Assembly: GCF_000661915.1 (NCBI RefSeq)
Contig: NZ_CP007509.1
Location: forward strand, 2,621,501 to 2,685,500
DNA length: 64,000 bases
Direction: 5' to 3'
From: Stutzerimonas decontaminans
Lineage (GTDB): Bacteria > Pseudomonadota > Gammaproteobacteria > Pseudomonadales > Pseudomonadaceae
A program made the translations under genes and the position numbers. Positions 1 through 64,000 of this stretch are shown here, piece after piece. The notes under the pieces were generated by a model. It made no database searches. It was given only the letters and a program-made list of their open reading frames with translations, and had not been told where the DNA came from. Each line of letters opens with the position of its first letter. The first letter of the stretch is position 1.

Positions 1-1
1 G

Positions 2-775
2 CACTACGGCGATGTCAGCCTTGCCTTGGCCAACGCCGGCAACCTCGAACAGGCGCTGGAGCGGCTTAGCCAGTTCCGCGCCCTGCTCTGCCCGCTGCTG
101 GCGCCAAGGCTGCTGCTGGACGAGCAGCAGCTGCACATCTATTGGCTGGACAACGGCAGCGCCGGCCGCCACCAACGGTTTCTCATCGAAGCGCACCTGA
201 CCGCCATCGTCGCGCTGTGCAAGCGCGGCAGCGGCCTGCGCCTGCCGTGGCGCTTCCAGTTCGCCTACCCGCAGCCGCGCCATGTCGAGCAGTACTGGGT
301 GCACCTGGGTGACGCGCTGCAGTTCGACCGCCACCTGACCCTGCTCAGCCTGCCTCGCGAGTACCTGCACCAGCCCTGGCCCGATGCTTCGGCCACGGTA
401 GGCCAGGTCGCGCAGCAGGCCAGCCAGCAGCAGATCGAGGCGCTGGAAGGCCCCTGTGCGTTTCTCGATGCGTTCTACCAATACCTGCATGACAACATCC
501 GCGAGCCGCTGAACCTGGAGCGCGTCGCGCTGGCGTTCGCCATGAGTCCGGCGACGCTCAAGCGCAAGCTGGCCAAGCACGGCACGCACTTCCAGGAACA
601 GCTCGATCTGGTGCGCACGCACGTTGCGCTCTACCTCTATCAGGCCCGCGGCCTAGGCAACGAGGCCGTGGCGCGGCACCTCGGCTTCAACGACACCACC
701 AACTTCCGTCGCGCCTTCAAGCGCTGGACCGGGGTGGTGCCCAGCGGGCTGCAGCCGCTGTTCGACGCCCCCTGA
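2..775 (+). CDS. AraC-family transcriptional regulator, 5' end missing
   Basis: The reading frame is open from the window edge, so the true start lies to the left; the first visible residues (HYGDVSLALANAGNLEQAL) fit the middle of an arabinose-binding-type N-terminal domain as found in OruR-like AraC regulators. The last 100 or so residues are a typical AraC double helix-turn-helix, with a first helix pair around LERVALAFAMSPATLKRKL and a second ending LGFNDTTNFRRAFKRWTG. It is a DNA-binding regulator; the effector and target cannot be read from here. It stops 46 bases before the LysR gene on the same strand. It resembles in type the AraC genes at 38.5 kb and at the right edge. Confidence 0.85.
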   Translation, partial: HYGDVSLALANAGNLEQALERLSQFRALLCPLLAPRLLLDEQQLHIYWLDNGSAGRHQRFLIEAHLTAIVALCKRGSGLRLPWRFQFAYPQPRHVEQYWVHLGDALQFDRHLTLLSLPREYLHQPWPDASATVGQVAQQASQQQIEALEGPCAFLDAFYQYLHDNIREPLNLERVALAFAMSPATLKRKLAKHGTHFQEQLDLVRTHVALYLYQARGLGNEAVARHLGFNDTTNFRRAFKRWTGVVPSGLQPLFDAP

Positions 776-820
776 CGGCATGCTAAGGTGCCGCCCGCAT
801 TACCTTCGAGGCGAGCGGGC

Positions 821-1723
821 ATGGATATCAAGCAGCTGAAGTTTCTCGTGGCGCTGGATGAAACGCGTCATTTCGGTCAGGCCGCGGCGCGCTGCCATGT
901 CACCCAGCCGACGCTGTCGATGCGCCTGCGCGGCCTCGAAGACGAGCTCGGCCTGCAACTGGTGATCCGCAGCCAGCGTTTCGAAGGCTTCACCCCCGAA
1001 GGCGAACGCATCCTCGCCTGGGCGCGCAGTCTGCTCGCCGCACAGGACGGCCTGCTGGCCGAAGCCGCCTCCTGCCGTGGTCAGCTGGTCGGCACCTTGC
1101 GCCTGGGCGTGGTGCCGCTGGCCGGTTTCGACCCGATGCAATTGGTGCAGGCCTTCGGCGAGCGCCACCCGAATCTGCGCTTCGAGTTGTTCGCGTTGAG
1201 CAGCGATCAGATTCTCGAACGGCTCAATCGCAATCTGCTGGACCTGGGCCTGTCCTACCTGGAACGGCTGGATGACGCGCACTTCACCAGCCTGCCGCTC
1301 GGCGAAACCCGCATGGGGCTGTTGCATGACGAGTGCCATTTTCGCTTCGACGCGCCATCGCTGCGCTGGGAAGCGCTCGCCGATCTTCCGCTAGGTCTTT
1401 TGACCGGCGGCATGCACTTTCGCCAGTCCATCGACCATGCGCTGCGTAGCCGTGGCCTGAGCCTGGCGCCGCGACTGCAGACCGATGCCGTGCATCATCT
1501 GCTGCAGGCCGTAGGCGCCGGACTGTGTTGCGCAATCATGCCGCTGGATAGCGGCCTCGAAGCACTGGACAGCCGACTGACCCTGACGCCCATCGACAAC
1601 GCCAGTACCCTCGCGCCGCTGGGGCTGATCCTGCGTCGCGGCTCACCGCGATCCGCGCTGGGCGAAGCCTGTTTCAACGAAGCGCGCGAGCTGTTGCAGC
1701 GGCAAAGACCTGCCATCTCCTGA
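821..1723 (+). CDS. LysR-family transcriptional regulator
   Basis: A 300-residue LysR-type regulator. The N-terminal winged helix-turn-helix (MDIKQLKFLVALDETRHFGQ, then CHVTQPTLSMRLRGLEDELG) is clear and is followed by a substrate-binding domain. The ATG at 821 is chosen because the LysR N-terminus starts there; an in-frame start 33 bases upstream would add residues not seen in the family. It lies about 100 bases upstream of fdhD on the same strand. The order LysR-fdhD-YdeP-like oxidoreductase recalls PA5179-PA5181 of P. aeruginosa (from memory), so it probably regulates these two genes. The ligand is unknown. Confidence 0.88.
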   Translation: MDIKQLKFLVALDETRHFGQAAARCHVTQPTLSMRLRGLEDELGLQLVIRSQRFEGFTPEGERILAWARSLLAAQDGLLAEAASCRGQLVGTLRLGVVPLAGFDPMQLVQAFGERHPNLRFELFALSSDQILERLNRNLLDLGLSYLERLDDAHFTSLPLGETRMGLLHDECHFRFDAPSLRWEALADLPLGLLTGGMHFRQSIDHALRSRGLSLAPRLQTDAVHHLLQAVGAGLCCAIMPLDSGLEALDSRLTLTPIDNASTLAPLGLILRRGSPRSALGEACFNEARELLQRQRPAIS

Positions 1724-1748
1724 CGGGCGATCGATACGCTCGATCACC

Positions 1749-1761
1749 CTATCGAACATAG
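1749..1761. promoter_or_regulatory. Possible LysR-type operator upstream of fdhD
   Basis: The intergenic stretch contains the interrupted palindrome CTAT-CGAAC-ATAG (T-N11-A type), surrounded by repeated ATCGA/CGAT half-sites. Placement about 65-75 bases before fdhD suits a site for the adjacent LysR protein. The link is inference only. Confidence 0.35.
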
Positions 1762-1824
1762 CGATTGGACGATCCCTCCCTGCGCTCCTAGGCTCCCTGC
1801 GTCGACCTGTCGCAGGCCATCGCC

Positions 1825-2628
1825 ATGCAATACGCCACCCTCAACGCCCCAAGCGCCAGTGCTCCGGATCTCGGCGCAGCGCCCTTGGCTGACGAATGCG
1901 CCCTGGCCATCAGCTACAACGGCCTCAATCAGGCCGTGATGATGGTGACACCGCTGGATCTGGAAGACTTCGTTATCGGCTTCAGCCTGAGCAGCGGCTT
2001 GATCGAGCGCATCGATGATCTACGCGACCTGCGTTTGCGGGGCGATGGCTGCGCGCAGCATGCCGAAGTGCAGGTGAGCCCGCGGGCGTTCTGGCACATC
2101 AAGCAGCAACGACGGCAGTTGGCCGGCCACAGCGGTTGTGGCCTGTGCGGCATGCAGGCGCTGGAGCAGGCATTGCCGCAGCTCGCACCACTTTCGCCAA
2201 TCGATCTGCCGCCCGAAGGACATTTCCACGATCTGCGCCAGCGCATCGCCAACGCCCAGCTGCTGGCCCGCGACAGCGGTGCACTGCACGCGGCACTGTA
2301 TGTCGACGGCAACGGAGAGATCGCCCTGTGCCGCGAGGACATCGGCCGGCACAACGCCCTGGACAAGCTGATCGGTGCGCTGACGCTGCAGCGCCGTACC
2401 CCGAGCGAAGGCTTCGTCGTGGTCACCAGCCGCTGCAGCCTGGAGCTGATCCACAAGGCCGTGCGCGCCGGCATCGGCACGCTGGTCAGTCTGTCCGCGC
2501 CGACCCACCTGACCGTCGAGTGGGCGCGTCGGCATCACCTCAACCTCATTCACCTGCCCCACCACAGCGCGCCACGGGTCTACAGCCCGGCACCTGCGCT
2601 GCCCGAACAGAACGGATGTCACCCATGA
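1825..2628 (+). CDS. fdhD: Formate dehydrogenase accessory sulfurtransferase FdhD
   Basis: A 267-residue FdhD protein. FdhD carries sulfur from the cysteine desulfurase IscS to the molybdenum cofactor of formate dehydrogenases, which is needed for their activity. The paired cysteines of the mobile loop are seen in GHSGCGLCGMQAL (about residues 106-112), and the C-terminal half has the conserved CREDIGRHNALDKLIG and VVTSRCSLELIHKA segments. It is translationally coupled to the next gene: its stop TGA overlaps the ATG of the oxidoreductase (ATGA at 2625-2628). The pairing suggests that the downstream enzyme is its client. Confidence 0.93.
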   Translation: MQYATLNAPSASAPDLGAAPLADECALAISYNGLNQAVMMVTPLDLEDFVIGFSLSSGLIERIDDLRDLRLRGDGCAQHAEVQVSPRAFWHIKQQRRQLAGHSGCGLCGMQALEQALPQLAPLSPIDLPPEGHFHDLRQRIANAQLLARDSGALHAALYVDGNGEIALCREDIGRHNALDKLIGALTLQRRTPSEGFVVVTSRCSLELIHKAVRAGIGTLVSLSAPTHLTVEWARRHHLNLIHLPHHSAPRVYSPAPALPEQNGCHP

Positions 2629-4973
2629 GCCGCACGTCCCGCTTCCATCCCGCCACCCGTTTCCAGCCCTACGCCGGTCCGGCAGGCGGCTGGGGCGCGC
2701 TGCGCAGCGTGGCCAGCGCCTGGCTCGGCAGCGGCAACGCGCTGAAGAACATCCGCGCGATGCTGCGCACCAACCAGAACGGCGGCTTCGACTGCCCCGG
2801 CTGCGCCTGGGGTGATTCGCCGGAGGCCGGTGCGGTGAAGTTCTGCGAAAACGGCGCCAAGGCAGTGAACTGGGAAGCGACCCGGCGCCGCGTGGACGCC
2901 GCGTTCTTCGCCCGCCACAGCGTCAGCCAGTTACGCGAGCAGAGCGATTACTGGCTCGAATACCAGGGCCGCCTGAGCGAACCGGTCCGTTACGAGGTCG
3001 CCAGCGACCGCTACCTGCCGATCAGCTGGGACGATGCCTTTGCGCTGATCGCCCATCACCTGAACGGCCTGGACAGTCCGCACCAGGCAGCCTTCTACAC
3101 GTCCGGTCGGGCCAGCAACGAAGCGGCCTATCTCTACCAGCTGTTCGGTCGCAGCTTCGGCACCAACAATTTTCCCGACTGCTCGAACATGTGCCACGAG
3201 GCCAGCGGCGTCGCCCTGACCGAATCCATCGGCGTCGGCAAGGGCACGGTGACGCTGGAGGATTTCGATCACGCCGATGCGATCTTCGTTCTCGGGCAGA
3301 ACCCCGGCACCAACCATCCGCGCATGCTCGAACCATTGCGTCAGGCTGTGGAGCGCGGCGCTCAGGTGGTCTGCTTCAATCCATTGCGCGAGCGCGGGCT
3401 GGAGCGCTTCCAGCACCCGCAGAAGCCCATCGAGATGCTCGCCAACCAGGACGCGCCGACTCACAGTGCCTACTTGCGGCCCAATCTCGGTGGCGATCTC
3501 GCGGTGCTGCGCGGTATCGCCAAGTACCTGCTGCAATGGGAGCAGGAAGCCCAGGCCAGCGGCGCGCCGGCGGTGTTCGATCACGCGTTTCTGGCTGAGC
3601 ACAGCCACGGGCTGGACGCCTATCTGGCCGAGGTCGAAGCCACGCCCTGGGCGCTGATCGAGCAGCAGTCGGGGCTCGACCGCGAAACCATTCGCCACGC
3701 AGCCGCAATCTACCGCAACGCCGAAAAGGCCATCGTCTGCTGGGCGATGGGCATCACCCAGCACCGTCACTCGGTGGCGACCATCCAGGAAATCGCCAAC
3801 CTGCTGCTGTTGCGCGGCAACCTCGGCAAGCCCGGCGCTGGCGCCTGCCCGGTGCGCGGCCACAGCAACGTACAGGGCGACCGCACCATGGGCATCAACG
3901 AGCGGCCGCCGCTCGCGCTGCTCAATGCACTGCAGCGCCAGTTCGACCTGCCGATGCCGCGCCAGCCCGGCTACAACACCGTGGAATGCATCCAGGCCAT
4001 GCTCGCCGGGCAGGTCAAGGTGTTCATCGGTCTGGGCGGCAACTTCGCCCAGGCCACGCCGGACACCCCGCGCACCCAGCAGGCGCTGCGCAACTGCGCG
4101 CTGACCGTACAGATCAGCACCAAGCTCAACCGCAGCCACCTGACCATGGGCCGCGACGCGCTGATCCTGCCGTGCCTCGGCCGCACCGACATCGACCGCC
4201 AGGCCTGCGGCCCGCAGGCGGTCACCGTGGAAGACTCGTTCAGCATGATCCACGCCTCGCGCGGCCAGCTCGAGCCCGCGTCCGCCGAGATGCGCTCGGA
4301 GCCGGCCATCGTCGCCGGCATCGCCGCCGCCACGCTGGGCAAGCGCCCGGTGGACTGGCTCTGGCTGGTGGAGGACTACGCCCGAATCCGCGAGCTGATT
4401 GCGGCGACCATTCCCGGTTTCACCGGCTTCGACCACCGCCTGCATCGCCCTGGCGGTTTCTACCTGGGCAACGCCGCCGCCCGGCGCGAATGGAAAACCG
4501 CCAGCGGTCGCGCCGAGTTCAAGGCGCACCCGTTGCCGGCCGATCTGCTACCCGAGCAGGCCCGCCACGGCGGCGTGGAGGCCGACCTGATCCTGCAGAC
4601 GCTGCGCTCCCACGATCAGTACAACACCACGCTCTATGGTCTGGATGATCGCTATCGTGGGGTGAAAGGCATGCGCGATGTGGTGTTCGTCAATCCCGCC
4701 GACATCCAGCGGCTGGGCCTGGAAGCCGGGCAGCAAGTCGATCTGATTTCGCTGTGGGACGACGGTATCGAGCGCCGCGTGCGCGGTTTCACCCTGCTCG
4801 CCTACGACACCCCGCCCGGCCAGGCCGCCGCCTACTACCCGGAAACCAACCCGCTGGTGCCGCTGGAGAGCTTTGGCGACCGCAGCCACACGCCGACTTC
4901 GAAATTCATCGCGATTCGAGTGCTGCCGAACACGCAGAAAACAGAGCAGCAGCTGATCGCCAGCGGGCAGTGA
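2625..4973 (+). CDS. FdhF/YdeP-family molybdopterin oxidoreductase
   Basis: A 782-residue molybdopterin-dependent oxidoreductase of the YdeP / formate dehydrogenase alpha-like family. Near the N-terminus it has GGFDCPGCAWGD, typical of this family, in place of the usual four-cysteine iron-sulfur motif. Further on are the molybdopterin-binding segments NFPDCSNMCHEASG, VLGQNPGTNHPRM and VRGHSNVQGDRTMG, and the C-terminal cofactor-capping domain. No twin-arginine signal is visible, so it is probably cytoplasmic. The start at 2625 overlaps the fdhD stop; an in-frame ATG at 2616 is also possible. The substrate is uncertain: E. coli YdeP is linked to acid resistance, and formate oxidation is not proven for the family. 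It converges with the GFA gene with only three bases between the two stop codons. Confidence 0.9.
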   Translation: MSRTSRFHPATRFQPYAGPAGGWGALRSVASAWLGSGNALKNIRAMLRTNQNGGFDCPGCAWGDSPEAGAVKFCENGAKAVNWEATRRRVDAAFFARHSVSQLREQSDYWLEYQGRLSEPVRYEVASDRYLPISWDDAFALIAHHLNGLDSPHQAAFYTSGRASNEAAYLYQLFGRSFGTNNFPDCSNMCHEASGVALTESIGVGKGTVTLEDFDHADAIFVLGQNPGTNHPRMLEPLRQAVERGAQVVCFNPLRERGLERFQHPQKPIEMLANQDAPTHSAYLRPNLGGDLAVLRGIAKYLLQWEQEAQASGAPAVFDHAFLAEHSHGLDAYLAEVEATPWALIEQQSGLDRETIRHAAAIYRNAEKAIVCWAMGITQHRHSVATIQEIANLLLLRGNLGKPGAGACPVRGHSNVQGDRTMGINERPPLALLNALQRQFDLPMPRQPGYNTVECIQAMLAGQVKVFIGLGGNFAQATPDTPRTQQALRNCALTVQISTKLNRSHLTMGRDALILPCLGRTDIDRQACGPQAVTVEDSFSMIHASRGQLEPASAEMRSEPAIVAGIAAATLGKRPVDWLWLVEDYARIRELIAATIPGFTGFDHRLHRPGGFYLGNAAARREWKTASGRAEFKAHPLPADLLPEQARHGGVEADLILQTLRSHDQYNTTLYGLDDRYRGVKGMRDVVFVNPADIQRLGLEAGQQVDLISLWDDGIERRVRGFTLLAYDTPPGQAAAYYPETNPLVPLESFGDRSHTPTSKFIAIRVLPNTQKTEQQLIASGQ

Positions 4974-4976
4974 CGC

Positions 4977-5366
4977 TCATTCGAAACGGCTGGAATCGTC
5001 GCGATCGTGCGGGTAGCGCTGGCTGAGCGGAAACGACGGTAGCCAGCCTTCGCGGCGCACGGTCCAGCACTCATAGGTCGGCGTCAGCTGGTCGGGCGCA
5101 TCCAGCGCGCCTAGGTGCACCTCGATTTCATCACCACTGCGGGCAAACACCGAAGAGCCACAGCGCGGGCAGAAATACCGTCCAGCATATTCGGCCGTCT
5201 CGCCCTCGACGGTTACCGCGTCCTGCGGAAACACTGCCGCTGCGTAGAACAGCGCACCATGATGTTTGCGGCAGTCCAGGCAGTGACAAACCCCAACTCG
5301 ATAAGGCTGCCCGGACGTCACGATCCGTACGTTACCGCACAGGCAGCCACCGGTTAATGAATCCAC
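4977..5366 (-). CDS. GFA/CENP-V-family zinc-binding protein
   Basis: A 129-residue protein of the glutathione-dependent formaldehyde-activating (GFA) / CENP-V family. The zinc-binding cysteines appear in order: GGCLCGNVRI, CHCLDCRKHHGA and FCPRCGSSVF. The translation start is GTG, preceded by a good GAGGAG ribosome-binding site. Some family members speed up S-hydroxymethylglutathione formation, but most are of unknown function, and a role beside the formate-related genes is only suggestive. It is convergent with the YdeP-like gene. Confidence 0.87.
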   Translation of the reverse strand: MDSLTGGCLCGNVRIVTSGQPYRVGVCHCLDCRKHHGALFYAAAVFPQDAVTVEGETAEYAGRYFCPRCGSSVFARSGDEIEVHLGALDAPDQLTPTYECWTVRREGWLPSFPLSQRYPHDRDDSSRFE

Positions 5367-5492
5367 CTTGTGTCTCCTCCGTCAGTGCTGAAAGCGGCGC
5401 GCCAGGCCAGCGAGCGTACGGCCGTGCAACGACCGCCAGTGAAGCGTAGTCGCCTCTCGGCTGCCGCACTAAGGAGCACATAGAGCCGAGCC

Positions 5493-6197
5493 TCAGCTTC
5501 CCTTGCGCCCCTGCCCAGCGAAACGCTGAATGTCATGGGTCGGCCCCGAGACGATCAGCAGATCGCCTGGCAGCACCTGGGTACTGGGCGTCGCATGCTG
5601 AAAGTCCTGGTTGGCGCGCTTGAGTCCGACGACAGTCACGCCGAACTTCTCGCGGACTCCCGCAGCGGCGAGCGTGCTGTTGTGAATCCGCTCAGGGGCA
5701 TGGATCTTGGCGATCGCGAAGCCGTCGTCGAACTCGATGAAATCCATCATCCGTCCGGAGATCAGATGGGCAACCCGCTCGCCCATGTCCGCCTCGGGGT
5801 AGACCACATGATGCGCGCCGATCCGCGTCGCGATCTGCCCATGGTCGGCGGTCAACGCCTTGACCCAGATGTCTTTGATGCCCAGTTCGGTCAACGCCAT
5901 GATGGTCATCAGGCTTGCGGCCATGTCGGAGCCGATGCCGACGATAGCGTGGGGGAAATCAGCGACGCCGAGCTGACGCAGCGCCATGACATTGGTGGAG
6001 TCGGCCTGCACCGCATGGGTCAGCAGGTCTGCCCAGGCATGCACGGGTTCTGCCGCCTGATCGATGCCCATCACGTCATGCCCCAGGCGCGTCAGTGAGC
6101 GCGCCACCGAGCTGCCAAACCGACCAAGCCCAATGACCACCACGCTGTCGCCTTTGGAGAAAGAAAATTGCTCTGAAAACAACAATTTAGCCAACAA
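5493..6197 (-). CDS. ktrA: KtrA/TrkA-type potassium channel gating subunit (RCK domain)
   Basis: A 234-residue cytoplasmic regulatory subunit with a single RCK unit: an N-terminal Rossmann fold (VVVIGLGRFGSSVARSL) followed by an RCK-C subdomain (from about residue 150). Such subunits form rings that gate a KtrB/TrkH pore in response to nucleotides. The start is TTG at 6197: it sits nine bases after GGAGG, which lies inside the end of ktrB, and there is no ATG near the expected N-terminus. It overlaps ktrB by 11 bases, so the pair is translationally coupled. The single RCK unit and short partner favour Ktr over Trk. Confidence 0.85.
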   Translation of the reverse strand: MLAKLLFSEQFSFSKGDSVVVIGLGRFGSSVARSLTRLGHDVMGIDQAAEPVHAWADLLTHAVQADSTNVMALRQLGVADFPHAIVGIGSDMAASLMTIMALTELGIKDIWVKALTADHGQIATRIGAHHVVYPEADMGERVAHLISGRMMDFIEFDDGFAIAKIHAPERIHNSTLAAAGVREKFGVTVVGLKRANQDFQHATPSTQVLPGDLLIVSGPTHDIQRFAGQGRKGS

Positions 6198-7515
6198 TTG
6201 GATGTTCCTCCGGGTAGCGGTAAGGCATGCGATGCTCGCCCAGTGCGAGGGATGCGGCCAGGGTGATGGTGCCGACCCGGCCGACGTACATGAGCAACGT
6301 CAGCATCAGCTGGCTGGTCTCAGGCAGATCGGCGGTGATACCGGTGGACAGACCGACGGTGCCGAATGCGGAAATAACTTCGAAGATCACCTGATCGGTA
6401 GGGATGTCGGTGTCGCGCAGGATGACCAGCGTGCCCAGCACGACCATGGCGCTGCCGAGCACCAGCACGGTAATTGCCTGGCGCTGGGCCGAACTACCGA
6501 CCCGACGGCCGAACGCCTCGCTGTCGGCCCTGCCGCGGATCTCAGCGATCACCAGCAGCGCCAGGATGGCAACGGTTCCGACCTTCACCCCACCGGCAGT
6601 ACCGGCGCTGCCGCCGCCGATGAACATCAGAAAATAGTGCAACGCCCAGCTTTCGTGGGTCAGCGCGCCGATATCGATTGCATTGAAACCGGCCGTACGC
6701 GCCGAGACCGAAACGAAGGCTGCCGAAAGAAGCTTGTCGGCCCAGGCCATGGGACCGAGCGTGCCCGGATTGGACCACTCGAACAGCAACACCGTCATGA
6801 AGCCACCCACCAGCAGCACTGCCGTCCCCGACAGCGTCAGTTTGGTGTGCAGCGACCAATGACGCGGGTCCGACCACCGCCGGCGCAGATCGTTGAGAAC
6901 GGGAAAGCCGATGCCGCCGATGATAATGGCGCTCATGACCGGCAGCAGGATGAAGCCATCAGTGGCGTAGCGCACCAGGCCGTCGCCGTAGATGGAGAAA
7001 CCGGCGTTGTTGAACGCCGATACGGAATGGAACAGGCCGCTCCAGGCGGCCTCGCCCCAGCCAAGGCCGTACGACAGATGTAGGCGCAGGGTCAGCAGCA
7101 GCATGACCACCAGCTCCATCACCAGCGTAACGACCAGCACCAGTTTCGCCACGCTGCTGATATCACCCAGCCCCAAAACATGGGACTCGGCTTGCGCGAC
7201 CAGCTTGGTACGCAAGCGGAACGATCGGTTGACCAGCAAGCCCAGCAGAGTTGCCAGGGTCATCATGCCGAAGCCACCGAGCTGGAACAGCGCCATGATC
7301 ACGACCTGGCCGAAGGTCGACCAGTACGTGCCAGTGTCGACCACCACCAGACCGGTAACGCAGACCGCCGAGACGGCAGTGAAGAAGGCCGCGAGCAACG
7401 GGCCGGTCTCGCCGCTGGCATGGGCAATGGGTAATGAGAGCAGCGCTGTGCCGCAGAGGATGGCGAACAGGAAAACGAGAGCAACGGCCCTGCCTGGGTG
7501 CAGCAATGATTTCAT
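6187..7515 (-). CDS. ktrB: KtrB/TrkH-type potassium uptake pore
   Basis: A 442-residue inner-membrane protein of the TrkH/KtrB superfamily with four repeated membrane-pore-membrane units. Selectivity-filter-like segments are visible in VSAVCVTGLVVVDTG, VSAFNNAGFSIYGDG, VSARTAGFNAIDIG and ISAFGTVGLSTGI. It takes up potassium, probably coupled to sodium or the membrane potential, together with the KtrA-like subunit encoded by the overlapping next gene. The length fits KtrB rather than the longer TrkH. Confidence 0.88.
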   Translation of the reverse strand: MKSLLHPGRAVALVFLFAILCGTALLSLPIAHASGETGPLLAAFFTAVSAVCVTGLVVVDTGTYWSTFGQVVIMALFQLGGFGMMTLATLLGLLVNRSFRLRTKLVAQAESHVLGLGDISSVAKLVLVVTLVMELVVMLLLTLRLHLSYGLGWGEAAWSGLFHSVSAFNNAGFSIYGDGLVRYATDGFILLPVMSAIIIGGIGFPVLNDLRRRWSDPRHWSLHTKLTLSGTAVLLVGGFMTVLLFEWSNPGTLGPMAWADKLLSAAFVSVSARTAGFNAIDIGALTHESWALHYFLMFIGGGSAGTAGGVKVGTVAILALLVIAEIRGRADSEAFGRRVGSSAQRQAITVLVLGSAMVVLGTLVILRDTDIPTDQVIFEVISAFGTVGLSTGITADLPETSQLMLTLLMYVGRVGTITLAASLALGEHRMPYRYPEEHPIVG

Positions 7516-7638
7516 TCGACCCGCGCCAACAGATCCGAGAAAGGAGAACGGGCCGTCCGACCGGCGGCCCGAGAGCAGAGCGAGAGGCTATGCCCATTGA
7601 TCCGTTTGTTCAACTGGCAGTGGCAAGGCGGCGAGCGC

Positions 7639-7725
7639 CTAAGCGGGTAAAGCTAGCTCGAGCACCCGGGTGGCAAGAATGTCGATGGAGGTCGGCTTAG
7701 TCAGCACCTTCGGCCGCTCTGGCAT
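7639..7725 (-). CDS. Possible 28-residue small protein upstream of ktrB
   Basis: A short frame encodes MPERPKVLTKPTSIDILATR followed by VLELALPA. It has an ATG start, a Shine-Dalgarno-like AGGAAAG about eight bases upstream, and a TAG stop 123 bases before ktrB on the same strand. The amphipathic C-terminal half looks more protein-like than random translations of this region. No family is recognised. It could be a leader peptide for ktrBA or an independent small protein; it could also be chance. Confidence 0.4.
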   Translation of the reverse strand: MPERPKVLTKPTSIDILATRVLELALPA

Positions 7726-7962
7726 ACCTGAACTTTCCTGGCAGAGGGCTGTCATTCAGCTGATGCACCATACGGAGCGGCAGCTGCGCGCTCCGTTGAT
7801 GGCCGTTGTGCTTCGCGCGCCCGGCTGTGGTCAACCGACCCTCCCGGCTACTTCCGATGTGCCTGTCTCCGGTATTCGACAGCGCCTCAGTGGGGCCAGG
7901 TGCAGCCAACCCCACTGCCCCACCCCGGGGACTTATTCTTCTTCAGATAACGCGAATTCTTC
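7726..7962. other. Intergenic region before the SH3-domain gene
   Basis: Apart from the candidate small protein to its left, this divergent stretch holds no reading frame with coding character. It should contain the promoters for the rightward SH3-domain gene and for the leftward ktrBA transcript, but I could not fix either with confidence. Confidence 0.5.
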
Positions 7963-8637
7963 ATGTCCATATCTCTTCATCTTTCTGCCTTGCTCTCACG
8001 ACTCGCCCTTGCCAAGTCCCGCCGGTTCATCGGCGCCGGTCTGTTTGGAGCCCTGCTAATGGCGGGCCCGGTGAATGCTCAAGAATCCTCCAGCAACACG
8101 CGATGGGTTAGCGACAGTCTGAACACCTTCGTGCGCAGCGGTCCCACCGACGGCTACCGCATCGTCGGCACCCTGACTTCAGGACAGAAAGTCGAGTTGA
8201 TCAGCACCCAGGGCGATTACAGCCAGGTGCGTTCGGAATCCGGCAGCAACGTCTGGATTCCCAGCAAGGAGCTGCAAGAAGTACCCGGCCAGGCCGAACG
8301 CCTGCCGCAGCTCGAACAGCAGGTCGCAGAATTGAGTGAAGAACTCAAGACTATCGTCGACAGCTGGAAGGTACGCGTGCAAGGGATGCAGGAAACCCTG
8401 GATTCGCGCAAAGCCCTGATCGACGAACTGGATTCCCGCCGCGTAGCGCTCGAAACAGAACTCACCGAAGCCCGATCAGAACTGCGCTCCACCCAGGCCC
8501 GCCTAGGCGACGAGAACAAGCAGGTGCTCATGCAGTACATGGTCTATGGCGGCAGTATTGCCGGCGTCGGACTGCTGGTGGGCCTGATCCTGCCAACGCT
8601 GACCCGTGGCCGCAAACGTAACGATCGCTGGTTCTGA
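7963..8637 (+). CDS. TIGR04211-type SH3-domain envelope protein
   Basis: A 224-residue protein with an N-terminal signal segment (cleavage expected after ...MAGPVNAQ), a bacterial SH3 domain (about residues 45-105, WVSDSLNTFVRSGPTDGYRI), a long coiled coil (about 110-185, heptad-like LPQLEQQVAELSEELK and ALETELTEARSELR) and one C-terminal membrane helix (GGSIAGVGLLVGLILPTL) ending in basic residues. This order matches the TIGR04211 'SH3 and anchor domain' family. It is probably an inner-membrane protein with its SH3 part in the periplasm. Its exact function is unknown. Confidence 0.85.
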   Translation: MSISLHLSALLSRLALAKSRRFIGAGLFGALLMAGPVNAQESSSNTRWVSDSLNTFVRSGPTDGYRIVGTLTSGQKVELISTQGDYSQVRSESGSNVWIPSKELQEVPGQAERLPQLEQQVAELSEELKTIVDSWKVRVQGMQETLDSRKALIDELDSRRVALETELTEARSELRSTQARLGDENKQVLMQYMVYGGSIAGVGLLVGLILPTLTRGRKRNDRWF

Positions 8638-8661
8638 TCACCAGTACAGCAGCAACAGCAG

Positions 8662-8696
8662 CGTCCTGGCTCTGAGAGAAGCTAGGAACCAGGACG
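8662..8696. repeat. Inverted repeat after the SH3-domain gene
   Basis: CGTCCTGG (8662-8669) and CCAGGACG (8689-8696) form a perfect 8-base inverted repeat with a 19-base loop, 24 bases after the stop codon. There is no run of T after it, so it is a weak terminator candidate at best. Confidence 0.4.
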
Positions 8697-8811
8697 GCTG
8701 ATAACGCTACGCGCGGCGCGCTTGAGCCGCTCCGTTCGTCAAACCGCCATCGCTTAAGCCTTGCGCGACGACTATGCTTGTCGCAGAGAACTGCTAGGAA
8801 GCCAGGCACAC

Positions 8812-11800
8812 ATGGGCGCAGTATGGCGGTCCGACAAGACATCCCAGGATGGGCGTAACAAGCGCGCCCCCACCCCTAAATCATCTCCCAAATCAGCTAA
8901 AGGTCGCCGCAAGGTGGCGCGCCGGTTGGCGCTGCTCGTCGGCGTTTCGCTGCTGGCTGGCGGCAGTTACCTTGGCTGGCAGGAGCTGGAAAGCTCACGG
9001 TGGCAGTCCCACTGGTTGAGCCGCTATGCCGCGGATCTGGATTACGTCGTCATGCCGGGGCCGAGCCCGCGCATTCAGTTTCCCGAGGATGGCCCGTTCG
9101 ATCGCCGGCTGGGTTACGTGGACCTGCCGCGCTTCATTGAGCAGCTGTCGCAGCGCAACTTCCGGGTCGAGGAGCAGGCGCGCTTTTCGCGAGCGTTGCT
9201 GGATTACACCAGCCGCGGATTTTTTCCGCCCTACCCAGAAGAATCAAAAGCGGGGCTGACGATCAACGATTGCCGGGGTGCGCCGCTGTACACCAATAGC
9301 TATCCGCGGCAGTACTACGAGCGCTTCGAGGACATTCCGCCGCTGGTGGTGATGAGCCTGCTGTTCATCGAGGACCGCGGACTGCTCGATACCAAACGCC
9401 CTAACGCCAACCCGGCGGTGGACTGGCCACGCTTCACCAAGGCGGCGATCAGCCAGTTGGAAAAACGTCTGGGCCTGGGCGGTCAGGCAGCCGGCGGCAG
9501 CACCCTGGCTACCCAGGTAGAAAAATACCGGCATTCACCGGAAGGCCGCACTGGCGACCCGCAGGAGAAGATCCGGCAGATGGTCTCCGCCAGCGTGCGG
9601 ACCTACCGTGAAGGCCCACAGACACTTGCCACGCGCCAGCGCATCGTGCGCGACTATCTCAATAGTGTGCCGCTCTCGGCCGCGCCGGGGCATGGCGAGG
9701 TGCATGGCATCGCCGACGGCTTGCGGCTGTGGTTTGGCGCCGACTTCCGCGAATTCAATCGCCTGCTCGATCCGCGCAACGGCGAAGAGGTCGATCCACA
9801 GGCGCGAGGCCTGGCGCTGCGTCAGGTGCTCTCGCTGCTGATCGCCCAACGGCGTCCGTCCTATTACCTGGGTGCCGGCCGCGAGGAAATGGCGGCGTTG
9901 ACCGACAGTCACATCCGCTTGTTGGCCAACGGCGGCATCATCGATGCAACCCTGCGAGACGCTGCGCTGAATCAGCGTATCGTCGCGCGCAGCCCGAGCC
10001 GCGACTCGGCAATCCAGACAGTCGACGCTACCAAGGGCATCACCGTGGCGCGGATGCGCCTGGCCGGGCTGCTCGGCTTGCCGCTCTATGATCTGGATCG
10101 CCTGGACTTGACCGCCAGCACGCCGTTGCAGGGCGATCTGCAAGCGCAGATCAGCGAGTATCTGGTGCGTCTGGCAGACCCGGCGTTCGCCGAAACGGTG
10201 GGTCTGTTTGGTGAACGGATGCTGTCTCCGGAAAAGACCGCCGAGGTGCGTTACAGCTTCACACTGTTCGAACGCGGCGAAGAAGGCTTCCGGGTTCGCG
10301 TGCAGACCGACAATACCAACCAGCCGTTCGACATCAACGAAGGCAGCAAGCTGGAGCTGGGCTCGACCGCCAAGCTGCGCGTGCTGACGACCTATCTCGA
10401 AGTCATCGCCGAGCTGCACCAACGCTACTCGGATCTCACCCCGGCCGAGCTGCGCAAGATCGACGCCAAGGCCAACCTCAGCCGCTGGGCCATCGATTAC
10501 CTGGCCACGCACAGCGACCGCAGCCTGGATCGCATGCTCGACGCCGCGCTGGAGCGACGCTATTCGGCCAGCCCTGCCGAACGCTTCTTCACCGGCGCCG
10601 GCATGCACCGTTTCGGCAATTTCCGCCGCGAGGACGACGGCCGTATCCCCACCGTGCGCGAATCTCTGCGCGAATCGATCAACCTGCCGTTCGTGCGCCT
10701 GATGCGTGATCTGGTCAGCTACAGCACCCACGAAACCACCAACAGTGCCGAGCTGCTGAACGACGACAAAGACCCGCGCCGCCAGGAATACCTGACCCGC
10801 TTCGCCGATCGCGAGGGCTCGGTATTCCTGCAGCGCTTCTGGAAGAAATATCGCGACAAGACGGCCGAGCAGCGCATCGAAACCTTCCTCCAGGGCATGC
10901 GGCCCACACCGGTACGCCTGGCGGCAGTGCATCGCTACCTGATGCCGGATGCCGAGCGGCCGGCATTCGATCGCTTTCTCAAGCAGCACCTGCCGGATGC
11001 CAGCCTCAGCGACAAGCAGCTGGATGCGCTCTACACCCGCTACGGCCCCGGCGCCTACAGCCTGCCCGATCAGGCCTACATCGCCCGCACGCACCCGCTG
11101 GACCTCTGGCTGCTCGGCTACCTGATCGCGAACCCTCAGGCGACGCTTTCCGAGGTGGTTGCCGACAGCCGTGCGGAGCGCCAGGAAGTCTACGGCTGGC
11201 TGTTCCGCAGCCGATACAAGAGCGCGCGCGACAGTCGCATTCGCATCATGCTGGAGGTCGAGGCCTTCACCGACATCCACCGGCGCTGGCAACGGCTGGG
11301 CTATCCATTCGACAACCTGGTGCCTTCGCTGGCAACGGCGCTGGGCAGCTCGGGTGATCGACCGGCCGCGCTGGCCGAACTGATGGGCATCATCCTCAAC
11401 GACGGTATCCGCCTGCCCAGCGTACGCATCGACAACCTGCACTTCGCCGAAGGCACCCCTTATGAGACACGCATGGGCTTCGTCGCGGGCGACGGCAAGC
11501 GGGTGATGCCGGTCGAGGTCGCCCGCGCGCTGCAGGATGCGCTGGCCAATGTGGTCGAAGGCGGCACGGCGCGGCGCCTGCAGGGCAGCTTCGTGCAGGC
11601 GGACGGCAGCGCCTTGCGTGTGGGTGGCAAGACCGGCACCGGCGACAACCGTATCCAGAGCGTCGGCTCCGGCGGACGACTGATCAGCTCGCTGGCCCTG
11701 AACCGCACGGCCACCTTCGTCTTCTATCTCGGACCCCGTCACTTCGGCACGCTGACGGCCTATGTGCCAGGGCGCGGCGCCGACAGCTTCCGCTTCACCT

Positions 11801-11931
11801 CGGCGTTGCCGGTGCAGACGCTCAAGGGCATGGCGCCGATCCTGCTGCCTTACCTGCAGGGCCAGAACACGCTCTGCCAGCCGGAGCACCTGCCAGCACT
11901 GACCAGTGGCATGCTTTCGGCCGATAACTGA
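8812..11931 (+). CDS. Large class A penicillin-binding protein-like transglycosylase/transpeptidase
   Basis: A protein of about 1,039 residues with a basic N-terminal tail, one membrane helix (LALLVGVSLLAGGSYLGW), a glycosyltransferase family 51 domain and a C-terminal transpeptidase domain. GT51 landmarks are FIEDRGLLD and AGGSTLATQVEKY. The transpeptidase motifs are all present: STAK within LELGSTAKLR, SIN within RESINLPFVR, and KTGTG near the C-terminus. It is expected to polymerise or crosslink peptidoglycan in the periplasm. The GT51 part is divergent (see findings), and a long insert separates the two domains, so it is not an ordinary PBP1a or PBP1b. The ATG at 8812 is preferred over an upstream in-frame start because the intervening residues look non-coding. 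Confidence 0.82.
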   Translation: MGAVWRSDKTSQDGRNKRAPTPKSSPKSAKGRRKVARRLALLVGVSLLAGGSYLGWQELESSRWQSHWLSRYAADLDYVVMPGPSPRIQFPEDGPFDRRLGYVDLPRFIEQLSQRNFRVEEQARFSRALLDYTSRGFFPPYPEESKAGLTINDCRGAPLYTNSYPRQYYERFEDIPPLVVMSLLFIEDRGLLDTKRPNANPAVDWPRFTKAAISQLEKRLGLGGQAAGGSTLATQVEKYRHSPEGRTGDPQEKIRQMVSASVRTYREGPQTLATRQRIVRDYLNSVPLSAAPGHGEVHGIADGLRLWFGADFREFNRLLDPRNGEEVDPQARGLALRQVLSLLIAQRRPSYYLGAGREEMAALTDSHIRLLANGGIIDATLRDAALNQRIVARSPSRDSAIQTVDATKGITVARMRLAGLLGLPLYDLDRLDLTASTPLQGDLQAQISEYLVRLADPAFAETVGLFGERMLSPEKTAEVRYSFTLFERGEEGFRVRVQTDNTNQPFDINEGSKLELGSTAKLRVLTTYLEVIAELHQRYSDLTPAELRKIDAKANLSRWAIDYLATHSDRSLDRMLDAALERRYSASPAERFFTGAGMHRFGNFRREDDGRIPTVRESLRESINLPFVRLMRDLVSYSTHETTNSAELLNDDKDPRRQEYLTRFADREGSVFLQRFWKKYRDKTAEQRIETFLQGMRPTPVRLAAVHRYLMPDAERPAFDRFLKQHLPDASLSDKQLDALYTRYGPGAYSLPDQAYIARTHPLDLWLLGYLIANPQATLSEVVADSRAERQEVYGWLFRSRYKSARDSRIRIMLEVEAFTDIHRRWQRLGYPFDNLVPSLATALGSSGDRPAALAELMGIILNDGIRLPSVRIDNLHFAEGTPYETRMGFVAGDGKRVMPVEVARALQDALANVVEGGTARRLQGSFVQADGSALRVGGKTGTGDNRIQSVGSGGRLISSLALNRTATFVFYLGPRHFGTLTAYVPGRGADSFRFTSALPVQTLKGMAPILLPYLQGQNTLCQPEHLPALTSGMLSADN

Positions 11932-11945
11932 CCCTGCCACGCCGG

Positions 11946-11973
11946 AACAGCTGGCCGCCAGGCCAGCTGTTTT
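11946..11973 (+). terminator. Rho-independent terminator after the PBP-like gene
   Basis: An 11-base stem, AACAGCTGGCC pairing with GGCCAGCTGTT around a GCCA loop, begins 15 bases after the stop codon and runs into a short T run. Confidence 0.75.
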
Positions 11974-12112
11974 GCAGCGACACACTTGGCTCGACCCGAA
12001 ATAGCCTGATTTCTTTGCGACGCTTCGCCTGTTTGCCTGTCGAATGCCTCGGTGTTCGACCAATCCGGGACCGCAAGCCCGCTTGCGACTGATCGGCCGT
12101 ATGGGAAACGTC

Positions 12113-13210
12113 ATGCTCGAAGGGATATTGCTGGTCACCACAGGCTTTTTTGTGCTCGTCACGCTCCTGCCGCTCTGGCGACATCGCGCCTGGTGGGTGC
12201 GCGTTTGGGAGTTTCCGCGACTGCAGCTCGGCACGCTGCTGACTGCATTGCTGATCGCGCAAGGACTGCTGCTCGATTACCGCCAGGCCTGGCCTTTTCT
12301 GCTTTCGGCCCTGACCGCAGCCTGTCTGGTCTACCAGCTTTGGTGGATCGCGCCCTATACGCGCGTCTGGCGCAACGAAGTGCTGCGCGCCGCGCCCGAT
12401 GCGCAGGGCCCACGCATTCGGGTGATGGCTTCCAACGTGCTTGGGCCGAACAGGGCGTCCGATCGCCTGTTGGCGCTGGTCCGCCAATATCGCCCCGATG
12501 TGCTGGTAACGCTCGAGACCGATCAGTGGTGGGAAGCACAGCTCGATCAGCTGGCCGCAGAGTATCCACACAGCATCCGCTGCCCGCAGGACAACCTCTA
12601 CGGTATGCACGTCTATTCGCGGCTGCCATTGGAGGAGCCTGAGCTGTGCTTTCTGGTCGAGGACGACGTGCCGTCGATGCATGCCCGGGTGCGCATCAGT
12701 GATGAGCTCGCGGTGCGCATGCATTTTCTGCATCCCGCTCCGCCCAGCCCGACCGAGAACGAGGAGTCCACCGAGCGCGATGTCGAGCTGCTGGTGGTGG
12801 CCCGCAGCGTGCAGGGCAACGATGACCCGATCATCGTCACCGGTGACCTCAACGATGTGGCCTGGGCGCCAACCACCCGACTGTTTCGCAAGATCAGCGG
12901 CCTACTCGATCCGCGCGTCGGCCGCGGCATGTACAACACCTTCCACGCCCATCACTGGTTCCTGCGCTGGCCGCTGGACCATTTCTTCCATAGCGCGCAT
13001 TTTCGCTTCGTCCGCCTGCTGCGCCTGCCGGACATCGGCTCCGACCACTTCCCGGTGTTCATCGAACTGCAGTACGACCCCAAGCACACTGAGCAGCAAC
13101 ACGGCCTCGAAGCCGACCGCGAGGACGTGCAGCAGGCCGAGGAAACCATCGATGAGGAGCCCGTCACCCCGAGCGACGTGCCGCAACCGGATGCCGAACC
13201 GCAGCGCTGA
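12113..13210 (+). CDS. Membrane-anchored endonuclease/exonuclease/phosphatase-family protein
   Basis: A protein of about 365 residues. The first 90 residues hold two or three membrane helices (GILLVTTGFFVLVTLLPLW, LGTLLTALLIAQGLLL, FLLSALTAACLVYQLWW). The rest is an endonuclease/exonuclease/phosphatase (EEP) fold with its metal and catalytic motifs: VMASNVL, ETDQWW, VTGDLNDVAW and the terminal GSDHFPVF. The C-terminus is a charged acidic tail. The ATG at 12113 is preferred because GGGAA lies just upstream; 12101 is an alternative. Such proteins may act on phosphodiesters or phospholipid head groups; the substrate is unknown. It precedes the glucan phosphorylase by 82 bases. Confidence 0.83.
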   Translation: MLEGILLVTTGFFVLVTLLPLWRHRAWWVRVWEFPRLQLGTLLTALLIAQGLLLDYRQAWPFLLSALTAACLVYQLWWIAPYTRVWRNEVLRAAPDAQGPRIRVMASNVLGPNRASDRLLALVRQYRPDVLVTLETDQWWEAQLDQLAAEYPHSIRCPQDNLYGMHVYSRLPLEEPELCFLVEDDVPSMHARVRISDELAVRMHFLHPAPPSPTENEESTERDVELLVVARSVQGNDDPIIVTGDLNDVAWAPTTRLFRKISGLLDPRVGRGMYNTFHAHHWFLRWPLDHFFHSAHFRFVRLLRLPDIGSDHFPVFIELQYDPKHTEQQHGLEADREDVQQAEETIDEEPVTPSDVPQPDAEPQR

Positions 13211-13292
13211 GCTGCACCACCCAAGTCAGTCGCTAGAGGGAAAGCTATGCTGAACGGCATAGCAGTTCCCGGTTCCGAAGAGAGAGGCTGCA

Positions 13293-15803
13293 TTGACTCC
13301 CATACCCGAACTTCCCGCCATCACACCGGAAACCCTGCGTCGGCTTGCCTTCGACCAGTCCATCCGCTGGACCAGCCAGAACGATGACCTTTGGCAACTG
13401 ATCGACAACGACCTGTGGCAGCTCACGCGCAATCCCAGCCTGGTTCTCAGCACTGTTCCCGAGCAGCGACTGGAGGCACTCCTGCAACGCGCCGAATGCC
13501 ATCGTCTGGTGGAAGGCATCGTTGAAGCTCAGCAGGCACGACTGGAGCGCGCAACCTGGTTCCCCAGCCAGCGCTACGGCGAAAAACTCGCCGAGGTCGC
13601 CTACTTTTCCATGGAGTACATGCTCAGCGAGGCGCTGCCGATCTATTCCGGCGGGCTCGGCAATGTCGCCGGCGACCAGCTAAAGGCAGCCAGTGACCTC
13701 GGTGTTCCGGTTACCGCGGTGGGCATGCTTTGGCAGCACGGCTACTTCCGCCAGAGTATCGGCCCCGACGGCCACCAGCAGGCGCTGTACCCGGTAAACG
13801 ACACGCGACAGATGCCCATCGAACCGCTGCTCGATGCAACCGGCGCCCCGTTACGGTTGGCCATTCAGCTTCCCGGCCTGCAGATCTGGCTGCGCGGCTG
13901 GCAGGCCATGGTCGGCCGCAACCGACTGCTATTGCTAGACACCAACGATCCGGCCAACCCACCCATAGCGCGGCTGATTGCCAGCGAGCTCTACGGCGGC
14001 GACAACGAGATGCGCCTGCGCCAGGAACTGGTGCTCGGCATTGGCGGCTGGCGTTTGCTGGAGGCTGCCGGGCGGCGGCCTGATGTGCTGCACCTGAACG
14101 ATGGCCACGCCGCGTTCGCCATCCTGGAGCGCGCGCGCAGCCATATGGCCAGAGAGCGCGTCTCCTTCGCCGTCGCGCTCAACGCAACGCGCGCCGGCAA
14201 TCTGTTTACCACCCACACACCCGTCGAAGCCGGTTTCGATCGTTTCCCGCCCGAGTTGGTAAGCCAGTATCTGGAGCGCTATGCCGAGTACGAACTGGGC
14301 ATTTCACTACAGGCGTTGCTGGCAATGGGGCGCAAACACCCGCAAGACCCGCACGAGCCATTCAACATGGCCTATCTGGCGACGCGCGGTGCTGGCGCGG
14401 TCAACGCCGTCAGTCAGCTGCATGGCCGCACCAGCCGTTACATCTTTCGCGAGCTGTATCCACGCTGGCCTGTCGAGTCCGTACCTGTCGGCCATGTCAC
14501 CAACGGCATCCACTTGCCGACCTGGGTTTCACCAGACGCCGAAGCCCACTGGTATGAGTTGCACGGCGACGAGATCCCCTGGCGAGGCACCGACCAGGTC
14601 TCGGTGGACGAGCTACTGGCTCGGGTCGACGATCGTTGGTTGTGGCAGATTCGTCAGTACGCACGTGGCGAACTGCTTAATTTCGTACGCAGCCATCTGG
14701 CTCGCAGCCTCGCGGTGCATGGCGCCTCGCCAGCGGAAATCGAGGTCGCCGGTTCGCGCCTGCATCCCGAGCGTCTGACGCTGGGTTTCGCCCGTCGCTT
14801 CGCCAGCTACAAGCGACCCAACCTGCTGCTGCAGGATCCGGAGAGACTGGCACGCATCCTCACCCATCCCGCTTATCCGGTGCAGCTGCTGGTGGCTGGC
14901 AAGGCACACCCTGCCGACCGCACCGGCCAAGCGTTGCTCGGCGAATGGCAACGTTTCGCCGCCAGGGCCGATATCGCCGGACGCGTGGTATTTCTCGAGG
15001 ATTACGACATGCGCATCGCACGGCACATGGTGCAAGGCGTGGATGTCTGGCTGAACACTCCGCGTCGTCCGTGGGAAGCCAGCGGTACCAGTGGCATGAA
15101 GGTGCTGGCCAACGGAGGGCTTAACCTTTCACAGCTTGACGGCTGGTGGGCCGAGGCCTATGCCGCTGATCTCGGCTGGGCCGTCGGCGATGGCCTGGAG
15201 CACCCGCCCGAACATGATGCTGCCGACGCGGAACAGCTTTATCGGCTGCTCGAAGAGCAAGTAGTGCCCTGCTTCTACAGGCGCGATGAGCAGCATATCC
15301 CGACCGCCTGGGTAAAACGCATGCGCCGCAGCATGAGTGAACTAGTGGAGCAATTTTCCGCCGATCGCACGGTGCGCGAATACACCGAGCGTTATTACCT
15401 GCCGCTGGCCACTGCCTACCGCCGACGCTGCGCAAATGGCTCGGCCTTGGCTTCGGCGCTGTCACACCAGATCACCTGTTTGCGCAGCTATTGGCACGAA
15501 CTGGCCTTCGAACAGCTTGAGTGGCGGAGCGAAGGCGGCACCCATCATCTCGAGGCGCGGCTTCACCTGGGACGCATTGAGCCGCAGCAGATAGCCGTGC
15601 AGCTGTTCGCCGAATCGCAGGGGGCCGAGCCGGCTGCCGTCCACGCATTGACGCTCCAGCACCACGACGGCGCATACGCCACCTTCCAAGTCGACCTGAT
15701 CACCCAACGCCCGTCAGCCGACTACACGGCGCGAGTGATACCCAGCTCCGACCTGGGCCTCGCCGTGCCGCTGGAGCTGTCGCTCATTCTCTGGCAGCGA
15801 TGA
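13293..15803 (+). CDS. glgP: Alpha-glucan phosphorylase
   Basis: An 836-residue glycogen/starch/alpha-glucan phosphorylase of the shorter bacterial type with an N-terminal DUF3417-like segment. It releases glucose 1-phosphate from alpha-1,4-glucans using pyridoxal phosphate; the cofactor lysine lies in EASGTSGMKVLANG. Other conserved stretches are EYMLSEALPIYSGGLGNVAGD, FTTHTPVEAGFDRF and ARRFASYKRPNLLL. The start is TTG at 13293, after a good AGAGAGG ribosome site, because no ATG lies before the conserved region. No other glycogen gene is nearby. Its 3' end is only 21 bases from the end of kdpE on the other strand. Confidence 0.92.
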   Translation: MTPIPELPAITPETLRRLAFDQSIRWTSQNDDLWQLIDNDLWQLTRNPSLVLSTVPEQRLEALLQRAECHRLVEGIVEAQQARLERATWFPSQRYGEKLAEVAYFSMEYMLSEALPIYSGGLGNVAGDQLKAASDLGVPVTAVGMLWQHGYFRQSIGPDGHQQALYPVNDTRQMPIEPLLDATGAPLRLAIQLPGLQIWLRGWQAMVGRNRLLLLDTNDPANPPIARLIASELYGGDNEMRLRQELVLGIGGWRLLEAAGRRPDVLHLNDGHAAFAILERARSHMARERVSFAVALNATRAGNLFTTHTPVEAGFDRFPPELVSQYLERYAEYELGISLQALLAMGRKHPQDPHEPFNMAYLATRGAGAVNAVSQLHGRTSRYIFRELYPRWPVESVPVGHVTNGIHLPTWVSPDAEAHWYELHGDEIPWRGTDQVSVDELLARVDDRWLWQIRQYARGELLNFVRSHLARSLAVHGASPAEIEVAGSRLHPERLTLGFARRFASYKRPNLLLQDPERLARILTHPAYPVQLLVAGKAHPADRTGQALLGEWQRFAARADIAGRVVFLEDYDMRIARHMVQGVDVWLNTPRRPWEASGTSGMKVLANGGLNLSQLDGWWAEAYAADLGWAVGDGLEHPPEHDAADAEQLYRLLEEQVVPCFYRRDEQHIPTAWVKRMRRSMSELVEQFSADRTVREYTERYYLPLATAYRRRCANGSALASALSHQITCLRSYWHELAFEQLEWRSEGGTHHLEARLHLGRIEPQQIAVQLFAESQGAEPAAVHALTLQHHDGAYATFQVDLITQRPSADYTARVIPSSDLGLAVPLELSLILWQR

Positions 15804-15824
15804 GATAGTGCTCAGGTGCGCGCG

Positions 15825-16520
15825 TCATGCGTTCGAGACCAGGCGATACCCTACCCCAGGCTCGGTCACGATAAAGCGCGGCGCAGCCGGATCATCGCCA
15901 AGCTTGCGCCGCAGGTGCCCGATAACGACACGTAGATAGTGACTGTCGCCTCCGTGGGACGGCCCCCATATTTCTTTCAGCAAATGCTGCTGTGTCACCA
16001 CCCGACCAGCGTGACGGGCCAGCTCCGCTAGAACCGCAAACTCCTTGCGCGTCAGGCTCACAGCTTGATCATCCAGGCTGACCCGTCTGAACGCGAAGTC
16101 TATGCACAGGGCGCCTGCAACCACCTGAGCTGCCGTGCTCGCAGGAACCGTGGATTGACGCAACAGCCCGCGCACCCGGGCGAGGAACTCCTGAACACCG
16201 AATGGCTTGGTGACGTAGTCATTTGCGCCAGCATCGAGCGCCCTGACCTTTTCCGCCTCACTGGAGCGTACCGACAACACAATCACCGGTACCTGGCTCC
16301 AACCACGCAGCTCGCTCAACACGACCTGGCCGTCCATGTCAGGCAGGCCAAGGTCCAGCACCACGAGATCCGGCCGCTCAAGCGCCGCGCGGGTCAGACC
16401 ATCGCGGCCATCGACGCTCTCGACCACCCGATAGCCTTGCGAGACAAGGCTGATGCGAAGGAATTTCCGGATCTGCGGCTCATCGTCGATGATCAGAACA
16501 CTTGCCGATTCGCCACTCAC
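15825..16520 (-). CDS. kdpE: Response regulator KdpE
   Basis: A 231-residue OmpR/PhoB-type response regulator: receiver domain (DDEPQIRKFL, phosphoacceptor Asp in LVVLDLGLPDMDG, conserved Lys in DYVTKPFG) and a winged-helix DNA-binding domain ending VGYRLVSNA. It is the partner of KdpD and activates the kdp operon under potassium limitation or osmotic stress. It starts with GTG, and the GTGA sequence overlaps the kdpD stop, so the two genes are translationally coupled. Confidence 0.94.
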   Translation of the reverse strand: MSGESASVLIIDDEPQIRKFLRISLVSQGYRVVESVDGRDGLTRAALERPDLVVLDLGLPDMDGQVVLSELRGWSQVPVIVLSVRSSEAEKVRALDAGANDYVTKPFGVQEFLARVRGLLRQSTVPASTAAQVVAGALCIDFAFRRVSLDDQAVSLTRKEFAVLAELARHAGRVVTQQHLLKEIWGPSHGGDSHYLRVVIGHLRRKLGDDPAAPRFIVTEPGVGYRLVSNA

Positions 16521-19174
16521 GAAAGACCTTCCTCCATTTCCGGCTGCGGCGATAGCGGCAGCTCCAGGATCACGCTTGCGCCTCTGCCATTGAGCCCATC
16601 ATCAACCAGTACGCGCCCGCCATGAGCGCCGATCATGCCCTGGCAGATGGCGAGACCCAGCCCGGTGCCCGGACCGCCCCGATCGCCCCGTGCAGCCGTG
16701 TAGAACATGTCGAAGATCTTCTCTCGCTCCGCTTCGGGAATACCGGGCCCCTCATCCCTGACGATGAAACGCAACTTGTTGACGTCCGCTGCAATTTCTA
16801 CTTCCACGCACCCTCCCGGGGAGGAAAATCGCGCAGCGTTCTCCAGTACGTTGATCAGCGCCTGCTCGATCAGCGCCGCGTGGACGTACAGCAGCGGCAG
16901 TCGGTCGGGAATCCGAACTATGACCTGAAGCCCAGCCAGGACCCGCTGCAGGCGTTGCAGGGCACTGGCGACAATGTCGGCCGGCGTCACCCAGTCGTGG
17001 ATCAGCTTGAGCCCGCCATGCCCCAGACGTGTCATGTCCAGCAGGTTCTGGATATAGCGATCCAGCCGCTCCGCTTCGTCCCGCGTGGTTTCCAGAAGTT
17101 CCTGCCGGTCAGTCTCACTCATGCCCGGCCCCAGACTGGCCAGGCAGTCGATGGACCCGCGCATGGCGGTCAGTGGTGTGCGCAGATCGTGCGAGACGGA
17201 AGCCAGCAAGGCGCTGCGCAACTCCTCGTTCTGGCCATGCAGGCGGGCCGCTTCCAGTTCATCGGCAAGCGTCGCACGGCCCAGCGCCTGGGCAAGCGGC
17301 TGGGCCAGGGCGGTTATCAGCCGACGTTTCGGCGGCGGCAGCTGCGTCCCGGCTAGAGGCTGAATGCCCAGCAAGCCCAGCGATTGCCCATCTCCGCTGA
17401 GCGGCAGCCACCACCATTGCCCGCCAGGCAAGGTATCGGTCCCCTGCCCCGCGGGCTGCCCGTGTTTCCAGGCCCACTCGGCCGCCGCCAGCGCCTGGTC
17501 GTTCAGATCAGGCAGAGCACCGCCCTTGAACGACCACTCGGCCTTCTTCGTTCGCATAGCCACCACAGCCTCGATATCCGGCAACAACTGCAGCTGGTGA
17601 ACTGCAACGGCACAGACCGCCTGTACATCTGTCGCAGCGCTGAGCCGCCGGGAAAGGTCGAGCAGCGCCGTGGTCTGCGCCTGAGCCTGACGCAGGGACT
17701 GCAGCTGGCGGCGCTGGCGACTGGCAAGATTGCCGGCCAGGACTGCCATCAACAGGAAGAACAACAGCGTCAGCACATCTTCCTGACGCGCGACGATAAA
17801 GGTGAAGGTCGGCGGGATGAACAGAAAGTCGTAGAACAGAAACGACAATCCCGCGCAAGCCAGCGCCGGACCCAGGCTACTGCGTACTGCCACGACCAGC
17901 ACCGCTGCGAGAAAGACCAGAGAGATGTTGGGTAGCGCGAGGTAGCGCGACAGCACCAGCGCGGCCCCGGTCGCCACCAGGGTCGCCAACAGCGCCAAGA
18001 GGTAGGTGCGCCAGTCCGCTGCCCGCCTCGCCTCGCCGACCCTGCGCGAGGGCGTGCGTTGCTGGTCGAGAACACTGACTTCCAGCCCCTGACCTGCCGC
18101 GATGAGCTGCTCGGCGACCGAACGCATGAACAAGCGTTTCAGGCCCCGTCGTGCTCCGCTACGTCCGACTAGGAGCAACGTAGCGCGGCGCTCGTAGGCG
18201 TGATCGATCAGTGTTCGCGCTACCCGTTCCCCGCGCAGCTCCACCACCTCACCGCCCAGCCGCTCTGCCAGTTGCTGAGCTGCTTGCAGATGAGCGAGCT
18301 CTGTCTCGCCACGATTCGCCCCGGTGTTCACATACACGACCGACCACGGCAGGTGCCTGCGCTCCGCAACACGTGCGGCATGCCGTACCAGTCCTTCGGC
18401 TGCATCGTTACCGTGGATACCGACCAGCAGGCGACCACGAACGGCCGGCGCCGACTGACCCTGCAAGCGGTAACGCCGGTTCAGCTCGGCATCGACCCGC
18501 GCGGCGGCAGTCTGCATAGCCAGCTCACGCAAGGCCGTCAGGTTGGTCTGCGTGAAGAATGCATCAATGGCCGCCCTGGCCTGATCGGGCACATAAACCT
18601 TGCCTTCGCGCAAGCGTTCCAGCAGCTCGCGCGGCGGCAGGTCGATCAGCAGGATGTCGTGCGCCTCCTGCAGGATCCAGTCCGGGACGGTTTCCCGGAC
18701 CTGTATCCCGGTAATCGCGCGGACCTGATCGTTCAGGCTTTCCAGATGCTGGACATTGACCGTGGTATAGACGTCGATGCCTGCTTCGAGCAGTTCCAGC
18801 ACATCCTGCCAACGTTTGCTGTGGCGACTTCCAGGCGCGTTGCTATGGGCCAGTTCATCCACCAGCACCACACGCGGCCGCGCCGCCAGCAGCCCGTCGA
18901 GGTCCATCTCGTCCAGGGTGATGCCGCGATACTCGCTGCGGATCAGCGGCTGCTCGGGCAGGCCAACGAGCATCGCTTCGGTTTCAGCCCTGCCGTGGGT
19001 TTCGACCACACCCACACGCAGGTCGCATCCGAGACGATTCTGGCGCTGTGCGGCCTGCAGCATCGCGTAGGTCTTGCCGACCCCGGGCGCGGCTCCGAGG
19101 AAAACCTTGAGACGCCCGCGGCCTTCCCTTGGTACATCGTCGAGCAGCGCATCCGCGCGCAGGGCATCGCTCAT
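16517..19174 (-). CDS. kdpD: Sensor histidine kinase KdpD
   Basis: An 885-residue KdpD: N-terminal KdpD domain with a Walker A-like GAAPGVGKTYAML, a universal-stress-protein-like domain (about residues 250-370), four membrane helices (about 390-490), a GAF-like region, then a histidine kinase with the phosphorylated His in SVSHDLRTPLTAMRG and ATP-binding motifs NVLENAARFS, DEGPGIPEAE and GTGLGLAICQG. It senses potassium supply and osmotic state and controls KdpE. The start lies five bases after the kdpC stop. Confidence 0.95.
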   Translation of the reverse strand: MSDALRADALLDDVPREGRGRLKVFLGAAPGVGKTYAMLQAAQRQNRLGCDLRVGVVETHGRAETEAMLVGLPEQPLIRSEYRGITLDEMDLDGLLAARPRVVLVDELAHSNAPGSRHSKRWQDVLELLEAGIDVYTTVNVQHLESLNDQVRAITGIQVRETVPDWILQEAHDILLIDLPPRELLERLREGKVYVPDQARAAIDAFFTQTNLTALRELAMQTAAARVDAELNRRYRLQGQSAPAVRGRLLVGIHGNDAAEGLVRHAARVAERRHLPWSVVYVNTGANRGETELAHLQAAQQLAERLGGEVVELRGERVARTLIDHAYERRATLLLVGRSGARRGLKRLFMRSVAEQLIAAGQGLEVSVLDQQRTPSRRVGEARRAADWRTYLLALLATLVATGAALVLSRYLALPNISLVFLAAVLVVAVRSSLGPALACAGLSFLFYDFLFIPPTFTFIVARQEDVLTLLFFLLMAVLAGNLASRQRRQLQSLRQAQAQTTALLDLSRRLSAATDVQAVCAVAVHQLQLLPDIEAVVAMRTKKAEWSFKGGALPDLNDQALAAAEWAWKHGQPAGQGTDTLPGGQWWWLPLSGDGQSLGLLGIQPLAGTQLPPPKRRLITALAQPLAQALGRATLADELEAARLHGQNEELRSALLASVSHDLRTPLTAMRGSIDCLASLGPGMSETDRQELLETTRDEAERLDRYIQNLLDMTRLGHGGLKLIHDWVTPADIVASALQRLQRVLAGLQVIVRIPDRLPLLYVHAALIEQALINVLENAARFSSPGGCVEVEIAADVNKLRFIVRDEGPGIPEAEREKIFDMFYTAARGDRGGPGTGLGLAICQGMIGAHGGRVLVDDGLNGRGASVILELPLSPQPEMEEGLS

Positions 19175-19179
19175 TCACA

Positions 19180-19746
19180 TCACTCGCTGGGGGCAGGCAG
19201 GCGATTGTCAGCCAATGCAAGATTCAGAGCCAGCACGTTGACCACGGCGGGTCCCACCAGAGGGGCTTCGAGGTATTCGAGCAGCAAGCGGTCCAGACGC
19301 TCGGGCTGGATGCCCCGAGCGGACGCCACCAGTGACGCCTGAAAGCGGGCCGCAGCCAGCGTCAGGTGCGGGTCCAGCCCGCTGGCCGAAGTCGTCGCCA
19401 ACTCCATAGGCACCGGCGCCGCAGGGCTGCCAGCCCATTCGATTACCCGCGCATGGACCTGATCCGCCAGTTCCGGGTTGCTTGGTGCCAGGTTGCTGGC
19501 GCCGCTGGCCACCGTCTCGTAGTCCCCCGCCGAGGGGCGCGGATGGAACCACTGCGCGCCTTCGAAACGCTGCGCCAACAAGCTGCTGCCACGCACCTGC
19601 CCGCTGGCATCACGAACCAGGCTGCCATTGGCCTGTTCGGCAAAGGCGAGCTGCGCCACAGCCGTGACCAGCAGCGGATAAGCGCCCCCTGTGATCAGGG
19701 TCATCAGGACCAGCAGGACGAACGCCGGACGAATTTGTTTGAGCAT
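19180..19746 (-). CDS. kdpC: Potassium-transporting ATPase subunit KdpC
   Basis: A 188-residue KdpC with one N-terminal membrane helix (AFVLLVLMTLITGGAYPLLV) and a periplasmic domain with the family motifs GSSLLAQRF, FHPRPSA and SASGLDPHLT. It stabilises the KdpFABC complex. The stop is followed closely by kdpD. Confidence 0.95.
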   Translation of the reverse strand: MLKQIRPAFVLLVLMTLITGGAYPLLVTAVAQLAFAEQANGSLVRDASGQVRGSSLLAQRFEGAQWFHPRPSAGDYETVASGASNLAPSNPELADQVHARVIEWAGSPAAPVPMELATTSASGLDPHLTLAAARFQASLVASARGIQPERLDRLLLEYLEAPLVGPAVVNVLALNLALADNRLPAPSE

Positions 19747-19788
19747 CTTTTCATCTCCAGAAGCCGCGCCACCCTGGCGCGGCGGGAT

Positions 19789-21843
19789 TCAGACCAGACC
19801 AGTCGCGGTCAGTAGCAGATCGATCAGCTTGATCCCAACGAACGGCGCCAGTAGCCCGCCAAGTCCGTAGATCAGCAGGTTGCGCCGTAGCAGGCTGGCT
19901 GCATCGGCCGCCTTGATGCGCACGCCACGCAGCGCCAATGGGATCAGGACGACGATGATCAGCGCGTTGAACACGATCGCCGACAGGATCGCGCTCTCCG
20001 GGCTGTGCAGCTGCATCAGGTTCAGTGCCGAGAGCTGCGGATAGATGCCGATGAACAATGCCGGCAGGATGGCGAAGTACTTCGCCACGTCGTTGGCGAT
20101 CGAAAAGGTCGTCAACGCGCCCCGTGTCACCAGCAGCTGCTTGCCCACCTGAACCACGTCGAGCAGCTTGGTCGGATCGGAGTCGAGATCGACCAGGTTC
20201 GCCGCCTCCCGCGCCGCCTGGGTGCCGTCGTTCATTGCCATGCCGACATCGGCCTGCGCCAGCGCTGGCGCATCGTTGGCGCCATCGCCGCACATGGCGA
20301 CCATCTTGCCCTCGGCCTGCTCCTGGCGGATGCGCTGCAATTTCTTCTGCGGCGTCGCTTCGGCAATCAGGTCGTCGACCCCGGCCTCGGCTGCGATCGC
20401 GGCTGCCGTCAGCGGGTTATCCCCGGTAACCATCACCGTACGTATGCCCAGCTGGCGCAGCTCGGCGAAGCGTTCGCGTATGCCTGGCTTCACGACATCC
20501 TTGAGATGAATGGCGCCCAACAAACGGTCATCGGCGCATACCAGCAAAGGTGTGCCACCACTCTGAGCGATCTTATCCACCTCACGTGCCAGTACCGGCG
20601 GAACCTGCTCGCGTGTCATGCCCAGATGGTCAAGCACGGCGTCTACCGCGCCCTTGCGATAGCGGCGGCCCTGATGATCGGCACCGGATAAACGGGTTTC
20701 GGCGCTGAATGGAATATTGCTGACGTTCTGTGTGGACGGCTCCGCCATCGGCGACAGGGCACGCAGGTATTCCACGATGGATTTGCCTTCGGCCGTGTCG
20801 TCCGCCAGCGAGGACAGCAATGCCGCGTAGGACAGTTCGGCGGTGGAAATGCCTGGGGCCTTCACCATCGCGGCGCAGCGCCGGTTGCCAAAGGTAATGG
20901 TGCCGGTCTTGTCCAGCAGCAGCACCTGGACGTCGCCCGCCGCCTCCACTGCCCGGCCCGACTTGGCGATCACGTTGAGCCGCACCAGACGATCCATGCC
21001 GGCGATGCCGATCGCCGACAACAGCCCGCCGATCGTCGTCGGAATCAATGTCACCAGCAGCGCGACCAGAAAGACCAGAGGCAGGTCGCCCCCGGCGAAG
21101 CGGGCGAATGGCTGCAGCGTGGCGACCACCACGAGAAAGATCAGCGTCAGCCCGATCAACAGGACGTCCAGCGCGACCTCGTTGGGCGTTTTCTGCCGCT
21201 TGGCCCCTTCAACCAGAGCGATCATTCGGTCCAGTGTGGATTCGCCCGGATCGCTGCTGATGCGCACCAGCAGCCAATCGGACACCACGCGGGTATTGCC
21301 AGTGACGGCCGAGCGATCCCCTCCCGACTCGCGGATCACCGGTGCAGACTCCCCGGTGATCGCCGCCTCGTTGACGGCCGCGATGCCTTCGATGACTTCC
21401 CCATCGCCGGGAACCAGTTCGCCGACCTCGACCCTTACCACATCACCGCGCCGCAGGCTGCTCGCCGCCACCTGGCGGAAATTGCCATCGTCATCGCGCA
21501 GGCGCGCTTCGAGTCCCTGCACGCCTGCCTTGAGGCTATCCGCCCGCGCCTTGCCGCGCCCTTCGGCAAGCGCTTCGGCAAAGTTGGCGAAGAGCACGGT
21601 GAACCACAGCCAGAGAGCTATCTGTATTGCCACCGGGCGACTGACCACCGCGTCGGGCAGGAAACACAGCAATGTGGTCGCTACAGCGGCGAGCTCGACC
21701 ACCAGCATCACCGGAGATCGGGCGAGCCGGCGTGGGTCGAGTTTGACCAGGGCCTGCAGCAGCGCCGGCTTGCACAGCGCGGCAAAGGATGTAGCAGGTT
21801 GTTGCTCGGCACTTTCGAGTGCCGTTTGACGGACGTTCATCAT
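19789..21843 (-). CDS. kdpB: Potassium-transporting P-type ATPase subunit KdpB
   Basis: A 684-residue P-type ATPase, the energising subunit of KdpFABC. It has the TGES actuator motif ([16 protein letters not shown]), the phosphorylation site [10 protein letters not shown] and the hinge motif [16 protein letters not shown]. It lies between kdpA (eight-base gap) and kdpC. Length and motifs are standard. Confidence 0.96.
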
Positions 21844-21851
21844 GACGCTCC

Positions 21852-23552
21852 TCAGAAGCCTTGCAGCAGGACGAAGTGTTCGGCGAGCGGGCCGAGCGCG
21901 AGGGCCGGCAGGAATGTCAGCCCGCCGACCAGCAGGATCACCAGGGTCAACAGCGTCACGAACAGCGGCCCGTGGGTGGGAAAGCTGTTGGCATCGAGCG
22001 GTGCGCGATTCTTCGCCGCCAAGCTGCCGGCAATCGCCAGCACCGGCAGGATGAAGCCGAAGCGCCCCAGCAGCATGGCGAGCGCGATCATCAGGTTGTG
22101 ATAGGTCGTGCCGGCACCAAAACCGGCGAAGGCCGAGCCGTTATTGCCGGTACCCGAGGTATAGGCGTACAGGATCTGGCTCAGCCCATGAGGGCCAGGA
22201 TTGGTGATCGAGGCGGCGGGGCCCGGCAAGCTCACACCGAGCGCAGCCAGCACCAGCACACCCACCGGCATCACCAGCAGAGACGCCACCAGCAGGCGGA
22301 CCTCGCGCGCTTCGAGCTTCTTGCCCAGGTACTCGGGTGTGCGTCCGATCATCAGTCCCGCCAGGAAAACCGTGACCAGCACGAACAGCAGCATGCCGTA
22401 CAAGCCTGCGCCAACACCGCCGAACACGACCTCGCCCAGCATCATGTTGAACATCGGCACCATGCCGCCAAGGGGGCTGAAGCTGTCATGCATGGCATTG
22501 ACCGAGCCGTTCGAAGCCGCGCTGGTCACGGTCGCCCATAGCGCCGAGGCGGCAATGCCCAGACGGCTTTCCTTGCCTTCCAGCGGCCCCGTCTGCTCCA
22601 CGGCAATGTCGGCAAACGCAGGGTTGGGCTGATGTTCGGCGAGCAGGGTCGTTGCAAGACCAAGTGAGAACAGCACGAGCATGCAGGCCAGAATCGCCCT
22701 GCTCTGCCGAAGGTCGCGAACGTAGTGGCCGAACATGAATACCAGCGCGGCCGGCAACAGCAGGATCGCTGCAACTTCCAGCAGGTTGCTCCAGGCTGTC
22801 GGATTCTCGAACGGGTGGGCCGAATTGACACCGAAGAAGCCGCCGCCGTTGGTGCCCAGCTGCTTGATCGCGATCTGGCTGGCTGCCGGCCCCAATGGAA
22901 TGCTCTGCTCGCCGCCCTGCAGCGTCACCACCTGCGCGTATTCCGCCAGGCTTTGCGGCACGCCCTGCCACACCAGCAGCAGCGCCAGGATCAGGCTGAA
23001 CGGCAACAGTCCGTACAGCACCGCGCGGGTCATATCGACCCAGAAATTGCCGACTGCACCCGCGTTGCGGCGCGACAGTGCGCGGCAAAACACCACCAGC
23101 ACCGCCAGACCCACCGCCGGGCTGACGAAGTTCTGCACACCCAGACCCAGCATCTGACTGAAGTAGCTGAGCTGTGCCTCACCGCTATAGGCCTGCCAGT
23201 TGGTGTTGGTGACGAAGCTCACTGCCGTGTTCAGCGCCAGGTGCCATTCGAGCCCGGGCAGCTGCTGCGGATTCAGCGGGAGCTGCCCTTGCAGCATCAG
23301 CATTGCAAGCAAACCCAGGAGGCTGAACGCAGTCAGCCCGAGCAGTGCCAGGCAGTAGCTCATCCAGTTCTGTTCGCGCTCCTGATCAATACCGGCAATG
23401 CGATAACACAGCCGCTCGACCGGCTGAAATACAGGTGCCAGCCAGGTGCGTTCGCCCTCCATTGCACGGTACAGATAGCGGCCAAGCCAGGGTGCTGGCG
23501 CCAGCACAAGGATGAAGAACGCCGCGATCAGCCAGTAGTCGTTGGCGTGCAT
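21852..23552 (-). CDS. kdpA: Potassium-transporting ATPase subunit KdpA
   Basis: A 566-residue inner-membrane protein of the TrkH-like superfamily that forms the high-affinity potassium filter of KdpFABC. Filter-type segments include [38 protein letters not shown] and [14 protein letters not shown]. The ATG at 23552 follows an excellent AGGAGG ribosome site, eight bases after kdpF. Confidence 0.96.
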
Positions 23553-23560
23553 GCGGCCTC

Positions 23561-23650
23561 CTAACTACGTTCGGCGCGCAACAGCGCAGCCAGCAGATAG
23601 AGGAAAAGAAGGATGGCCAGGCCCAATGCGAGCCCGTCGAGGATAGTCAT
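23561..23650 (-). CDS. kdpF: KdpF, small subunit of the Kdp potassium pump
   Basis: A 29-residue single-membrane-helix peptide, MTILDGLALGLAILLFLYLL followed by AALLRAERS, immediately upstream of kdpA. KdpF is a hydrophobic peptide that stabilises KdpFABC. Size, position and composition all fit; the gene is easy to miss because of its length. Confidence 0.92.
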   Translation of the reverse strand: MTILDGLALGLAILLFLYLLAALLRAERS

Positions 23651-23703
23651 GGGTAATGCTCCGTATGACGCGTCAATGCGTGTACGGAGTCTCGAGGCAG
23701 CCG

Positions 23704-23755
23704 GCGTAAAGATTCGATTGTGTTACCGGTCAGGGGGCGTAAAAAAACCGTAAAT
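23704..23755 (-). promoter_or_regulatory. Candidate KdpE-binding repeats upstream of kdpF
   Basis: On the minus strand TTTACG occurs three times, with first bases at 23754, 23743 and 23710, that is 11 and 33 bases apart. Direct repeats in phase with the DNA helix are typical of OmpR-family regulators, and the site is 54-105 bases upstream of kdpF. Binding by KdpE is inferred. Confidence 0.45.
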
Positions 23756-23846
23756 TCTGACGTTGGTCTTGCGCCGCCGCTCGGACCGGAACGCTACCCG
23801 CACGCCGCAGTCATCTATAAACCACCCGCATAGAGGATGCCGCGTC

Positions 23847-24200
23847 ATGATCAAGCAAATGTTCGACAAATCCGCCCCACAGAACGTCCACGGCTGGGAA
23901 CGCGCCGCCTCGCTGGCCGGCGGCCTGGTGTTGATGGGCAAGGGTCTGCGCCGTGGCGGGATTTTCGGTCTGGCCGAGCTGGCGATGGGCGGCATGGCCC
24001 TGGCCCGCGGCATCAGCGGCCGTTGCGAGGGCAAGCGCCTGTTGACCGAGATGGAAACGAAGCCGGCACTGCCGAGCCAGCGCTACAGCCATATGCCGAT
24101 GGATTCCGAAGTGCACAGTTCGGACTTCACCGATGCGAGCGTTCAGATGCCGGACTCCACCCCCATGGGCAACGAAAGCCGCACCACGCCGCGCGTCTGA
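23847..24200 (+). CDS. Small DUF2892-like membrane protein
   Basis: A 117-residue protein with one or two short hydrophobic helices (ERAASLAGGLVLMGKGLRRG and FGLAELAMGGMALARGISG) and a polar C-terminal tail. The layout resembles DUF2892 / YgaP-type inner-membrane proteins of unknown function, but the match is by eye. The ATG at 23847 is preceded by GAGGA. It is divergent from kdpF, so its promoter shares the region with the kdp control sites. Confidence 0.65.
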   Translation: MIKQMFDKSAPQNVHGWERAASLAGGLVLMGKGLRRGGIFGLAELAMGGMALARGISGRCEGKRLLTEMETKPALPSQRYSHMPMDSEVHSSDFTDASVQMPDSTPMGNESRTTPRV

Positions 24201-24268
24201 TCGACCGGGCGGTGCTTCGATGATGTGCCGCCTGCGCACAGCCGCTACACGGCTGACGCGCAATCTCC

Positions 24269-24290
24269 CGGCGCTCTCGCAGCGCCGTTT
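24269..24290 (+). terminator. Possible terminator between convergent genes
   Basis: CGGCGCT and AGCGCCG form a 7-base stem with a five-base loop followed by TTT. It lies between the DUF2892-like gene and the convergent LysR gene. The T run is short. Confidence 0.4.
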
Positions 24291-24319
24291 GACTCTCTGG
24301 ACAGCTCGGCCAGCTATAA

Positions 24320-25210
24320 CTACTGGCCCAGCAATCGGTCCTGGTTCTGCTGCGCCATTTCCTTCAGGTAATCCCAGGTCGTGCGCATGCGCGCCAGGTC
24401 CTTGAACTCGATCGGCATCAACATCCAGAAGGTGCGGGTGAAACTGACCTCTTCGGGCAGCAGCAGTCGCAGCCGTGGATCGGCGTCGGCGGAAAACGCC
24501 GGCAGAATCGCGATCCCTGCCTCCATCGCCACCGCCTCCTGCTGCGCCAGCAGGCTGGTGCTGCGCAGGCCGATGGAGCGGGCGTCAGCGATGCCATCGA
24601 GAAACAGCAACTCCTTGCTGAACAGCAGATCATCCACGTAGCTGACGAAGCGATGTTCGGCCAGATCCTCGCGGCTGCGGATCGGCGGGTGTTCGTCGAG
24701 ATAGGCTGGCGAGGCATACAGCCGCAGCACGTAGTCGGTGAGCCGGGTGATGATGAACGGCCCGCGCTCCGGGCGTTCCAGGGTGATGACGATATCCGCC
24801 TCGTGACGCGACAGGCGCACCGCCCGCGGCAGCGCCAGCAGGTCGATGTTCAGATGCGGATAGCGCCGGCTGAGCCCGGTGAGCTGGCCGGCAAGCATCA
24901 CCGTGCCGTAACCCTCCGTGGCGCCGATGCGCACCTGCCCGGAAAGGCCATCACCCATGCTCGGCAACGAGTGCTCGATGGCCACGCTGGCGCTTTCCAT
25001 CGCTTCCACCCGCGGCAGCAGATTGCGCCCGGCTTCAGTGAGCTTGTAACCGCCGGGCTCACGCAGGAACAGCTGCAGGCCCATGTTTTTTTCCAGCGCC
25101 TGCAAACGACGGGACACGGTGGTGTGGTCGACAGCGAGCCGGCGCGCCGCGGTCGTCAGCCGCCCCGCTCGGGCGACCTCGAGGAAATAGCGCAGATTGT
25201 CCCAGTCCAT
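24320..25210 (-). CDS. LysR-family regulator of the valine catabolic operon
   Basis: A 296-residue LysR-type regulator. The N-terminal helix-turn-helix is clear (MDWDNLRYFLEVARAGRLTT, then VDHTTVSRRLQALEKNMG). It is transcribed divergently from mmsA with a 156-base shared control region holding symmetric TGCAT repeats, so it very probably regulates mmsA and the genes after it. P. putida has a comparable LysR next to mmsA-II (PP_4668, from memory). The effector is likely a valine-pathway intermediate, but this is inference. The ATG at 25210 is taken because the LysR N-terminus begins there; an upstream ATG would add five residues. Confidence 0.86.
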   Translation of the reverse strand: MDWDNLRYFLEVARAGRLTTAARRLAVDHTTVSRRLQALEKNMGLQLFLREPGGYKLTEAGRNLLPRVEAMESASVAIEHSLPSMGDGLSGQVRIGATEGYGTVMLAGQLTGLSRRYPHLNIDLLALPRAVRLSRHEADIVITLERPERGPFIITRLTDYVLRLYASPAYLDEHPPIRSREDLAEHRFVSYVDDLLFSKELLFLDGIADARSIGLRSTSLLAQQEAVAMEAGIAILPAFSADADPRLRLLLPEEVSFTRTFWMLMPIEFKDLARMRTTWDYLKEMAQQNQDRLLGQ

Positions 25211-25233
25211 GGTTGAAGCCTCCATCAGCTCCT

Positions 25234-25306
25234 GTGCATTTATGCAGAACGACTCTGCAGTCGATCGCATTGTAATGTGGTTTTTTGCATTGCTACATTC
25301 AATGCA
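25234..25306. promoter_or_regulatory. LysR operator region and mmsA promoter
   Basis: Two symmetric elements share the half-site TGCAT: TGCAT-TT-ATGCA at 25234-25245 and TGCATTG-N7-CAATGCA at 25286-25306, the latter a perfect 7-7-7 inverted repeat. A weak sigma-70 promoter, TTGTAA (25270) and TACATT (25294), overlaps the second element. This is what a LysR-controlled divergent promoter should look like. Confidence 0.5.
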
Positions 25307-25330
25307 TCTTCTCGCAGCTGTCCGCGAGTC

Positions 25331-25343
25331 ATAACAACAACAG
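25331..25343 (+). promoter_or_regulatory. CA motif (Crc/Hfq target) in the mmsA leader
   Basis: ATAACAACAACAG lies 24-36 bases upstream of the mmsA start and just before its ribosome site. It fits the AAnAAnAA motif bound by Hfq with Crc in Pseudomonas carbon catabolite repression. Confidence 0.65.
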
Positions 25344-25366
25344 TGCCTTCTCAGGCGGAGAGCCAT

Positions 25367-26878
<1,512 letters not shown>

Positions 26879-26890
26879 CATCTACCCACC

Positions 26891-26912
26891 GGGCCGGCGG
26901 ACGCGCCGGCCC
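26891..26912 (+). repeat. Strong intercistronic hairpin after mmsA
   Basis: A perfect 9-base GC-only stem (GGGCCGGCG / CGCCGGCCC) with a GACG loop sits between mmsA and the next gene, ending six bases before its ribosome site. There is no T run, so it more likely affects mRNA stability or processing than termination. Confidence 0.6.
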
Positions 26913-26926
26913 TCAAGGATGCTGAA

Positions 26927-27700
26927 ATGACATTCGAAACCCTGCTCGTCGACATCCAGGAGCGCGTTGCGCTGATTACCCTCAACCGGCCGCAGGCGCT
27001 CAACGCGCTCAACGGCCAGCTGATCAACGAGCTCAACCAGGCGCTGGGCCAGCTCGAGGCTGATCCGCAGATCGGCTGCATCGTGCTCACCGGCTCGGCC
27101 AAGGCCTTCGCCGCCGGCGCCGACATCAAGGAAATGGCCGAGCTGACCTATCCGCAGATCTATCTGGATGACTTCTTCGCCGACGCCGACCGCATTGCCA
27201 CCCGTCGCAAGCCGCTGATTGCCGCCGTCGCCGGTTACGCCCTGGGCGGCGGCTGCGAACTGGCGTTGCTCTGCGACATGATCTTTGCCGCCGATAACGC
27301 GCGTTTTGGCCAGCCGGAAGTCAACCTCGGCGTACTGCCGGGCATCGGCGGCACCCAGCGCCTGACCCGCGCCGTGGGCAAGGCCAAGGCGATGGACATG
27401 TGCCTGACCGGTCGCCAGATGGACGCCGCCGAAGCCGAGCGCGCCGGTCTCGTCGCCCGTGTATTCCCGGCCGAAAGCCTGCTGGAGGAAACCCTCAAGG
27501 CCGCCCGGGTGATTGCCGAGAAATCCCTGCCGGCCACCATGATGATCAAGGAAAGCGTCAACCGCGCCTTCGAGACCACGCTGGCCGAAGGCATCCGCTT
27601 CGAGCGTCGCGTGTTCCATGCGGTGTTCGCGACCGCCGATCAGAAGGAAGGCATGGCCGCATTCAGCGAGAAGCGCAAGCCTGAGTTCACCAATCGCTAA
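26927..27700 (+). CDS. Enoyl-CoA hydratase (probable methacrylyl-CoA hydratase)
   Basis: A 257-residue crotonase-family hydratase. The oxyanion-hole segments [11 protein letters not shown] and [12 protein letters not shown] and both catalytic glutamates (in GGGCELAL and [13 protein letters not shown]) are present, so hydratase activity is expected. In the valine pathway it would hydrate methacrylyl-CoA to 3-hydroxyisobutyryl-CoA; tiglyl-CoA from isoleucine is another plausible substrate, because the neighbouring isoleucine-type operon has no hydratase of its own. It starts at ATG 26927, 48 bases after mmsA. Confidence 0.88.
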
Positions 27701-27713
27701 GCCGCATCTGGCC

Positions 27714-27727
27714 ATAACAACAAGAGG
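27714..27727 (+). promoter_or_regulatory. CA motif overlapping the mmsB ribosome site
   Basis: ATAACAACAAGAGG runs directly into the Shine-Dalgarno GAGG of mmsB. It agrees closely with the amiE Crc/Hfq target as I recall it, and the overlap predicts direct translational repression. Confidence 0.75.
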
Positions 27728-27736
27728 AAACACGCC

Positions 27737-28627
27737 ATGCATATCGGATTTATCGGTCTCGGCAACATGGGCGCGCCCATGGCCCACAACCTGCTCAAGG
27801 CAGGCCACCAGCTCAGCGTCTTCGACCTCAACGCCGCGGCCGTCGAGAACCTGGTCGGCGCCGGCGCGCTTCCGGTCGATTCTCCGACCGCCATCGCCCA
27901 GGGCAACGCCGAACTGATCATCACCATGCTGCCGGCCGCCGCTCACGTGAAAGGCGTGTACCTGGGCGCGAACGGCCTGATCGCCCACAGCCGCGCGGGT
28001 GTGATGCTCATCGACTGTTCCACCATCGACCCGCACAGCGCGCGCGAAGTGGCCAAGGCCGCTGCCGAGCATGGCAACCCGATGCTCGACGCGCCGGTCT
28101 CCGGTGGCACCGGCGGTGCAGCAGCCGGCACCCTGACCTTCATGGTTGGTGGCAGCGATGCGGACTTCGATCGTGCACAACCGATCCTCGCGGCCATGGG
28201 CAAGAACATCGTGCACTGCGGTGCGGCCGGCAACGGCCAGGTGGCCAAGGTCGCCAACAACATGCTCCTGGGTATCTCCATGATCGGCGTCGCCGAGGCC
28301 ATGGCGCTGGGCGTCGCACTGGGCATGGATGCCAAGACCCTGGCTGGCGTGATCAACACCTCCAGCGGTCGCTGCTGGAGCTCGGACACCTACAACCCCT
28401 TCCCTGGCGTACTGGACAACGTACCGGCCGCCCGCGGCTACAGCGGCGGCTTCGGCAGCGATCTGATGCTCAAGGACCTCGGCCTGGCTACCGAGGCCGC
28501 CAAGCAGGTGCGCCAGCCGGTGATCCTCGGCGCCCTCGCCCAGCAGCTCTACCAGAGCTTTAGCGCCCAGGGTTATGGCGGCCTGGACTTCTCGGCGATC
28601 ATCAACCAGTACCGCAAGGACACCTGA
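27737..28627 (+). CDS. mmsB: 3-hydroxyisobutyrate dehydrogenase
   Basis: A 296-residue enzyme of the beta-hydroxyacid dehydrogenase family that oxidises 3-hydroxyisobutyrate to methylmalonate semialdehyde with NAD+. It has the N-terminal nucleotide site IGFIGLGNMGAPMAHNLLKA, the substrate-binding DAPVSGGTGGAAAGTL, and the catalytic lysine in GQVAKVANNMLLG. It lies between the hydratase and the 3-hydroxyisobutyryl-CoA hydrolase, which makes its substrate. A CA motif overlaps its ribosome site. Confidence 0.94.
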   Translation: MHIGFIGLGNMGAPMAHNLLKAGHQLSVFDLNAAAVENLVGAGALPVDSPTAIAQGNAELIITMLPAAAHVKGVYLGANGLIAHSRAGVMLIDCSTIDPHSAREVAKAAAEHGNPMLDAPVSGGTGGAAAGTLTFMVGGSDADFDRAQPILAAMGKNIVHCGAAGNGQVAKVANNMLLGISMIGVAEAMALGVALGMDAKTLAGVINTSSGRCWSSDTYNPFPGVLDNVPAARGYSGGFGSDLMLKDLGLATEAAKQVRQPVILGALAQQLYQSFSAQGYGGLDFSAIINQYRKDT

Positions 28628-28629
28628 CC

Positions 28630-29724
28630 ATGAGTGCAACCGAATGCCCCGTGCTGGCCGCCGTACGCAACCACGTCGGCCACCTCACCCTAAACCGCCC
28701 GGCCGGGCTGAATGCGGTGACCCTGGAAATGGTCCGTCTGCTGCAACAGCACCTCAGCGCCTGGGCGGCCGATCCGCAGATTCATGCCGTGGTACTGCGT
28801 GCCAATGGCGAAAAAGCCTTCTGCGCCGGCGGTGACATTCGTTCGCTGTACGACAGCTTCCAGCGCGGCGACACCGAGCACGAAACCTTCTTTGAGGAGG
28901 AATACGCCCTCGACCAGTACATCCATGCCTACCCGAAGCCACTGCTGGCGCTGATGGACGGTTTCGTCCTCGGCGGCGGCATGGGCCTGGTCCAGGGTGC
29001 GTCGCTGCGGGTGGTCACCGAGCGCGTGCGCATGGGCATGCCGGAAGTCGGCATCGGCTATTTCCCGGATGTCGGCGGCAGCTATTTTCTCTCACGCCTG
29101 CCGGGTGAACTTGGCACCTACATGGGCGTCACCGGCCTGCAGATCCGCGCCGCCGATGCGCTGCACGTCGGCCTGGCCGACTGGTGTGTCAGCCACGACC
29201 AGATCGCCGAACTGGATCGTTGCCTCGACCGCATGAGCTGGTCCGTTCACCCGCAGGAAGGGTTGCGCACGCTAGTGGCGACGCTGGGCAGCAACAAGCT
29301 CCCTGGCTCTGAGCTGAAGGCACTGCATCAGGCCATCGACGAGCATTTCGGTAAGAGCGATGTGGTCGCGATTCGCGCCTCGTTGGCCGCCGAAACGCGT
29401 CCGGAATTTGCCGACTGGGCCGAGGAAACGCTCAAGGTGATCGACAGCCGCTCGCCCTTGGCGATGTGCGTGACCCTGGAGATGCTGCGGCGCGGCCGCG
29501 AGCTGCCGATCGCCGACTGCTTCGCCCTGGAGTTGCATCTGGATCGTCAATGGTTCGCCAAGGGCGACATCATGGAAGGCGTGCGTGCGCTGATCATCGA
29601 CAAGGACAAGTCACCGCGCTGGAATCCACCGACGTTGGCAGAGGTCACGCCTGAGCGCGTGCAGGCGTTCTTCGACGGCTTCAAGGCCACGACCGGCAAG
29701 GCACGTCGCAGCGCCACGGCCTGA
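28630..29724 (+). CDS. 3-hydroxyisobutyryl-CoA hydrolase
   Basis: A 364-residue crotonase-superfamily protein of the HIBCH type, longer than ordinary hydratases. Signatures are [32 protein letters not shown] and [20 protein letters not shown], with the hydrolase-type glutamate and aspartate in the last segment. It releases free 3-hydroxyisobutyrate from its CoA ester, which MmsB then oxidises. The start ATG lies two bases after the mmsB stop, so it is probably translationally coupled. Confidence 0.91.
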
Positions 29725-29738
29725 ACCTCTTTTGCAGC

Positions 29739-29754
29739 ACAACAACAAGAAGAG
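29739..29754 (+). promoter_or_regulatory. CA motif upstream of the valine-operon acyl-CoA dehydrogenase
   Basis: ACAACAACAAGAAGAG is placed immediately at the ribosome-binding site, nine bases before the ATG. It fits the AAnAAnAA Crc/Hfq target. Confidence 0.7.
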
Positions 29755-29762
29755 AACGCGCA

Positions 29763-30914
29763 ATGCATGACCTCGAACTCAGCGAAGACCAACGCATGAT
29801 CCGCGACATGGCGCGCGACTTCGCCCGCCGCGAGATCGCTCCTCATGCACAGGCCTGGGAAAAGGCCGGCTGGATCGATGACGCCCTGGTCGCCCAGATG
29901 GGCGAGCTTGGCCTGCTCGGCATGGTCGTCCCGGAAGAATGGGGCGGCAGCTATATCGACTACGTCGCCTACGCGCTGGCCGTGGAGGAAATCTCCGCCG
30001 GCGACGGCGCCACCGGCGCGCTGATGAGCATCCATAACTCGGTGGGCTGCGGCCCGGTGTTGAATTACGGCTCGCAGGCGCAGAAGGACGAATGGCTGGC
30101 GGAACTGGCCAGCGGTCGCGCCATCGGCTGCTTCGCCCTCACCGAACCGCAGGCCGGCTCCGAGGCGCACAACCTGCGCACCCGCGCCGAACTGGTGGAC
30201 GGCCAGTGGGTACTAAATGGCAGCAAACAGTTCTGCAGCAACGCGAAACGAGCGAAGCTGGCCATCGTTTTCGCGGTGACCGATCCGGACCTCGGCAAGA
30301 AGGGTCTTTCCGCCTTTCTGGTGCCTACCGACGCCCCGGGTTTTGCGGTGGAGCGCAGCGAACACAAGATGGGCATCCGCGCCTCCGACACCTGCGCGGT
30401 ATCGCTCAGCGACTGCAGAATCCCCCAGGCCAATCTGCTTGGCGAGCGCGGCAAGGGCCTGGCAATTGCGCTGTCGAACCTCGAAGGCGGGCGTATCGGC
30501 ATCGGCGCACAAGCCCTGGGTATCGCCCGTGCGGCCTTCGAAGCCGCCCTGCTCTACGCCCGCGAGCGGGTCCAGTTCGGCAAGCCGATCGCCGAGCACC
30601 AGAGCATCGCCAACATGCTCGCCGACATGCAGACCCAGCTGAATGCGGCGCGTCTGCTGATTCTGCATGCCGCGCGGCTGAAGAGCGCCGGCCTGCCGTG
30701 CCTGTCCGAAGCCTCCCAGGCCAAGCTGTTCGCCTCGGAAATGGCGGAAAAGGTCTGCTCGCAGGCGGTGCAGATCCACGGCGGCTACGGCTATCTCGAG
30801 GATTATCCGGTCGAGCGTTATTACCGCGATGCCCGTATCACGCAGATCTACGAGGGCTCGAGCGAGATCCAGCGCCTGCTGATCGCACGGGAGCTGGCGA
30901 ACTACGCACTGTAA
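29763..30914 (+). CDS. Acyl-CoA dehydrogenase (probable isobutyryl-CoA dehydrogenase)
   Basis: A 383-residue FAD-dependent acyl-CoA dehydrogenase. It shows [20 protein letters not shown], the FAD/substrate region [15 protein letters not shown], the [20 protein letters not shown] segment and the catalytic-base region [18 protein letters not shown]. As last gene of the mmsA-mmsB operon it most likely oxidises isobutyryl-CoA to methacrylyl-CoA. Substrate choice cannot be proven from sequence. Confidence 0.88.
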
Positions 30915-30929
30915 GCTCACTTCGTACTG

Positions 30930-30969
30930 GGCGAATGCCGTGCTGCGATCTGACAGCTCGGCATTCGCC
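30930..30969. terminator. Long hairpin at the end of the valine operon
   Basis: GGCGAATGCCG (30930-30940) and CGGCATTCGCC (30959-30969) form a perfect 11-base stem 15 bases after the stop codon. The run of T after it is poor (GTGTTTTCC about ten bases on). It lies between the rightward valine operon and the leftward small RNA and may insulate the two. Confidence 0.5.
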
Positions 30970-31073
30970 ATAGAGGCGTGTTTTCCCGCGGCAGCGCCAG
31001 CCAGACATGTATCCAAGCCGACTCAACGACACACAAACAACGCCTGACAAACCGGCTGCTGTTATCCGGGCCC

Positions 31074-31102
31074 AAATAAAAAGGGGAGCCGCTAGGCTCC
31101 CC
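31074..31102 (-). terminator. Rho-independent terminator of the CrcY/CrcZ-like RNA
   Basis: On the minus strand GGGGAGCC-TAGC-GGCTCCCC is followed by TTTTTATTT. It is a perfect 8-base GC-rich stem with a four-base loop and a T run, the strongest terminator in this part of the window. Confidence 0.9.
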
Positions 31103-31439
31103 TTCAGGGCGTGTTGCTTTGTTCTTCTTCTGCTGACGGGCTTGTTGTTTTTGTTGGCAGCCCGGTCGGACATCGTCCGAGTAGCAGTCCCATAAGGGAC
31201 ATAAAGAACAAACGGATTATTTTGGTCGCTGATGTTGCCACTACCCTCACGGGCTCAACCGGTTCTGGAGCTGCCTCAAGGCAGTTTTATTGTTCTCGGT
31301 CCGGTCGACAGGAAACCTGTCGGGCAATTCCTCTCCAAAAGAATCAGTTTGCTACGTCTCCCACCTGCTTGTTTTTATTGTGTCGGAGTCGCTACGTGTT
31401 GTTCTTGTTATTGGGTGTGCTTTCTTGTTTTTGTTGTGC
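31074..31439 (-). ncRNA. crcY: CrcZ/CrcY-type small RNA (Crc/Hfq decoy)
   Basis: No frame here looks coding. The minus strand reads as a roughly 365-base RNA that starts about 12 bases after a sigma-54 promoter and ends at a strong terminator. It carries six A-rich motifs of the AAnAAnAA type: CACAACAAAAACAAG (31424-31438), AATAACAAGAACAACAC (31397-31413), CACAATAAAAACAAG (31368-31382), GAGAACAATAAAACTG (31282-31297), CCAACAAAAACAACAAG (31141-31157) and GAAGAACAAAGCAAC (31111-31128). In Pseudomonas, CrcZ and CrcY use such motifs to sequester Hfq/Crc and relieve catabolite repression. CrcZ is defined by its place after cbrB; cbrAB is not here, so CrcY is the better name. The exact 5' end is inferred. 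Confidence 0.85.
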
Positions 31440-31448
31440 CGCTAATAA

Positions 31449-31464
31449 AGCATTTTCCGTGCCA
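31449..31464 (-). promoter_or_regulatory. Sigma-54 promoter of the CrcY-like RNA
   Basis: TGGCACGGAAAATGCT on the minus strand has the invariant GG (-24) and GC (-12) exactly ten bases apart and a near-consensus TGGCACG. The start site is expected near 31439. Confidence 0.8.
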
Positions 31465-31560
31465 TGTTTTGTAAAACCTTATTTTTCAATGAGTTACTGA
31501 TTTCCTAGCGCTGTAAATTGTCGTCTCAGCGCTGGATTCGTTACCGCGCGCCTCAGCGCC

Positions 31561-31586
31561 CGTTACGCTGTACAAAGGAAGTAACA
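31561..31586 (-). promoter_or_regulatory. CbrB-like upstream activating site
   Basis: TGTTAC, 14 bases, then GTAACG lies about 100-120 bases upstream of the sigma-54 promoter, a normal distance for an enhancer-binding protein. It fits the TGTTAC-N14-GTAACA pattern I recall for CbrB. Further GTTAC/GTAAC half-sites flank it (GGGTTACCC at 31592-31600, GGTAACG at 31539-31545). Confidence 0.6.
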
Positions 31587-31674
31587 CCTTTGGGTAACCC
31601 TGCCATGATCTTTGCGATACGCAGCGGCAGCCACGGGCAGGCGATATGAGGCTGTGCACGATGCCCCAATGCAA

Positions 31675-31707
31675 GACACCCCGGCAGTGATTCACTGTCA
31701 GGGTGTC
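31675..31707 (-). terminator. Hairpin after the small membrane protein gene
   Basis: GACACCC and GGGTGTC enclose an inner CAGTGA/TCACTG palindrome, giving a long interrupted hairpin 54 bases downstream of the minus-strand gene ending at 31761. Only a short TT follows, so termination is possible but not certain. Confidence 0.4.
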
Positions 31708-31760
31708 GATCGCTCTATCGGCATAGGTAGGTTCTTCGGCTGGTTAGCGCCTGGGTCGTA

Positions 31761-31979
31761 TCAGGCGTCTGCTGTCTGCACAGCAGTTTCCTTGCGTCTG
31801 GCCAGGTAATCGCAGACGACGATGGCCAGTAATGGAACGAGACCGACATTGAGAGCAACATGCCAGGATCCAATGAGGGCCACGAAGAGCATTCCCACGA
31901 CCACGATCGCGGCAACACAGTGAGCCAGGAAACGGCACAGTTCGAGTGCAACTACTTGTTGTTCGGCATGATTATTCAT
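31761..31979 (-). CDS. Small two-helix membrane protein, unknown function
   Basis: A 72-residue protein with two membrane helices (FLAHCVAAIVVVGMLFVALI and ALNVGLVPLLAIVVCDYLA) and a charged C-terminus. The ATG at 31979 is chosen because GGGGAG precedes it; longer in-frame starts would run through the promoter. I do not recognise a family. Its leader has a CA motif directly before the ribosome site, and the gene lies just upstream of the CrcY-like RNA on the same strand, so it is probably under catabolite control. Confidence 0.6.
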   Translation of the reverse strand: MNNHAEQQVVALELCRFLAHCVAAIVVVGMLFVALIGSWHVALNVGLVPLLAIVVCDYLARRKETAVQTADA

Positions 31980-31993
31980 GACGTTTGACTCCC

Positions 31994-32006
31994 CGTTTTT
32001 GTTGTA
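31994..32006 (-). promoter_or_regulatory. CA motif in the leader of the small membrane protein
   Basis: ACAACAAAAACGG on the minus strand lies immediately before GGGGAG, the ribosome site of the gene starting at 31979. It resembles the motifs of the adjacent small RNA. Confidence 0.55.
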
Positions 32007-32024
32007 ATAAGCAGCCTCGTTTTC

Positions 32025-32052
32025 ATAGTAGTCCGCTGGCATAAAGTCGCAA
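32025..32052 (-). promoter_or_regulatory. Candidate sigma-70 promoter of the small membrane protein
   Basis: TTGCGA, 16 bases, then TACTAT on the minus strand, about 45 bases upstream of the start codon. Confidence 0.4.
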
Positions 32053-32299
32053 CCTGAACCGACGTGCGGCACGTCTAGCCTGCGTATTACAGGCTATACA
32101 CGACTTTGGTCGATAACGTGGCATTACTTCGAACAGGGCGCTGACATAAGCGTTATATATTGTGGAATCGATTTCTTGACTGCATGTCCAATAAAAGCGC
32201 GCGCCGAACCGTTATAAATTAGATGACTCACAAACCTGCCATGCACTCGGCCAAATTGATCAGAATATCTTCCCTTCGAAGCCGCCTTCGGTAGCTCGC
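32053..32299. other. Non-coding stretch, AT-richer than surroundings
   Basis: No reading frame in this stretch looks coding. It follows the end of the racemase gene and is noticeably richer in A and T than its neighbours. I see no clear terminator or repeat here. Confidence 0.5.
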
Positions 32300-33382
32300 T
32301 CAATCCCAACCGGCGTCTGAACTGCAGCGCAAGGTCCGCCTGGCTTTGCCTGGTGTACGCGAAAAGCGCGGGGCCGGCGCCACTTGCACGATGCCATCGA
32401 GGTCCTGATAGACACCGCGCTGACGCAGATGCGGATGCTGCGCCGCCTCGGCCAACTCGAGCACCGGTGCGAAACAGGCATCGCTGCCCTCCAGCAGGGC
32501 GCACCACTCGGCCTGGGTACGGGTAGCGAACAAGCGCTCCAGCAGCTCGGCCTGTGCTGGCCATTCAGCCGGATCGGCACACCCCACCCAGAGCCCTTCC
32601 GGCGCATCGATGCGCTCCAGCAATTCTCGCCAGAACTGCGGCTCCAGCGGGCCTATGGCAATCTCGCGGCCATCCGCGCAGCGATAGCATCGATAGTTAG
32701 GTGCTGCACCGGCCAGCGGATTACGGTCGCGCTGCATGTCGATCCGTCCGCTCGGCAGCAGACCGGCAAAGAAGGTCATCAGCGACGACACGCCATCGAC
32801 GATCGCCGCATCGATCACCTGGCCCTGGCCGGAGCGCTCGCGCTCCCATAACGCGGCGAGGATGCCGACCGCGAGATACAACGAGCCGCCGCCGAAATCG
32901 CCAACCAGGTTCAACGGCGGTATCGCGGTTCCGCTCTCGCCACGGATTGCCGCCAGCGCACCGGTCAGTGCGATGTAGTTGATATCGTGACCAGCCGCCT
33001 TGGCCAGCGGGCCGGTCTGGCCCCAACCGGTCATGCGTCCGTAGATCAGTTTCCGATTGCGCTGCAGCAGCTCCTCCGGCCCGAGCCCCAGCCTTTCCAT
33101 CACGCCTGGCCGATAACCCTCGATCAGCACATCGGCGGTCTGCGCCAGCTCAAGGCAGCGCGCACGCCCTGCTTCGCTGCGGATATCCAGCGTCAGCGTC
33201 TTGCGCCCACGATCGACCACAGGGTTCGGCCAGCCGTTACCACCCTCGCGTTCGATGCGCAGCACTTCGGCGCCCATGTCTGCCAACAGCATCGCGCAGT
33301 GCGGCCCTGGGCCGATCCCGGCAAACTCCAGCACGCGCAGGCCGCACAGCGGTCCGCTACGGGCATCGTCGTGTTCGTTCAT
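32300..33382 (-). CDS. Alpha-methylacyl-CoA racemase (CaiB/BaiF family)
   Basis: A 360-residue CaiB/BaiF-superfamily protein with the length and motifs of alpha-methylacyl-CoA racemase: VLEFAGIGPGPHCAMLLADM, ADVLIEGYRPGVMERLGLGP, MTGWGQTGPLAKAAGHDINY (catalytic His region) and NLVGDFGGGSLYLA (catalytic Asp region). It interconverts R and S forms of 2-methyl-branched acyl-CoAs. The ATG at 33382 follows CTAGGAGATTTGCC. It is the last gene of the leftward operon; for isoleucine breakdown it would let the dehydrogenase use both epimers of 2-methylbutyryl-CoA. Confidence 0.88.
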   Translation of the reverse strand: MNEHDDARSGPLCGLRVLEFAGIGPGPHCAMLLADMGAEVLRIEREGGNGWPNPVVDRGRKTLTLDIRSEAGRARCLELAQTADVLIEGYRPGVMERLGLGPEELLQRNRKLIYGRMTGWGQTGPLAKAAGHDINYIALTGALAAIRGESGTAIPPLNLVGDFGGGSLYLAVGILAALWERERSGQGQVIDAAIVDGVSSLMTFFAGLLPSGRIDMQRDRNPLAGAAPNYRCYRCADGREIAIGPLEPQFWRELLERIDAPEGLWVGCADPAEWPAQAELLERLFATRTQAEWCALLEGSDACFAPVLELAEAAQHPHLRQRGVYQDLDGIVQVAPAPRFSRTPGKARRTLRCSSDAGWD

Positions 33383-33456
33383 GGCAAATCTCCTAGATTC
33401 ACACGCACGCAGACGCGCCCCGCACCGAAGCACGGAGCGCGTATGGGTAACAGGCG

Positions 33457-35091
33457 TTACTGGTTGACGGCGCTGGGCTGGTTCTCGACCAGATGGTTGC
33501 GATAGCGCTCGCGCAGCACCTTCTTGTCAATCTTGCCGGTAGCGGTCAGCGGCACCGCGTCGAAGATCACCGCATCGGGCATCCACCACTTGACGATGTT
33601 CGGCTCCAGATGGGCGAGAATTTTCTCCACGGTGACTTCGGCATCGGCATGCGGCTCGATCACCAGTACCGGGCGCTCCTCCCATTTGGGGTGGAACACG
33701 CCGACCACCGCTGCCACCTTCACACCGGGACAGGCCGCCGCGACGTTCTCGATATCGATGGAGCTGACCCACTCGCCGCCGGACTTGATCACGTCCTTGC
33801 TGCGGTCGGTAATACGCATGAAGCCATCGGCATCCAGCGTGGCGATGTCACCGGTGTCGAACCAGCCATCCTCATCCAGCGCGCTTTTCTCGCTGCGGTA
33901 GTAGCGCTCGACCGTCCAGGGGCCGCGCACCTTGAGGCTGCCGGAACTAACGCCATCGCACGGCAGCTCACGCCCTTCCTCGTCGACGATCTTCAGTTCG
34001 ATGCCGAATTGCAGGCGTCCCTGACGGGTCCAGATGGTGTCGTTGGTCGCTTGCTGACCACGTTCGGCCAGCTTGGGCGTCGGCGTTGCCACCACACCCA
34101 GCGGGCTGGTCTCGGTCATCCCCCACAGCTGACAGACCGCGACGCCGTACTTGGTCTGGAAGGTCTCGGCCATGGCCCGCGGAACGGCGGAACCGCCGAT
34201 CACCAGACGCGCCAGGCTGCCGGAATCCTCACCGCTACGTTCCAGATGGGCGAGGTACATGGTCCAGATGGTCGGCACGCCGCCGGACAGAGTCACGCCC
34301 TCGGTCTTGATCAGTTCCTGCAGGCTCGCGCCGTCCATCTTGTCGCACGGCAGCACGAACTTGCAGCCATTGATCGCCGCTGCGAATGGGATGCCCCAGG
34401 CGGTGCCGTGATAGAGCGACGAGCACGGCATGATGCAATCGAAGGCGGACAGGCCGAACGCGCCGGACAACCCGGCGGCCATCGCATGCAGCACCACCGA
34501 ACGGTGGCTGTAAAGCACACCCTTTGGGTCGCCGGTGGTGCCGGAGGTGTAGCAGAGCACCGCACCGGCGTTCTCGTCGAACTGCGGCCAGTCCAGCGGC
34601 TGCTCGGCGGCGATCAGCTGCTCATAACCCAGCACATCCTGCAGACCGGAACTCGGCTGCGCGGCCAGCTCGATGAAATGGCGGATATTGCCCAACCGCG
34701 GCCGCAACCGGGCGACGCAAGCGGCGAAGCTGCTGTCGAACAGCAGTACCTGGCTGCCGGCATGGTTGATGGTGTAGACGATCTGCTCGTCCGACAGCCG
34801 CGGGTTGGCCGTGTGCAGCACCGCACCGATGCCGGGCACAGCGAAGAACAGCTCGTAATGGCGGTGGGTGTTCCAAGCCAGCGATGACACGCAGTCGCCG
34901 GGGCCGATGCCGAGCTTCCCCAGCATGCTGGCGGCCTGCGCCGACCGGGCGGCGAGCCCGGCATAGTCATAACGCCAGAGGGGTTCGTCGACCAGCCGCG
35001 AGACGATCTCGCGATCACCATGCGCACGCGCGGCGTGGGTGACGATGCTGCTGATCAGCAGCGGGGCGTTCTGCATCAATCCTGGTTGCAT
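33457..35091 (-). CDS. AMP-forming acyl-CoA synthetase
   Basis: A 544-residue ANL-superfamily acyl-CoA ligase. The ATP-binding loop YTSGTTGDPKGV, the WGMTETSPLG motif, the hinge region GWFDTGDIATLDADGFMRIT and the catalytic lysine in TATGKIDKKVLR are all present, so it should be active. It would activate a medium-chain or methyl-branched carboxylic acid for the dehydrogenase, thiolase and racemase of the same operon. The ATG at 35091 follows AGGTAGGAAAC. A CA motif sits in its leader. Confidence 0.88.
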   Translation of the reverse strand: MQPGLMQNAPLLISSIVTHAARAHGDREIVSRLVDEPLWRYDYAGLAARSAQAASMLGKLGIGPGDCVSSLAWNTHRHYELFFAVPGIGAVLHTANPRLSDEQIVYTINHAGSQVLLFDSSFAACVARLRPRLGNIRHFIELAAQPSSGLQDVLGYEQLIAAEQPLDWPQFDENAGAVLCYTSGTTGDPKGVLYSHRSVVLHAMAAGLSGAFGLSAFDCIMPCSSLYHGTAWGIPFAAAINGCKFVLPCDKMDGASLQELIKTEGVTLSGGVPTIWTMYLAHLERSGEDSGSLARLVIGGSAVPRAMAETFQTKYGVAVCQLWGMTETSPLGVVATPTPKLAERGQQATNDTIWTRQGRLQFGIELKIVDEEGRELPCDGVSSGSLKVRGPWTVERYYRSEKSALDEDGWFDTGDIATLDADGFMRITDRSKDVIKSGGEWVSSIDIENVAAACPGVKVAAVVGVFHPKWEERPVLVIEPHADAEVTVEKILAHLEPNIVKWWMPDAVIFDAVPLTATGKIDKKVLRERYRNHLVENQPSAVNQ

Positions 35092-35106
35092 GTTTCCTAC
35101 CTCTAT

Positions 35107-35120
35107 CTTGTTTTTATTGT
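35107..35120 (-). promoter_or_regulatory. CA motif upstream of the acyl-CoA synthetase
   Basis: ACAATAAAAACAAG on the minus strand lies just before GATAGAGGTAGG, the ribosome-site region. It closely matches a motif in the adjacent CrcY-like RNA. Confidence 0.7.
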
Positions 35121-35211
35121 GCAAGTGCCGGTCGAGGAAACGGCGTTCTACCGGCACCACTGAAATCATGTATCGATGCGCCATAAGGCACGCAGGCGCA
35201 GCGGGTTCAGG

Positions 35212-36351
35212 TCAGACCGGTTCTCCGAGGTTGCGCGCGATGACCAGGCGCTGGATGTCGCTGGTGCCTTCGTAGATCTGGCAGACCCGCACATCGCGGT
35301 AAATGCGCTCCACCGGGAAGTCGGCCAGATAGCCGTAGCCACCGAGCGTCTGGATTGCTGCCGAGCAGACCTTCTCCGCCATCTCCGAGGCGAACAGCTT
35401 GGCCATCGACGCCTCCACCAATGCCGGCCGTCCGGCTTCGCGCAGCGCGGCAGCGTGATGCACCATCTGCCGTGCCACGGCGATCTGGGTCGCCATGTCG
35501 GCCAGGCGGAAGGCCACGGCCTGATGCTCGATGATCGGCTTGCCGAAGGTTTCCCGGTCCCGGGCGTAATCACGCGCCGCTTCGAACGCCGCGCGGGCCA
35601 TACCGACCGCTTGAGCGGCGATGCCGACGCGTCCGCCTTCAAGATTGGCCAGGGCAATGCGATAACCCTCGCCCTCCTCGCCCAACCGGTTGGCCACCGG
35701 CACGCGCAGGTCCTCGAAGGCGATCTGGCAGGTATCCGACGCGTGCTGGCCGAGCTTGTCCTCCACCCGCACCACCTGATAACCCGGGCTGTCGGTCGGC
35801 ACGATAAAGGCACTGATGCCGCGCTTGCCGGCATCCGGGTCGGTCACGGCAAAGACGATCACCGTGCCGGCATGCTTGCCGGAGGTGATGAACTGCTTGG
35901 CACCGTTGAGGATGTAGTAGTCGCCGTCACGCCGGGCGCGGGTGCGTAGGCTGCTGGCGTCGGAGCCCGCTTGCGGCTCGGTCAGCGCAAAGGCGCCGAT
36001 CTGCTCACCACGCGCCAACGGAGTAAGGAAGTCACTCTTCTGCTGGTCGTTGCCGAAACGCAGGATCGGCACGCAGCCTACCGAGTTGTGCACGCTCATG
36101 ATGGTCGAGCAGGCGCCGTCACCGGCAGCGATTTCTTCCAGCGCCATGGCGTAGGCCAGGTAGCCGGTATCGCTGCCGCCCCACTGCTCCGGCACCAGCA
36201 TGCCGAAGAAGCCGAGCGCGGCCATCTCGCCAATCGCCTCGGCCGGATAGCGATGCTCGCGACTCCACTGTTCGGCGAACGGCCTCAGTCGTTCCTGAGC
36301 GAACTGGCGGGCCATCTCGGCGATCGCGTTTTGATCTTCATTGGGCAGCAT
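35212..36351 (-). CDS. Acyl-CoA dehydrogenase (short/branched-chain type)
   Basis: A 379-residue FAD-dependent acyl-CoA dehydrogenase with [40 protein letters not shown] and the C-terminal [18 protein letters not shown]. With the thiolase and short-chain dehydrogenase of the same operon it most likely oxidises 2-methylbutyryl-CoA to tiglyl-CoA (isoleucine) or a similar branched acyl-CoA. It starts 11 bases after the thiolase stop, with GAGGCACCC as ribosome site. It is a paralogue of the valine-operon enzyme at 29.8 kb. Confidence 0.88.
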
Positions 36352-36361
36352 GGGTGCCTCC

Positions 36362-37546
36362 TCAGATCAGTTCGACGGCCATGGCCGTGGCTTCACCGCC
36401 ACCGATGCAGATCGCCGCCACGCCACGGCGCAGGCCGCGTTTGCGCAATGCGGCGAGCAACGTCACCAGGATTCGCGCACCGGACGCACCGATGGGGTGA
36501 CCGAGCGCACAGGCACCGCCGTTGACGTTGACCTTGGCGTGATCAAGCCCCAGCTCGCGCATGCTGGCCATGGCGACCACCGCGAAGGCTTCGTTGATCT
36601 CGAACAGATCCACGTCTGCGGTGGACCAGCCGGTACGTTCCATCAGCTTGCGGATCGCCCCGATCGGCGCGGTAGTGAACAGATTCGGCGCATCGGCGTA
36701 GGCCGCGTGGCCGTGGATCACCGCCTGTGGCTGCAGCCCCCAGCGCTCGGCTTCGGAACGGCGCATCAACAGCAGCGCGGCGGCGCCATCGGAAATCGAG
36801 CTGGAGTTGGCCGCAGTCACCGTGCCGCCCTCGCGGAACGCTGGTCTCAGGCTTGGAATCTTTTCCGGCATCGCCTTGGGCGGCTGCTCATCATCGCGGA
36901 TCTGCCGCTGCTGTTTGCCCTGAGTGACGTCCAGCGAGACGATCTCTTCGGCAAAGTGCCCTTCGGCTATTGCCGCCTGGGCCCGTCGCAGCGATTCCAG
37001 TGCGAACGCGTCCTGCTCCTCGCGGGTGAAGCCGAAGACGTCGGCGCACTCCTCGGCAAAGGTGCCCATCAGGCGGCCCTTGTCGTAGGCGTCTTCCAGA
37101 CCATCGAGAAACATGTGGTCGAGCACCCGACCGTGGCCCATGCGATAGCCGCCACGGGCGCGGTCGAGCAGGTACGGTGCGTTGCTCATGCTCTCCATGC
37201 CACCGGCGACAACGATTTCCGCACTGCCCGCGAGCAACTGGTCGTGAGCCATGATCACCGTCTGCATGCCCGAGCCGCACATCTTGTTCAGCGTGGTGCA
37301 GGTGGTGGCGCGGGTCAGCCCGGCGCCCAATGCCGCCTGGCGCGCGGGAGCCTGGCCCTGGCCGGCGGGCAACACGCAGCCCATCAGCGCGTCCTGTACG
37401 TTCTCGGCCGGCAGGCCGCTGCGCTCCACCGCCGCGCGGATGGCGGCAGCGCCGAGCTGCGGTGCCGTCATGCCCAGCAGATCACCCTGGAAACCACCCA
37501 TCGGCGTACGCGCGCTGCTGACGATTACGATCGGATCATCTTTCAT
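36362..37546 (-). CDS. Acetyl-CoA acyltransferase (thiolase)
   Basis: A 394-residue type II thiolase. The nucleophilic cysteine is in [13 protein letters not shown], the second active site in [19 protein letters not shown], and the final [10 protein letters not shown] holds the acid/base cysteine. In this operon it would cleave 2-methylacetoacetyl-CoA to acetyl-CoA and propionyl-CoA, or act on acetoacetyl-CoA. It lies 11 bases after the short-chain dehydrogenase. Confidence 0.92.
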
Positions 37547-37557
37547 CTCTGCTTCCT

Positions 37558-38325
37558 TTACTTGGCAGCCATGCGCAAGGCGCCGTCGAGGCGAATCACC
37601 TCACCGTTGAGCATGCTGTTCTCGAAGATGTGCCGCACCAGCGCGGCGTATTCGGCCGGATGGCCCAGGCGTGGCGGAAACGGCACGCCGGCGGCCAGCG
37701 AGTCACGGATCTCCTGGGTCATGCCGGCCATCATCGGCGTCTCAAACACGCCGGGGGCGATGGTCATCACGCGGATGCCGAAGCGCGCCAGCTCGCGCGC
37801 GGCCGGCAGGGTCATGCTGACCACACCGCCTTTGGACGCCGCATAGGCGGCCTGGCCGATCTGGCCGTCGAAGGCAGCGATCGAGGCAGTATTGATGATC
37901 GCGCCGCGCTCGCCATCGGCGTCTGGCGCGTTCTCCGCCATCGCCTCGGCGGCCAGCCGCAGCATGTTGAAGCTACCGATCAGATTGATACCAACGATGC
38001 GGCTGAAAGCGTCGAGGCTGTGCGGACCATTGCGTCCGAGCACCTTTTCGCCACCGGCGACGCCAGCGCAATTGACCAGCCCGTGCAGCCCGCCGAAATG
38101 TTCGCGGGCGGTGGCGACGGCATGGCGCGCGGCCTGTTCATCGCGAATGTCGGCGGCGACGCCGAGGGCGCAAGGCCCGAGCGCCTGCGCCGTGGCGTTG
38201 GCCGCGGCTTCGTCCAGATCGGCGAGCACGACCTTGCCGCCCGCCTCGACCAGCGCCTGCGCCGCCGCAGCGCCAAGGCCGGAGGCGCCGCCAGTAATGA
38301 GGAATACCTTGTCGCGAATCTGCAT
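37558..38325 (-). CDS. Short-chain dehydrogenase, 3-hydroxyacyl-CoA (HSD10-like) type
   Basis: A 255-residue short-chain dehydrogenase. It has the NAD site [16 protein letters not shown], the NCAGVAGG motif and the catalytic YAASK. The [20 protein letters not shown] and [15 protein letters not shown] stretches match human HSD10-like enzymes, which oxidise 2-methyl-3-hydroxybutyryl-CoA in isoleucine breakdown. It is the first gene of the leftward operon and has a CA motif in its leader. Confidence 0.88.
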
Positions 38326-38339
38326 GGCTCTCTCCCGTG

Positions 38340-38351
38340 CTTGTTGTTATT
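38340..38351 (-). promoter_or_regulatory. CA motif upstream of the short-chain dehydrogenase
   Basis: AATAACAACAAG on the minus strand lies about 15 bases upstream of the ATG and just before GGGAGAGAG. It closely matches the mmsB motif. Confidence 0.72.
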
Positions 38352-38424
38352 CGGTGCGAAGCCGGAGTTATCTTTGGACAGCGACACGGGTGCGGCAATG
38401 GTCGATGTTCTCAACCTGCCTGAC

Positions 38425-38446
38425 CGTTTTGGCCAATGGCAAAACG
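38425..38446. promoter_or_regulatory. Inverted repeat, candidate operator of the leftward operon
   Basis: CGTTTTGGCCA and TGGCAAAACG form a nearly perfect inverted repeat about 100 bases upstream of the short-chain dehydrogenase, in the gap after the AraC gene. It may be the operator of the adjacent AraC protein or of another regulator. Confidence 0.4.
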
Positions 38447-38529
38447 CGATCACGCTAACGCTGCAACGCGCCGCGGCAAATATCAGCAACGAAGGGTGAG
38501 ATGTCGCGGAGAGACTGAGAGGCAGGAAA

Positions 38530-39597
38530 TCAGCGCCGCGCCGGCGCCAGAATCAGGTTGCGGTAGTGCCCGGGATTGATACCCGTCCACTTGCGGAACG
38601 CCTTGTAGAACGAGCTGACATCTGCAAACCCCAGCCGCTCGGCGATCTCGCCGTAACTGATGGCAGCATCGGCCAGCCATTCGGTGGCCATCTCCTGACG
38701 CAAGCCATCCTTGATCGCCTGGTAGGGCTGCCCCGCTTCCGCCAGGCGTCGGCGCAGGGTCGAGGCCGACATGCACAACGTCTGCGCCAGCCGCTCGCTG
38801 TCCGGCCAGTTCTCGGCGGGCAGGCTGCGCAGGTGCTGTTTGATGCGACTGGCCAAGCTGGAATGGTCGCGGTAGCGCACCAGAATGTTCGCCGGCGCTT
38901 CGGCGAGAAACGCACGCAACTCCGCTTCGCTACGACGGATCGGCAGGTCAAGCACTTCGGCGGCGAAGATGATCCGCGTCGAGGGTCGGCCGAAACGCAG
39001 GTTGTCGGAGAACATCACCCGGTAATCGTCGGTGTAGTCCGGTTCGGCACAACGCAACTCGACCGCCAGCAGCGGAATACGGCGCCCTACCAGCCAGCAG
39101 GCCAGGCCGTGCAAGAGCATCCAGAAGGTGAAATAGCAGAAGGCTCGCGCCGGCTCGGCGTTGCGCTCGCGCAGCACCACTTCGGCCAGGCTCTGGCTGC
39201 GGATGAGCCTGCCGCGTAGATTCTCCAGCCCCAGCCCGAGAAAGCCCAACGCATGGATCAGCGCTTTCTCCAAAGTCGCCTGCTGCAGGCAGCTGCGGCT
39301 GAGAAAGACGAAGCTGCCCGAGCGCAGACGCCGCGGGTCCATGCCGAAGAATTCATCGTCGAAGCGCCGCGCCAGGCGCAGCCAGAGTTGCGAGTAGTCG
39401 CGCACGTCCATGCGGCCGTCGGGATATTGCAGGCAGGCAGAGTCGAGGCCGATCTCTTCCAGCAGCTGTGCGGCAGATTGCCCAGGCCGCACGAAACCCT
39501 GCAGTGCCTCGGCCACCAGGCGGACGCTGATGCTGTCCCGACGGGCTATTGTCGAGGCAGCGGCTTCATCTGATGTCGGTTGCGCCTCGCTGATCAT
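38530..39597 (-). CDS. AraC-family regulator of the isoleucine-type operon
   Basis: A 355-residue AraC-type regulator with an arabinose-binding-like N-terminal domain (about residues 20-220) and a C-terminal double helix-turn-helix (LAQTLCMSASTLRRRL and IAERLGFADVSSFYKAFRKW). The ATG at 39597 is chosen to start the conserved region; the longer frame upstream lacks family character. It sits directly upstream of the short-chain dehydrogenase operon on the same strand, so it probably regulates that operon. The effector is unknown. It is similar in type to the truncated gene at the right edge. Confidence 0.87.
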   Translation of the reverse strand: MISEAQPTSDEAAASTIARRDSISVRLVAEALQGFVRPGQSAAQLLEEIGLDSACLQYPDGRMDVRDYSQLWLRLARRFDDEFFGMDPRRLRSGSFVFLSRSCLQQATLEKALIHALGFLGLGLENLRGRLIRSQSLAEVVLRERNAEPARAFCYFTFWMLLHGLACWLVGRRIPLLAVELRCAEPDYTDDYRVMFSDNLRFGRPSTRIIFAAEVLDLPIRRSEAELRAFLAEAPANILVRYRDHSSLASRIKQHLRSLPAENWPDSERLAQTLCMSASTLRRRLAEAGQPYQAIKDGLRQEMATEWLADAAISYGEIAERLGFADVSSFYKAFRKWTGINPGHYRNLILAPARR

Positions 39598-39671
39598 GCG
39601 GCTCGGTTTCCTGCCCAGAAGTCGATGGCCGCCATAATCGGCCAAGCACGGTCGAGCTGTCAGCCCTTGTG

Positions 39672-40109
39672 TCACATCCAGCCAAGCGTCAGCCCCATCA
39701 CCATCAGGTAACGCGAAGTCTTCGCCAGCGTGACGATAAGCAGAAAACTCCATAACGGCTCACGCATCACCCCGGCGACCAGGGTCAACGGGTCACCGAT
39801 GACCGGCACCCAGCTGAGCAGCAAGGTCCAGCGGCCGTAGCGGTGATAGCTGTGCTGCGCCTTCGCCATTTGGCGCTCGTTGACCGGAAACCAGCGCTTG
39901 TGGCGAAAGTGCTCGACGTAACGACCGAGCAACCAGTTCACCAGCGAGCCCAGCACATTGCCCAGGCTGGCCACGGCAACCAATGCCCAGACCGTGTACC
40001 GCTCCGAAAGAAGAAGACCGGCGAGTACCGCCTCGGACTGCATGGGTAGCAGCGTGGCAGCACCGAACGCTGCAAGAAAAAGGCCGAGATAGCCGGAAAA
40101 CGACACCAT
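39672..40109 (-). CDS. YqaA-type DedA/VTT-domain membrane protein
   Basis: A 145-residue inner-membrane protein of the YqaA branch of the SNARE-associated/DedA (VTT) family. Hydrophobic helices alternate with a loop; the conserved SWVPVIGDPLTLVAGVMR and the N-terminal GAATLLPMQSEAVLAGLL are clear. DedA-family members act as lipid transporters in the membrane; the role of this branch is not settled. It is 75 bases upstream of the AraC gene on the same strand. Confidence 0.86.
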   Translation of the reverse strand: MVSFSGYLGLFLAAFGAATLLPMQSEAVLAGLLLSERYTVWALVAVASLGNVLGSLVNWLLGRYVEHFRHKRWFPVNERQMAKAQHSYHRYGRWTLLLSWVPVIGDPLTLVAGVMREPLWSFLLIVTLAKTSRYLMVMGLTLGWM

Positions 40110-40361
40110 CGAAATGCAACCGAACCGTGCTGAATGACGGCACGCAGTATGCGGGAAAGCGTAGCGCCTGGGCGCTGATCACGGCTGGGCTGATGCTTGG
40201 GAAAGACCCTCCGGATCTGTAGCGCTTCGCTTGCGACAGGCTGCTTGGCAGCCGCATTGTCACCTGGCAACGAAACGACTGAACATGCTGCCATGCGCCA
40301 TCGGGCACCGCCGAGCGCAGACATGGATGGCCACGGACGGCTCGGCGGAGCCGCAAAGGCG

Positions 40362-40817
40362 TTACATCTCGTGAATACGGCTCACCTGGCGAGCAAGACG
40401 CATGGTTTCGTGCTCTTCCAGACCTAGCAGGTCCTCGGCCAGGTCGCGCGCGCCATCAATTTCCGCGCGCCGGGCCAGGGAGCGGTAGAGATCGATCACC
40501 TGGTTATGGATGGTGAAGATATCCAGCGATATCTCCTCTACGGTCATGGTGTCGTAGGGCTTGCAGGCCTGATTGCGCAATACGGGATTGCGCGTCAGAT
40601 AGTCATAGATCCAGGTATGCAAAGCCTTGGGGTCGGCATGCTTTTCGATCTTGTCGACCGTTTCAGCCAGGACACGCTCATGATCGGCAATATAGACGAG
40701 CAGCCATTTGGCCCGGGTTTCTTCGTGCTTGTCGGAACACCGGGCCATGCAGCGGGCCAGCATGGCATGGGTATCGCGTGTCCAGTTGATCAGGTCTTCG
40801 AATCGCTCGATCTTCAT
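40362..40817 (-). CDS. Ferritin-like all-helical protein, function unknown
   Basis: A 151-residue predicted all-alpha protein starting MKIERFEDLINWTRDTHAML. The ATG at 40817 is favoured over an upstream one because it follows GGAGATTTTGGCG. Glutamate/histidine pairs spread over the helices (DHER, then EEHE near the C-terminus) suggest a four-helix bundle with possible metal binding, as in ferritin-like or hemerythrin-like proteins. I do not recognise the family with certainty. It is divergent from the glutaredoxin-DsbD-like fusion. Confidence 0.65.
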   Translation of the reverse strand: MKIERFEDLINWTRDTHAMLARCMARCSDKHEETRAKWLLVYIADHERVLAETVDKIEKHADPKALHTWIYDYLTRNPVLRNQACKPYDTMTVEEISLDIFTIHNQVIDLYRSLARRAEIDGARDLAEDLLGLEEHETMRLARQVSRIHEM

Positions 40818-41095
40818 CGCCAAAATCTCCGCTGGTATGACGGCAAACAGCACGGCACAGGCCTGTCTCCCCGTGGCCTGATTCTGTCTGCTTGTCAGGC
40901 CCGTTTCCATGACGCTGATTAAGAGACTAGTTCACCCAGCCGCGCCAAGGCTCGTCATGCCGCGCAACCTTGCTACAGATCATTGCTGCCCAGGCAAAGA
41001 CCGCCGAGTATGGGGGCGAATCAGTCGACCATTTCATCCGCAAACACCTGCCACCGCCCCACTGGCGTGGTGGCAGGCTCCTCGGACGCACGCTC

Positions 41096-42196
41096 ATGAG
41101 CCACTACTTGCTGCGCGGCGCGCTGTTGATGCTTTTGAGCTTGCTGGCTGCAGGTCCGGCCAGCGCCACGCTGCTGGAGGTCTACGTGCGCGACGGCTGC
41201 CCACACTGCAGCGCGGCCAAGACCTACCTCGCCGAACTGACCGGCCAGCACCCGGAACTGGAGATTCGCTTGCGTGAGGTCGATCGCGATCCCGCTGCAC
41301 GCGCCGACCTGCTGCGCCTGTCACACGAGGCCGGTGTCTGGCCGCCGGCAGTGCCGACCTTCGTCATCGGCGGCGAGCTAATGGTGGGCTTCGATGATGC
41401 CGAGCACACCGGCAAACGGCTGGTCGCCCTTATCGAACGGCGTGCGCTGCAAACCGGCGCCGTAGACACGACCCTTTTCGGCACACTCAGCCTCGAGCGC
41501 CTGGGTCTGCCGGCGTTTACACTGGCCCTTGGCCTGCTGGATGGCTTCAATCCGTGCGCCATGTGGGTGTTGCTGTTCCTGCTGTCGCTGCTGGTTCGTC
41601 TGCATGATCGACGCCGCATGGCGGCGATTGCCGGCACCTTCGTACTGGTCAGCGGCGCCGTTTACTACCTGTTCATGGCTGCCTGGCTGAACCTGTTCCT
41701 GTTCGTGGGCATGTCGCCGCTGCTAATAACCGGACTGGCACTGTTGGCGATGCTGATTGGTGTCATCAACCTGCGCGACGGGTTGCAGCCCGACAGCGGT
41801 TTCACGCTATCGATACCCGCCAAGGCAAAGCCGGGCCTGTATGCCCGGGTACGTCGCATTCTGCAGCGCCAGACGCTGCTGCCTGCTCTCGGCGGGGTTG
41901 CGGTATTGGCCCTACTGGTCAACTTCGTCGAGTTGCTGTGCACCGCGGGGCTGCCGGCGATCTACACCGCGGTACTTTCCCAGCAGCAGCTGAGCGCTCT
42001 GGCGCACCACGCTTATCTTGGCCTCTACATCCTGGGCTATATCGCCGACGACGCACTGATGGTGACGATCGCGGTTCTCGCACTGAGCAGCCGCAAGCTC
42101 ACCTATCAATCAGGCGCCACGCTGAAGCTGATCAGCGGCGCGGTGATGCTAGTGCTGGGTGTCGTCATGCTGGTGAAACCGGAGTGGCTGCAGTAA
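41096..42196 (+). CDS. Periplasmic glutaredoxin fused to a DsbD/CcdA-like membrane domain
   Basis: A 366-residue protein. A signal peptide (LLRGALLMLLSLLAAGPASA) leads into a thioredoxin-fold glutaredoxin domain with the redox pair in RDGCPHCSAAKTYL and the cis-proline segment VPTFVIGG. After about residue 130 comes a membrane domain of six or seven helices that carries two isolated cysteines, LDGFNPCAMWVLLFLLS and VELLCTAGLPAIYT, the arrangement used by DsbD/CcdA to pass electrons across the membrane. It probably transfers reductant from the cytoplasm to its own periplasmic glutaredoxin domain. The start at 41096 gives the signal peptide. It is followed, after a 400-base gap, by a rhodanese. 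Confidence 0.85.
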   Translation: MSHYLLRGALLMLLSLLAAGPASATLLEVYVRDGCPHCSAAKTYLAELTGQHPELEIRLREVDRDPAARADLLRLSHEAGVWPPAVPTFVIGGELMVGFDDAEHTGKRLVALIERRALQTGAVDTTLFGTLSLERLGLPAFTLALGLLDGFNPCAMWVLLFLLSLLVRLHDRRRMAAIAGTFVLVSGAVYYLFMAAWLNLFLFVGMSPLLITGLALLAMLIGVINLRDGLQPDSGFTLSIPAKAKPGLYARVRRILQRQTLLPALGGVAVLALLVNFVELLCTAGLPAIYTAVLSQQQLSALAHHAYLGLYILGYIADDALMVTIAVLALSSRKLTYQSGATLKLISGAVMLVLGVVMLVKPEWLQ

Positions 42197-42515
42197 CGGA
42201 TCGCCGGAGTGACCTATGTCAGGTCCTAGGAGCGCGCGGCCAGGCAGCGAGGGGACACGCAAATCAGAGGATTCAGCCATCACGCCGTTGCCGTGCGGTC
42301 AGCGCCACTCCGTTAGTACCCGCCTCGCCCAGGCATCTACCGCCGATCACACTCGCTCCGAGTCCTCGCAGGGTTGTTTTGCAAGCGGCGACAAGGTGAC
42401 GCAAGCCCGCTTGAGCGGCCACGGTAAGGCCGCCGGCCAGATCACGGCCACCCGGCAGTGGGCCTGGGGCTACGTAAATCCGCATACCGCTCAGTGTCTG
42501 CTTGGAACAGAAACA
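42197..42515. other. Intergenic region before the rhodanese gene
   Basis: I see no convincing gene here. A minus-strand frame (42273-42485) exists, but it lacks a ribosome site and family features. The useful content starts at the operator and promoter just downstream. Confidence 0.5.
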
Positions 42516-42558
42516 TTGAACGGGTCAAATGGATCGACATATACCCCCGCCGGTATAT
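42516..42558 (+). promoter_or_regulatory. Promoter with CsoR/CstR-like operator upstream of the rhodanese
   Basis: TTGAAC (42516) and TATACC (42540) form a plausible promoter. Its -10 region lies inside a perfect 7-6-7 inverted repeat, ATATACC-N6-GGTATAT (42539-42558), with a C-rich centre. This resembles operators of CsoR-family repressors, including the persulfide sensor CstR, and its position would block transcription when bound. The regulator is not in this window. Confidence 0.55.
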
Positions 42559-42598
42559 GATTGCCAAACCTTCACATCCACTCATGTCGGAGCTTCAG

Positions 42599-43147
42599 AT
42601 GAAATCCTCATTGATCGCCCTTTCCCTCAGCCTGCTGGCTTTCGCGGCCCAGGCCGTAGAACTCGAAGTCACCCCGCAAGACGCCTACGCTCGCGCCCAG
42701 CAAGACGACGCAAAAGTCCTCTTCGTCGATGTGCGCGATCCGGTGGAGATCATGTTCGTCGGCTTCACCGACGCCGTGGACATCAACATTCCGTATCTGC
42801 TCGTTGATCGCAATGCCTGGAATGACGAGCGCGGTGCGTTCCAGACCAACCGCAATCCACAGTTCATCGAACAGATCCAGGCCGAGCTGGACAAACGTGG
42901 CCTGGGCGCCGATACCGAGATCATCACCATGTGCCGCTCGGGCAGCGAGCGTGGCAAACCCAGTGCAGACTTCCTGCGCGAGAACGGTTTTCCCAATGCA
43001 CGGTATGTCGTCGATGGGTTTCAGGGCGCCGCGATAAAGGAAGGACGGCAGGCAGGCTTTCGTCTGCAGAATGGCTGGCAGAACGCCGGACTGCCGTGGA
43101 GCCCGAAGATGAATCCGGAAAAGATCTATCGCACTGATCGCAAGTGA
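42599..43147 (+). CDS. Secreted rhodanese-domain sulfurtransferase
   Basis: A 182-residue protein with a signal peptide (SSLIALSLSLLAFAAQAVE) and one rhodanese domain. The active-site cysteine is in TMCRSGSERGKPSADFL, and VLFVDVRDPVEIMFVGF is the conserved N-terminal part. It should act on periplasmic sulfane sulfur. The ATG at 42599 follows CGGAG; an upstream ATG at 42584 is possible. Together with the upstream glutaredoxin-DsbD fusion it suggests a periplasmic thiol or persulfide function, probably induced by reactive sulfur through the operator. Confidence 0.88.
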   Translation: MKSSLIALSLSLLAFAAQAVELEVTPQDAYARAQQDDAKVLFVDVRDPVEIMFVGFTDAVDINIPYLLVDRNAWNDERGAFQTNRNPQFIEQIQAELDKRGLGADTEIITMCRSGSERGKPSADFLRENGFPNARYVVDGFQGAAIKEGRQAGFRLQNGWQNAGLPWSPKMNPEKIYRTDRK

Positions 43148-43343
43148 ATCCCACGCGTAGCGCGGACCTCGGCGATGAATATCGGTAACGCACACCGCCG
43201 ATTGGTGGGTCAGCTGCTCTGCTAGCTGACCCCATCGCCTCGAACCTGATGCCATAGCCGAACCGCGCGTTCAAGCTGGTCAGGCGCTCCTCGGTGCTTG
43301 GCAACGCCCTGTTGCTGGACTTACGCCCGCCCCATGCCAGCCA

Positions 43344-44141
43344 TCAGCCAAACACTGTCACCGTTTGCCGGCTCAGGGCGACCAACTCACCAGCTGGCGT
43401 CCACAGCGCAGCCGCACAATGCCCATAGCCATCGCGGGCGTGCTCGATCACGGCGCGATACATGCACCAGTCGTGGCTATCGAGGTCGGGTAGAGGTTGA
43501 ATGAATTCGATGGTCCAGGTCAGCGAGCTGCCGGGTGCGAAGCTCTTGAGATGCGGCAGCACCGCGGGCGGCCAGGCATCGACCAGCGCCAGCAGGTGCG
43601 CCTCGGTCATTGGCTCGCGAGGCACTTCACCGCGCTGGCGCACCCACCCACCCATTTCGCGCGACCTGTTACCGGTGAACGGCAAGCCACCGATACCCCA
43701 ACGCATCGCCAAGTAGCGGGTGAACTCTGGAGTCACGCCAGGCACATAGGGCAGTTCCTGACAGGCTTCGACCGGCGGCATGGACGGTGCCGGCTCGGCC
43801 GCGACATCGACCACCGAACTGCGCGGGGCGCCGAAGCTGCCCTGGACGATGGTAACCACCTGGCCGTCCTGCATGACCCGCCCCAGCATCTGACTCACCG
43901 CCTTGCCTTCGCGCAGCACCTCGGCCTCGAAGCTCGCTGGCGTATCGAGGGCCAACGGCCCAACGAACGTAATCGCCAGCGAACGAAGAGGTCGACCGTC
44001 CGGAACCTTGGCCCGCATGCTCTCAAAGACCAGTGCGGCGACCAGACCGCCGAAACCTGCACGGCCCTGCCCCCAAGTGGCCGGCACCACCACGCTGCCG
44101 GGATTGTCACGCACCGCCTGCAGCAGCTCGCAAAGCTCCAT
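43344..44141 (-). CDS. Acyl-CoA thioesterase, double-hotdog (TesB-like) fold
   Basis: A 265-residue protein of the thioesterase II-like (double hotdog) family: N-terminal hotdog with GQGRAGFGGLVAALVFESM and PLRSLAITFVGPL, C-terminal hotdog with LTWTIEFIQPLPDLDSHDW and HCAAALWTPAGELVALSRQ. It would hydrolyse acyl-CoA esters. The ATG at 44141 follows GAGGTGGGT. It is not in an operon with its neighbours; the substrate is unknown. Confidence 0.82.
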   Translation of the reverse strand: MELCELLQAVRDNPGSVVVPATWGQGRAGFGGLVAALVFESMRAKVPDGRPLRSLAITFVGPLALDTPASFEAEVLREGKAVSQMLGRVMQDGQVVTIVQGSFGAPRSSVVDVAAEPAPSMPPVEACQELPYVPGVTPEFTRYLAMRWGIGGLPFTGNRSREMGGWVRQRGEVPREPMTEAHLLALVDAWPPAVLPHLKSFAPGSSLTWTIEFIQPLPDLDSHDWCMYRAVIEHARDGYGHCAAALWTPAGELVALSRQTVTVFG

Positions 44142-44260
44142 ACCCACCTCGTTATCGTTCGTTGTGCGCGCGATGTTAAAGGCACGCACGCCGCGGCGCG
44201 AACCTGTCTGGCAGAAGCAGCCGGATGAAATGCCGAATCATCCACAACGCCAATAAGCGG

Positions 44261-46261
44261 TCAGGAACGCTCCCTCGGCCTCGGAAAACGCCAGGGCAAT
44301 GCTCGACGGAGTTGACGCAGGGCACGGGAGAGGTCATCCGCCACAGCGGCCTGCTCGGCATAGCGCTGGGTCTCGTAGAGCCTGACGAACGCCAATATGG
44401 CCGGTGCCTGTTCTGGCAACATGATCGCGGCACGATCCGCAAAGCTACGGGCGCCCTCGCCTCTGTTGCGCCGGACACCATGGCGCCCCAGCAGCTGCTC
44501 GAAGCGCTTGAACAGGCGCTGCTGGGGGTCCGTTTCACGCCGCCAGGGTTTGAACAGGACCAGCGCCAATACCGCCGTCAGCAGGGCCAGAACGGCTACC
44601 AGGGCAAGGCCCAGCGCCTGACCATCGAGCTTGCCGAACCAGCGCTGCAGCGCTTGCGCTTGCTGCTCGCCCTGGTAATTGAGCACCCAGCGCTGCCATC
44701 CATAGTTGAGGCTGTCCCAGCGCAACCGCAGCGCATTCACCCAGCCGATGTCCCGGTAGCGCAGCAGCGACATCGGCTGATCGGCAAGAAAGCTTCGTTC
44801 GCGCGCCAATGCCTGTTCCAGGCCCTGCTCCACCCGTTCCGGCGCGACCTGAAAGGTCGGGTCGACACTGACCCAGCCACGCTCGGCGACCCAGTATTCG
44901 ACCCAGGCATGCGCGTCGAACTGATGCACCGAGAGGTAGTTGCCCGCCGGGTTGAGCTCACCGCCCTGATAGCCCGCCACCACCCGTGCCGGGATGCCGG
45001 CCGCGCGCAGCACGAAAGTCATTGCACCCGCGTAGTGGGCACAGAAGCCGCTGCGCGTCTCGAACAGGAAATCGTCAACGATATCGTCGCCCACCGGCGG
45101 CGGCTCCAGCGTGTAGTGATAAGGCTGGCGATTGAAGTGCTTCAACAGCGCATCAACCATCGCCTGCGGCTCCTGCGCAGTGCGCCGTAGCTCCGCAGCC
45201 CAGGCCCGGCTTCGCGGATTGCCACGCTCCGGCAGTTGCAGCGCGCGGCCGAGACTCTCCGGCGCGCTGACCGCCTCGCGGCGCGCATCCAGCCAGGAGG
45301 TTACCTGATACATCAGCGGCTGGTTCACCGGCTGCCTGCGCTGCAGATGGAAATCCGTCATCAGCTGCGCCTGACCCGGTGCGACCTGAGCCACATCCAG
45401 GGCGAACAGCCAAGGCTGCCCGCTCGGCTGCATGACGACGCTGTAGCCGAGCGGCTCGCCGACTGCCTGCCATTCCGGCGCCTGCGGCAGATGAGAGGCA
45501 TAGGACTGCGACCAGCGCCGGCCATCGAAGCGCTCGAAGGTTACTGCGCGCCAGTAGAGCTGATCGCGTGACGGAATTTCGCCTTCGAAGCTGACCCGGA
45601 ACGCCAGCTCCGCCGAACGCCCCAAGCGCGCGATGTCACCAGGCGCCATGTGATCGGCCAAGCCGGTCACGCCCCGATCAGCGGCCTGCGGCAACGACCA
45701 CAGCGGTGGCAGGCGAGGAAAGAAGAGGAACAACACCAGCATCAGCGGAACGGCCTGCAGCAGCAAAGAGCCGGCCAGCCGCACCGTCGGCCATGGCCGT
45801 GTCACGAGGCTGCTCTGCTGCAGGCCGATCATCGCCGCCAGCAGCGCGGTGACCGGCAACAGGCTGTACAGCCCGGCGAGCAGGCTGTCCTCGAACAGGT
45901 AGCTGGTTACCACCGCGAAGAAGCCCAGGAAGATCAGCACCAGCGCATCGCGGCGGGTACTCATCTCCACCAGTTTCAGGATGAACGCGGCAATCAGCAG
46001 CACCACCCCGGCTTCCAGTCCGACCAGGCTGCCGCGGGAGAAATAAACGCCGAAGCCCGCGCCTATCATCAGCAGCGCCTTGAGCCAGCTGCGTGGATAG
46101 CGTGCGCGCATGCGGAAGATCTGGACACGCCAGCTGGCGCAGCCCAGCCACAGCCCGATGATCCACACGGGCAGGTGCGTCAGGTGCGGCAGGATCACCA
46201 GCACCTGCGCCACCAGCAGCCAGATCAGGCTGTTACGCGGAATGCCTGGCTTCGCGCTCAT
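44261..46261 (-). CDS. tgpA: TgpA-like transglutaminase membrane protein (DUF3488)
   Basis: A 666-residue inner-membrane protein: five or six N-terminal helices (DUF3488), a periplasmic transglutaminase-like domain with the triad in GFCAHYAGAMTFVLRAAGIP, FDAHAWVEYWV and GWVSVDPTF, one more helix and a C-terminal DUF4129-type tail. P. aeruginosa TgpA (PA2873) is the model and is reported to be essential. It overlaps the DUF58 gene by four bases (ATGA), forming the usual MoxR-DUF58-TgpA operon. Confidence 0.9.
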   Translation of the reverse strand: MSAKPGIPRNSLIWLLVAQVLVILPHLTHLPVWIIGLWLGCASWRVQIFRMRARYPRSWLKALLMIGAGFGVYFSRGSLVGLEAGVVLLIAAFILKLVEMSTRRDALVLIFLGFFAVVTSYLFEDSLLAGLYSLLPVTALLAAMIGLQQSSLVTRPWPTVRLAGSLLLQAVPLMLVLFLFFPRLPPLWSLPQAADRGVTGLADHMAPGDIARLGRSAELAFRVSFEGEIPSRDQLYWRAVTFERFDGRRWSQSYASHLPQAPEWQAVGEPLGYSVVMQPSGQPWLFALDVAQVAPGQAQLMTDFHLQRRQPVNQPLMYQVTSWLDARREAVSAPESLGRALQLPERGNPRSRAWAAELRRTAQEPQAMVDALLKHFNRQPYHYTLEPPPVGDDIVDDFLFETRSGFCAHYAGAMTFVLRAAGIPARVVAGYQGGELNPAGNYLSVHQFDAHAWVEYWVAERGWVSVDPTFQVAPERVEQGLEQALARERSFLADQPMSLLRYRDIGWVNALRLRWDSLNYGWQRWVLNYQGEQQAQALQRWFGKLDGQALGLALVAVLALLTAVLALVLFKPWRRETDPQQRLFKRFEQLLGRHGVRRNRGEGARSFADRAAIMLPEQAPAILAFVRLYETQRYAEQAAVADDLSRALRQLRRALPWRFPRPRERS

Positions 46262-47220
46262 ACGCCGCGCTCCTCATCCAGGCCATGCAGCGCCAGCGCG
46301 CGCAGGCAGGCGTCACGGTGCGACTCGCCACTGTCCGGGCCGAGCACTCCAGCCGGCAGCCGCAGCGCGAATGGCTGCTGCTTCTCGCTAAGCTCGACTA
46401 CCCAGTGACAGAGCATCGAAAGACGTTGCTCGGTATCGCCTTCGAACCCATCGAAGTCGAGCATCGGATCATTGCCGAGCAGGCTGGCGAAGTCCTTCAC
46501 CAGCAGACCCTGCCCGCGCGAGTACGCCTTCCAATGCAAGCGCCGGCGCGGATCGCCAGGTTGCCAGGCACGTAGGCCCTGGTAGTCATCGACGCCGGCA
46601 CCGCGCGCCAGAGTTCCCTCGTCCTCGGTTTCGGGGGCACTATCGCCTTGCGGGCGTTCGGCTATCGACGGCTGTGGATAGACCAGCGCCGCCAGCTCCA
46701 GATCGATCCAGCTCCAGGCGACCAGCAGGCCCAGTGGGAAGCGACTTTCCACCCTCACCCGGCCCGGCCGCAGCCAGCCACGGCGCGAGGTCGCCAGGCT
46801 CAACTCGACCTCGACGGTGCCGCCGGCCGGAACATCGACCAGCCGCAGCCCGCTGGCCGGCCAACCCAGTGCCACAGCCTGGTAGGCACGTCCCCGACTT
46901 TCCAGGCGTACCCGCAGCAGCGCCTGTTCGCCAACGAACGCCGCCGTGGTGCCACCGGCCTGCAGCACCAGCCCGGCCAGGTTGCGCCACGTGTGCAGAA
47001 TGGTGACCAGGTACAGGGACCCGAGCAGAAAGGTCAATCCGTAGGCCAGACTGTTCTGGTAGTTGATGGCGGTGAGCAGCATCAGCAGCAGCGCCACCAT
47101 GAACGCCAACCCGACCGAGGTCGGCATGATGAAGATTCGCCGCTGGTTCAACCGCACGCTGGAGGCTGGCGGTATTCGCCGCAGCAGCCAGCGGTCCCGG
47201 AAACGCGGAAGCAGCCTCAC
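46258..47220 (-). CDS. DUF58-domain membrane protein
   Basis: A 320-residue protein with two N-terminal membrane helices (SVGLAFMVALLLMLLTAINY, then YGLTFLLGSLYLVTIL) and a C-terminal DUF58 (von Willebrand factor A-like) region with the conserved YQGLRAWQPGDPRRRLHWKA. Proteins of this family work with MoxR ATPases. The start is GTG at 47220. It is 34 bases after the MoxR gene and overlaps tgpA. Confidence 0.88.
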   Translation of the reverse strand: MRLLPRFRDRWLLRRIPPASSVRLNQRRIFIMPTSVGLAFMVALLLMLLTAINYQNSLAYGLTFLLGSLYLVTILHTWRNLAGLVLQAGGTTAAFVGEQALLRVRLESRGRAYQAVALGWPASGLRLVDVPAGGTVEVELSLATSRRGWLRPGRVRVESRFPLGLLVAWSWIDLELAALVYPQPSIAERPQGDSAPETEDEGTLARGAGVDDYQGLRAWQPGDPRRRLHWKAYSRGQGLLVKDFASLLGNDPMLDFDGFEGDTEQRLSMLCHWVVELSEKQQPFALRLPAGVLGPDSGESHRDACLRALALHGLDEERGV

Positions 47221-47254
47221 GGCAGGCGCTCACAACGACCAATGAACGGGCATA

Positions 47255-48172
47255 TCACAGCGCTGGCACCTCGCGCAGCAGCCACTGCACCAGCGCACCC
47301 CCGCCATGACCGGTGGCATCGGCACGCTCACGCAGGCGGTGGCCAACCACATTGGGCAGCACCGCTTGCACGTCTTCCGGAATCACATAATCGCGACCAT
47401 CGAGAAAAGCCCACGCACGTGCGGCTGCGAGCAGCGCCAGGCTGCCGCGTGGCGACAGCCCCCAGGCAAACTGCGGCTGGGTGCGCGTGGCCTCTACCAG
47501 GCGCAACACGTAATCGACCAGCGCGTCGCTAACCCGTACGTTACCCACGGCCGCCTGAATGGTGCGCAGCTCATCGTGGTCGAGCAGCGGCTCCAGCCGC
47601 GTCAGCAGATCACGTCGGGACTCGCCGAGCAGCAGCGCCTTTTCCGCCGCTCTGGCCGGATAACCCAGCGAAACCCGCATCAGGAAGCGGTCCAGCTGCG
47701 ATTCCGGCAGTGCAAAAGTGCCGCCTGAGCTCACCGGGTTCTGCGTGGCGATGACGAAAAATGGCTCGGGTAGCGGCCGCGTCGCTCCCTCGATGGTGAC
47801 CTGCCCCTCCTCCATCGCCTCCAGCAGCGCGCTCTGGCTCTTCGGCGTGGCGCGATTGATTTCATCGGCCAGCACCAGCTCGGCGAAGATCGGACCAGGA
47901 TGGAAGACGAACTGTCCGCTGTCCTTGTCGAATACCGAGGTACCCAGGATATCGCCGGGCAGCAGGTCGGAAGTGAACTGGATGCGCTGGAATTCAAGCC
48001 CCAGCACCTTGGCCAATGTATGACTCAGGGTGGTCTTGCCCATGCCGGGCATGTCCTCGACCAGCAGGTGCCCGCGGGCCAACAGGCAGGTCAGGGCCAG
48101 CCGGACCTGAGCTTCCTTGCCGAGCAAAACTTCATTGACTGCTCGCAGGCAGGCGTCCAATCGGGTGCGCAT
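47255..48172 (-). CDS. MoxR-family AAA+ ATPase
   Basis: A 305-residue MoxR ATPase with Walker A in LLVEDMPGMGKTTLSHTLA, Walker B in LVLADEINRATPKSQSALLE and sensor segments in VIATQNPVSSGGTFALPESQLDRF. It probably acts as a chaperone-like ATPase for the DUF58 and TgpA proteins. The ATG at 48172 follows AGGTTTTG; the preceding TTG codon is not needed. Confidence 0.93.
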   Translation of the reverse strand: MRTRLDACLRAVNEVLLGKEAQVRLALTCLLARGHLLVEDMPGMGKTTLSHTLAKVLGLEFQRIQFTSDLLPGDILGTSVFDKDSGQFVFHPGPIFAELVLADEINRATPKSQSALLEAMEEGQVTIEGATRPLPEPFFVIATQNPVSSGGTFALPESQLDRFLMRVSLGYPARAAEKALLLGESRRDLLTRLEPLLDHDELRTIQAAVGNVRVSDALVDYVLRLVEATRTQPQFAWGLSPRGSLALLAAARAWAFLDGRDYVIPEDVQAVLPNVVGHRLRERADATGHGGGALVQWLLREVPAL

Positions 48173-48337
48173 CAAAACCTCCTATGTTCATCGTCTCGAT
48201 GCTACTGGTCAGCCGCAGCCAGGCAAAGCACAGGAAACGCCCGGTGACGAGTTTGTGACCCAGGCCTTGATCCAGCACCATGCGACGCATTGCAGGGCGG
48301 CTTAGGCTTACGCAGCCAACGGTCAACAGGAGGACAT

Positions 48338-51034
48338 ATGTCCACACCCGCTCCACATGACTGGCATGCGCAACACGCTGAACAGACCCTCCAGCATCTG
48401 GATACGTCGCCTGACGGGTTGTCCGCCGAGCAAGTGCAGGAGCGTCTCGAGTCGTTCGGGCCCAACCGCCTGCCACGGCGGCGGCGCAACGGTCCACTGA
48501 GGCGTTTGCTGCTGCAATTCCACAACCTGCTGATCTACGTTCTGCTGCTTTCGGCATTGGTCACCCTCGCCTTGGGCGAATGGCTGGACAGCGCGGTGAT
48601 TTTCGCCGTGGTGGTCATCAACGCGATCGTTGGCTTCATTCAGGAGGGCAAGGCGGAGCAGGCAATGCGTGCCATCCAGAAGATGCTCACGCTAGACAGC
48701 AAGGTGCGCCGTGCCGGGCGAACGCTCAACGTCCCCGCCGAACAACTGGTGCCTGGCGATATGGTGATGCTGGAAGCCGGCGACCGGGTGCCGGCTGACA
48801 TGCGCCTGCTGGAGTGCCGCGATCTGCGCATCGAAGAAGCTGCCTTGACGGGCGAGTCGCTGCCCGCCAGCAAGCAGGTGGAACCCGTGGCACAGGATGC
48901 CGGTATCGGTGACCGCTACAGCATGGCCTACTCGGGCACTCTGGTCAGCGCTGGCAGCGGCACCGGCGTGGTGGTGGCAACAGCCGGCAAGACCGAGCTG
49001 GGGCAGATCAGTCATATGCTTGGTGAGGTCGTCAGCCTGCAAACGCCATTGCTCGCTGATATGGCGCGCTTCGCCAGGGTGCTCACCTTCATCATCCTGG
49101 CACTGGCAGTGGGCACCTATCTGTTCGGTGTCGGCCTGCGCGGCTATTCCACCGACGAAATGCTGCTGGCAGCGGTCGGCCTGGCCGTAGCTGCCATACC
49201 CGAAGGTTTGCCCGCGGTCCTCACCATCACACTGGCCCTCGGCGTGCAGCGAATGGCTCGGCGTCGCGCCATCATTCGTCGCCTCCCTGCGGTGGAGAGC
49301 CTGGGTGCCGTGACCGTGATCTGCTCTGACAAGACCGGCACGCTCACACGAAACGAAATGACCGTGCAGCAGGTATTCACAGCAGCACATCGGTATCAGA
49401 TCGAAGGCGTCGGCTACGCACCTACCGGCCGAATTCGCTGCGACGACGGGCGCCTCTGCGAGCTCGAAGAAGCGAGCGATCTGCATGCGCTGGCCCGCGC
49501 CGGCCTGTTATGCAACAGCGCCAGCCTGCTGGCTGACGGCTCCGGTGACGAATGGAGCATTGCCGGCGACCCCACCGAGGCGGCCCTGCTCACGCTTGCC
49601 GGTAAGTTGGGCCTGATCGCCGCGCACGAGCACGGCTACACGCCTCGCGTCGACAGCATTCCGTTCAGCTCGGAGCGGCGCTGCATGGCCAGCCTGCATC
49701 ATGACCACTCCGGTCACGGCCTGATCTACATGATCGGCGCCCCGGAACGGCTGGTGGAGGTGTGCAACCAGCAACTGATCGACGGCAGCGCCGAACCGCT
49801 GGACCCATCCTATTGGCATGGCGTGCTGTCCGACGGTGCCGCCCAGGGCCTGCGCATGCTCGGCCTGGCGGTGCGCGCGCTCGGCGCGCCGCGCCATGAA
49901 CTGAATTATGAGGATCTGGAGGGCGATTTCGTCCTGCTCGGGCTGGTCGGCATGCTCGATCCGCCGCGTGAGGAGGCGATTGAGGCCATCAACGAATGCC
50001 GCCAGGCAGGTATCGCCGTGAAGATGATCACGGGCGACCATGCCGAGACCGCCGCAGCGATCGCCAGGCGCCTGGGGCTTGGCGACAGCACGCCGATCAC
50101 CGGAGCCGAACTGGACCGCCTCAGCGACAGCCAGCTCGATGCCCGGCTGGGCGATACCACGGTCTTCGCTCGTACCAGCCCGGCGCACAAGTTGCGCCTG
50201 GTTCAGCGGCTGCAGGCATGTGGCGCACGCGTCGCGATGACCGGAGATGGGGTCAACGACGCGCCAGCACTCAAACGGGCCGACATCGGCGTGGCCATGG
50301 GCATCAAGGGTACCGAGGTGGCCAAGGAAGCCGCGCAGATGGTCCTTGCGGACGACAACTTCGCCACCATCGCCAATGCCGTGGAAGAAGGCCGCACGGT
50401 CTACGACAACCTGAAGAAATCCATCCTGTTCATCCTGCCCACCAACGGTGGCGAGGCAATGGTGTTGCTGGTTGCCATCGCGCTGGGGCTGACCCTGCCG
50501 ATCACCCCGCTGCAGATTCTCTGGGTCAACATGATCACGGCGGTCACCCTGGCGCTGGCGCTCGCCTTCGAGCCCGGCGAAGCCGACGTCATGCGCCGAC
50601 CGCCACGCGACCCGGACACCGCACTATTGAGCACGCAACTCATGTGGCGCGTGCTGCTGGTTGCGATCCTGATGACCGCAGCCTGCATCGGCGTGTTCGT
50701 CTATGCACAGCAGCTGGGTTGGAGCATGGAAGCCAGTCGCACCCTGGCGGTGAACACGCTGGTCGCCTGCGAGATTGCCTACCTGTTCAGCAGCCGGCAG
50801 ATCAATGCCCCGGCCCGTTTCGGCTGGCGCGACAACCCAATGGTCTGGGGCATGATCGTCCTGCTGGCGCTACTGCAACTCGCCTTCACCCACTGGGCGC
50901 CGTTGCAGCGCCTGTTCGCCACCCAATCGCTGGATCCGCTCGGCTGGGGCATCTGCCTGCTGGCCGGGGCCGCATTGCTGGCTGTGGTCGAGACGGAGAA
51001 ATGGCTGCGGCGACGGGCCGGTTGGCCGCTCTGA
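48338..51034 (+). CDS. P2-type cation-transporting ATPase
   Basis: An 898-residue P-type ATPase with an N-terminal cation-ATPase domain, TGESLPASKQ, phosphorylation site DKTGTLTRNEMT and GDGVNDAPALKRADIG. Membrane helix M4 has IPEGLPAVLT as in calcium pumps, M5 has PTNGGEAMVL, and M6 has WVNMITAVTLALALAF. The M6 aspartate of SERCA-type pumps is an alanine here, so calcium specificity is not certain. It resembles PA1429 and mycobacterial CtpF (from memory). The ATG at 48338 follows AGGAGG. Transport direction is presumably export. Confidence 0.88.
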   Translation: MSTPAPHDWHAQHAEQTLQHLDTSPDGLSAEQVQERLESFGPNRLPRRRRNGPLRRLLLQFHNLLIYVLLLSALVTLALGEWLDSAVIFAVVVINAIVGFIQEGKAEQAMRAIQKMLTLDSKVRRAGRTLNVPAEQLVPGDMVMLEAGDRVPADMRLLECRDLRIEEAALTGESLPASKQVEPVAQDAGIGDRYSMAYSGTLVSAGSGTGVVVATAGKTELGQISHMLGEVVSLQTPLLADMARFARVLTFIILALAVGTYLFGVGLRGYSTDEMLLAAVGLAVAAIPEGLPAVLTITLALGVQRMARRRAIIRRLPAVESLGAVTVICSDKTGTLTRNEMTVQQVFTAAHRYQIEGVGYAPTGRIRCDDGRLCELEEASDLHALARAGLLCNSASLLADGSGDEWSIAGDPTEAALLTLAGKLGLIAAHEHGYTPRVDSIPFSSERRCMASLHHDHSGHGLIYMIGAPERLVEVCNQQLIDGSAEPLDPSYWHGVLSDGAAQGLRMLGLAVRALGAPRHELNYEDLEGDFVLLGLVGMLDPPREEAIEAINECRQAGIAVKMITGDHAETAAAIARRLGLGDSTPITGAELDRLSDSQLDARLGDTTVFARTSPAHKLRLVQRLQACGARVAMTGDGVNDAPALKRADIGVAMGIKGTEVAKEAAQMVLADDNFATIANAVEEGRTVYDNLKKSILFILPTNGGEAMVLLVAIALGLTLPITPLQILWVNMITAVTLALALAFEPGEADVMRRPPRDPDTALLSTQLMWRVLLVAILMTAACIGVFVYAQQLGWSMEASRTLAVNTLVACEIAYLFSSRQINAPARFGWRDNPMVWGMIVLLALLQLAFTHWAPLQRLFATQSLDPLGWGICLLAGAALLAVVETEKWLRRRAGWPL

Positions 51035-51051
51035 CAGCACCGTAGCAAAGG

Positions 51052-51081
51052 GACCAGCCCCCGTCAGGCGGTGGGCTGGTC
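51052..51081. terminator. Hairpin between the convergent ATPase and lipoprotein genes
   Basis: GACCAGCCC and GGGCTGGTC form a 9-base stem with a 12-base loop, 17 bases after the ATPase stop. No long T run follows on either side, so termination may be weak. Confidence 0.45.
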
Positions 51082-51096
51082 GATAGGTGGCGTCGG

Positions 51097-51375
51097 TTAA
51101 CGTCCGGCGCGCGACTCGCGGAGATAGAAACGCGCCTTCTGCGCCTTCTGTGTACAGCCGCGGAACGCCTCGAACTGCTGCTGCGTCTTGGCCCCGGTCA
51201 GCAAAGCCAGAGCCTTGGAATAACTAACGGTTCCGGCAAAGCCTTCGGCTTCTGCCAGGCTTTGCTCCTTCCACGCTGCCTCAAGTTCCGCCGCGCAGCT
51301 GTCGCGGTATGCCGTCTTGCCGGCGCAACCGGCCAGCAGCAGAACTAGAAGAGGCAAAGATAGCCAGGTTTTCAT
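51097..51375 (-). CDS. Small lipoprotein, unknown function
   Basis: A 92-residue protein with a lipoprotein signal (LSLPLLVLLLAGC, lipobox LLAGC) and a mature helical part containing two further cysteines (DSCAAELEAAW and FRGCTQKAQ), which could form a disulfide. It is likely anchored in the outer membrane. No domain is recognised. Confidence 0.78.
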   Translation of the reverse strand: MKTWLSLPLLVLLLAGCAGKTAYRDSCAAELEAAWKEQSLAEAEGFAGTVSYSKALALLTGAKTQQQFEAFRGCTQKAQKARFYLRESRAGR

Positions 51376-51413
51376 CGCATCGTCCCTCGAGTGCCATTCA
51401 GGAATTAAAGCCG

Positions 51414-52511
51414 TTATTTCGCCTTACGGTGCCGCAAATATTCGACCACCGACTGCTGGTCTCCAGCGAATTCGATACGGTCAGCCTTGTTCTCGCGCTG
51501 GTAGGCGTACATCGGGTCGTAATATTCGCCGAGCAACGCCTCGATCCAGGCTCGATGCAGGTCGACCAAGCCGCTGCGCGCCTGCTCCGCAAGGGCCTGA
51601 TCCATCAGCAATGCCAGGCGCTGGTAACGCTCGCCGCCGAGTCGCTTGTTGATATTGACCAGACTTTGCTGCAGACGCTCAGCGAAAGCCGCGAAACCGC
51701 TCTCACCCTGCTCGGCAATGAACTCGGCGCAAAGGTCGATCACGTAATCCTTGAGGATCCGCTCGACCCGCCCCTCGAGGCTGTCCTCCAGCCAGACCAG
51801 GGCAAACGCCTGCATGCCGTTGAACAGCGGCAGTGGAATCGAGCAGCGGCCCACCAGGCGCGCCTCGTCCTCGACGACAAACGTCTCGATGCCGGCCGCA
51901 CGCATCTTCAGCAGGCGGATCGCTAGGGCATTCTCGAAGTCGATCTGCGCCGGCTGCGGCGTGGCGCGCTTGCCGAAACTGGAACCGCGATGATTGGCCA
52001 GGCCTTCCAGGTCGAGGCTGTTTTCCAACTGCGCCAGGACCTCGGTCTTGCCGGTACCGGTCATGCCACCTACCAGCACGAAGTCGCATTGTTCGACCGT
52101 CTGGTCGATGGTGTCGAGCAGGAAATGGCGCATCGCCTTGTAGCCGCCGGCGACACGCGGATATTCGACACCCATTTCGTCCTTCAGCCACTGCTGGACG
52201 ATCTGCGAACGCAGCCCACCGCGGAAGCAATACAGGTAGCCATTCGGATGGGCGCGGGCGAAGTCGGCCCAGGCCTGCAGCCGCTCGGCCTTGACCTTGC
52301 CGGAAACCAGTTGCTGGCCGAGTTCGATGGCTGCCTTCTGGCCGTGCTGCTTGTAGCAAGTGCCGACCTTCTGCCGTTCGATGTCGTTCATCAGCGGCAG
52401 GTTGACCACACCGGGAAAGGCGCCCTTGGCGAATTCCACCGGGGCACGGGCGTCCATCATCGGGATGTCATTGAGGAACAGCTGGCGGAAATCTTCGGTA
52501 TCGCTGCGCAT
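51414..52511 (-). CDS. selU: tRNA 2-selenouridine synthase
   Basis: A 365-residue SelU/MnmH: an N-terminal rhodanese domain with the active cysteine in [18 protein letters not shown] and a P-loop domain with [12 protein letters not shown]. It converts 2-thiouridine in the wobble position of some tRNAs to 2-selenouridine via a geranylated intermediate. It starts inside the selD stop (TGATG), so it is translationally coupled to selD, which supplies selenophosphate. Confidence 0.94.
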
Positions 52512-53545
52512 CAACGCACCTCGACCGCGTGGCTGCGCGCTTCGACCAGCTGGCCGATCGGCTCCAGCGCGAGGCCAAGCTCGGCGCAAACGGCAAGAAA
52601 CTCCGCCTCGCCTTCCGGCGCTACAGCCACCAGCAGTCCACCGCTGGTCTGGGGATCGCAGAGCAGCTGCTTGTGGCGCTCGTCGAGCGCGGCGATGCGC
52701 TCACCATAGCTATCGAAATTGCGCTGGGTTCCGCCCGGCACGCAGCCCTGCTCCAGGTAGTACTCGATGCCCGGCAAGCGCGGTACGCGCGCGTAGTCGA
52801 TCTCGGCGGTCAGCCCGCTGCCATCGGCCATTTCCACCAAGTGGCCAAGCAGGCCGAAGCCGGTGACATCGGTCATGGCGCGAACGCCCGCGAGCTTGCC
52901 GAAGCGGCTGCCGGGCGTGTTCAGCGTGCACATCCAGTCCCGCGCCAGTCCGACGTCCTCAGCGCGCAGCTTGGCCTGTTTCTCGGCGGTGGTGAGAATG
53001 CCGATTCCCAGCGGTTTGCTCAGGTACAGCTTGCAGCCGGCAGCAGCCGTGTCATTGCGCTTCATCTGGCTTTTGTTCACCAGGCCGGTCACGGCGAGGC
53101 CGAAGATCGGCTCGGGCGCGTCGATCGAATGGCCGCCGGCCAGTGGAATACCCGCGGCATCGCAAACCGCTCGGCCTCCGGCGATGACCTCACGGGCAAT
53201 CTCCGGCGGCAGCACGTTGACCGGCCAGCCGAGGATGGCGATAGCCATGAGCGGATCACCGCCCATGGCATAGATGTCGCTGATGGCGTTGGTCGCGGCA
53301 ATCCGGCCGAAATCGAAGGGATCATCGACGATGGGCATGAAGAAGTCGGTGGTCGACACCACACCGCGCTCCTCGTCGATGCCGTACACCGCCGCGTCAT
53401 CACGCGAGGCGTTGCCGACCCACAGGCGCGGATCGAGATTCTGCGCCCCGCTGCCGGCAAGAATCACGTCCAGCACCTTGGGCGATATCTTGCAGCCGCA
53501 GCCGGCGCCGTGACTGTACTGGGTGAGGCGGATCGGTTCGCTCAT
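52511..53545 (-). CDS. selD: Selenide, water dikinase (selenophosphate synthetase)
   Basis: A 344-residue SelD. The catalytic cysteine and lysine are in [11 protein letters not shown] near residue 17, and further family segments are [32 protein letters not shown] and [16 protein letters not shown]. It makes selenophosphate from selenide and ATP. The cysteine form (not selenocysteine) is encoded here. The ATG at 53545 gives the standard N-terminus; a longer upstream frame is not supported. It is divergent from the patatin-like gene. Confidence 0.95.
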
Positions 53546-53725
53546 CGGACTCTCTCGTGACACGTGCACAAACGGGCCGCGATTGTAGCAAAGGCCGCCG
53601 GCCATTCGCCGATTGGCACGGAGTTCGATCAGCCAATGCCGGCCACATGTTGCAAGGGGCCGATCAGCGCTTGCAGGCTCGCCGGCCAGGCATGAAGCTA
53701 TCGCCAGTGCCACAGGGAGAACCGC

Positions 53726-54715
53726 ATGAGTAAGAAAGTTGCACTGGTACTTGGGTCGGGCGGTGCTCGGGGCTACGCGCACATTGGCGTGATCGAGGAG
53801 TTGGAAGCCCGCGGCTATGAAATTGCCTGCATCGCCGGTTGCTCTATGGGCGCGGTGGTCGGAGGCATCTATGCGGCAGGCAAGCTTGACGAGTACCGCA
53901 ACTGGATCGAGAGCCTGGACTATCTCGACCTGCTGCGCCTGGTTGATCCGAGCTTCAGCCTGGGCGCGATCCGCGGGGAAAAGGTCTTCGGCCGTATCCG
54001 CGACATGGTCGGCAAGATCCGCATCGAGGATCTGCCAATCCCGTACACCGCGGTTGCCACCGACCTGACCAACCAGCAGGAGATCTGGTTTCAGGAAGGC
54101 AGCCTGGAACTGGCCATGCGCGCCTCTGCGGCCATCCCCAGCCTGTTCACCCCGGTTATGCAGGGCAATCGCATGCTGGTCGACGGCGGACTGCTCAATC
54201 CCCTGCCCATCGTTCCGGTGGTATCAGCGCACTGCGACATGATCATCGCAGTCAATCTCAACGCCAACAACCACAAGCAGTACCCACTGCCTGAGATCGT
54301 ACGTCCGGGGCGCTTCGACTCGCTGGTCAACTCGATCAGCTCGCACATCCCGTTCTGGCGCAAGGACGAAGCTGAACTGGCCGGCGAGCTGGACGACCTT
54401 CGTGCCGGCGAACTGCTGCGCGGCGATCAACCGCCTGCCGCACCGACCAGCCATAACGCGCCGAAGTCTGCCGAAGGCGCGACGGTGATCGACGTCACCG
54501 GTCCGGCATCGCTGCTGGAGCTGATCAACCAGAGTTTCGACGTCATGCAGTCGTCGCTGGCGCAATACAAGATCGCGGGTTACCCGCCGAACGTGCTGGT
54601 CAACATCCCCAAGCGGGCCTGCCGCTTCTACGAGTTCTACAAGGCACCCGAGCTGATCGCACTGGGTCGCATCGTCGCCCACGATGCGCTGGTGCGCTAC
54701 GAAGAAGAGCAGTGA
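53726..54715 (+). CDS. Patatin-like phospholipase (RssA-like)
   Basis: A 329-residue patatin-family protein. The oxyanion loop [14 protein letters not shown], nucleophile elbow [10 protein letters not shown] and catalytic DGGLLNPLP give a complete Ser-Asp dyad. The N-terminal part is close to E. coli RssA; the C-terminal extension is longer. No signal peptide is seen, so it is probably cytoplasmic or membrane-associated. The lipid substrate is unknown. Confidence 0.88.
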
Positions 54716-54735
54716 GCCTCAGGCCTTCGCTCACT
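54711..54735. terminator. Possible bidirectional hairpin between convergent genes
   Basis: AGTGAGC and GCTCACT form a 7-base stem that includes the stop codon of the patatin-like gene; the loop is 11 bases. No T run follows. It is the only symmetric element between the two convergent genes. Confidence 0.3.
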
Positions 54736-55825
54736 GACCAAGCGGGTCGCGCGGTTCACCCGGGAGTAGCGTCGATTCGTGCGAAGGCATCGTCGGCACC
54801 TCCTTGATCAACCAGTCGCCCAGCAGGCTGTAGGCGACTGCAAGCAGGGTCGGACCGAGGAACAGCCCCATGAAACCGAAGGCAAGGATGCCGCCGAACA
54901 CGCCAAGCAGCACCACCACCAAGGGCAGGTTGCCGCCACGGCTGATCAGGTAGGGCTTGAGTACGTTGTCAACGCCACTGATGACGAACATGCCCCAGAT
55001 TCCGAGGAAGATCGCCATGCCGTAGTCGCCTTGCCAGGCCAGCCAGGCGACGGCTGGACCCCAGATCAATGGCGGCACCATGATGAAACTGCAGGCGAAG
55101 GTCAGCAGCCCGAGCACCAGCGCACCCGGTATCCCGGCAATGAGAAATCCGATGTAGGCCAGAATCGCCTGTGCCGCCGCGGTCCCGATCACGCCGTTGA
55201 CCACGCGCTGCACGGTACCGGCAACGAGCTCCAGATAATGATCGGCGCGGTCACCGATCAGCCGGTGCAGCAGGCTATGGACGAATGCCGACAGGCGCGG
55301 CCCATCACGATAGAAGAAGAACACCAGCACCAGGCTCAAGGCCAGCTCGAGCATGCCGCCACCGATCCGCGCGCTGCGCACCAACAGCCAGTTCGCGACC
55401 TGGCCGATGTACGGACGGCTGCTGGCGATCAAGGCTGTGCCCTGCTCATCCACGGTGTCCCAGAAGCCCACGAGGGTATCGCCAATCAGCGGCAATTCGC
55501 CCAGCCAGATCGGCGCCGGCGGCAGCCCTTCCACCTGAAGGTCGTGCAGCAATGCGTTGGCCTCGCGGATCTGATCGGCAATGTTGAAGCCCAGCCATAC
55601 CAGCGGTACCGCTACCAGTACCATCCAGCTGAAGGTAAGCAGACCGGCAGCCAGCGTGGCATTGCCATGCAGCCAGCGGGTCAACAGCCGCATCACCGGC
55701 CAACTTGCGAACGCCAGCACGGCGGCCCAGAACAGCGCTGAGGCGAAAGGCGCCAGAACCCACAGGCACGCGGCCAGCAGCCCAACGAGCAGGATCTGCG
55801 CCAACAGGCGATCATTGTTGAGCAT
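54731..55825 (-). CDS. AI-2E-family permease
   Basis: A 364-residue inner-membrane protein of the AI-2E/PerM family with seven or eight helices; conserved stretches are LVLVFFFYRDGPRL, YLELVAGTVQRVVNGVIGTA and GGILAFGFMGLFLGPTLLAV. Some members export autoinducer-2 or act as sodium/proton antiporters; the role of this one is open. It is convergent with the patatin-like gene. Confidence 0.88.
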   Translation of the reverse strand: MLNNDRLLAQILLVGLLAACLWVLAPFASALFWAAVLAFASWPVMRLLTRWLHGNATLAAGLLTFSWMVLVAVPLVWLGFNIADQIREANALLHDLQVEGLPPAPIWLGELPLIGDTLVGFWDTVDEQGTALIASSRPYIGQVANWLLVRSARIGGGMLELALSLVLVFFFYRDGPRLSAFVHSLLHRLIGDRADHYLELVAGTVQRVVNGVIGTAAAQAILAYIGFLIAGIPGALVLGLLTFACSFIMVPPLIWGPAVAWLAWQGDYGMAIFLGIWGMFVISGVDNVLKPYLISRGGNLPLVVVLLGVFGGILAFGFMGLFLGPTLLAVAYSLLGDWLIKEVPTMPSHESTLLPGEPRDPLGQ

Positions 55826-55908
55826 GTGAACGTACCCAGGGAGATAGAGCAGCCGCGTCCATGATCAGGGCGCGAAATAAGAGCCGCTATTGCAGCCGTT
55901 ACGCAGGA

Positions 55909-56712
55909 TCAGCGCAATAGCCGAATGACCAGGCCCGGTTCCTGAGACTCGTCGACTTCCAGGCGGCTGCCGCGGATCCGCTCGGCAATCAGCGCCTCCC
56001 GCCAGGCCACCGCACCCTGCCCGGCAAGACTGACACGCGTGGTGCTGTCCAGACTCAAGACATTGGCCAACAAAGCGCCCCACTCGGCGGTCGGCTCATC
56101 CGTCAGACGTGGCAGGCGTAATTCACCGGTGCTGCGCAGCTGCCGCAGCAGTGTTGCCGCCGTAGGTAGCACCGCGGCAAGAGGCTCATCGCTGCGCAAC
56201 TGCTCGACGTGCAGGTAGGGTCGGCCGTTGCCTCGGGTGATGCCGTACAAGGCAATCAGGTCGCTCTCGGCGTCGGGCAGACGCGCCAACAGATAGGCCT
56301 GTTGCGCTTCCGGGCCGTAGAGCATGGATTTGCCGAAAATGGCGTTCGCCCAGAGGCTACTGGAACCACACTCGCGGCCTTCACACCAGAACAACAGTTC
56401 GGCACCCTGACGCAGCAGCTCGCCGCGGGCCTGGGTGAAGGCCTCGATACCGGTGTGTGTGCTCGGCAACTGATAGGTCAGTGCGGTCAGCTCACCCGAC
56501 GCAACCACCTGTGTAGCCATGCGCAGATTACCGCTGATACGGCGGATCGAATCCTGGGGATAGATGCGCTCCTGCACCTGCGACTGCCGATAATCGACGA
56601 TCTGTGCCTGAGCAAAACGTGGCAGTCGCTCGAGATCAGCGCTGCCGGTAACGTCGGCACCCACGGCAGCGGTGGAAATCAAGACCGATGCCGCTATCCA
56701 TGCACTTCGCAT
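55909..56712 (-). CDS. DUF4892-family exported protein
   Basis: A 267-residue protein with a signal peptide (RSAWIAASVLISTAAVGADV) and a DUF4892-like body; GAELLFWCEGRECGSSSLWA has the two cysteines usual for the family. The C-terminus (SRLEVDESQEPGLVIRLLR) looks like an OmpA-type ending. The ATG at 56712 follows GAGGGGTGTT. It is predicted to be periplasmic or outer-membrane associated; the function is unknown. Confidence 0.82.
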   Translation of the reverse strand: MRSAWIAASVLISTAAVGADVTGSADLERLPRFAQAQIVDYRQSQVQERIYPQDSIRRISGNLRMATQVVASGELTALTYQLPSTHTGIEAFTQARGELLRQGAELLFWCEGRECGSSSLWANAIFGKSMLYGPEAQQAYLLARLPDAESDLIALYGITRGNGRPYLHVEQLRSDEPLAAVLPTAATLLRQLRSTGELRLPRLTDEPTAEWGALLANVLSLDSTTRVSLAGQGAVAWREALIAERIRGSRLEVDESQEPGLVIRLLR

Positions 56713-56929
56713 AACACCCCTCAATGGATCACCCCTGACTGTTTGTCGAAACTCAGCGAATGCGGCAAGCCGAGGACAAACGCAAGTGCGCAGCGATTGG
56801 CCGTCGCGACTTTGGAGCAATCAATCATTGCGCTGGCTCTGCTGGAAACATTGGCTCCCAGCCTCGCCAGTTGGCCAAGGCAAGTCAAGCGAGGCTTTGC
56901 GAGAGAGTATTGCAAGCGCCAAGCATGGT
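56713..56929. other. Intergenic region
   Basis: No convincing gene or strong terminator is seen between the DUF4892 gene and the alpha/beta hydrolase; the promoter of the former should be here. Confidence 0.45.
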
Positions 56930-57787
56930 TCAGCCGTGGAAGAACGCGTTGAACACCTCCGCCACCGCCTCAGCGCCCGCCTCGTCGTCCAGATGCAGAT
57001 GATGCCCACCGGGCAGCCGCTGTACATCAAAGGGCAAGCCATCAACCAGCTCCATCAGCTCCGGCTGGTTCATCAGCCCTTGCTCGGCCAGCACCAAACT
57101 GGCGGAACAGGTGACCCGGGCGACAAAGGCCAGTGCATGAGCACGCGTCAGCCGCATGGCCGAGGGGAGCATGAGACGGGCATCGGTGCGCCAGGTATAG
57201 CCGCCCGGTACCGGCATCAACCCGCGTTGTGCCAGCAGCTCAGCCGCCTCACGACTGACCGCACCGACGCCCTTCATGCGCGCTTGCACCGCCTGATCAA
57301 AAGTCGCATAAACCGGCTTGCGCTTGTCATCGACCGCAAGCAAGGCCTCGAGCGCCGCGCCTAGCTTCTGCGGCGCACTGTACGCCTCGCCAGTGTAGGG
57401 GATGACACCATCGATCAATGCCAGCCGCTCGATGCGTTCGGGTAGAGCCCCAGCCAACAGCACTGAAACGATCGCCCCCATCGAGTGGCCCAGCAAGGAA
57501 AACCGCTGCCAGCCGAACTGTTCGGCAACCTGTAGCACGTCATGGGCATAATCCCAGATGTTGTAGGCAGCACCCGCGGGACGATGTTCGGAATGACCAT
57601 GCCCGGGCAAATCCAGTGCGACGATGCGCAGCCCCTCAAGCCTCGGCGCAAGACGACTGAAGGTCGCGGCATTGTCCAGCCATCCATGCAAAGCGAGCAC
57701 CGGCTTGCCATCATCTGGCCCGTAAATATGCGCCGCGACATCGAGGTGCGGCAGGCTCAGGCGGACCTCTTCGAACAGCACGCTCAT
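56930..57787 (-). CDS. Alpha/beta hydrolase
   Basis: A 285-residue alpha/beta-hydrolase with the oxyanion segment LALHGWLDNAATFSRLAP, nucleophile elbow LLGHSMGAIVS and catalytic histidine in LPGGHHLHLDD. The start overlaps the stop of the hydrolase upstream by ATGA, so the two are co-translated. The substrate is unknown. Confidence 0.88.
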   Translation of the reverse strand: MSVLFEEVRLSLPHLDVAAHIYGPDDGKPVLALHGWLDNAATFSRLAPRLEGLRIVALDLPGHGHSEHRPAGAAYNIWDYAHDVLQVAEQFGWQRFSLLGHSMGAIVSVLLAGALPERIERLALIDGVIPYTGEAYSAPQKLGAALEALLAVDDKRKPVYATFDQAVQARMKGVGAVSREAAELLAQRGLMPVPGGYTWRTDARLMLPSAMRLTRAHALAFVARVTCSASLVLAEQGLMNQPELMELVDGLPFDVQRLPGGHHLHLDDEAGAEAVAEVFNAFFHG

Positions 57788-58596
57788 GCCACCCCCTCGG
57801 TAAGCTCGGCGTGCGAGCCCCAGCGAGCCAGCAATTCCAGCAGCTTGTCGGCCGTCTGCTGTGGCCGCTCGAAAGGAAACATATGACCACCGGGCAGCGT
57901 ATGCGCTTCGCCACGTGCCATCAGCCGCAACAGATAGGCATGATGCGGCAGCACCACACGACTGTCGCGCCCACGCACCATGGCCAGAGGAATCTTCAAT
58001 GCCGGCGGCCAGCCCGGGGTGAGATGTGGCACGCTGCGGTAGATGCTGATTTCGGTCTGCGGATCGAAGCGCAGACGCATTCCCTGCCCTGCAGGCTCCA
58101 AGCCGTGTTCGATATAAGCGTCCAGGCATTCCGGATCAAAGCTGCTGAACAGCGCCTTACCGGCGAAATATGCACGCGCCTCTTCGGCACTGGAGAACTG
58201 CTCGCGGCGTCCCAGGGTCCGCCCCGCAGGTGTTAACCGATCGATGAAGCCCAGACGTTTGGCAGCCCAGATGACGGTCTGGTCGAACCAGGTTGGAAGC
58301 GGCGAATCGAGCATGACCACACCGTGGTAAAGCTCGGGTCGCAGCAGCGCGGCGCGATAGTGCAGCATCCCGCCAAATGAGTGCCCTACCCCCCAGACAG
58401 GCTCATGCAGCCCTTCGAGCTGCTCGAACAGCTCATCGAGCAGATTGTTCCAATTGTCATCCACCGGAAAGCGTGGATCGTGACCGTGGCGATCCATGTG
58501 CGTGACCCGATATTCGGGCGTGAGGGCATCGAACAGCTTGCGATAGGTCGCCGCCGGAAAACCATTGGCATGGGCAAAGAAGATACGTTGGGACAT
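57784..58596 (-). CDS. Alpha/beta hydrolase
   Basis: A 270-residue alpha/beta-hydrolase with FFAHANGFPAATYRKLFDAL, nucleophile elbow GVGHSFGGMLHY and catalytic histidine in LPGGHMFPFERP. It is encoded upstream of and overlaps the second hydrolase. The tandem pair suggests related roles, perhaps on different esters; no pathway is evident. Confidence 0.87.
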   Translation of the reverse strand: MSQRIFFAHANGFPAATYRKLFDALTPEYRVTHMDRHGHDPRFPVDDNWNNLLDELFEQLEGLHEPVWGVGHSFGGMLHYRAALLRPELYHGVVMLDSPLPTWFDQTVIWAAKRLGFIDRLTPAGRTLGRREQFSSAEEARAYFAGKALFSSFDPECLDAYIEHGLEPAGQGMRLRFDPQTEISIYRSVPHLTPGWPPALKIPLAMVRGRDSRVVLPHHAYLLRLMARGEAHTLPGGHMFPFERPQQTADKLLELLARWGSHAELTEGVA

Positions 58597-58620
58597 GGAG
58601 GCGTTGCCGGACAGACTGAA

Positions 58621-58679
58621 CCTTCATTGTCTGGCAGGCCTCGGCATGCGGCAATCGCCATAGGCCTGCCGAATGAAGG
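58621..58679. repeat. Nested inverted repeat between hydrolase and thioesterase genes
   Basis: CCTTCATT (58621-58628) pairs with AATGAAGG (58672-58679), and inside it GGCAGGCCT (58633-58641) pairs with AGGCCTGCC (58662-58670). More GGCCTGC copies follow up to 58722. It could end the thioesterase transcript or be a REP-like element. Confidence 0.55.
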
Positions 58680-58722
58680 GCATTCAGGCCAATCAGCAGG
58701 CCGCAATGTCGGCCTGCCTCGA

Positions 58723-59166
58723 TCAGCCTGCCAAGTTGCCCCTGTCCAGCGGCACGATCGCGACCGTCAGTCTGGAGATGCAGCTGGGCTTGCCGTCCTC
58801 ACCGCTCAGGCGAATGTCCCAGACATGTGTCGAGCGGCCAAGGTGAACCGGTCGGCAAACGCCTGTCACGCGGCCACTGCGTAAACCGCGCAGGTGATTG
58901 GCATTGACCTCCAGCCCAACGCAATAGAACTTGCTGGTGTCGATGCAGTGATAACTGGCCATCGAACCGAGGGTCTCGGCCAGTACCACCGAGGCGCCAC
59001 CATGCAGCAGACCATAAGGCTGATGGGTACGGGCGTCGACCGGCATGCTCGCAGTGATCGAGGAGTCGTCGAACGATTCGAAGCGGATGTCCAGCAAATC
59101 ACTGATGGTGTTCTTGCGGGTGCTGTGAAGCTCTTCCAGGTCGGGTTGACGGTGCCAGATGCTCAA
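58723..59166 (-). CDS. Hotdog-fold thioesterase (PaaI/YdiI-like)
   Basis: A 147-residue hotdog-fold thioesterase. YGLLHGGASVVLAETLGSMA contains the family HGG and catalytic glutamate. The start is TTG at 59166, after AGGAG; the next ATG is too far inside the domain. It most likely hydrolyses an aromatic or short acyl-CoA; E. coli YdiI acts on 1,4-dihydroxy-2-naphthoyl-CoA, but that role is not implied here. Confidence 0.85.
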   Translation of the reverse strand: MSIWHRQPDLEELHSTRKNTISDLLDIRFESFDDSSITASMPVDARTHQPYGLLHGGASVVLAETLGSMASYHCIDTSKFYCVGLEVNANHLRGLRSGRVTGVCRPVHLGRSTHVWDIRLSGEDGKPSCISRLTVAIVPLDRGNLAG

Positions 59167-59243
59167 GGCGCTTACTCCTGATGGTTATTGTTCTACGGTT
59201 AGGCTCGCCTCGAAGCGGAACCGCCGAGCGAGCCGCACCAACC

Positions 59244-59702
59244 CTAACCAACGTGATGCAAGGACACCAGTCGCATCAGCCCTCCGGCAATCGCTTCACC
59301 TTCCAGCTCAGCCAGCGAGGCAGTTGCCATGGGCAGTGGATCGGCGTAGTGGCCGTTGATCAGCCATCCAGCGAGATTGCCCACAAACGGCTGATGCGTG
59401 ACCAACAGCAGATCGTTCTCGCTGCGCAAATCCAGCCCGCGCAACGCTTGCGCCAAGTCAGATTCGGGCGTGGCCCAGTCCACGGTTTCCCGCTGGCCGC
59501 TGAACGCCAGCGCCTTGCACACTTCATCCGCGGTCTGCTGCGCGCGCTGGAACGGGCTCACCAGAACCGTCTGCAACGGCTTGCCCCGGAGAAAGGTGGC
59601 GCTGCGACGTACATCGCGACGGCCACCTTCGGTCAGATTACGCTCGGCATCGGTACGAGCCCGCGGCTCGGCTTCGCCATGTCGCAGCAACCAGAGCCTC
59701 AT
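59244..59702 (-). CDS. sixA: Phosphohistidine phosphatase SixA
   Basis: A 152-residue histidine phosphatase with the RHG motif in MRLWLLRHGEAEPRA and the second active-site His in LLVTHQPFVGNLAG. SixA removes phosphate from phosphohistidine proteins (in E. coli ArcB or the PTSNtr system). The start overlaps the stop of the DUF4389 gene by ATGA, making an operon with it and probably with gpsA upstream. Confidence 0.9.
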   Translation of the reverse strand: MRLWLLRHGEAEPRARTDAERNLTEGGRRDVRRSATFLRGKPLQTVLVSPFQRAQQTADEVCKALAFSGQRETVDWATPESDLAQALRGLDLRSENDLLLVTHQPFVGNLAGWLINGHYADPLPMATASLAELEGEAIAGGLMRLVSLHHVG

Positions 59703-60055
59703 GGAGTCGGCCCCTGCTGCGAGTCTTTTGGCTCGGCCGGCGGCACTGGCGGGACCGGATTGGTCAGCTCGACATCAGCCGGTCGCGGGTTAGGCCAGTC
59801 GGATAGCGGCCAAGGCTTGCGCTCGGTATTGAAGGTGGCGAAGCGACCGATCTGCGCTACGTACTGGCTGAGGCTGTCACCAAACGCCTGCAGGCCGGAG
59901 TCGGGATATCCCTTGACCAGACGCATCACCAGCTGCAGCACAACAACCACCAGCAGCACCAGCTCGGCCAGTTGCCAGACGAAAAAGAAGATCAGCATCC
60001 AGACGGCCCGCAGGATCAGCGATTCTCGGTCCGTCGCCTGGTTCGATTGGTTCAT
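59699..60055 (-). CDS. DUF4389-family membrane protein
   Basis: A 118-residue protein with a long hydrophobic region (AVWMLIFFFVWQLAELVL, then VVVVLQLVMRLV) and a proline-rich C-terminal tail. The fit is DUF4389; function unknown. It lies between gpsA (21-base gap) and sixA (overlap). Confidence 0.82.
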   Translation of the reverse strand: MNQSNQATDRESLILRAVWMLIFFFVWQLAELVLLVVVVLQLVMRLVKGYPDSGLQAFGDSLSQYVAQIGRFATFNTERKPWPLSDWPNPRPADVELTNPVPPVPPAEPKDSQQGPTP

Positions 60056-60076
60056 GAAGTTTCCCCTAAGCTCGGC

Positions 60077-61099
60077 TCAGAATCCGTCGGTTGAAATGAA
60101 GTCCACATCGGTCTTCGGCTCGCCACGCATCAGCACACCGATGATCTGGTCCAGCGTACGCCCCTCGAACAAAACGGCATGAAGACCCGCGACCAGTGGC
60201 ATGTAGACCTGCAGTTCCTCGGCCTTGCACTTGAGCACTTTAATGGTATTGACCCCTTCGGCGACTTCGCCCAACCGGGAAACCGCTTCATCCAGGCTGA
60301 GACCTTCGCCCAGCGCATAGCCAACCTGGAAGTTGCGGCTCTTTTGCGAGGTGCAGGTAACGATCAGGTCGCCGACACCCGCCAGGCCCAGAAACGTCAT
60401 CGGGTTGGCCCCGAGTTTGACGGCGAAACGGGTCATTTCCGCCAGCGCTCGGGTAATCAGCATGCTTCGCGTGTTTTCGCCCATCCCCAGCGCTGCGGCC
60501 ATTCCCGCCATGATCGCGTAGACGTTCTTCAGCGCCCCGCCCAGCTCGACCCCAAAGCGGTCGGCGCTGGCATAGACGCGGAAGGTGCGACCGTGCAGCA
60601 CCTGCTGGACGCTACGGCACAGCGCCTCGTCCTGGCTCGCAACAACCGTCGCGGTCAGGGCGTGCTCGGCCACTTCACGCGCCAGATTTGGCCCTGACAG
60701 CACTCCGATACGTGCATGCGGCGCGATCTGCTCGAGAATCTGGCTCATCAGCATGAAGCCATCGGCCTCGATGCCCTTGGTCGTGCTGACCAGCATCTTG
60801 CCACCAAGCTGAGCCGCGAACGGCTGCAGCGCCTGGCGCAGCGCACTGGACGGCAGCGCGACAAAAATCAATTCGCAGGCATCGAGGGTCGACGACAGGT
60901 CAGTGGTTGGTTCCACCTGCGCGAGAATCTCCACGCCTTTGAGATAGCGCGGATTCTGCCGCAGCGTCCGGATGCTCTCGGCCTGCTCGGGATCACGCAT
61001 CCAGAGCAGGACATGGTGACCGTTTTCGGCCAGCAGATTGGCGATTGCGGTACCGAAACTGCCGCCGCCGAGTACGGCGATGGGTTGCTGTCGTGTCAT
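60077..61099 (-). CDS. gpsA: Glycerol-3-phosphate dehydrogenase [NAD(P)+]
   Basis: A 340-residue GpsA that reduces dihydroxyacetone phosphate to sn-glycerol 3-phosphate for phospholipid synthesis. The nucleotide site [20 protein letters not shown], the [10 protein letters not shown] and [10 protein letters not shown] segments and the catalytic lysine in [13 protein letters not shown] are present. The ATG at 61099 gives the standard N-terminus; 61120 is a possible longer start. It is divergent from fabAB, pairing two lipid-synthesis units. Confidence 0.94.
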
Positions 61100-61178
61100 G
61101 AGGGTTCCGTTATGGGCCATCCAAAATGGCAATGCCGGCATTATACGTTTCGCATTCACAGCGGCCAGCGCCACCACC

Positions 61179-61325
61179 ATGCCCTGTGAAATCATTCAGT
61201 TACAGTTACATCTGACGCGAGCAATGATCCCGCCCGAAGCGCTGAGACGGGATTTCGAGCAACACATGCAACCGTTACTGCAACGATTGTCTATAGAGGA
61301 CAAGCTGTCGCAAGGTCCTCGTTAG
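61179..61325 (+). CDS. Possible 48-residue small protein upstream of fabA
   Basis: A short frame starts [20 protein letters not shown] and ends ...LSQGPR before TAG. The internal ATG gives a shorter version with a helical, charged sequence ([21 protein letters not shown]). The ribosome site is poor. It may be real or chance. Confidence 0.25.
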
Positions 61326-61529
61326 CCTTTCAGGAGTGTTAAAGTAGCCGCCCGATTCTGTCTTTGCGTCCTTCAGCCGCAAGTACGGGTTGAACGGCGT
61401 CGCTGTTGGCGGGCTGTGACTTTAGCCACAACACGGCAGTCTATGACTAGTCTTGATGATCAGGCCTTGGATTCTGGCCCGGTATGTAAGCAGCAAAGCC
61501 CTCCGCAAGGGGCCCATTGAGGAATACGC
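61326..61529. other. fabA promoter region
   Basis: A 204-base region upstream of fabA that must hold its promoter and leader. I did not find an unambiguous -35/-10 pair or fatty-acid regulator palindrome. Confidence 0.45.
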
Positions 61530-62045
61530 ATGACCAAACAACACGCCTTTACTCGGGAAGACCTGCTTCGTTGCAGCCGCGGCGAACTCTTCGGTCCCGG
61601 TAATGCGCAACTGCCCGCGCCGAACATGCTAATGGTCGATCGTATCGTTCACATCAGCGAAGTAGGCGGCAAATATGGCAAGGGCGAACTGGTCGCCGAA
61701 CTGGATATCAACCCTGATCTCTGGTTCTTCGCTTGCCATTTCGAAGGCGATCCGGTCATGCCCGGCTGCCTGGGCCTTGATGCCATGTGGCAGCTGGTCG
61801 GCTTCTACCTCGGCTGGCAGGGCAACCCCGGCCGTGGCCGCGCCCTCGGTTCTGGCGAAGTGAAGTTTTTCGGTCAGGTTCTGCCTACCGCCAAGAAAGT
61901 CACCTACAACATCCATATCAAGCGCACCATCAGTCGCTCGCTGATCCTCGGTATTGCCGATGGCACCGTCAGCGTTGATGGCCGCGAGATCTACAGTGCC
62001 GAAGGTTTGCGCGTCGGCCTGTTCACCTCTACCGACAGCTTTTGA
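61530..62045 (+). CDS. fabA: 3-hydroxydecanoyl-[ACP] dehydratase/isomerase
   Basis: A 171-residue FabA. The active-site histidine is in [20 protein letters not shown], the latter also giving the catalytic aspartate. It dehydrates 3-hydroxydecanoyl-ACP and isomerises trans-2- to cis-3-decenoyl-ACP, the branch point to unsaturated fatty acids. FabB follows 11 bases later. Confidence 0.96.
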
Positions 62046-62056
62046 AGGACATCCGC

Positions 62057-63274
62057 ATGCGTCGCGTCGTGATCACTGGCCTGGGTATCGTTTCCTGCCT
62101 GGGCAATGACAAAGAGACCGTCTCCGGCAACCTGCGTGCCGGCCGCCCTGGCATTCGCTTCAACCAGTCCTACGCGGACATGGGGCTGCGCAGCCAGGTT
62201 TCCGGCTCCGTCAACCTGAACCTGGAAGAGCTGATCGACCGCAAGGTCCTGCGCTTCATGGGTGACGCTGCCGCCTATGCCTATCTGGCGATGGAGCAGG
62301 CCGTCAAAGACGCCGGTTTCACCCTCGATGACATTTCCAACCCGCGCATCGGCCTGGTCGCCGGCTCGGGTGGTGCTTCCACCATCAATCAGATGGAAGC
62401 CATCGACATCCTGCGCGACAAAGGCGTCAAGCGCATCGGCCCATACCGCGTACCGCGCACCATGAGCAGCACCGTTTCCGCCTGCCTGGCCACGCCGTTC
62501 CGTATCAAGGGCATCAACTACTCCATCGCTTCGGCCTGCGCCACCAGCGCGCATTGCATCGGCCATGCCATGGAACAGATCCAGATGGGCAAGCAGGATG
62601 TGGTCTTCGCCGGTGGCGGCGAGGAAGAGCATTACAGCCAGAGCTGCCTGTTCGACGCCATGGGTGCGCTGTCCAGCCAGTACAACGATACGCCGGAGAA
62701 AGCCTCCCGCGCCTACGACGCCAAGCGTGACGGTTTCGTCATCGCCGGCGGCGGCGGCATGGTGGTGGTCGAAGAGCTGGAGCACGCCCTCAAGCGCGGC
62801 GCCAAGATCTACGCGGAAATCGTCGGCTACGGCGCCACTTCCGACGGCTACGACATGGTCGCACCGAGTGGCGAAGGCGCCCTGCGCTGCATGCAGCAGG
62901 CAATGTCTACCGTCGACACCAACATCGACTACCTCAACACCCACGGCACCTCCACGCCGGTCGGCGATGTGGCCGAGATCAAGGCCGTGCGTAACATGTT
63001 CGGCGACAAGATCCCGACCATCAGCTCGACCAAGAGCCTGTCTGGCCACTCGCTGGGCGCCGCGGGCGTTCACGAAGCGATCTATTCCATGCTGATGATG
63101 GAAGGCAGCTTCATCGCGGGCTCGGCCAACATCGACGAGCTGGATCCGGAAGTTGCCGACATGCCTATTCTTCGCGAAACCCGCGAGAACGTGCAGCTCG
63201 ACACCGTGATGAGCAACAGCTTCGGCTTCGGTGGCACCAACGCTACTCTGGTGCTGCGCCGCTTTAAGGGCTAA
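62057..63274 (+). CDS. fabB: 3-oxoacyl-[ACP] synthase I
   Basis: A 405-residue KAS I with nucleophilic cysteine in [16 protein letters not shown] and the two histidines in [11 protein letters not shown] and [11 protein letters not shown]. It elongates cis-3-decenoyl-ACP and works with FabA in unsaturated fatty acid synthesis. The ATG at 62057 follows GAAGGAC. Confidence 0.96.
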
Positions 63275-63290
63275 GCACTCGCGCCGATAA

Positions 63291-63318
63291 AAACGCCCCG
63301 ATTATTCGGGGCGTTTTT
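63291..63318. terminator. Bidirectional terminator after fabB
   Basis: AAACGCCCCG and CGGGGCGTTT form a perfect 10-base stem with an ATTATT loop, with T and A runs on both sides. It serves fabAB and, on the other strand, the leftward AraC gene. Confidence 0.92.
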
Positions 63319-63380
63319 GTTTGTGTGGTCACAAGACGGTACGAAATGCCGGCATGCTCTACCCCCCTCGCAATACGGCG

Positions 63381-64000
63381 TCAGGCCGAGCGCCGAGCGT
63401 TGCGCCATTGCGCCGGTGGTCCACCCGTCCAGCGCCTGAAGGCCCGACTGAAAGCTGCCACCTCGGCGAACCCGCTCTGCTCGGCCACCTCCTGCACGCT
63501 GAAGTGCTCATTGCTGAGCAGCCTCAAGGCAAGATCACGGCGCAGCGACTCCTTGATCTGCCGAACCGATGTGCCCTCCTCCTGCAGCCAACGCCGCAGC
63601 GTACGAGGCGTCATCAACAGCTGCTGGCTGATTTCCTCCAGCTCCGGCATCCGTTTGAGGTCGTAGCGCTGCAGCAACAGCCTTACGCGAGTCTGAAGGC
63701 TGTTGTCCTGCACAGGTCGATGCAGGATCACCCCAGGGCACGCCTGCAGAAATGCCTGCAGCTCGGCTTCGCTACGTAAGATCGGTAGCTGAAGGACTCG
63801 TGGGTGCAGATAGAAGCCGCAACGTGGCTGGTCGTGGAGCAGCTCGCCGATAAACATTGCCCGGTACTCCCTCGCGTGCATTGGTGCCGGATAGCCGAAA
63901 GAGGTCCCGGTAACAGGAATCTGCTGCCCGATCAGCCAGCCTGCGAAGCGCTGCCACATCAACAGAATGAACTCCTGCAGGAAATGATCGGGATCGAGCT
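63381..64000 (-). CDS. AraC-family transcriptional regulator, 5' end missing
   Basis: The frame is open to the window edge; the visible 206 residues begin near LDPDHFLQEFILLMWQRFAG. They cover the later part of an arabinose-binding-type N-terminal domain and the C-terminal AraC double helix-turn-helix (ISQQLLMTPRTLRRWL and VAEQSGFAEVAAFSRAFRRW). It is related in type to the AraC gene at 38.5 kb (shared features: R-E/D-YR-MF, VLQLPILRSEAEL-like stretch). The target is unknown. Confidence 0.86.
   Translation of the reverse strand, partial: LDPDHFLQEFILLMWQRFAGWLIGQQIPVTGTSFGYPAPMHAREYRAMFIGELLHDQPRCGFYLHPRVLQLPILRSEAELQAFLQACPGVILHRPVQDNSLQTRVRLLLQRYDLKRMPELEEISQQLLMTPRTLRRWLQEEGTSVRQIKESLRRDLALRLLSNEHFSVQEVAEQSGFAEVAAFSRAFRRWTGGPPAQWRNARRSA

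Follow-up and report, generated by a model that had tools for sequence, protein, structure and literature searches.

The 64-kb stretch of DNA analyzed here (the window) carries on its minus strand what its sequence identifies, with near certainty, as a second CrcZ-family decoy RNA: a crcY-type copy and an ordinary member of a known family. What is novel lies outside the window, in a promoter and AANAANAA-rich stretch found downstream of cbrB in other families. We consider it very probable that a cbrA-cbrB-decoy RNA-pcnB module is ancient and order-wide. In dozens of other families, including that of Marinobacter, a sigma-54-driven, CbrB-site-controlled, AANAANAA-rich RNA would lie downstream of cbrB, often beyond the reach of the Rfam CrcZ model, and would probably act by titrating Hfq in those families as well, whether or not Crc takes part.

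To identify the window gene, we searched the DNA against Rfam. Across the 64 kb no family but CrcZ (RF01675) exceeded its threshold, and the CrcZ covariance model matched the minus strand from 31437 to 31048 end to end (model positions 1-398 of 398). We place the full-length RNA, of about 363 nt, at 31437-31075 (254.9 bits against a cut-off of 95), with its start set from the promoter and the Rfam match. The predicted fold is stable (-115.4 kcal/mol, z = -5.0), and none of 100 shuffles folded to as low an energy. A preliminary description of this DNA had proposed a CrcZ/CrcY-type RNA on this strand, with an Rfam search as the check. That proposal is borne out by the covariance model together with the sigma-54 promoter and CbrB-type sites described below. 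Its further expectation, that automated annotation would leave the region empty or call spurious proteins, was too strong: a default Rfam search detects the gene, and an Rfam-based annotation would not necessarily miss it.

Upstream of the RNA, at 31464-31448 on the minus strand and where the preliminary description had put a GG-N10-GC promoter, lies the sigma-54 promoter TGGCACGGAAAATGCTT (GG-N10-GC, -24/-12). It is the single match to TGGCACRNNNNWTGCWW on either strand of the window, with 0.05 expected and one match in 5 of 100 shuffles. Further upstream is a CbrB-type activating sequence (31586-31539, minus strand) made up of F1 (TGTTAC, 31586-31581), R1 (GTAACG, 31566-31561) and R2 (GTAACG, 31544-31539). 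The TGTTAC-N14-GTAACG pair at 31586-31561 had been recognized before, but the third site had been overlooked. Nowhere else in the window does the triple GTTAC-N14-GTAAC-N17-GTAAC occur, nor did it arise in any of 100 shuffles. Both patterns were composed after the site had been seen, so the chance figures for promoter and enhancer are flattering, and conservation serves as the independent test. A TGGCAY-N6-TGC promoter and F1 are kept in all 27 Stutzerimonas crcY copies and the full CbrB triple in 23, the remaining four being without one GTAAC site. The same F1-R1-R2-promoter order is found in crcZ of the same genome. Between enhancer and promoter there is no exact IHF consensus, the best site having one mismatch. 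In P. putida, crcZ and crcY are documented to have an F1/R1/R2 architecture, to be helped by IHF and to depend on sigma-54 (PMC6296734, PMC8871633). The window gene has both its own sigma-54 promoter and the upstream CbrB F1-R1-R2 subsites that are features of the CrcZ family, as read from the DNA.

Six non-overlapping AANAANAA motifs lie within the 363 nt, as had been noted for about 365 bases; the shuffle mean is 0.64, and none of 2000 shuffles reached six. The densest 365-nt stretch on the minus strand of the window holds six such motifs, and the plus strand reaches at most two. The 5' group (31435-31369) has non-overlapping starts at 31435, 31412 and 31379, with overlapping repeats to 31369, and mean probabilities of being unpaired of 0.98, 0.81 and 0.98. 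For the central and 3' motifs (31294-31119), with starts at 31294, 31155 and 31129, the corresponding values are 0.99, 1.00 and 0.53. In the minimum-energy fold five of the six are wholly unpaired; most of the sixth is paired in that fold, and its mean unpaired probability across the ensemble is about one half. These accessibilities come from the predicted fold of one sequence. The strong terminator reported earlier is also present, as an 11-pair stem followed by a T-run at 31105-31080 (minus strand). A scan of 30900-31800 gave 4 terminator-like sites against 1.5 in shuffles. Like the CrcZ family, the gene is non-coding and has an intrinsic terminator.

At E <= 0.001 the genome contains two CrcZ-family places. 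The other one (L001; G000:C1:3593510-3593899) lies between cbrB and pcnB, so it is crcZ, and the window gene, whose RNA is about 64% identical to it, is an additional, crcY-type copy. This rules out the window gene as the cbrB-linked crcZ. Of the regulators, we located cbrB and crc in the genome; the crc gene adjoins pyrE, and the closest matches of its product are the Crc structures of P. aeruginosa. The window gene is flanked by an acyl-CoA dehydrogenase gene that converges on it (29763-30914, plus strand; Pfam acyl-CoA dehydrogenase domains) and, upstream, by a class III CoA-transferase gene of CaiB type (32300-33433, minus strand; PF02515). Plus-strand neighbors encode an enoyl-CoA hydratase, a 3-hydroxyisobutyrate dehydrogenase, a 3-hydroxyisobutyryl-CoA hydrolase and the acyl-CoA dehydrogenase; minus-strand neighbors encode the CoA-transferase, an AMP-binding CoA ligase and a second acyl-CoA dehydrogenase. 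Between the CaiB-type gene and crcY, a predicted 103-aa protein (31761-32072, minus strand) has no NCBIfam or Pfam match and is matched in 25 of 27 crcY loci.

To determine how crcY is distributed, we searched 56 Stutzerimonas genomes. All 56 have a CrcZ-family match, and 27 have crcY sequence at the same site, with at least one of the same neighbor genes at each locus. The 27 copies score 233.8-255.6 bits against the covariance model and carry five to seven AANAANAA motifs each. A pattern common to the window RNA and its relatives matches S. kunmingensis, S. chloritidismutans, S. frequens, S. degradans, P. songnenensis and others. We did not find crcY in the other 29 of the 56 genomes (two of the 56 are less than 75% complete, one of them a non-carrier), which implies that it is dispensable beside crcZ. 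In 19 of the 29 non-carriers the acyl-CoA dehydrogenase gene is followed directly, on the same strand, by a gene for a 76-78% identical CoA ligase; the others are without such a ligase. A CbrB tree, read without branch supports, covers 54 of the 56 genomes (all but G032 and G037). It unites 24 carriers in a single clade, and two more carriers (G003 and G014) stand apart beside a non-carrier. Two genomes, G002 (L099) and G013 (L100), have a shorter second RNA of about 320 nt at a different place; the former lies between antiporter-like and lipase-like genes, judged from reading translations. At the crcZ locus of G032 (L178), pcnB is in place and no CbrB match lies within 1.5 kb upstream of crcZ, unlike at the other 54 Stutzerimonas crcZ loci checked.

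In a 91-sequence RNA tree the 17 Stutzerimonas crcY copies used (of 27), the window copy among them, and all 11 RNAs taken from g10, the genus to which P. oryzagri belongs and which we take to be Geopseudomonas, form one clade with support 1.00. Stutzerimonas crcZ falls outside it. Second copies of genera g12, g15, g16 and g17, from which the window copy stands apart, form a different clade (support 0.91). In g6 and g14, second copies cluster with the crcZ found in the same genus. The second RNAs of G002 and G013 fall elsewhere again, in a placement that differs from an earlier tree built without the crcY copies. The alignment is short and support uneven, and the crcY genes of P. putida and A. 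vinelandii were not themselves placed, so that orthology across genera is made less probable rather than excluded. Taken together, these groupings make it probable that crcY is not one orthologous gene but had several origins or underwent gene conversion. The earlier designation of the window gene as the CrcY copy holds in the sense of a second copy not linked to cbrB, but is not supported in the sense of orthology with the second copies of other genera. Within g10 (L062-L071), seven of eight genomes have three to five CrcZ-family matches and the eighth has two; the 11 RNAs in the tree come from three g10 genomes, and their falling into one clade points to recent duplication or gene conversion.

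Could the window gene be something other than a decoy RNA? Open reading frames of 62-129 aa are listed on the two strands of this region, for example 31111-31500 on the plus strand (129 aa). However, when the window copy was compared pairwise with 16 orthologues (17 of the 27 copies in all), 62 of 66 internal indels were not multiples of three, a count in which inherited indels recur, and open lengths scattered in every frame across the 17 copies. The absence of a coding frame, already remarked upon in the preliminary description, is thereby upheld. The frame-breaking indels rule out a coding reading of 31111-31500 and similar frames, and we regard a protein-coding region on either strand as vanishingly improbable. 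Alternatively, crcY might be a silent or decaying duplicate of crcZ, unexpressed or no longer binding Hfq and Crc. Its patchy occurrence (not found in 29 of 56 genomes, all of which have a CrcZ-family match), its approximately 64% identity to crcZ and the loss of one CbrB subsite in 4 of 27 copies would fit such decay. Against this, promoter, F1 and five to seven AANAANAA motifs persist in all 27 copies although some of the RNAs are only 76% identical, covariance-model scores remain at 233.8-255.6 bits, and transcripts of a CrcY are known from P. stutzeri A1501 (PMC6606865). We therefore judge a decaying duplicate to be highly unlikely.

A specialized small RNA serving the adjoining acyl-CoA/CoA-ligase cluster, for instance as an antisense to the acyl-CoA dehydrogenase gene, rather than a general decoy, is also very unlikely, despite a conserved setting. 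All 27 Stutzerimonas copies adjoin genes of the cluster, as do two g10 copies, one in each of two genomes (L065 and L067; G126 and G064), which lie next to a CaiB-type gene and a CoA ligase, and crcY is convergent with the dehydrogenase gene. Yet the terminator, at 31080, falls about 166 bases short of the dehydrogenase end at 30914; because it lies outside that gene, no antisense overlap is predicted, which rules out an antisense role on the dehydrogenase. Moreover, the motif content is the same as that of crcZ, and second copies in other genera are without these neighbors or have only distant homologues of them.

As a CrcZ-family decoy, the window RNA would, by analogy with its relatives, be expressed, depend on CbrB and RpoN, and titrate Hfq and Crc. 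When carbon supply is poor, CbrB and sigma-54 RNA polymerase, perhaps helped by IHF, would transcribe crcY from its own promoter, and the RNA would end at the intrinsic terminator. Its unpaired, A-rich AANAANAA stretches would bind Hfq, with Crc, and this titration would free catabolic mRNAs from translational repression. Unlike crcZ, crcY could not receive read-through from cbrB, since it lies away from that gene. In A. vinelandii, expression of crcY and crcZ requires CbrA, and CrcZ binds Hfq/Crc (PMC5429807). In an rpoN mutant of that species CrcY falls, whereas CrcZ rises 9-fold, part of crcZ transcription being read-through from cbrB (PMC6292655). This rise implies that the level of a CrcZ-family RNA need not, by itself, follow RpoN. 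In P. stutzeri A1501, CrcZ and CrcY belong to a set of 17 ncRNAs that respond to nitrogen in the transcriptome, and the majority of the set is down in ntrC or rpoN mutants (PMC6606865). The CrcY of A1501, which was seen in that transcriptome, is like the window gene a second CrcZ-family RNA of this genus, and the two genes are presumably the same. With expression of both RNAs already on record for A1501, the window gene is a routine addition.

Relative to CrcZ, CrcY and CrcX of Pseudomonas and Azotobacter (RF01675), the window gene is alike in length, model fit, A-rich Hfq/Crc motifs, sigma-54 promoter, three CbrB subsites and terminator. It differs in sitting within an acyl-CoA gene cluster, and its RNA falls with those of the P. 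oryzagri genus, apart from the second copies of g12, g15, g16 and g17. RsmX, RsmY and RsmZ bind Rsm proteins through GGA motifs, whereas RNAs of the window type would act on Hfq/Crc, and the activator also differs. The analogy drawn between the Gac/Rsm and Crc decoys is that several RNAs titrate one translational repressor (PMC8871633).

A review states that CbrAB and its synteny are unique to Pseudomonadaceae, and regards this confinement as a likely reason for the versatility of the family and a clue to the origin of CbrA (PMC8871633). To see whether the module extends further, we searched genomes across the order. Of 115 genomes, 23 had a match to the Rfam CrcZ model: four Pseudomonadaceae and 19 of the 111 outside genomes, three of the 19 scoring above the cut-off. 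We fetched 12 of the outside loci. Ten have cbrB upstream (64-69% identical) and pcnB downstream, and the remaining two, at or near a contig end, have pcnB only. All 12 have a TGGCAC-N6-TGC promoter with at least one of TGTTAC and GTAACA upstream. In the four outside loci compared with a genome of the Marinobacter genus, the CbrA encoded upstream is 45-49% identical to the protein of that genome. CbrB itself matched in 150 of 194 genomes of the order (E <= 1e-130), eight of them Pseudomonadaceae, and the CbrB of G261, apparently Marinobacter panjinensis, is 96% identical to that of the query genome of the same genus.

We then screened the DNA downstream of cbrB. From the 142 CbrB-matching genomes outside Pseudomonadaceae we took 100, chosen to cover families and without looking at the RNA except for six genomes already known to have an Rfam match; one region was too short, leaving 99. 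The screened loci are 20 of L225-L252 plus L253-L332. A promoter with three or more non-overlapping AANAANAA motifs in the 280 nt after it was present in 69 of the 99 regions and in 33 of 41 outside families, and the same pattern on the reverse strand in none of the 99. The three-motif threshold was chosen after the table had been seen; at thresholds of 2, 3, 4 and 5 motifs, 77, 69, 48 and 33 of the 99 regions qualified, and at every one of these thresholds the reverse strand gave none of 99. At four motifs, the one threshold at which shuffles were run, the comparison was 48 of 99 regions with 0 of 1980 shuffles. In 586,030 strand-bases of other fetched DNA, two motifs were reached at 16 places, and a comparison of positions by hand puts every one of these on a CrcZ-family RNA known from the earlier searches.

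Other features of the module accompany the pattern. Within 180 nt upstream of the promoter, TGTTAC and GTAACA are both present in 55 of the 69 regions, compared with 0.5% of shuffles, and pcnB lies downstream in 59. A terminator-like hairpin follows the stretch in 30 regions (0.8 expected from base shuffles), and a simple scan found none in the other 39. The pattern was missing from 30 of the 99 regions and from 8 of the 41 families (f5, f8, f9, f10, f18, f39, f42 and f43, all below three motifs); f5, f8, f10, f18, f42 and f43 had no promoter match in any region examined. In f8 (G177; L113, L239) a CrcZ-like RNA adjoins pcnB, and cbrB lies on another contig without such an RNA downstream, so that the module seems to be split there. 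Spacing also varies. In f2 and f34 (L102-L107), TGTTAC lies at -170 and GTAACA at about -149 and -116, with the promoter at -27; in Pseudomonadaceae crcZ the CbrB-type sites are nearer, at about -150, -130 and -108, with the promoter likewise at -27.

The protein partner outside Pseudomonadaceae is harder to assign. Crc matched in 138 of 194 genomes of the order (E <= 1e-60), eight of them Pseudomonadaceae, and the outside proteins are 38-53% identical among the matches listed. A Neisseria-type exonuclease (2jc5, which we take to be the Neisserial exonuclease) also scores well against Crc. Given these identities and that score, the matches do not tell Crc from exonuclease III outside Pseudomonadaceae.

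These results suggest that many bacterial families share a gene arrangement which they are said to lack. CbrB outside Pseudomonadaceae has not gone wholly unseen, since one public record gives the name CbrB to a protein of Marinobacter antarcticus and cbrAB transcripts are reported in a marine metatranscriptome (PMC5073097). In a search that covered few subscription journals, we found no literature linking CrcZ with Marinobacter or Oceanospirillales.

The window gene itself is one more copy of a well-studied family, and the doubtful orthology of crcY and the order-wide module weigh more. The RNA tree is a warning that crcY-named genes of different genera may be independent duplicates. If the module is indeed order-wide, the argument from confinement to Pseudomonadaceae would fall, the Rfam CrcZ family should be widened, and Hfq titration by a CbrB-driven RNA would become testable in marine genera such as Marinobacter.
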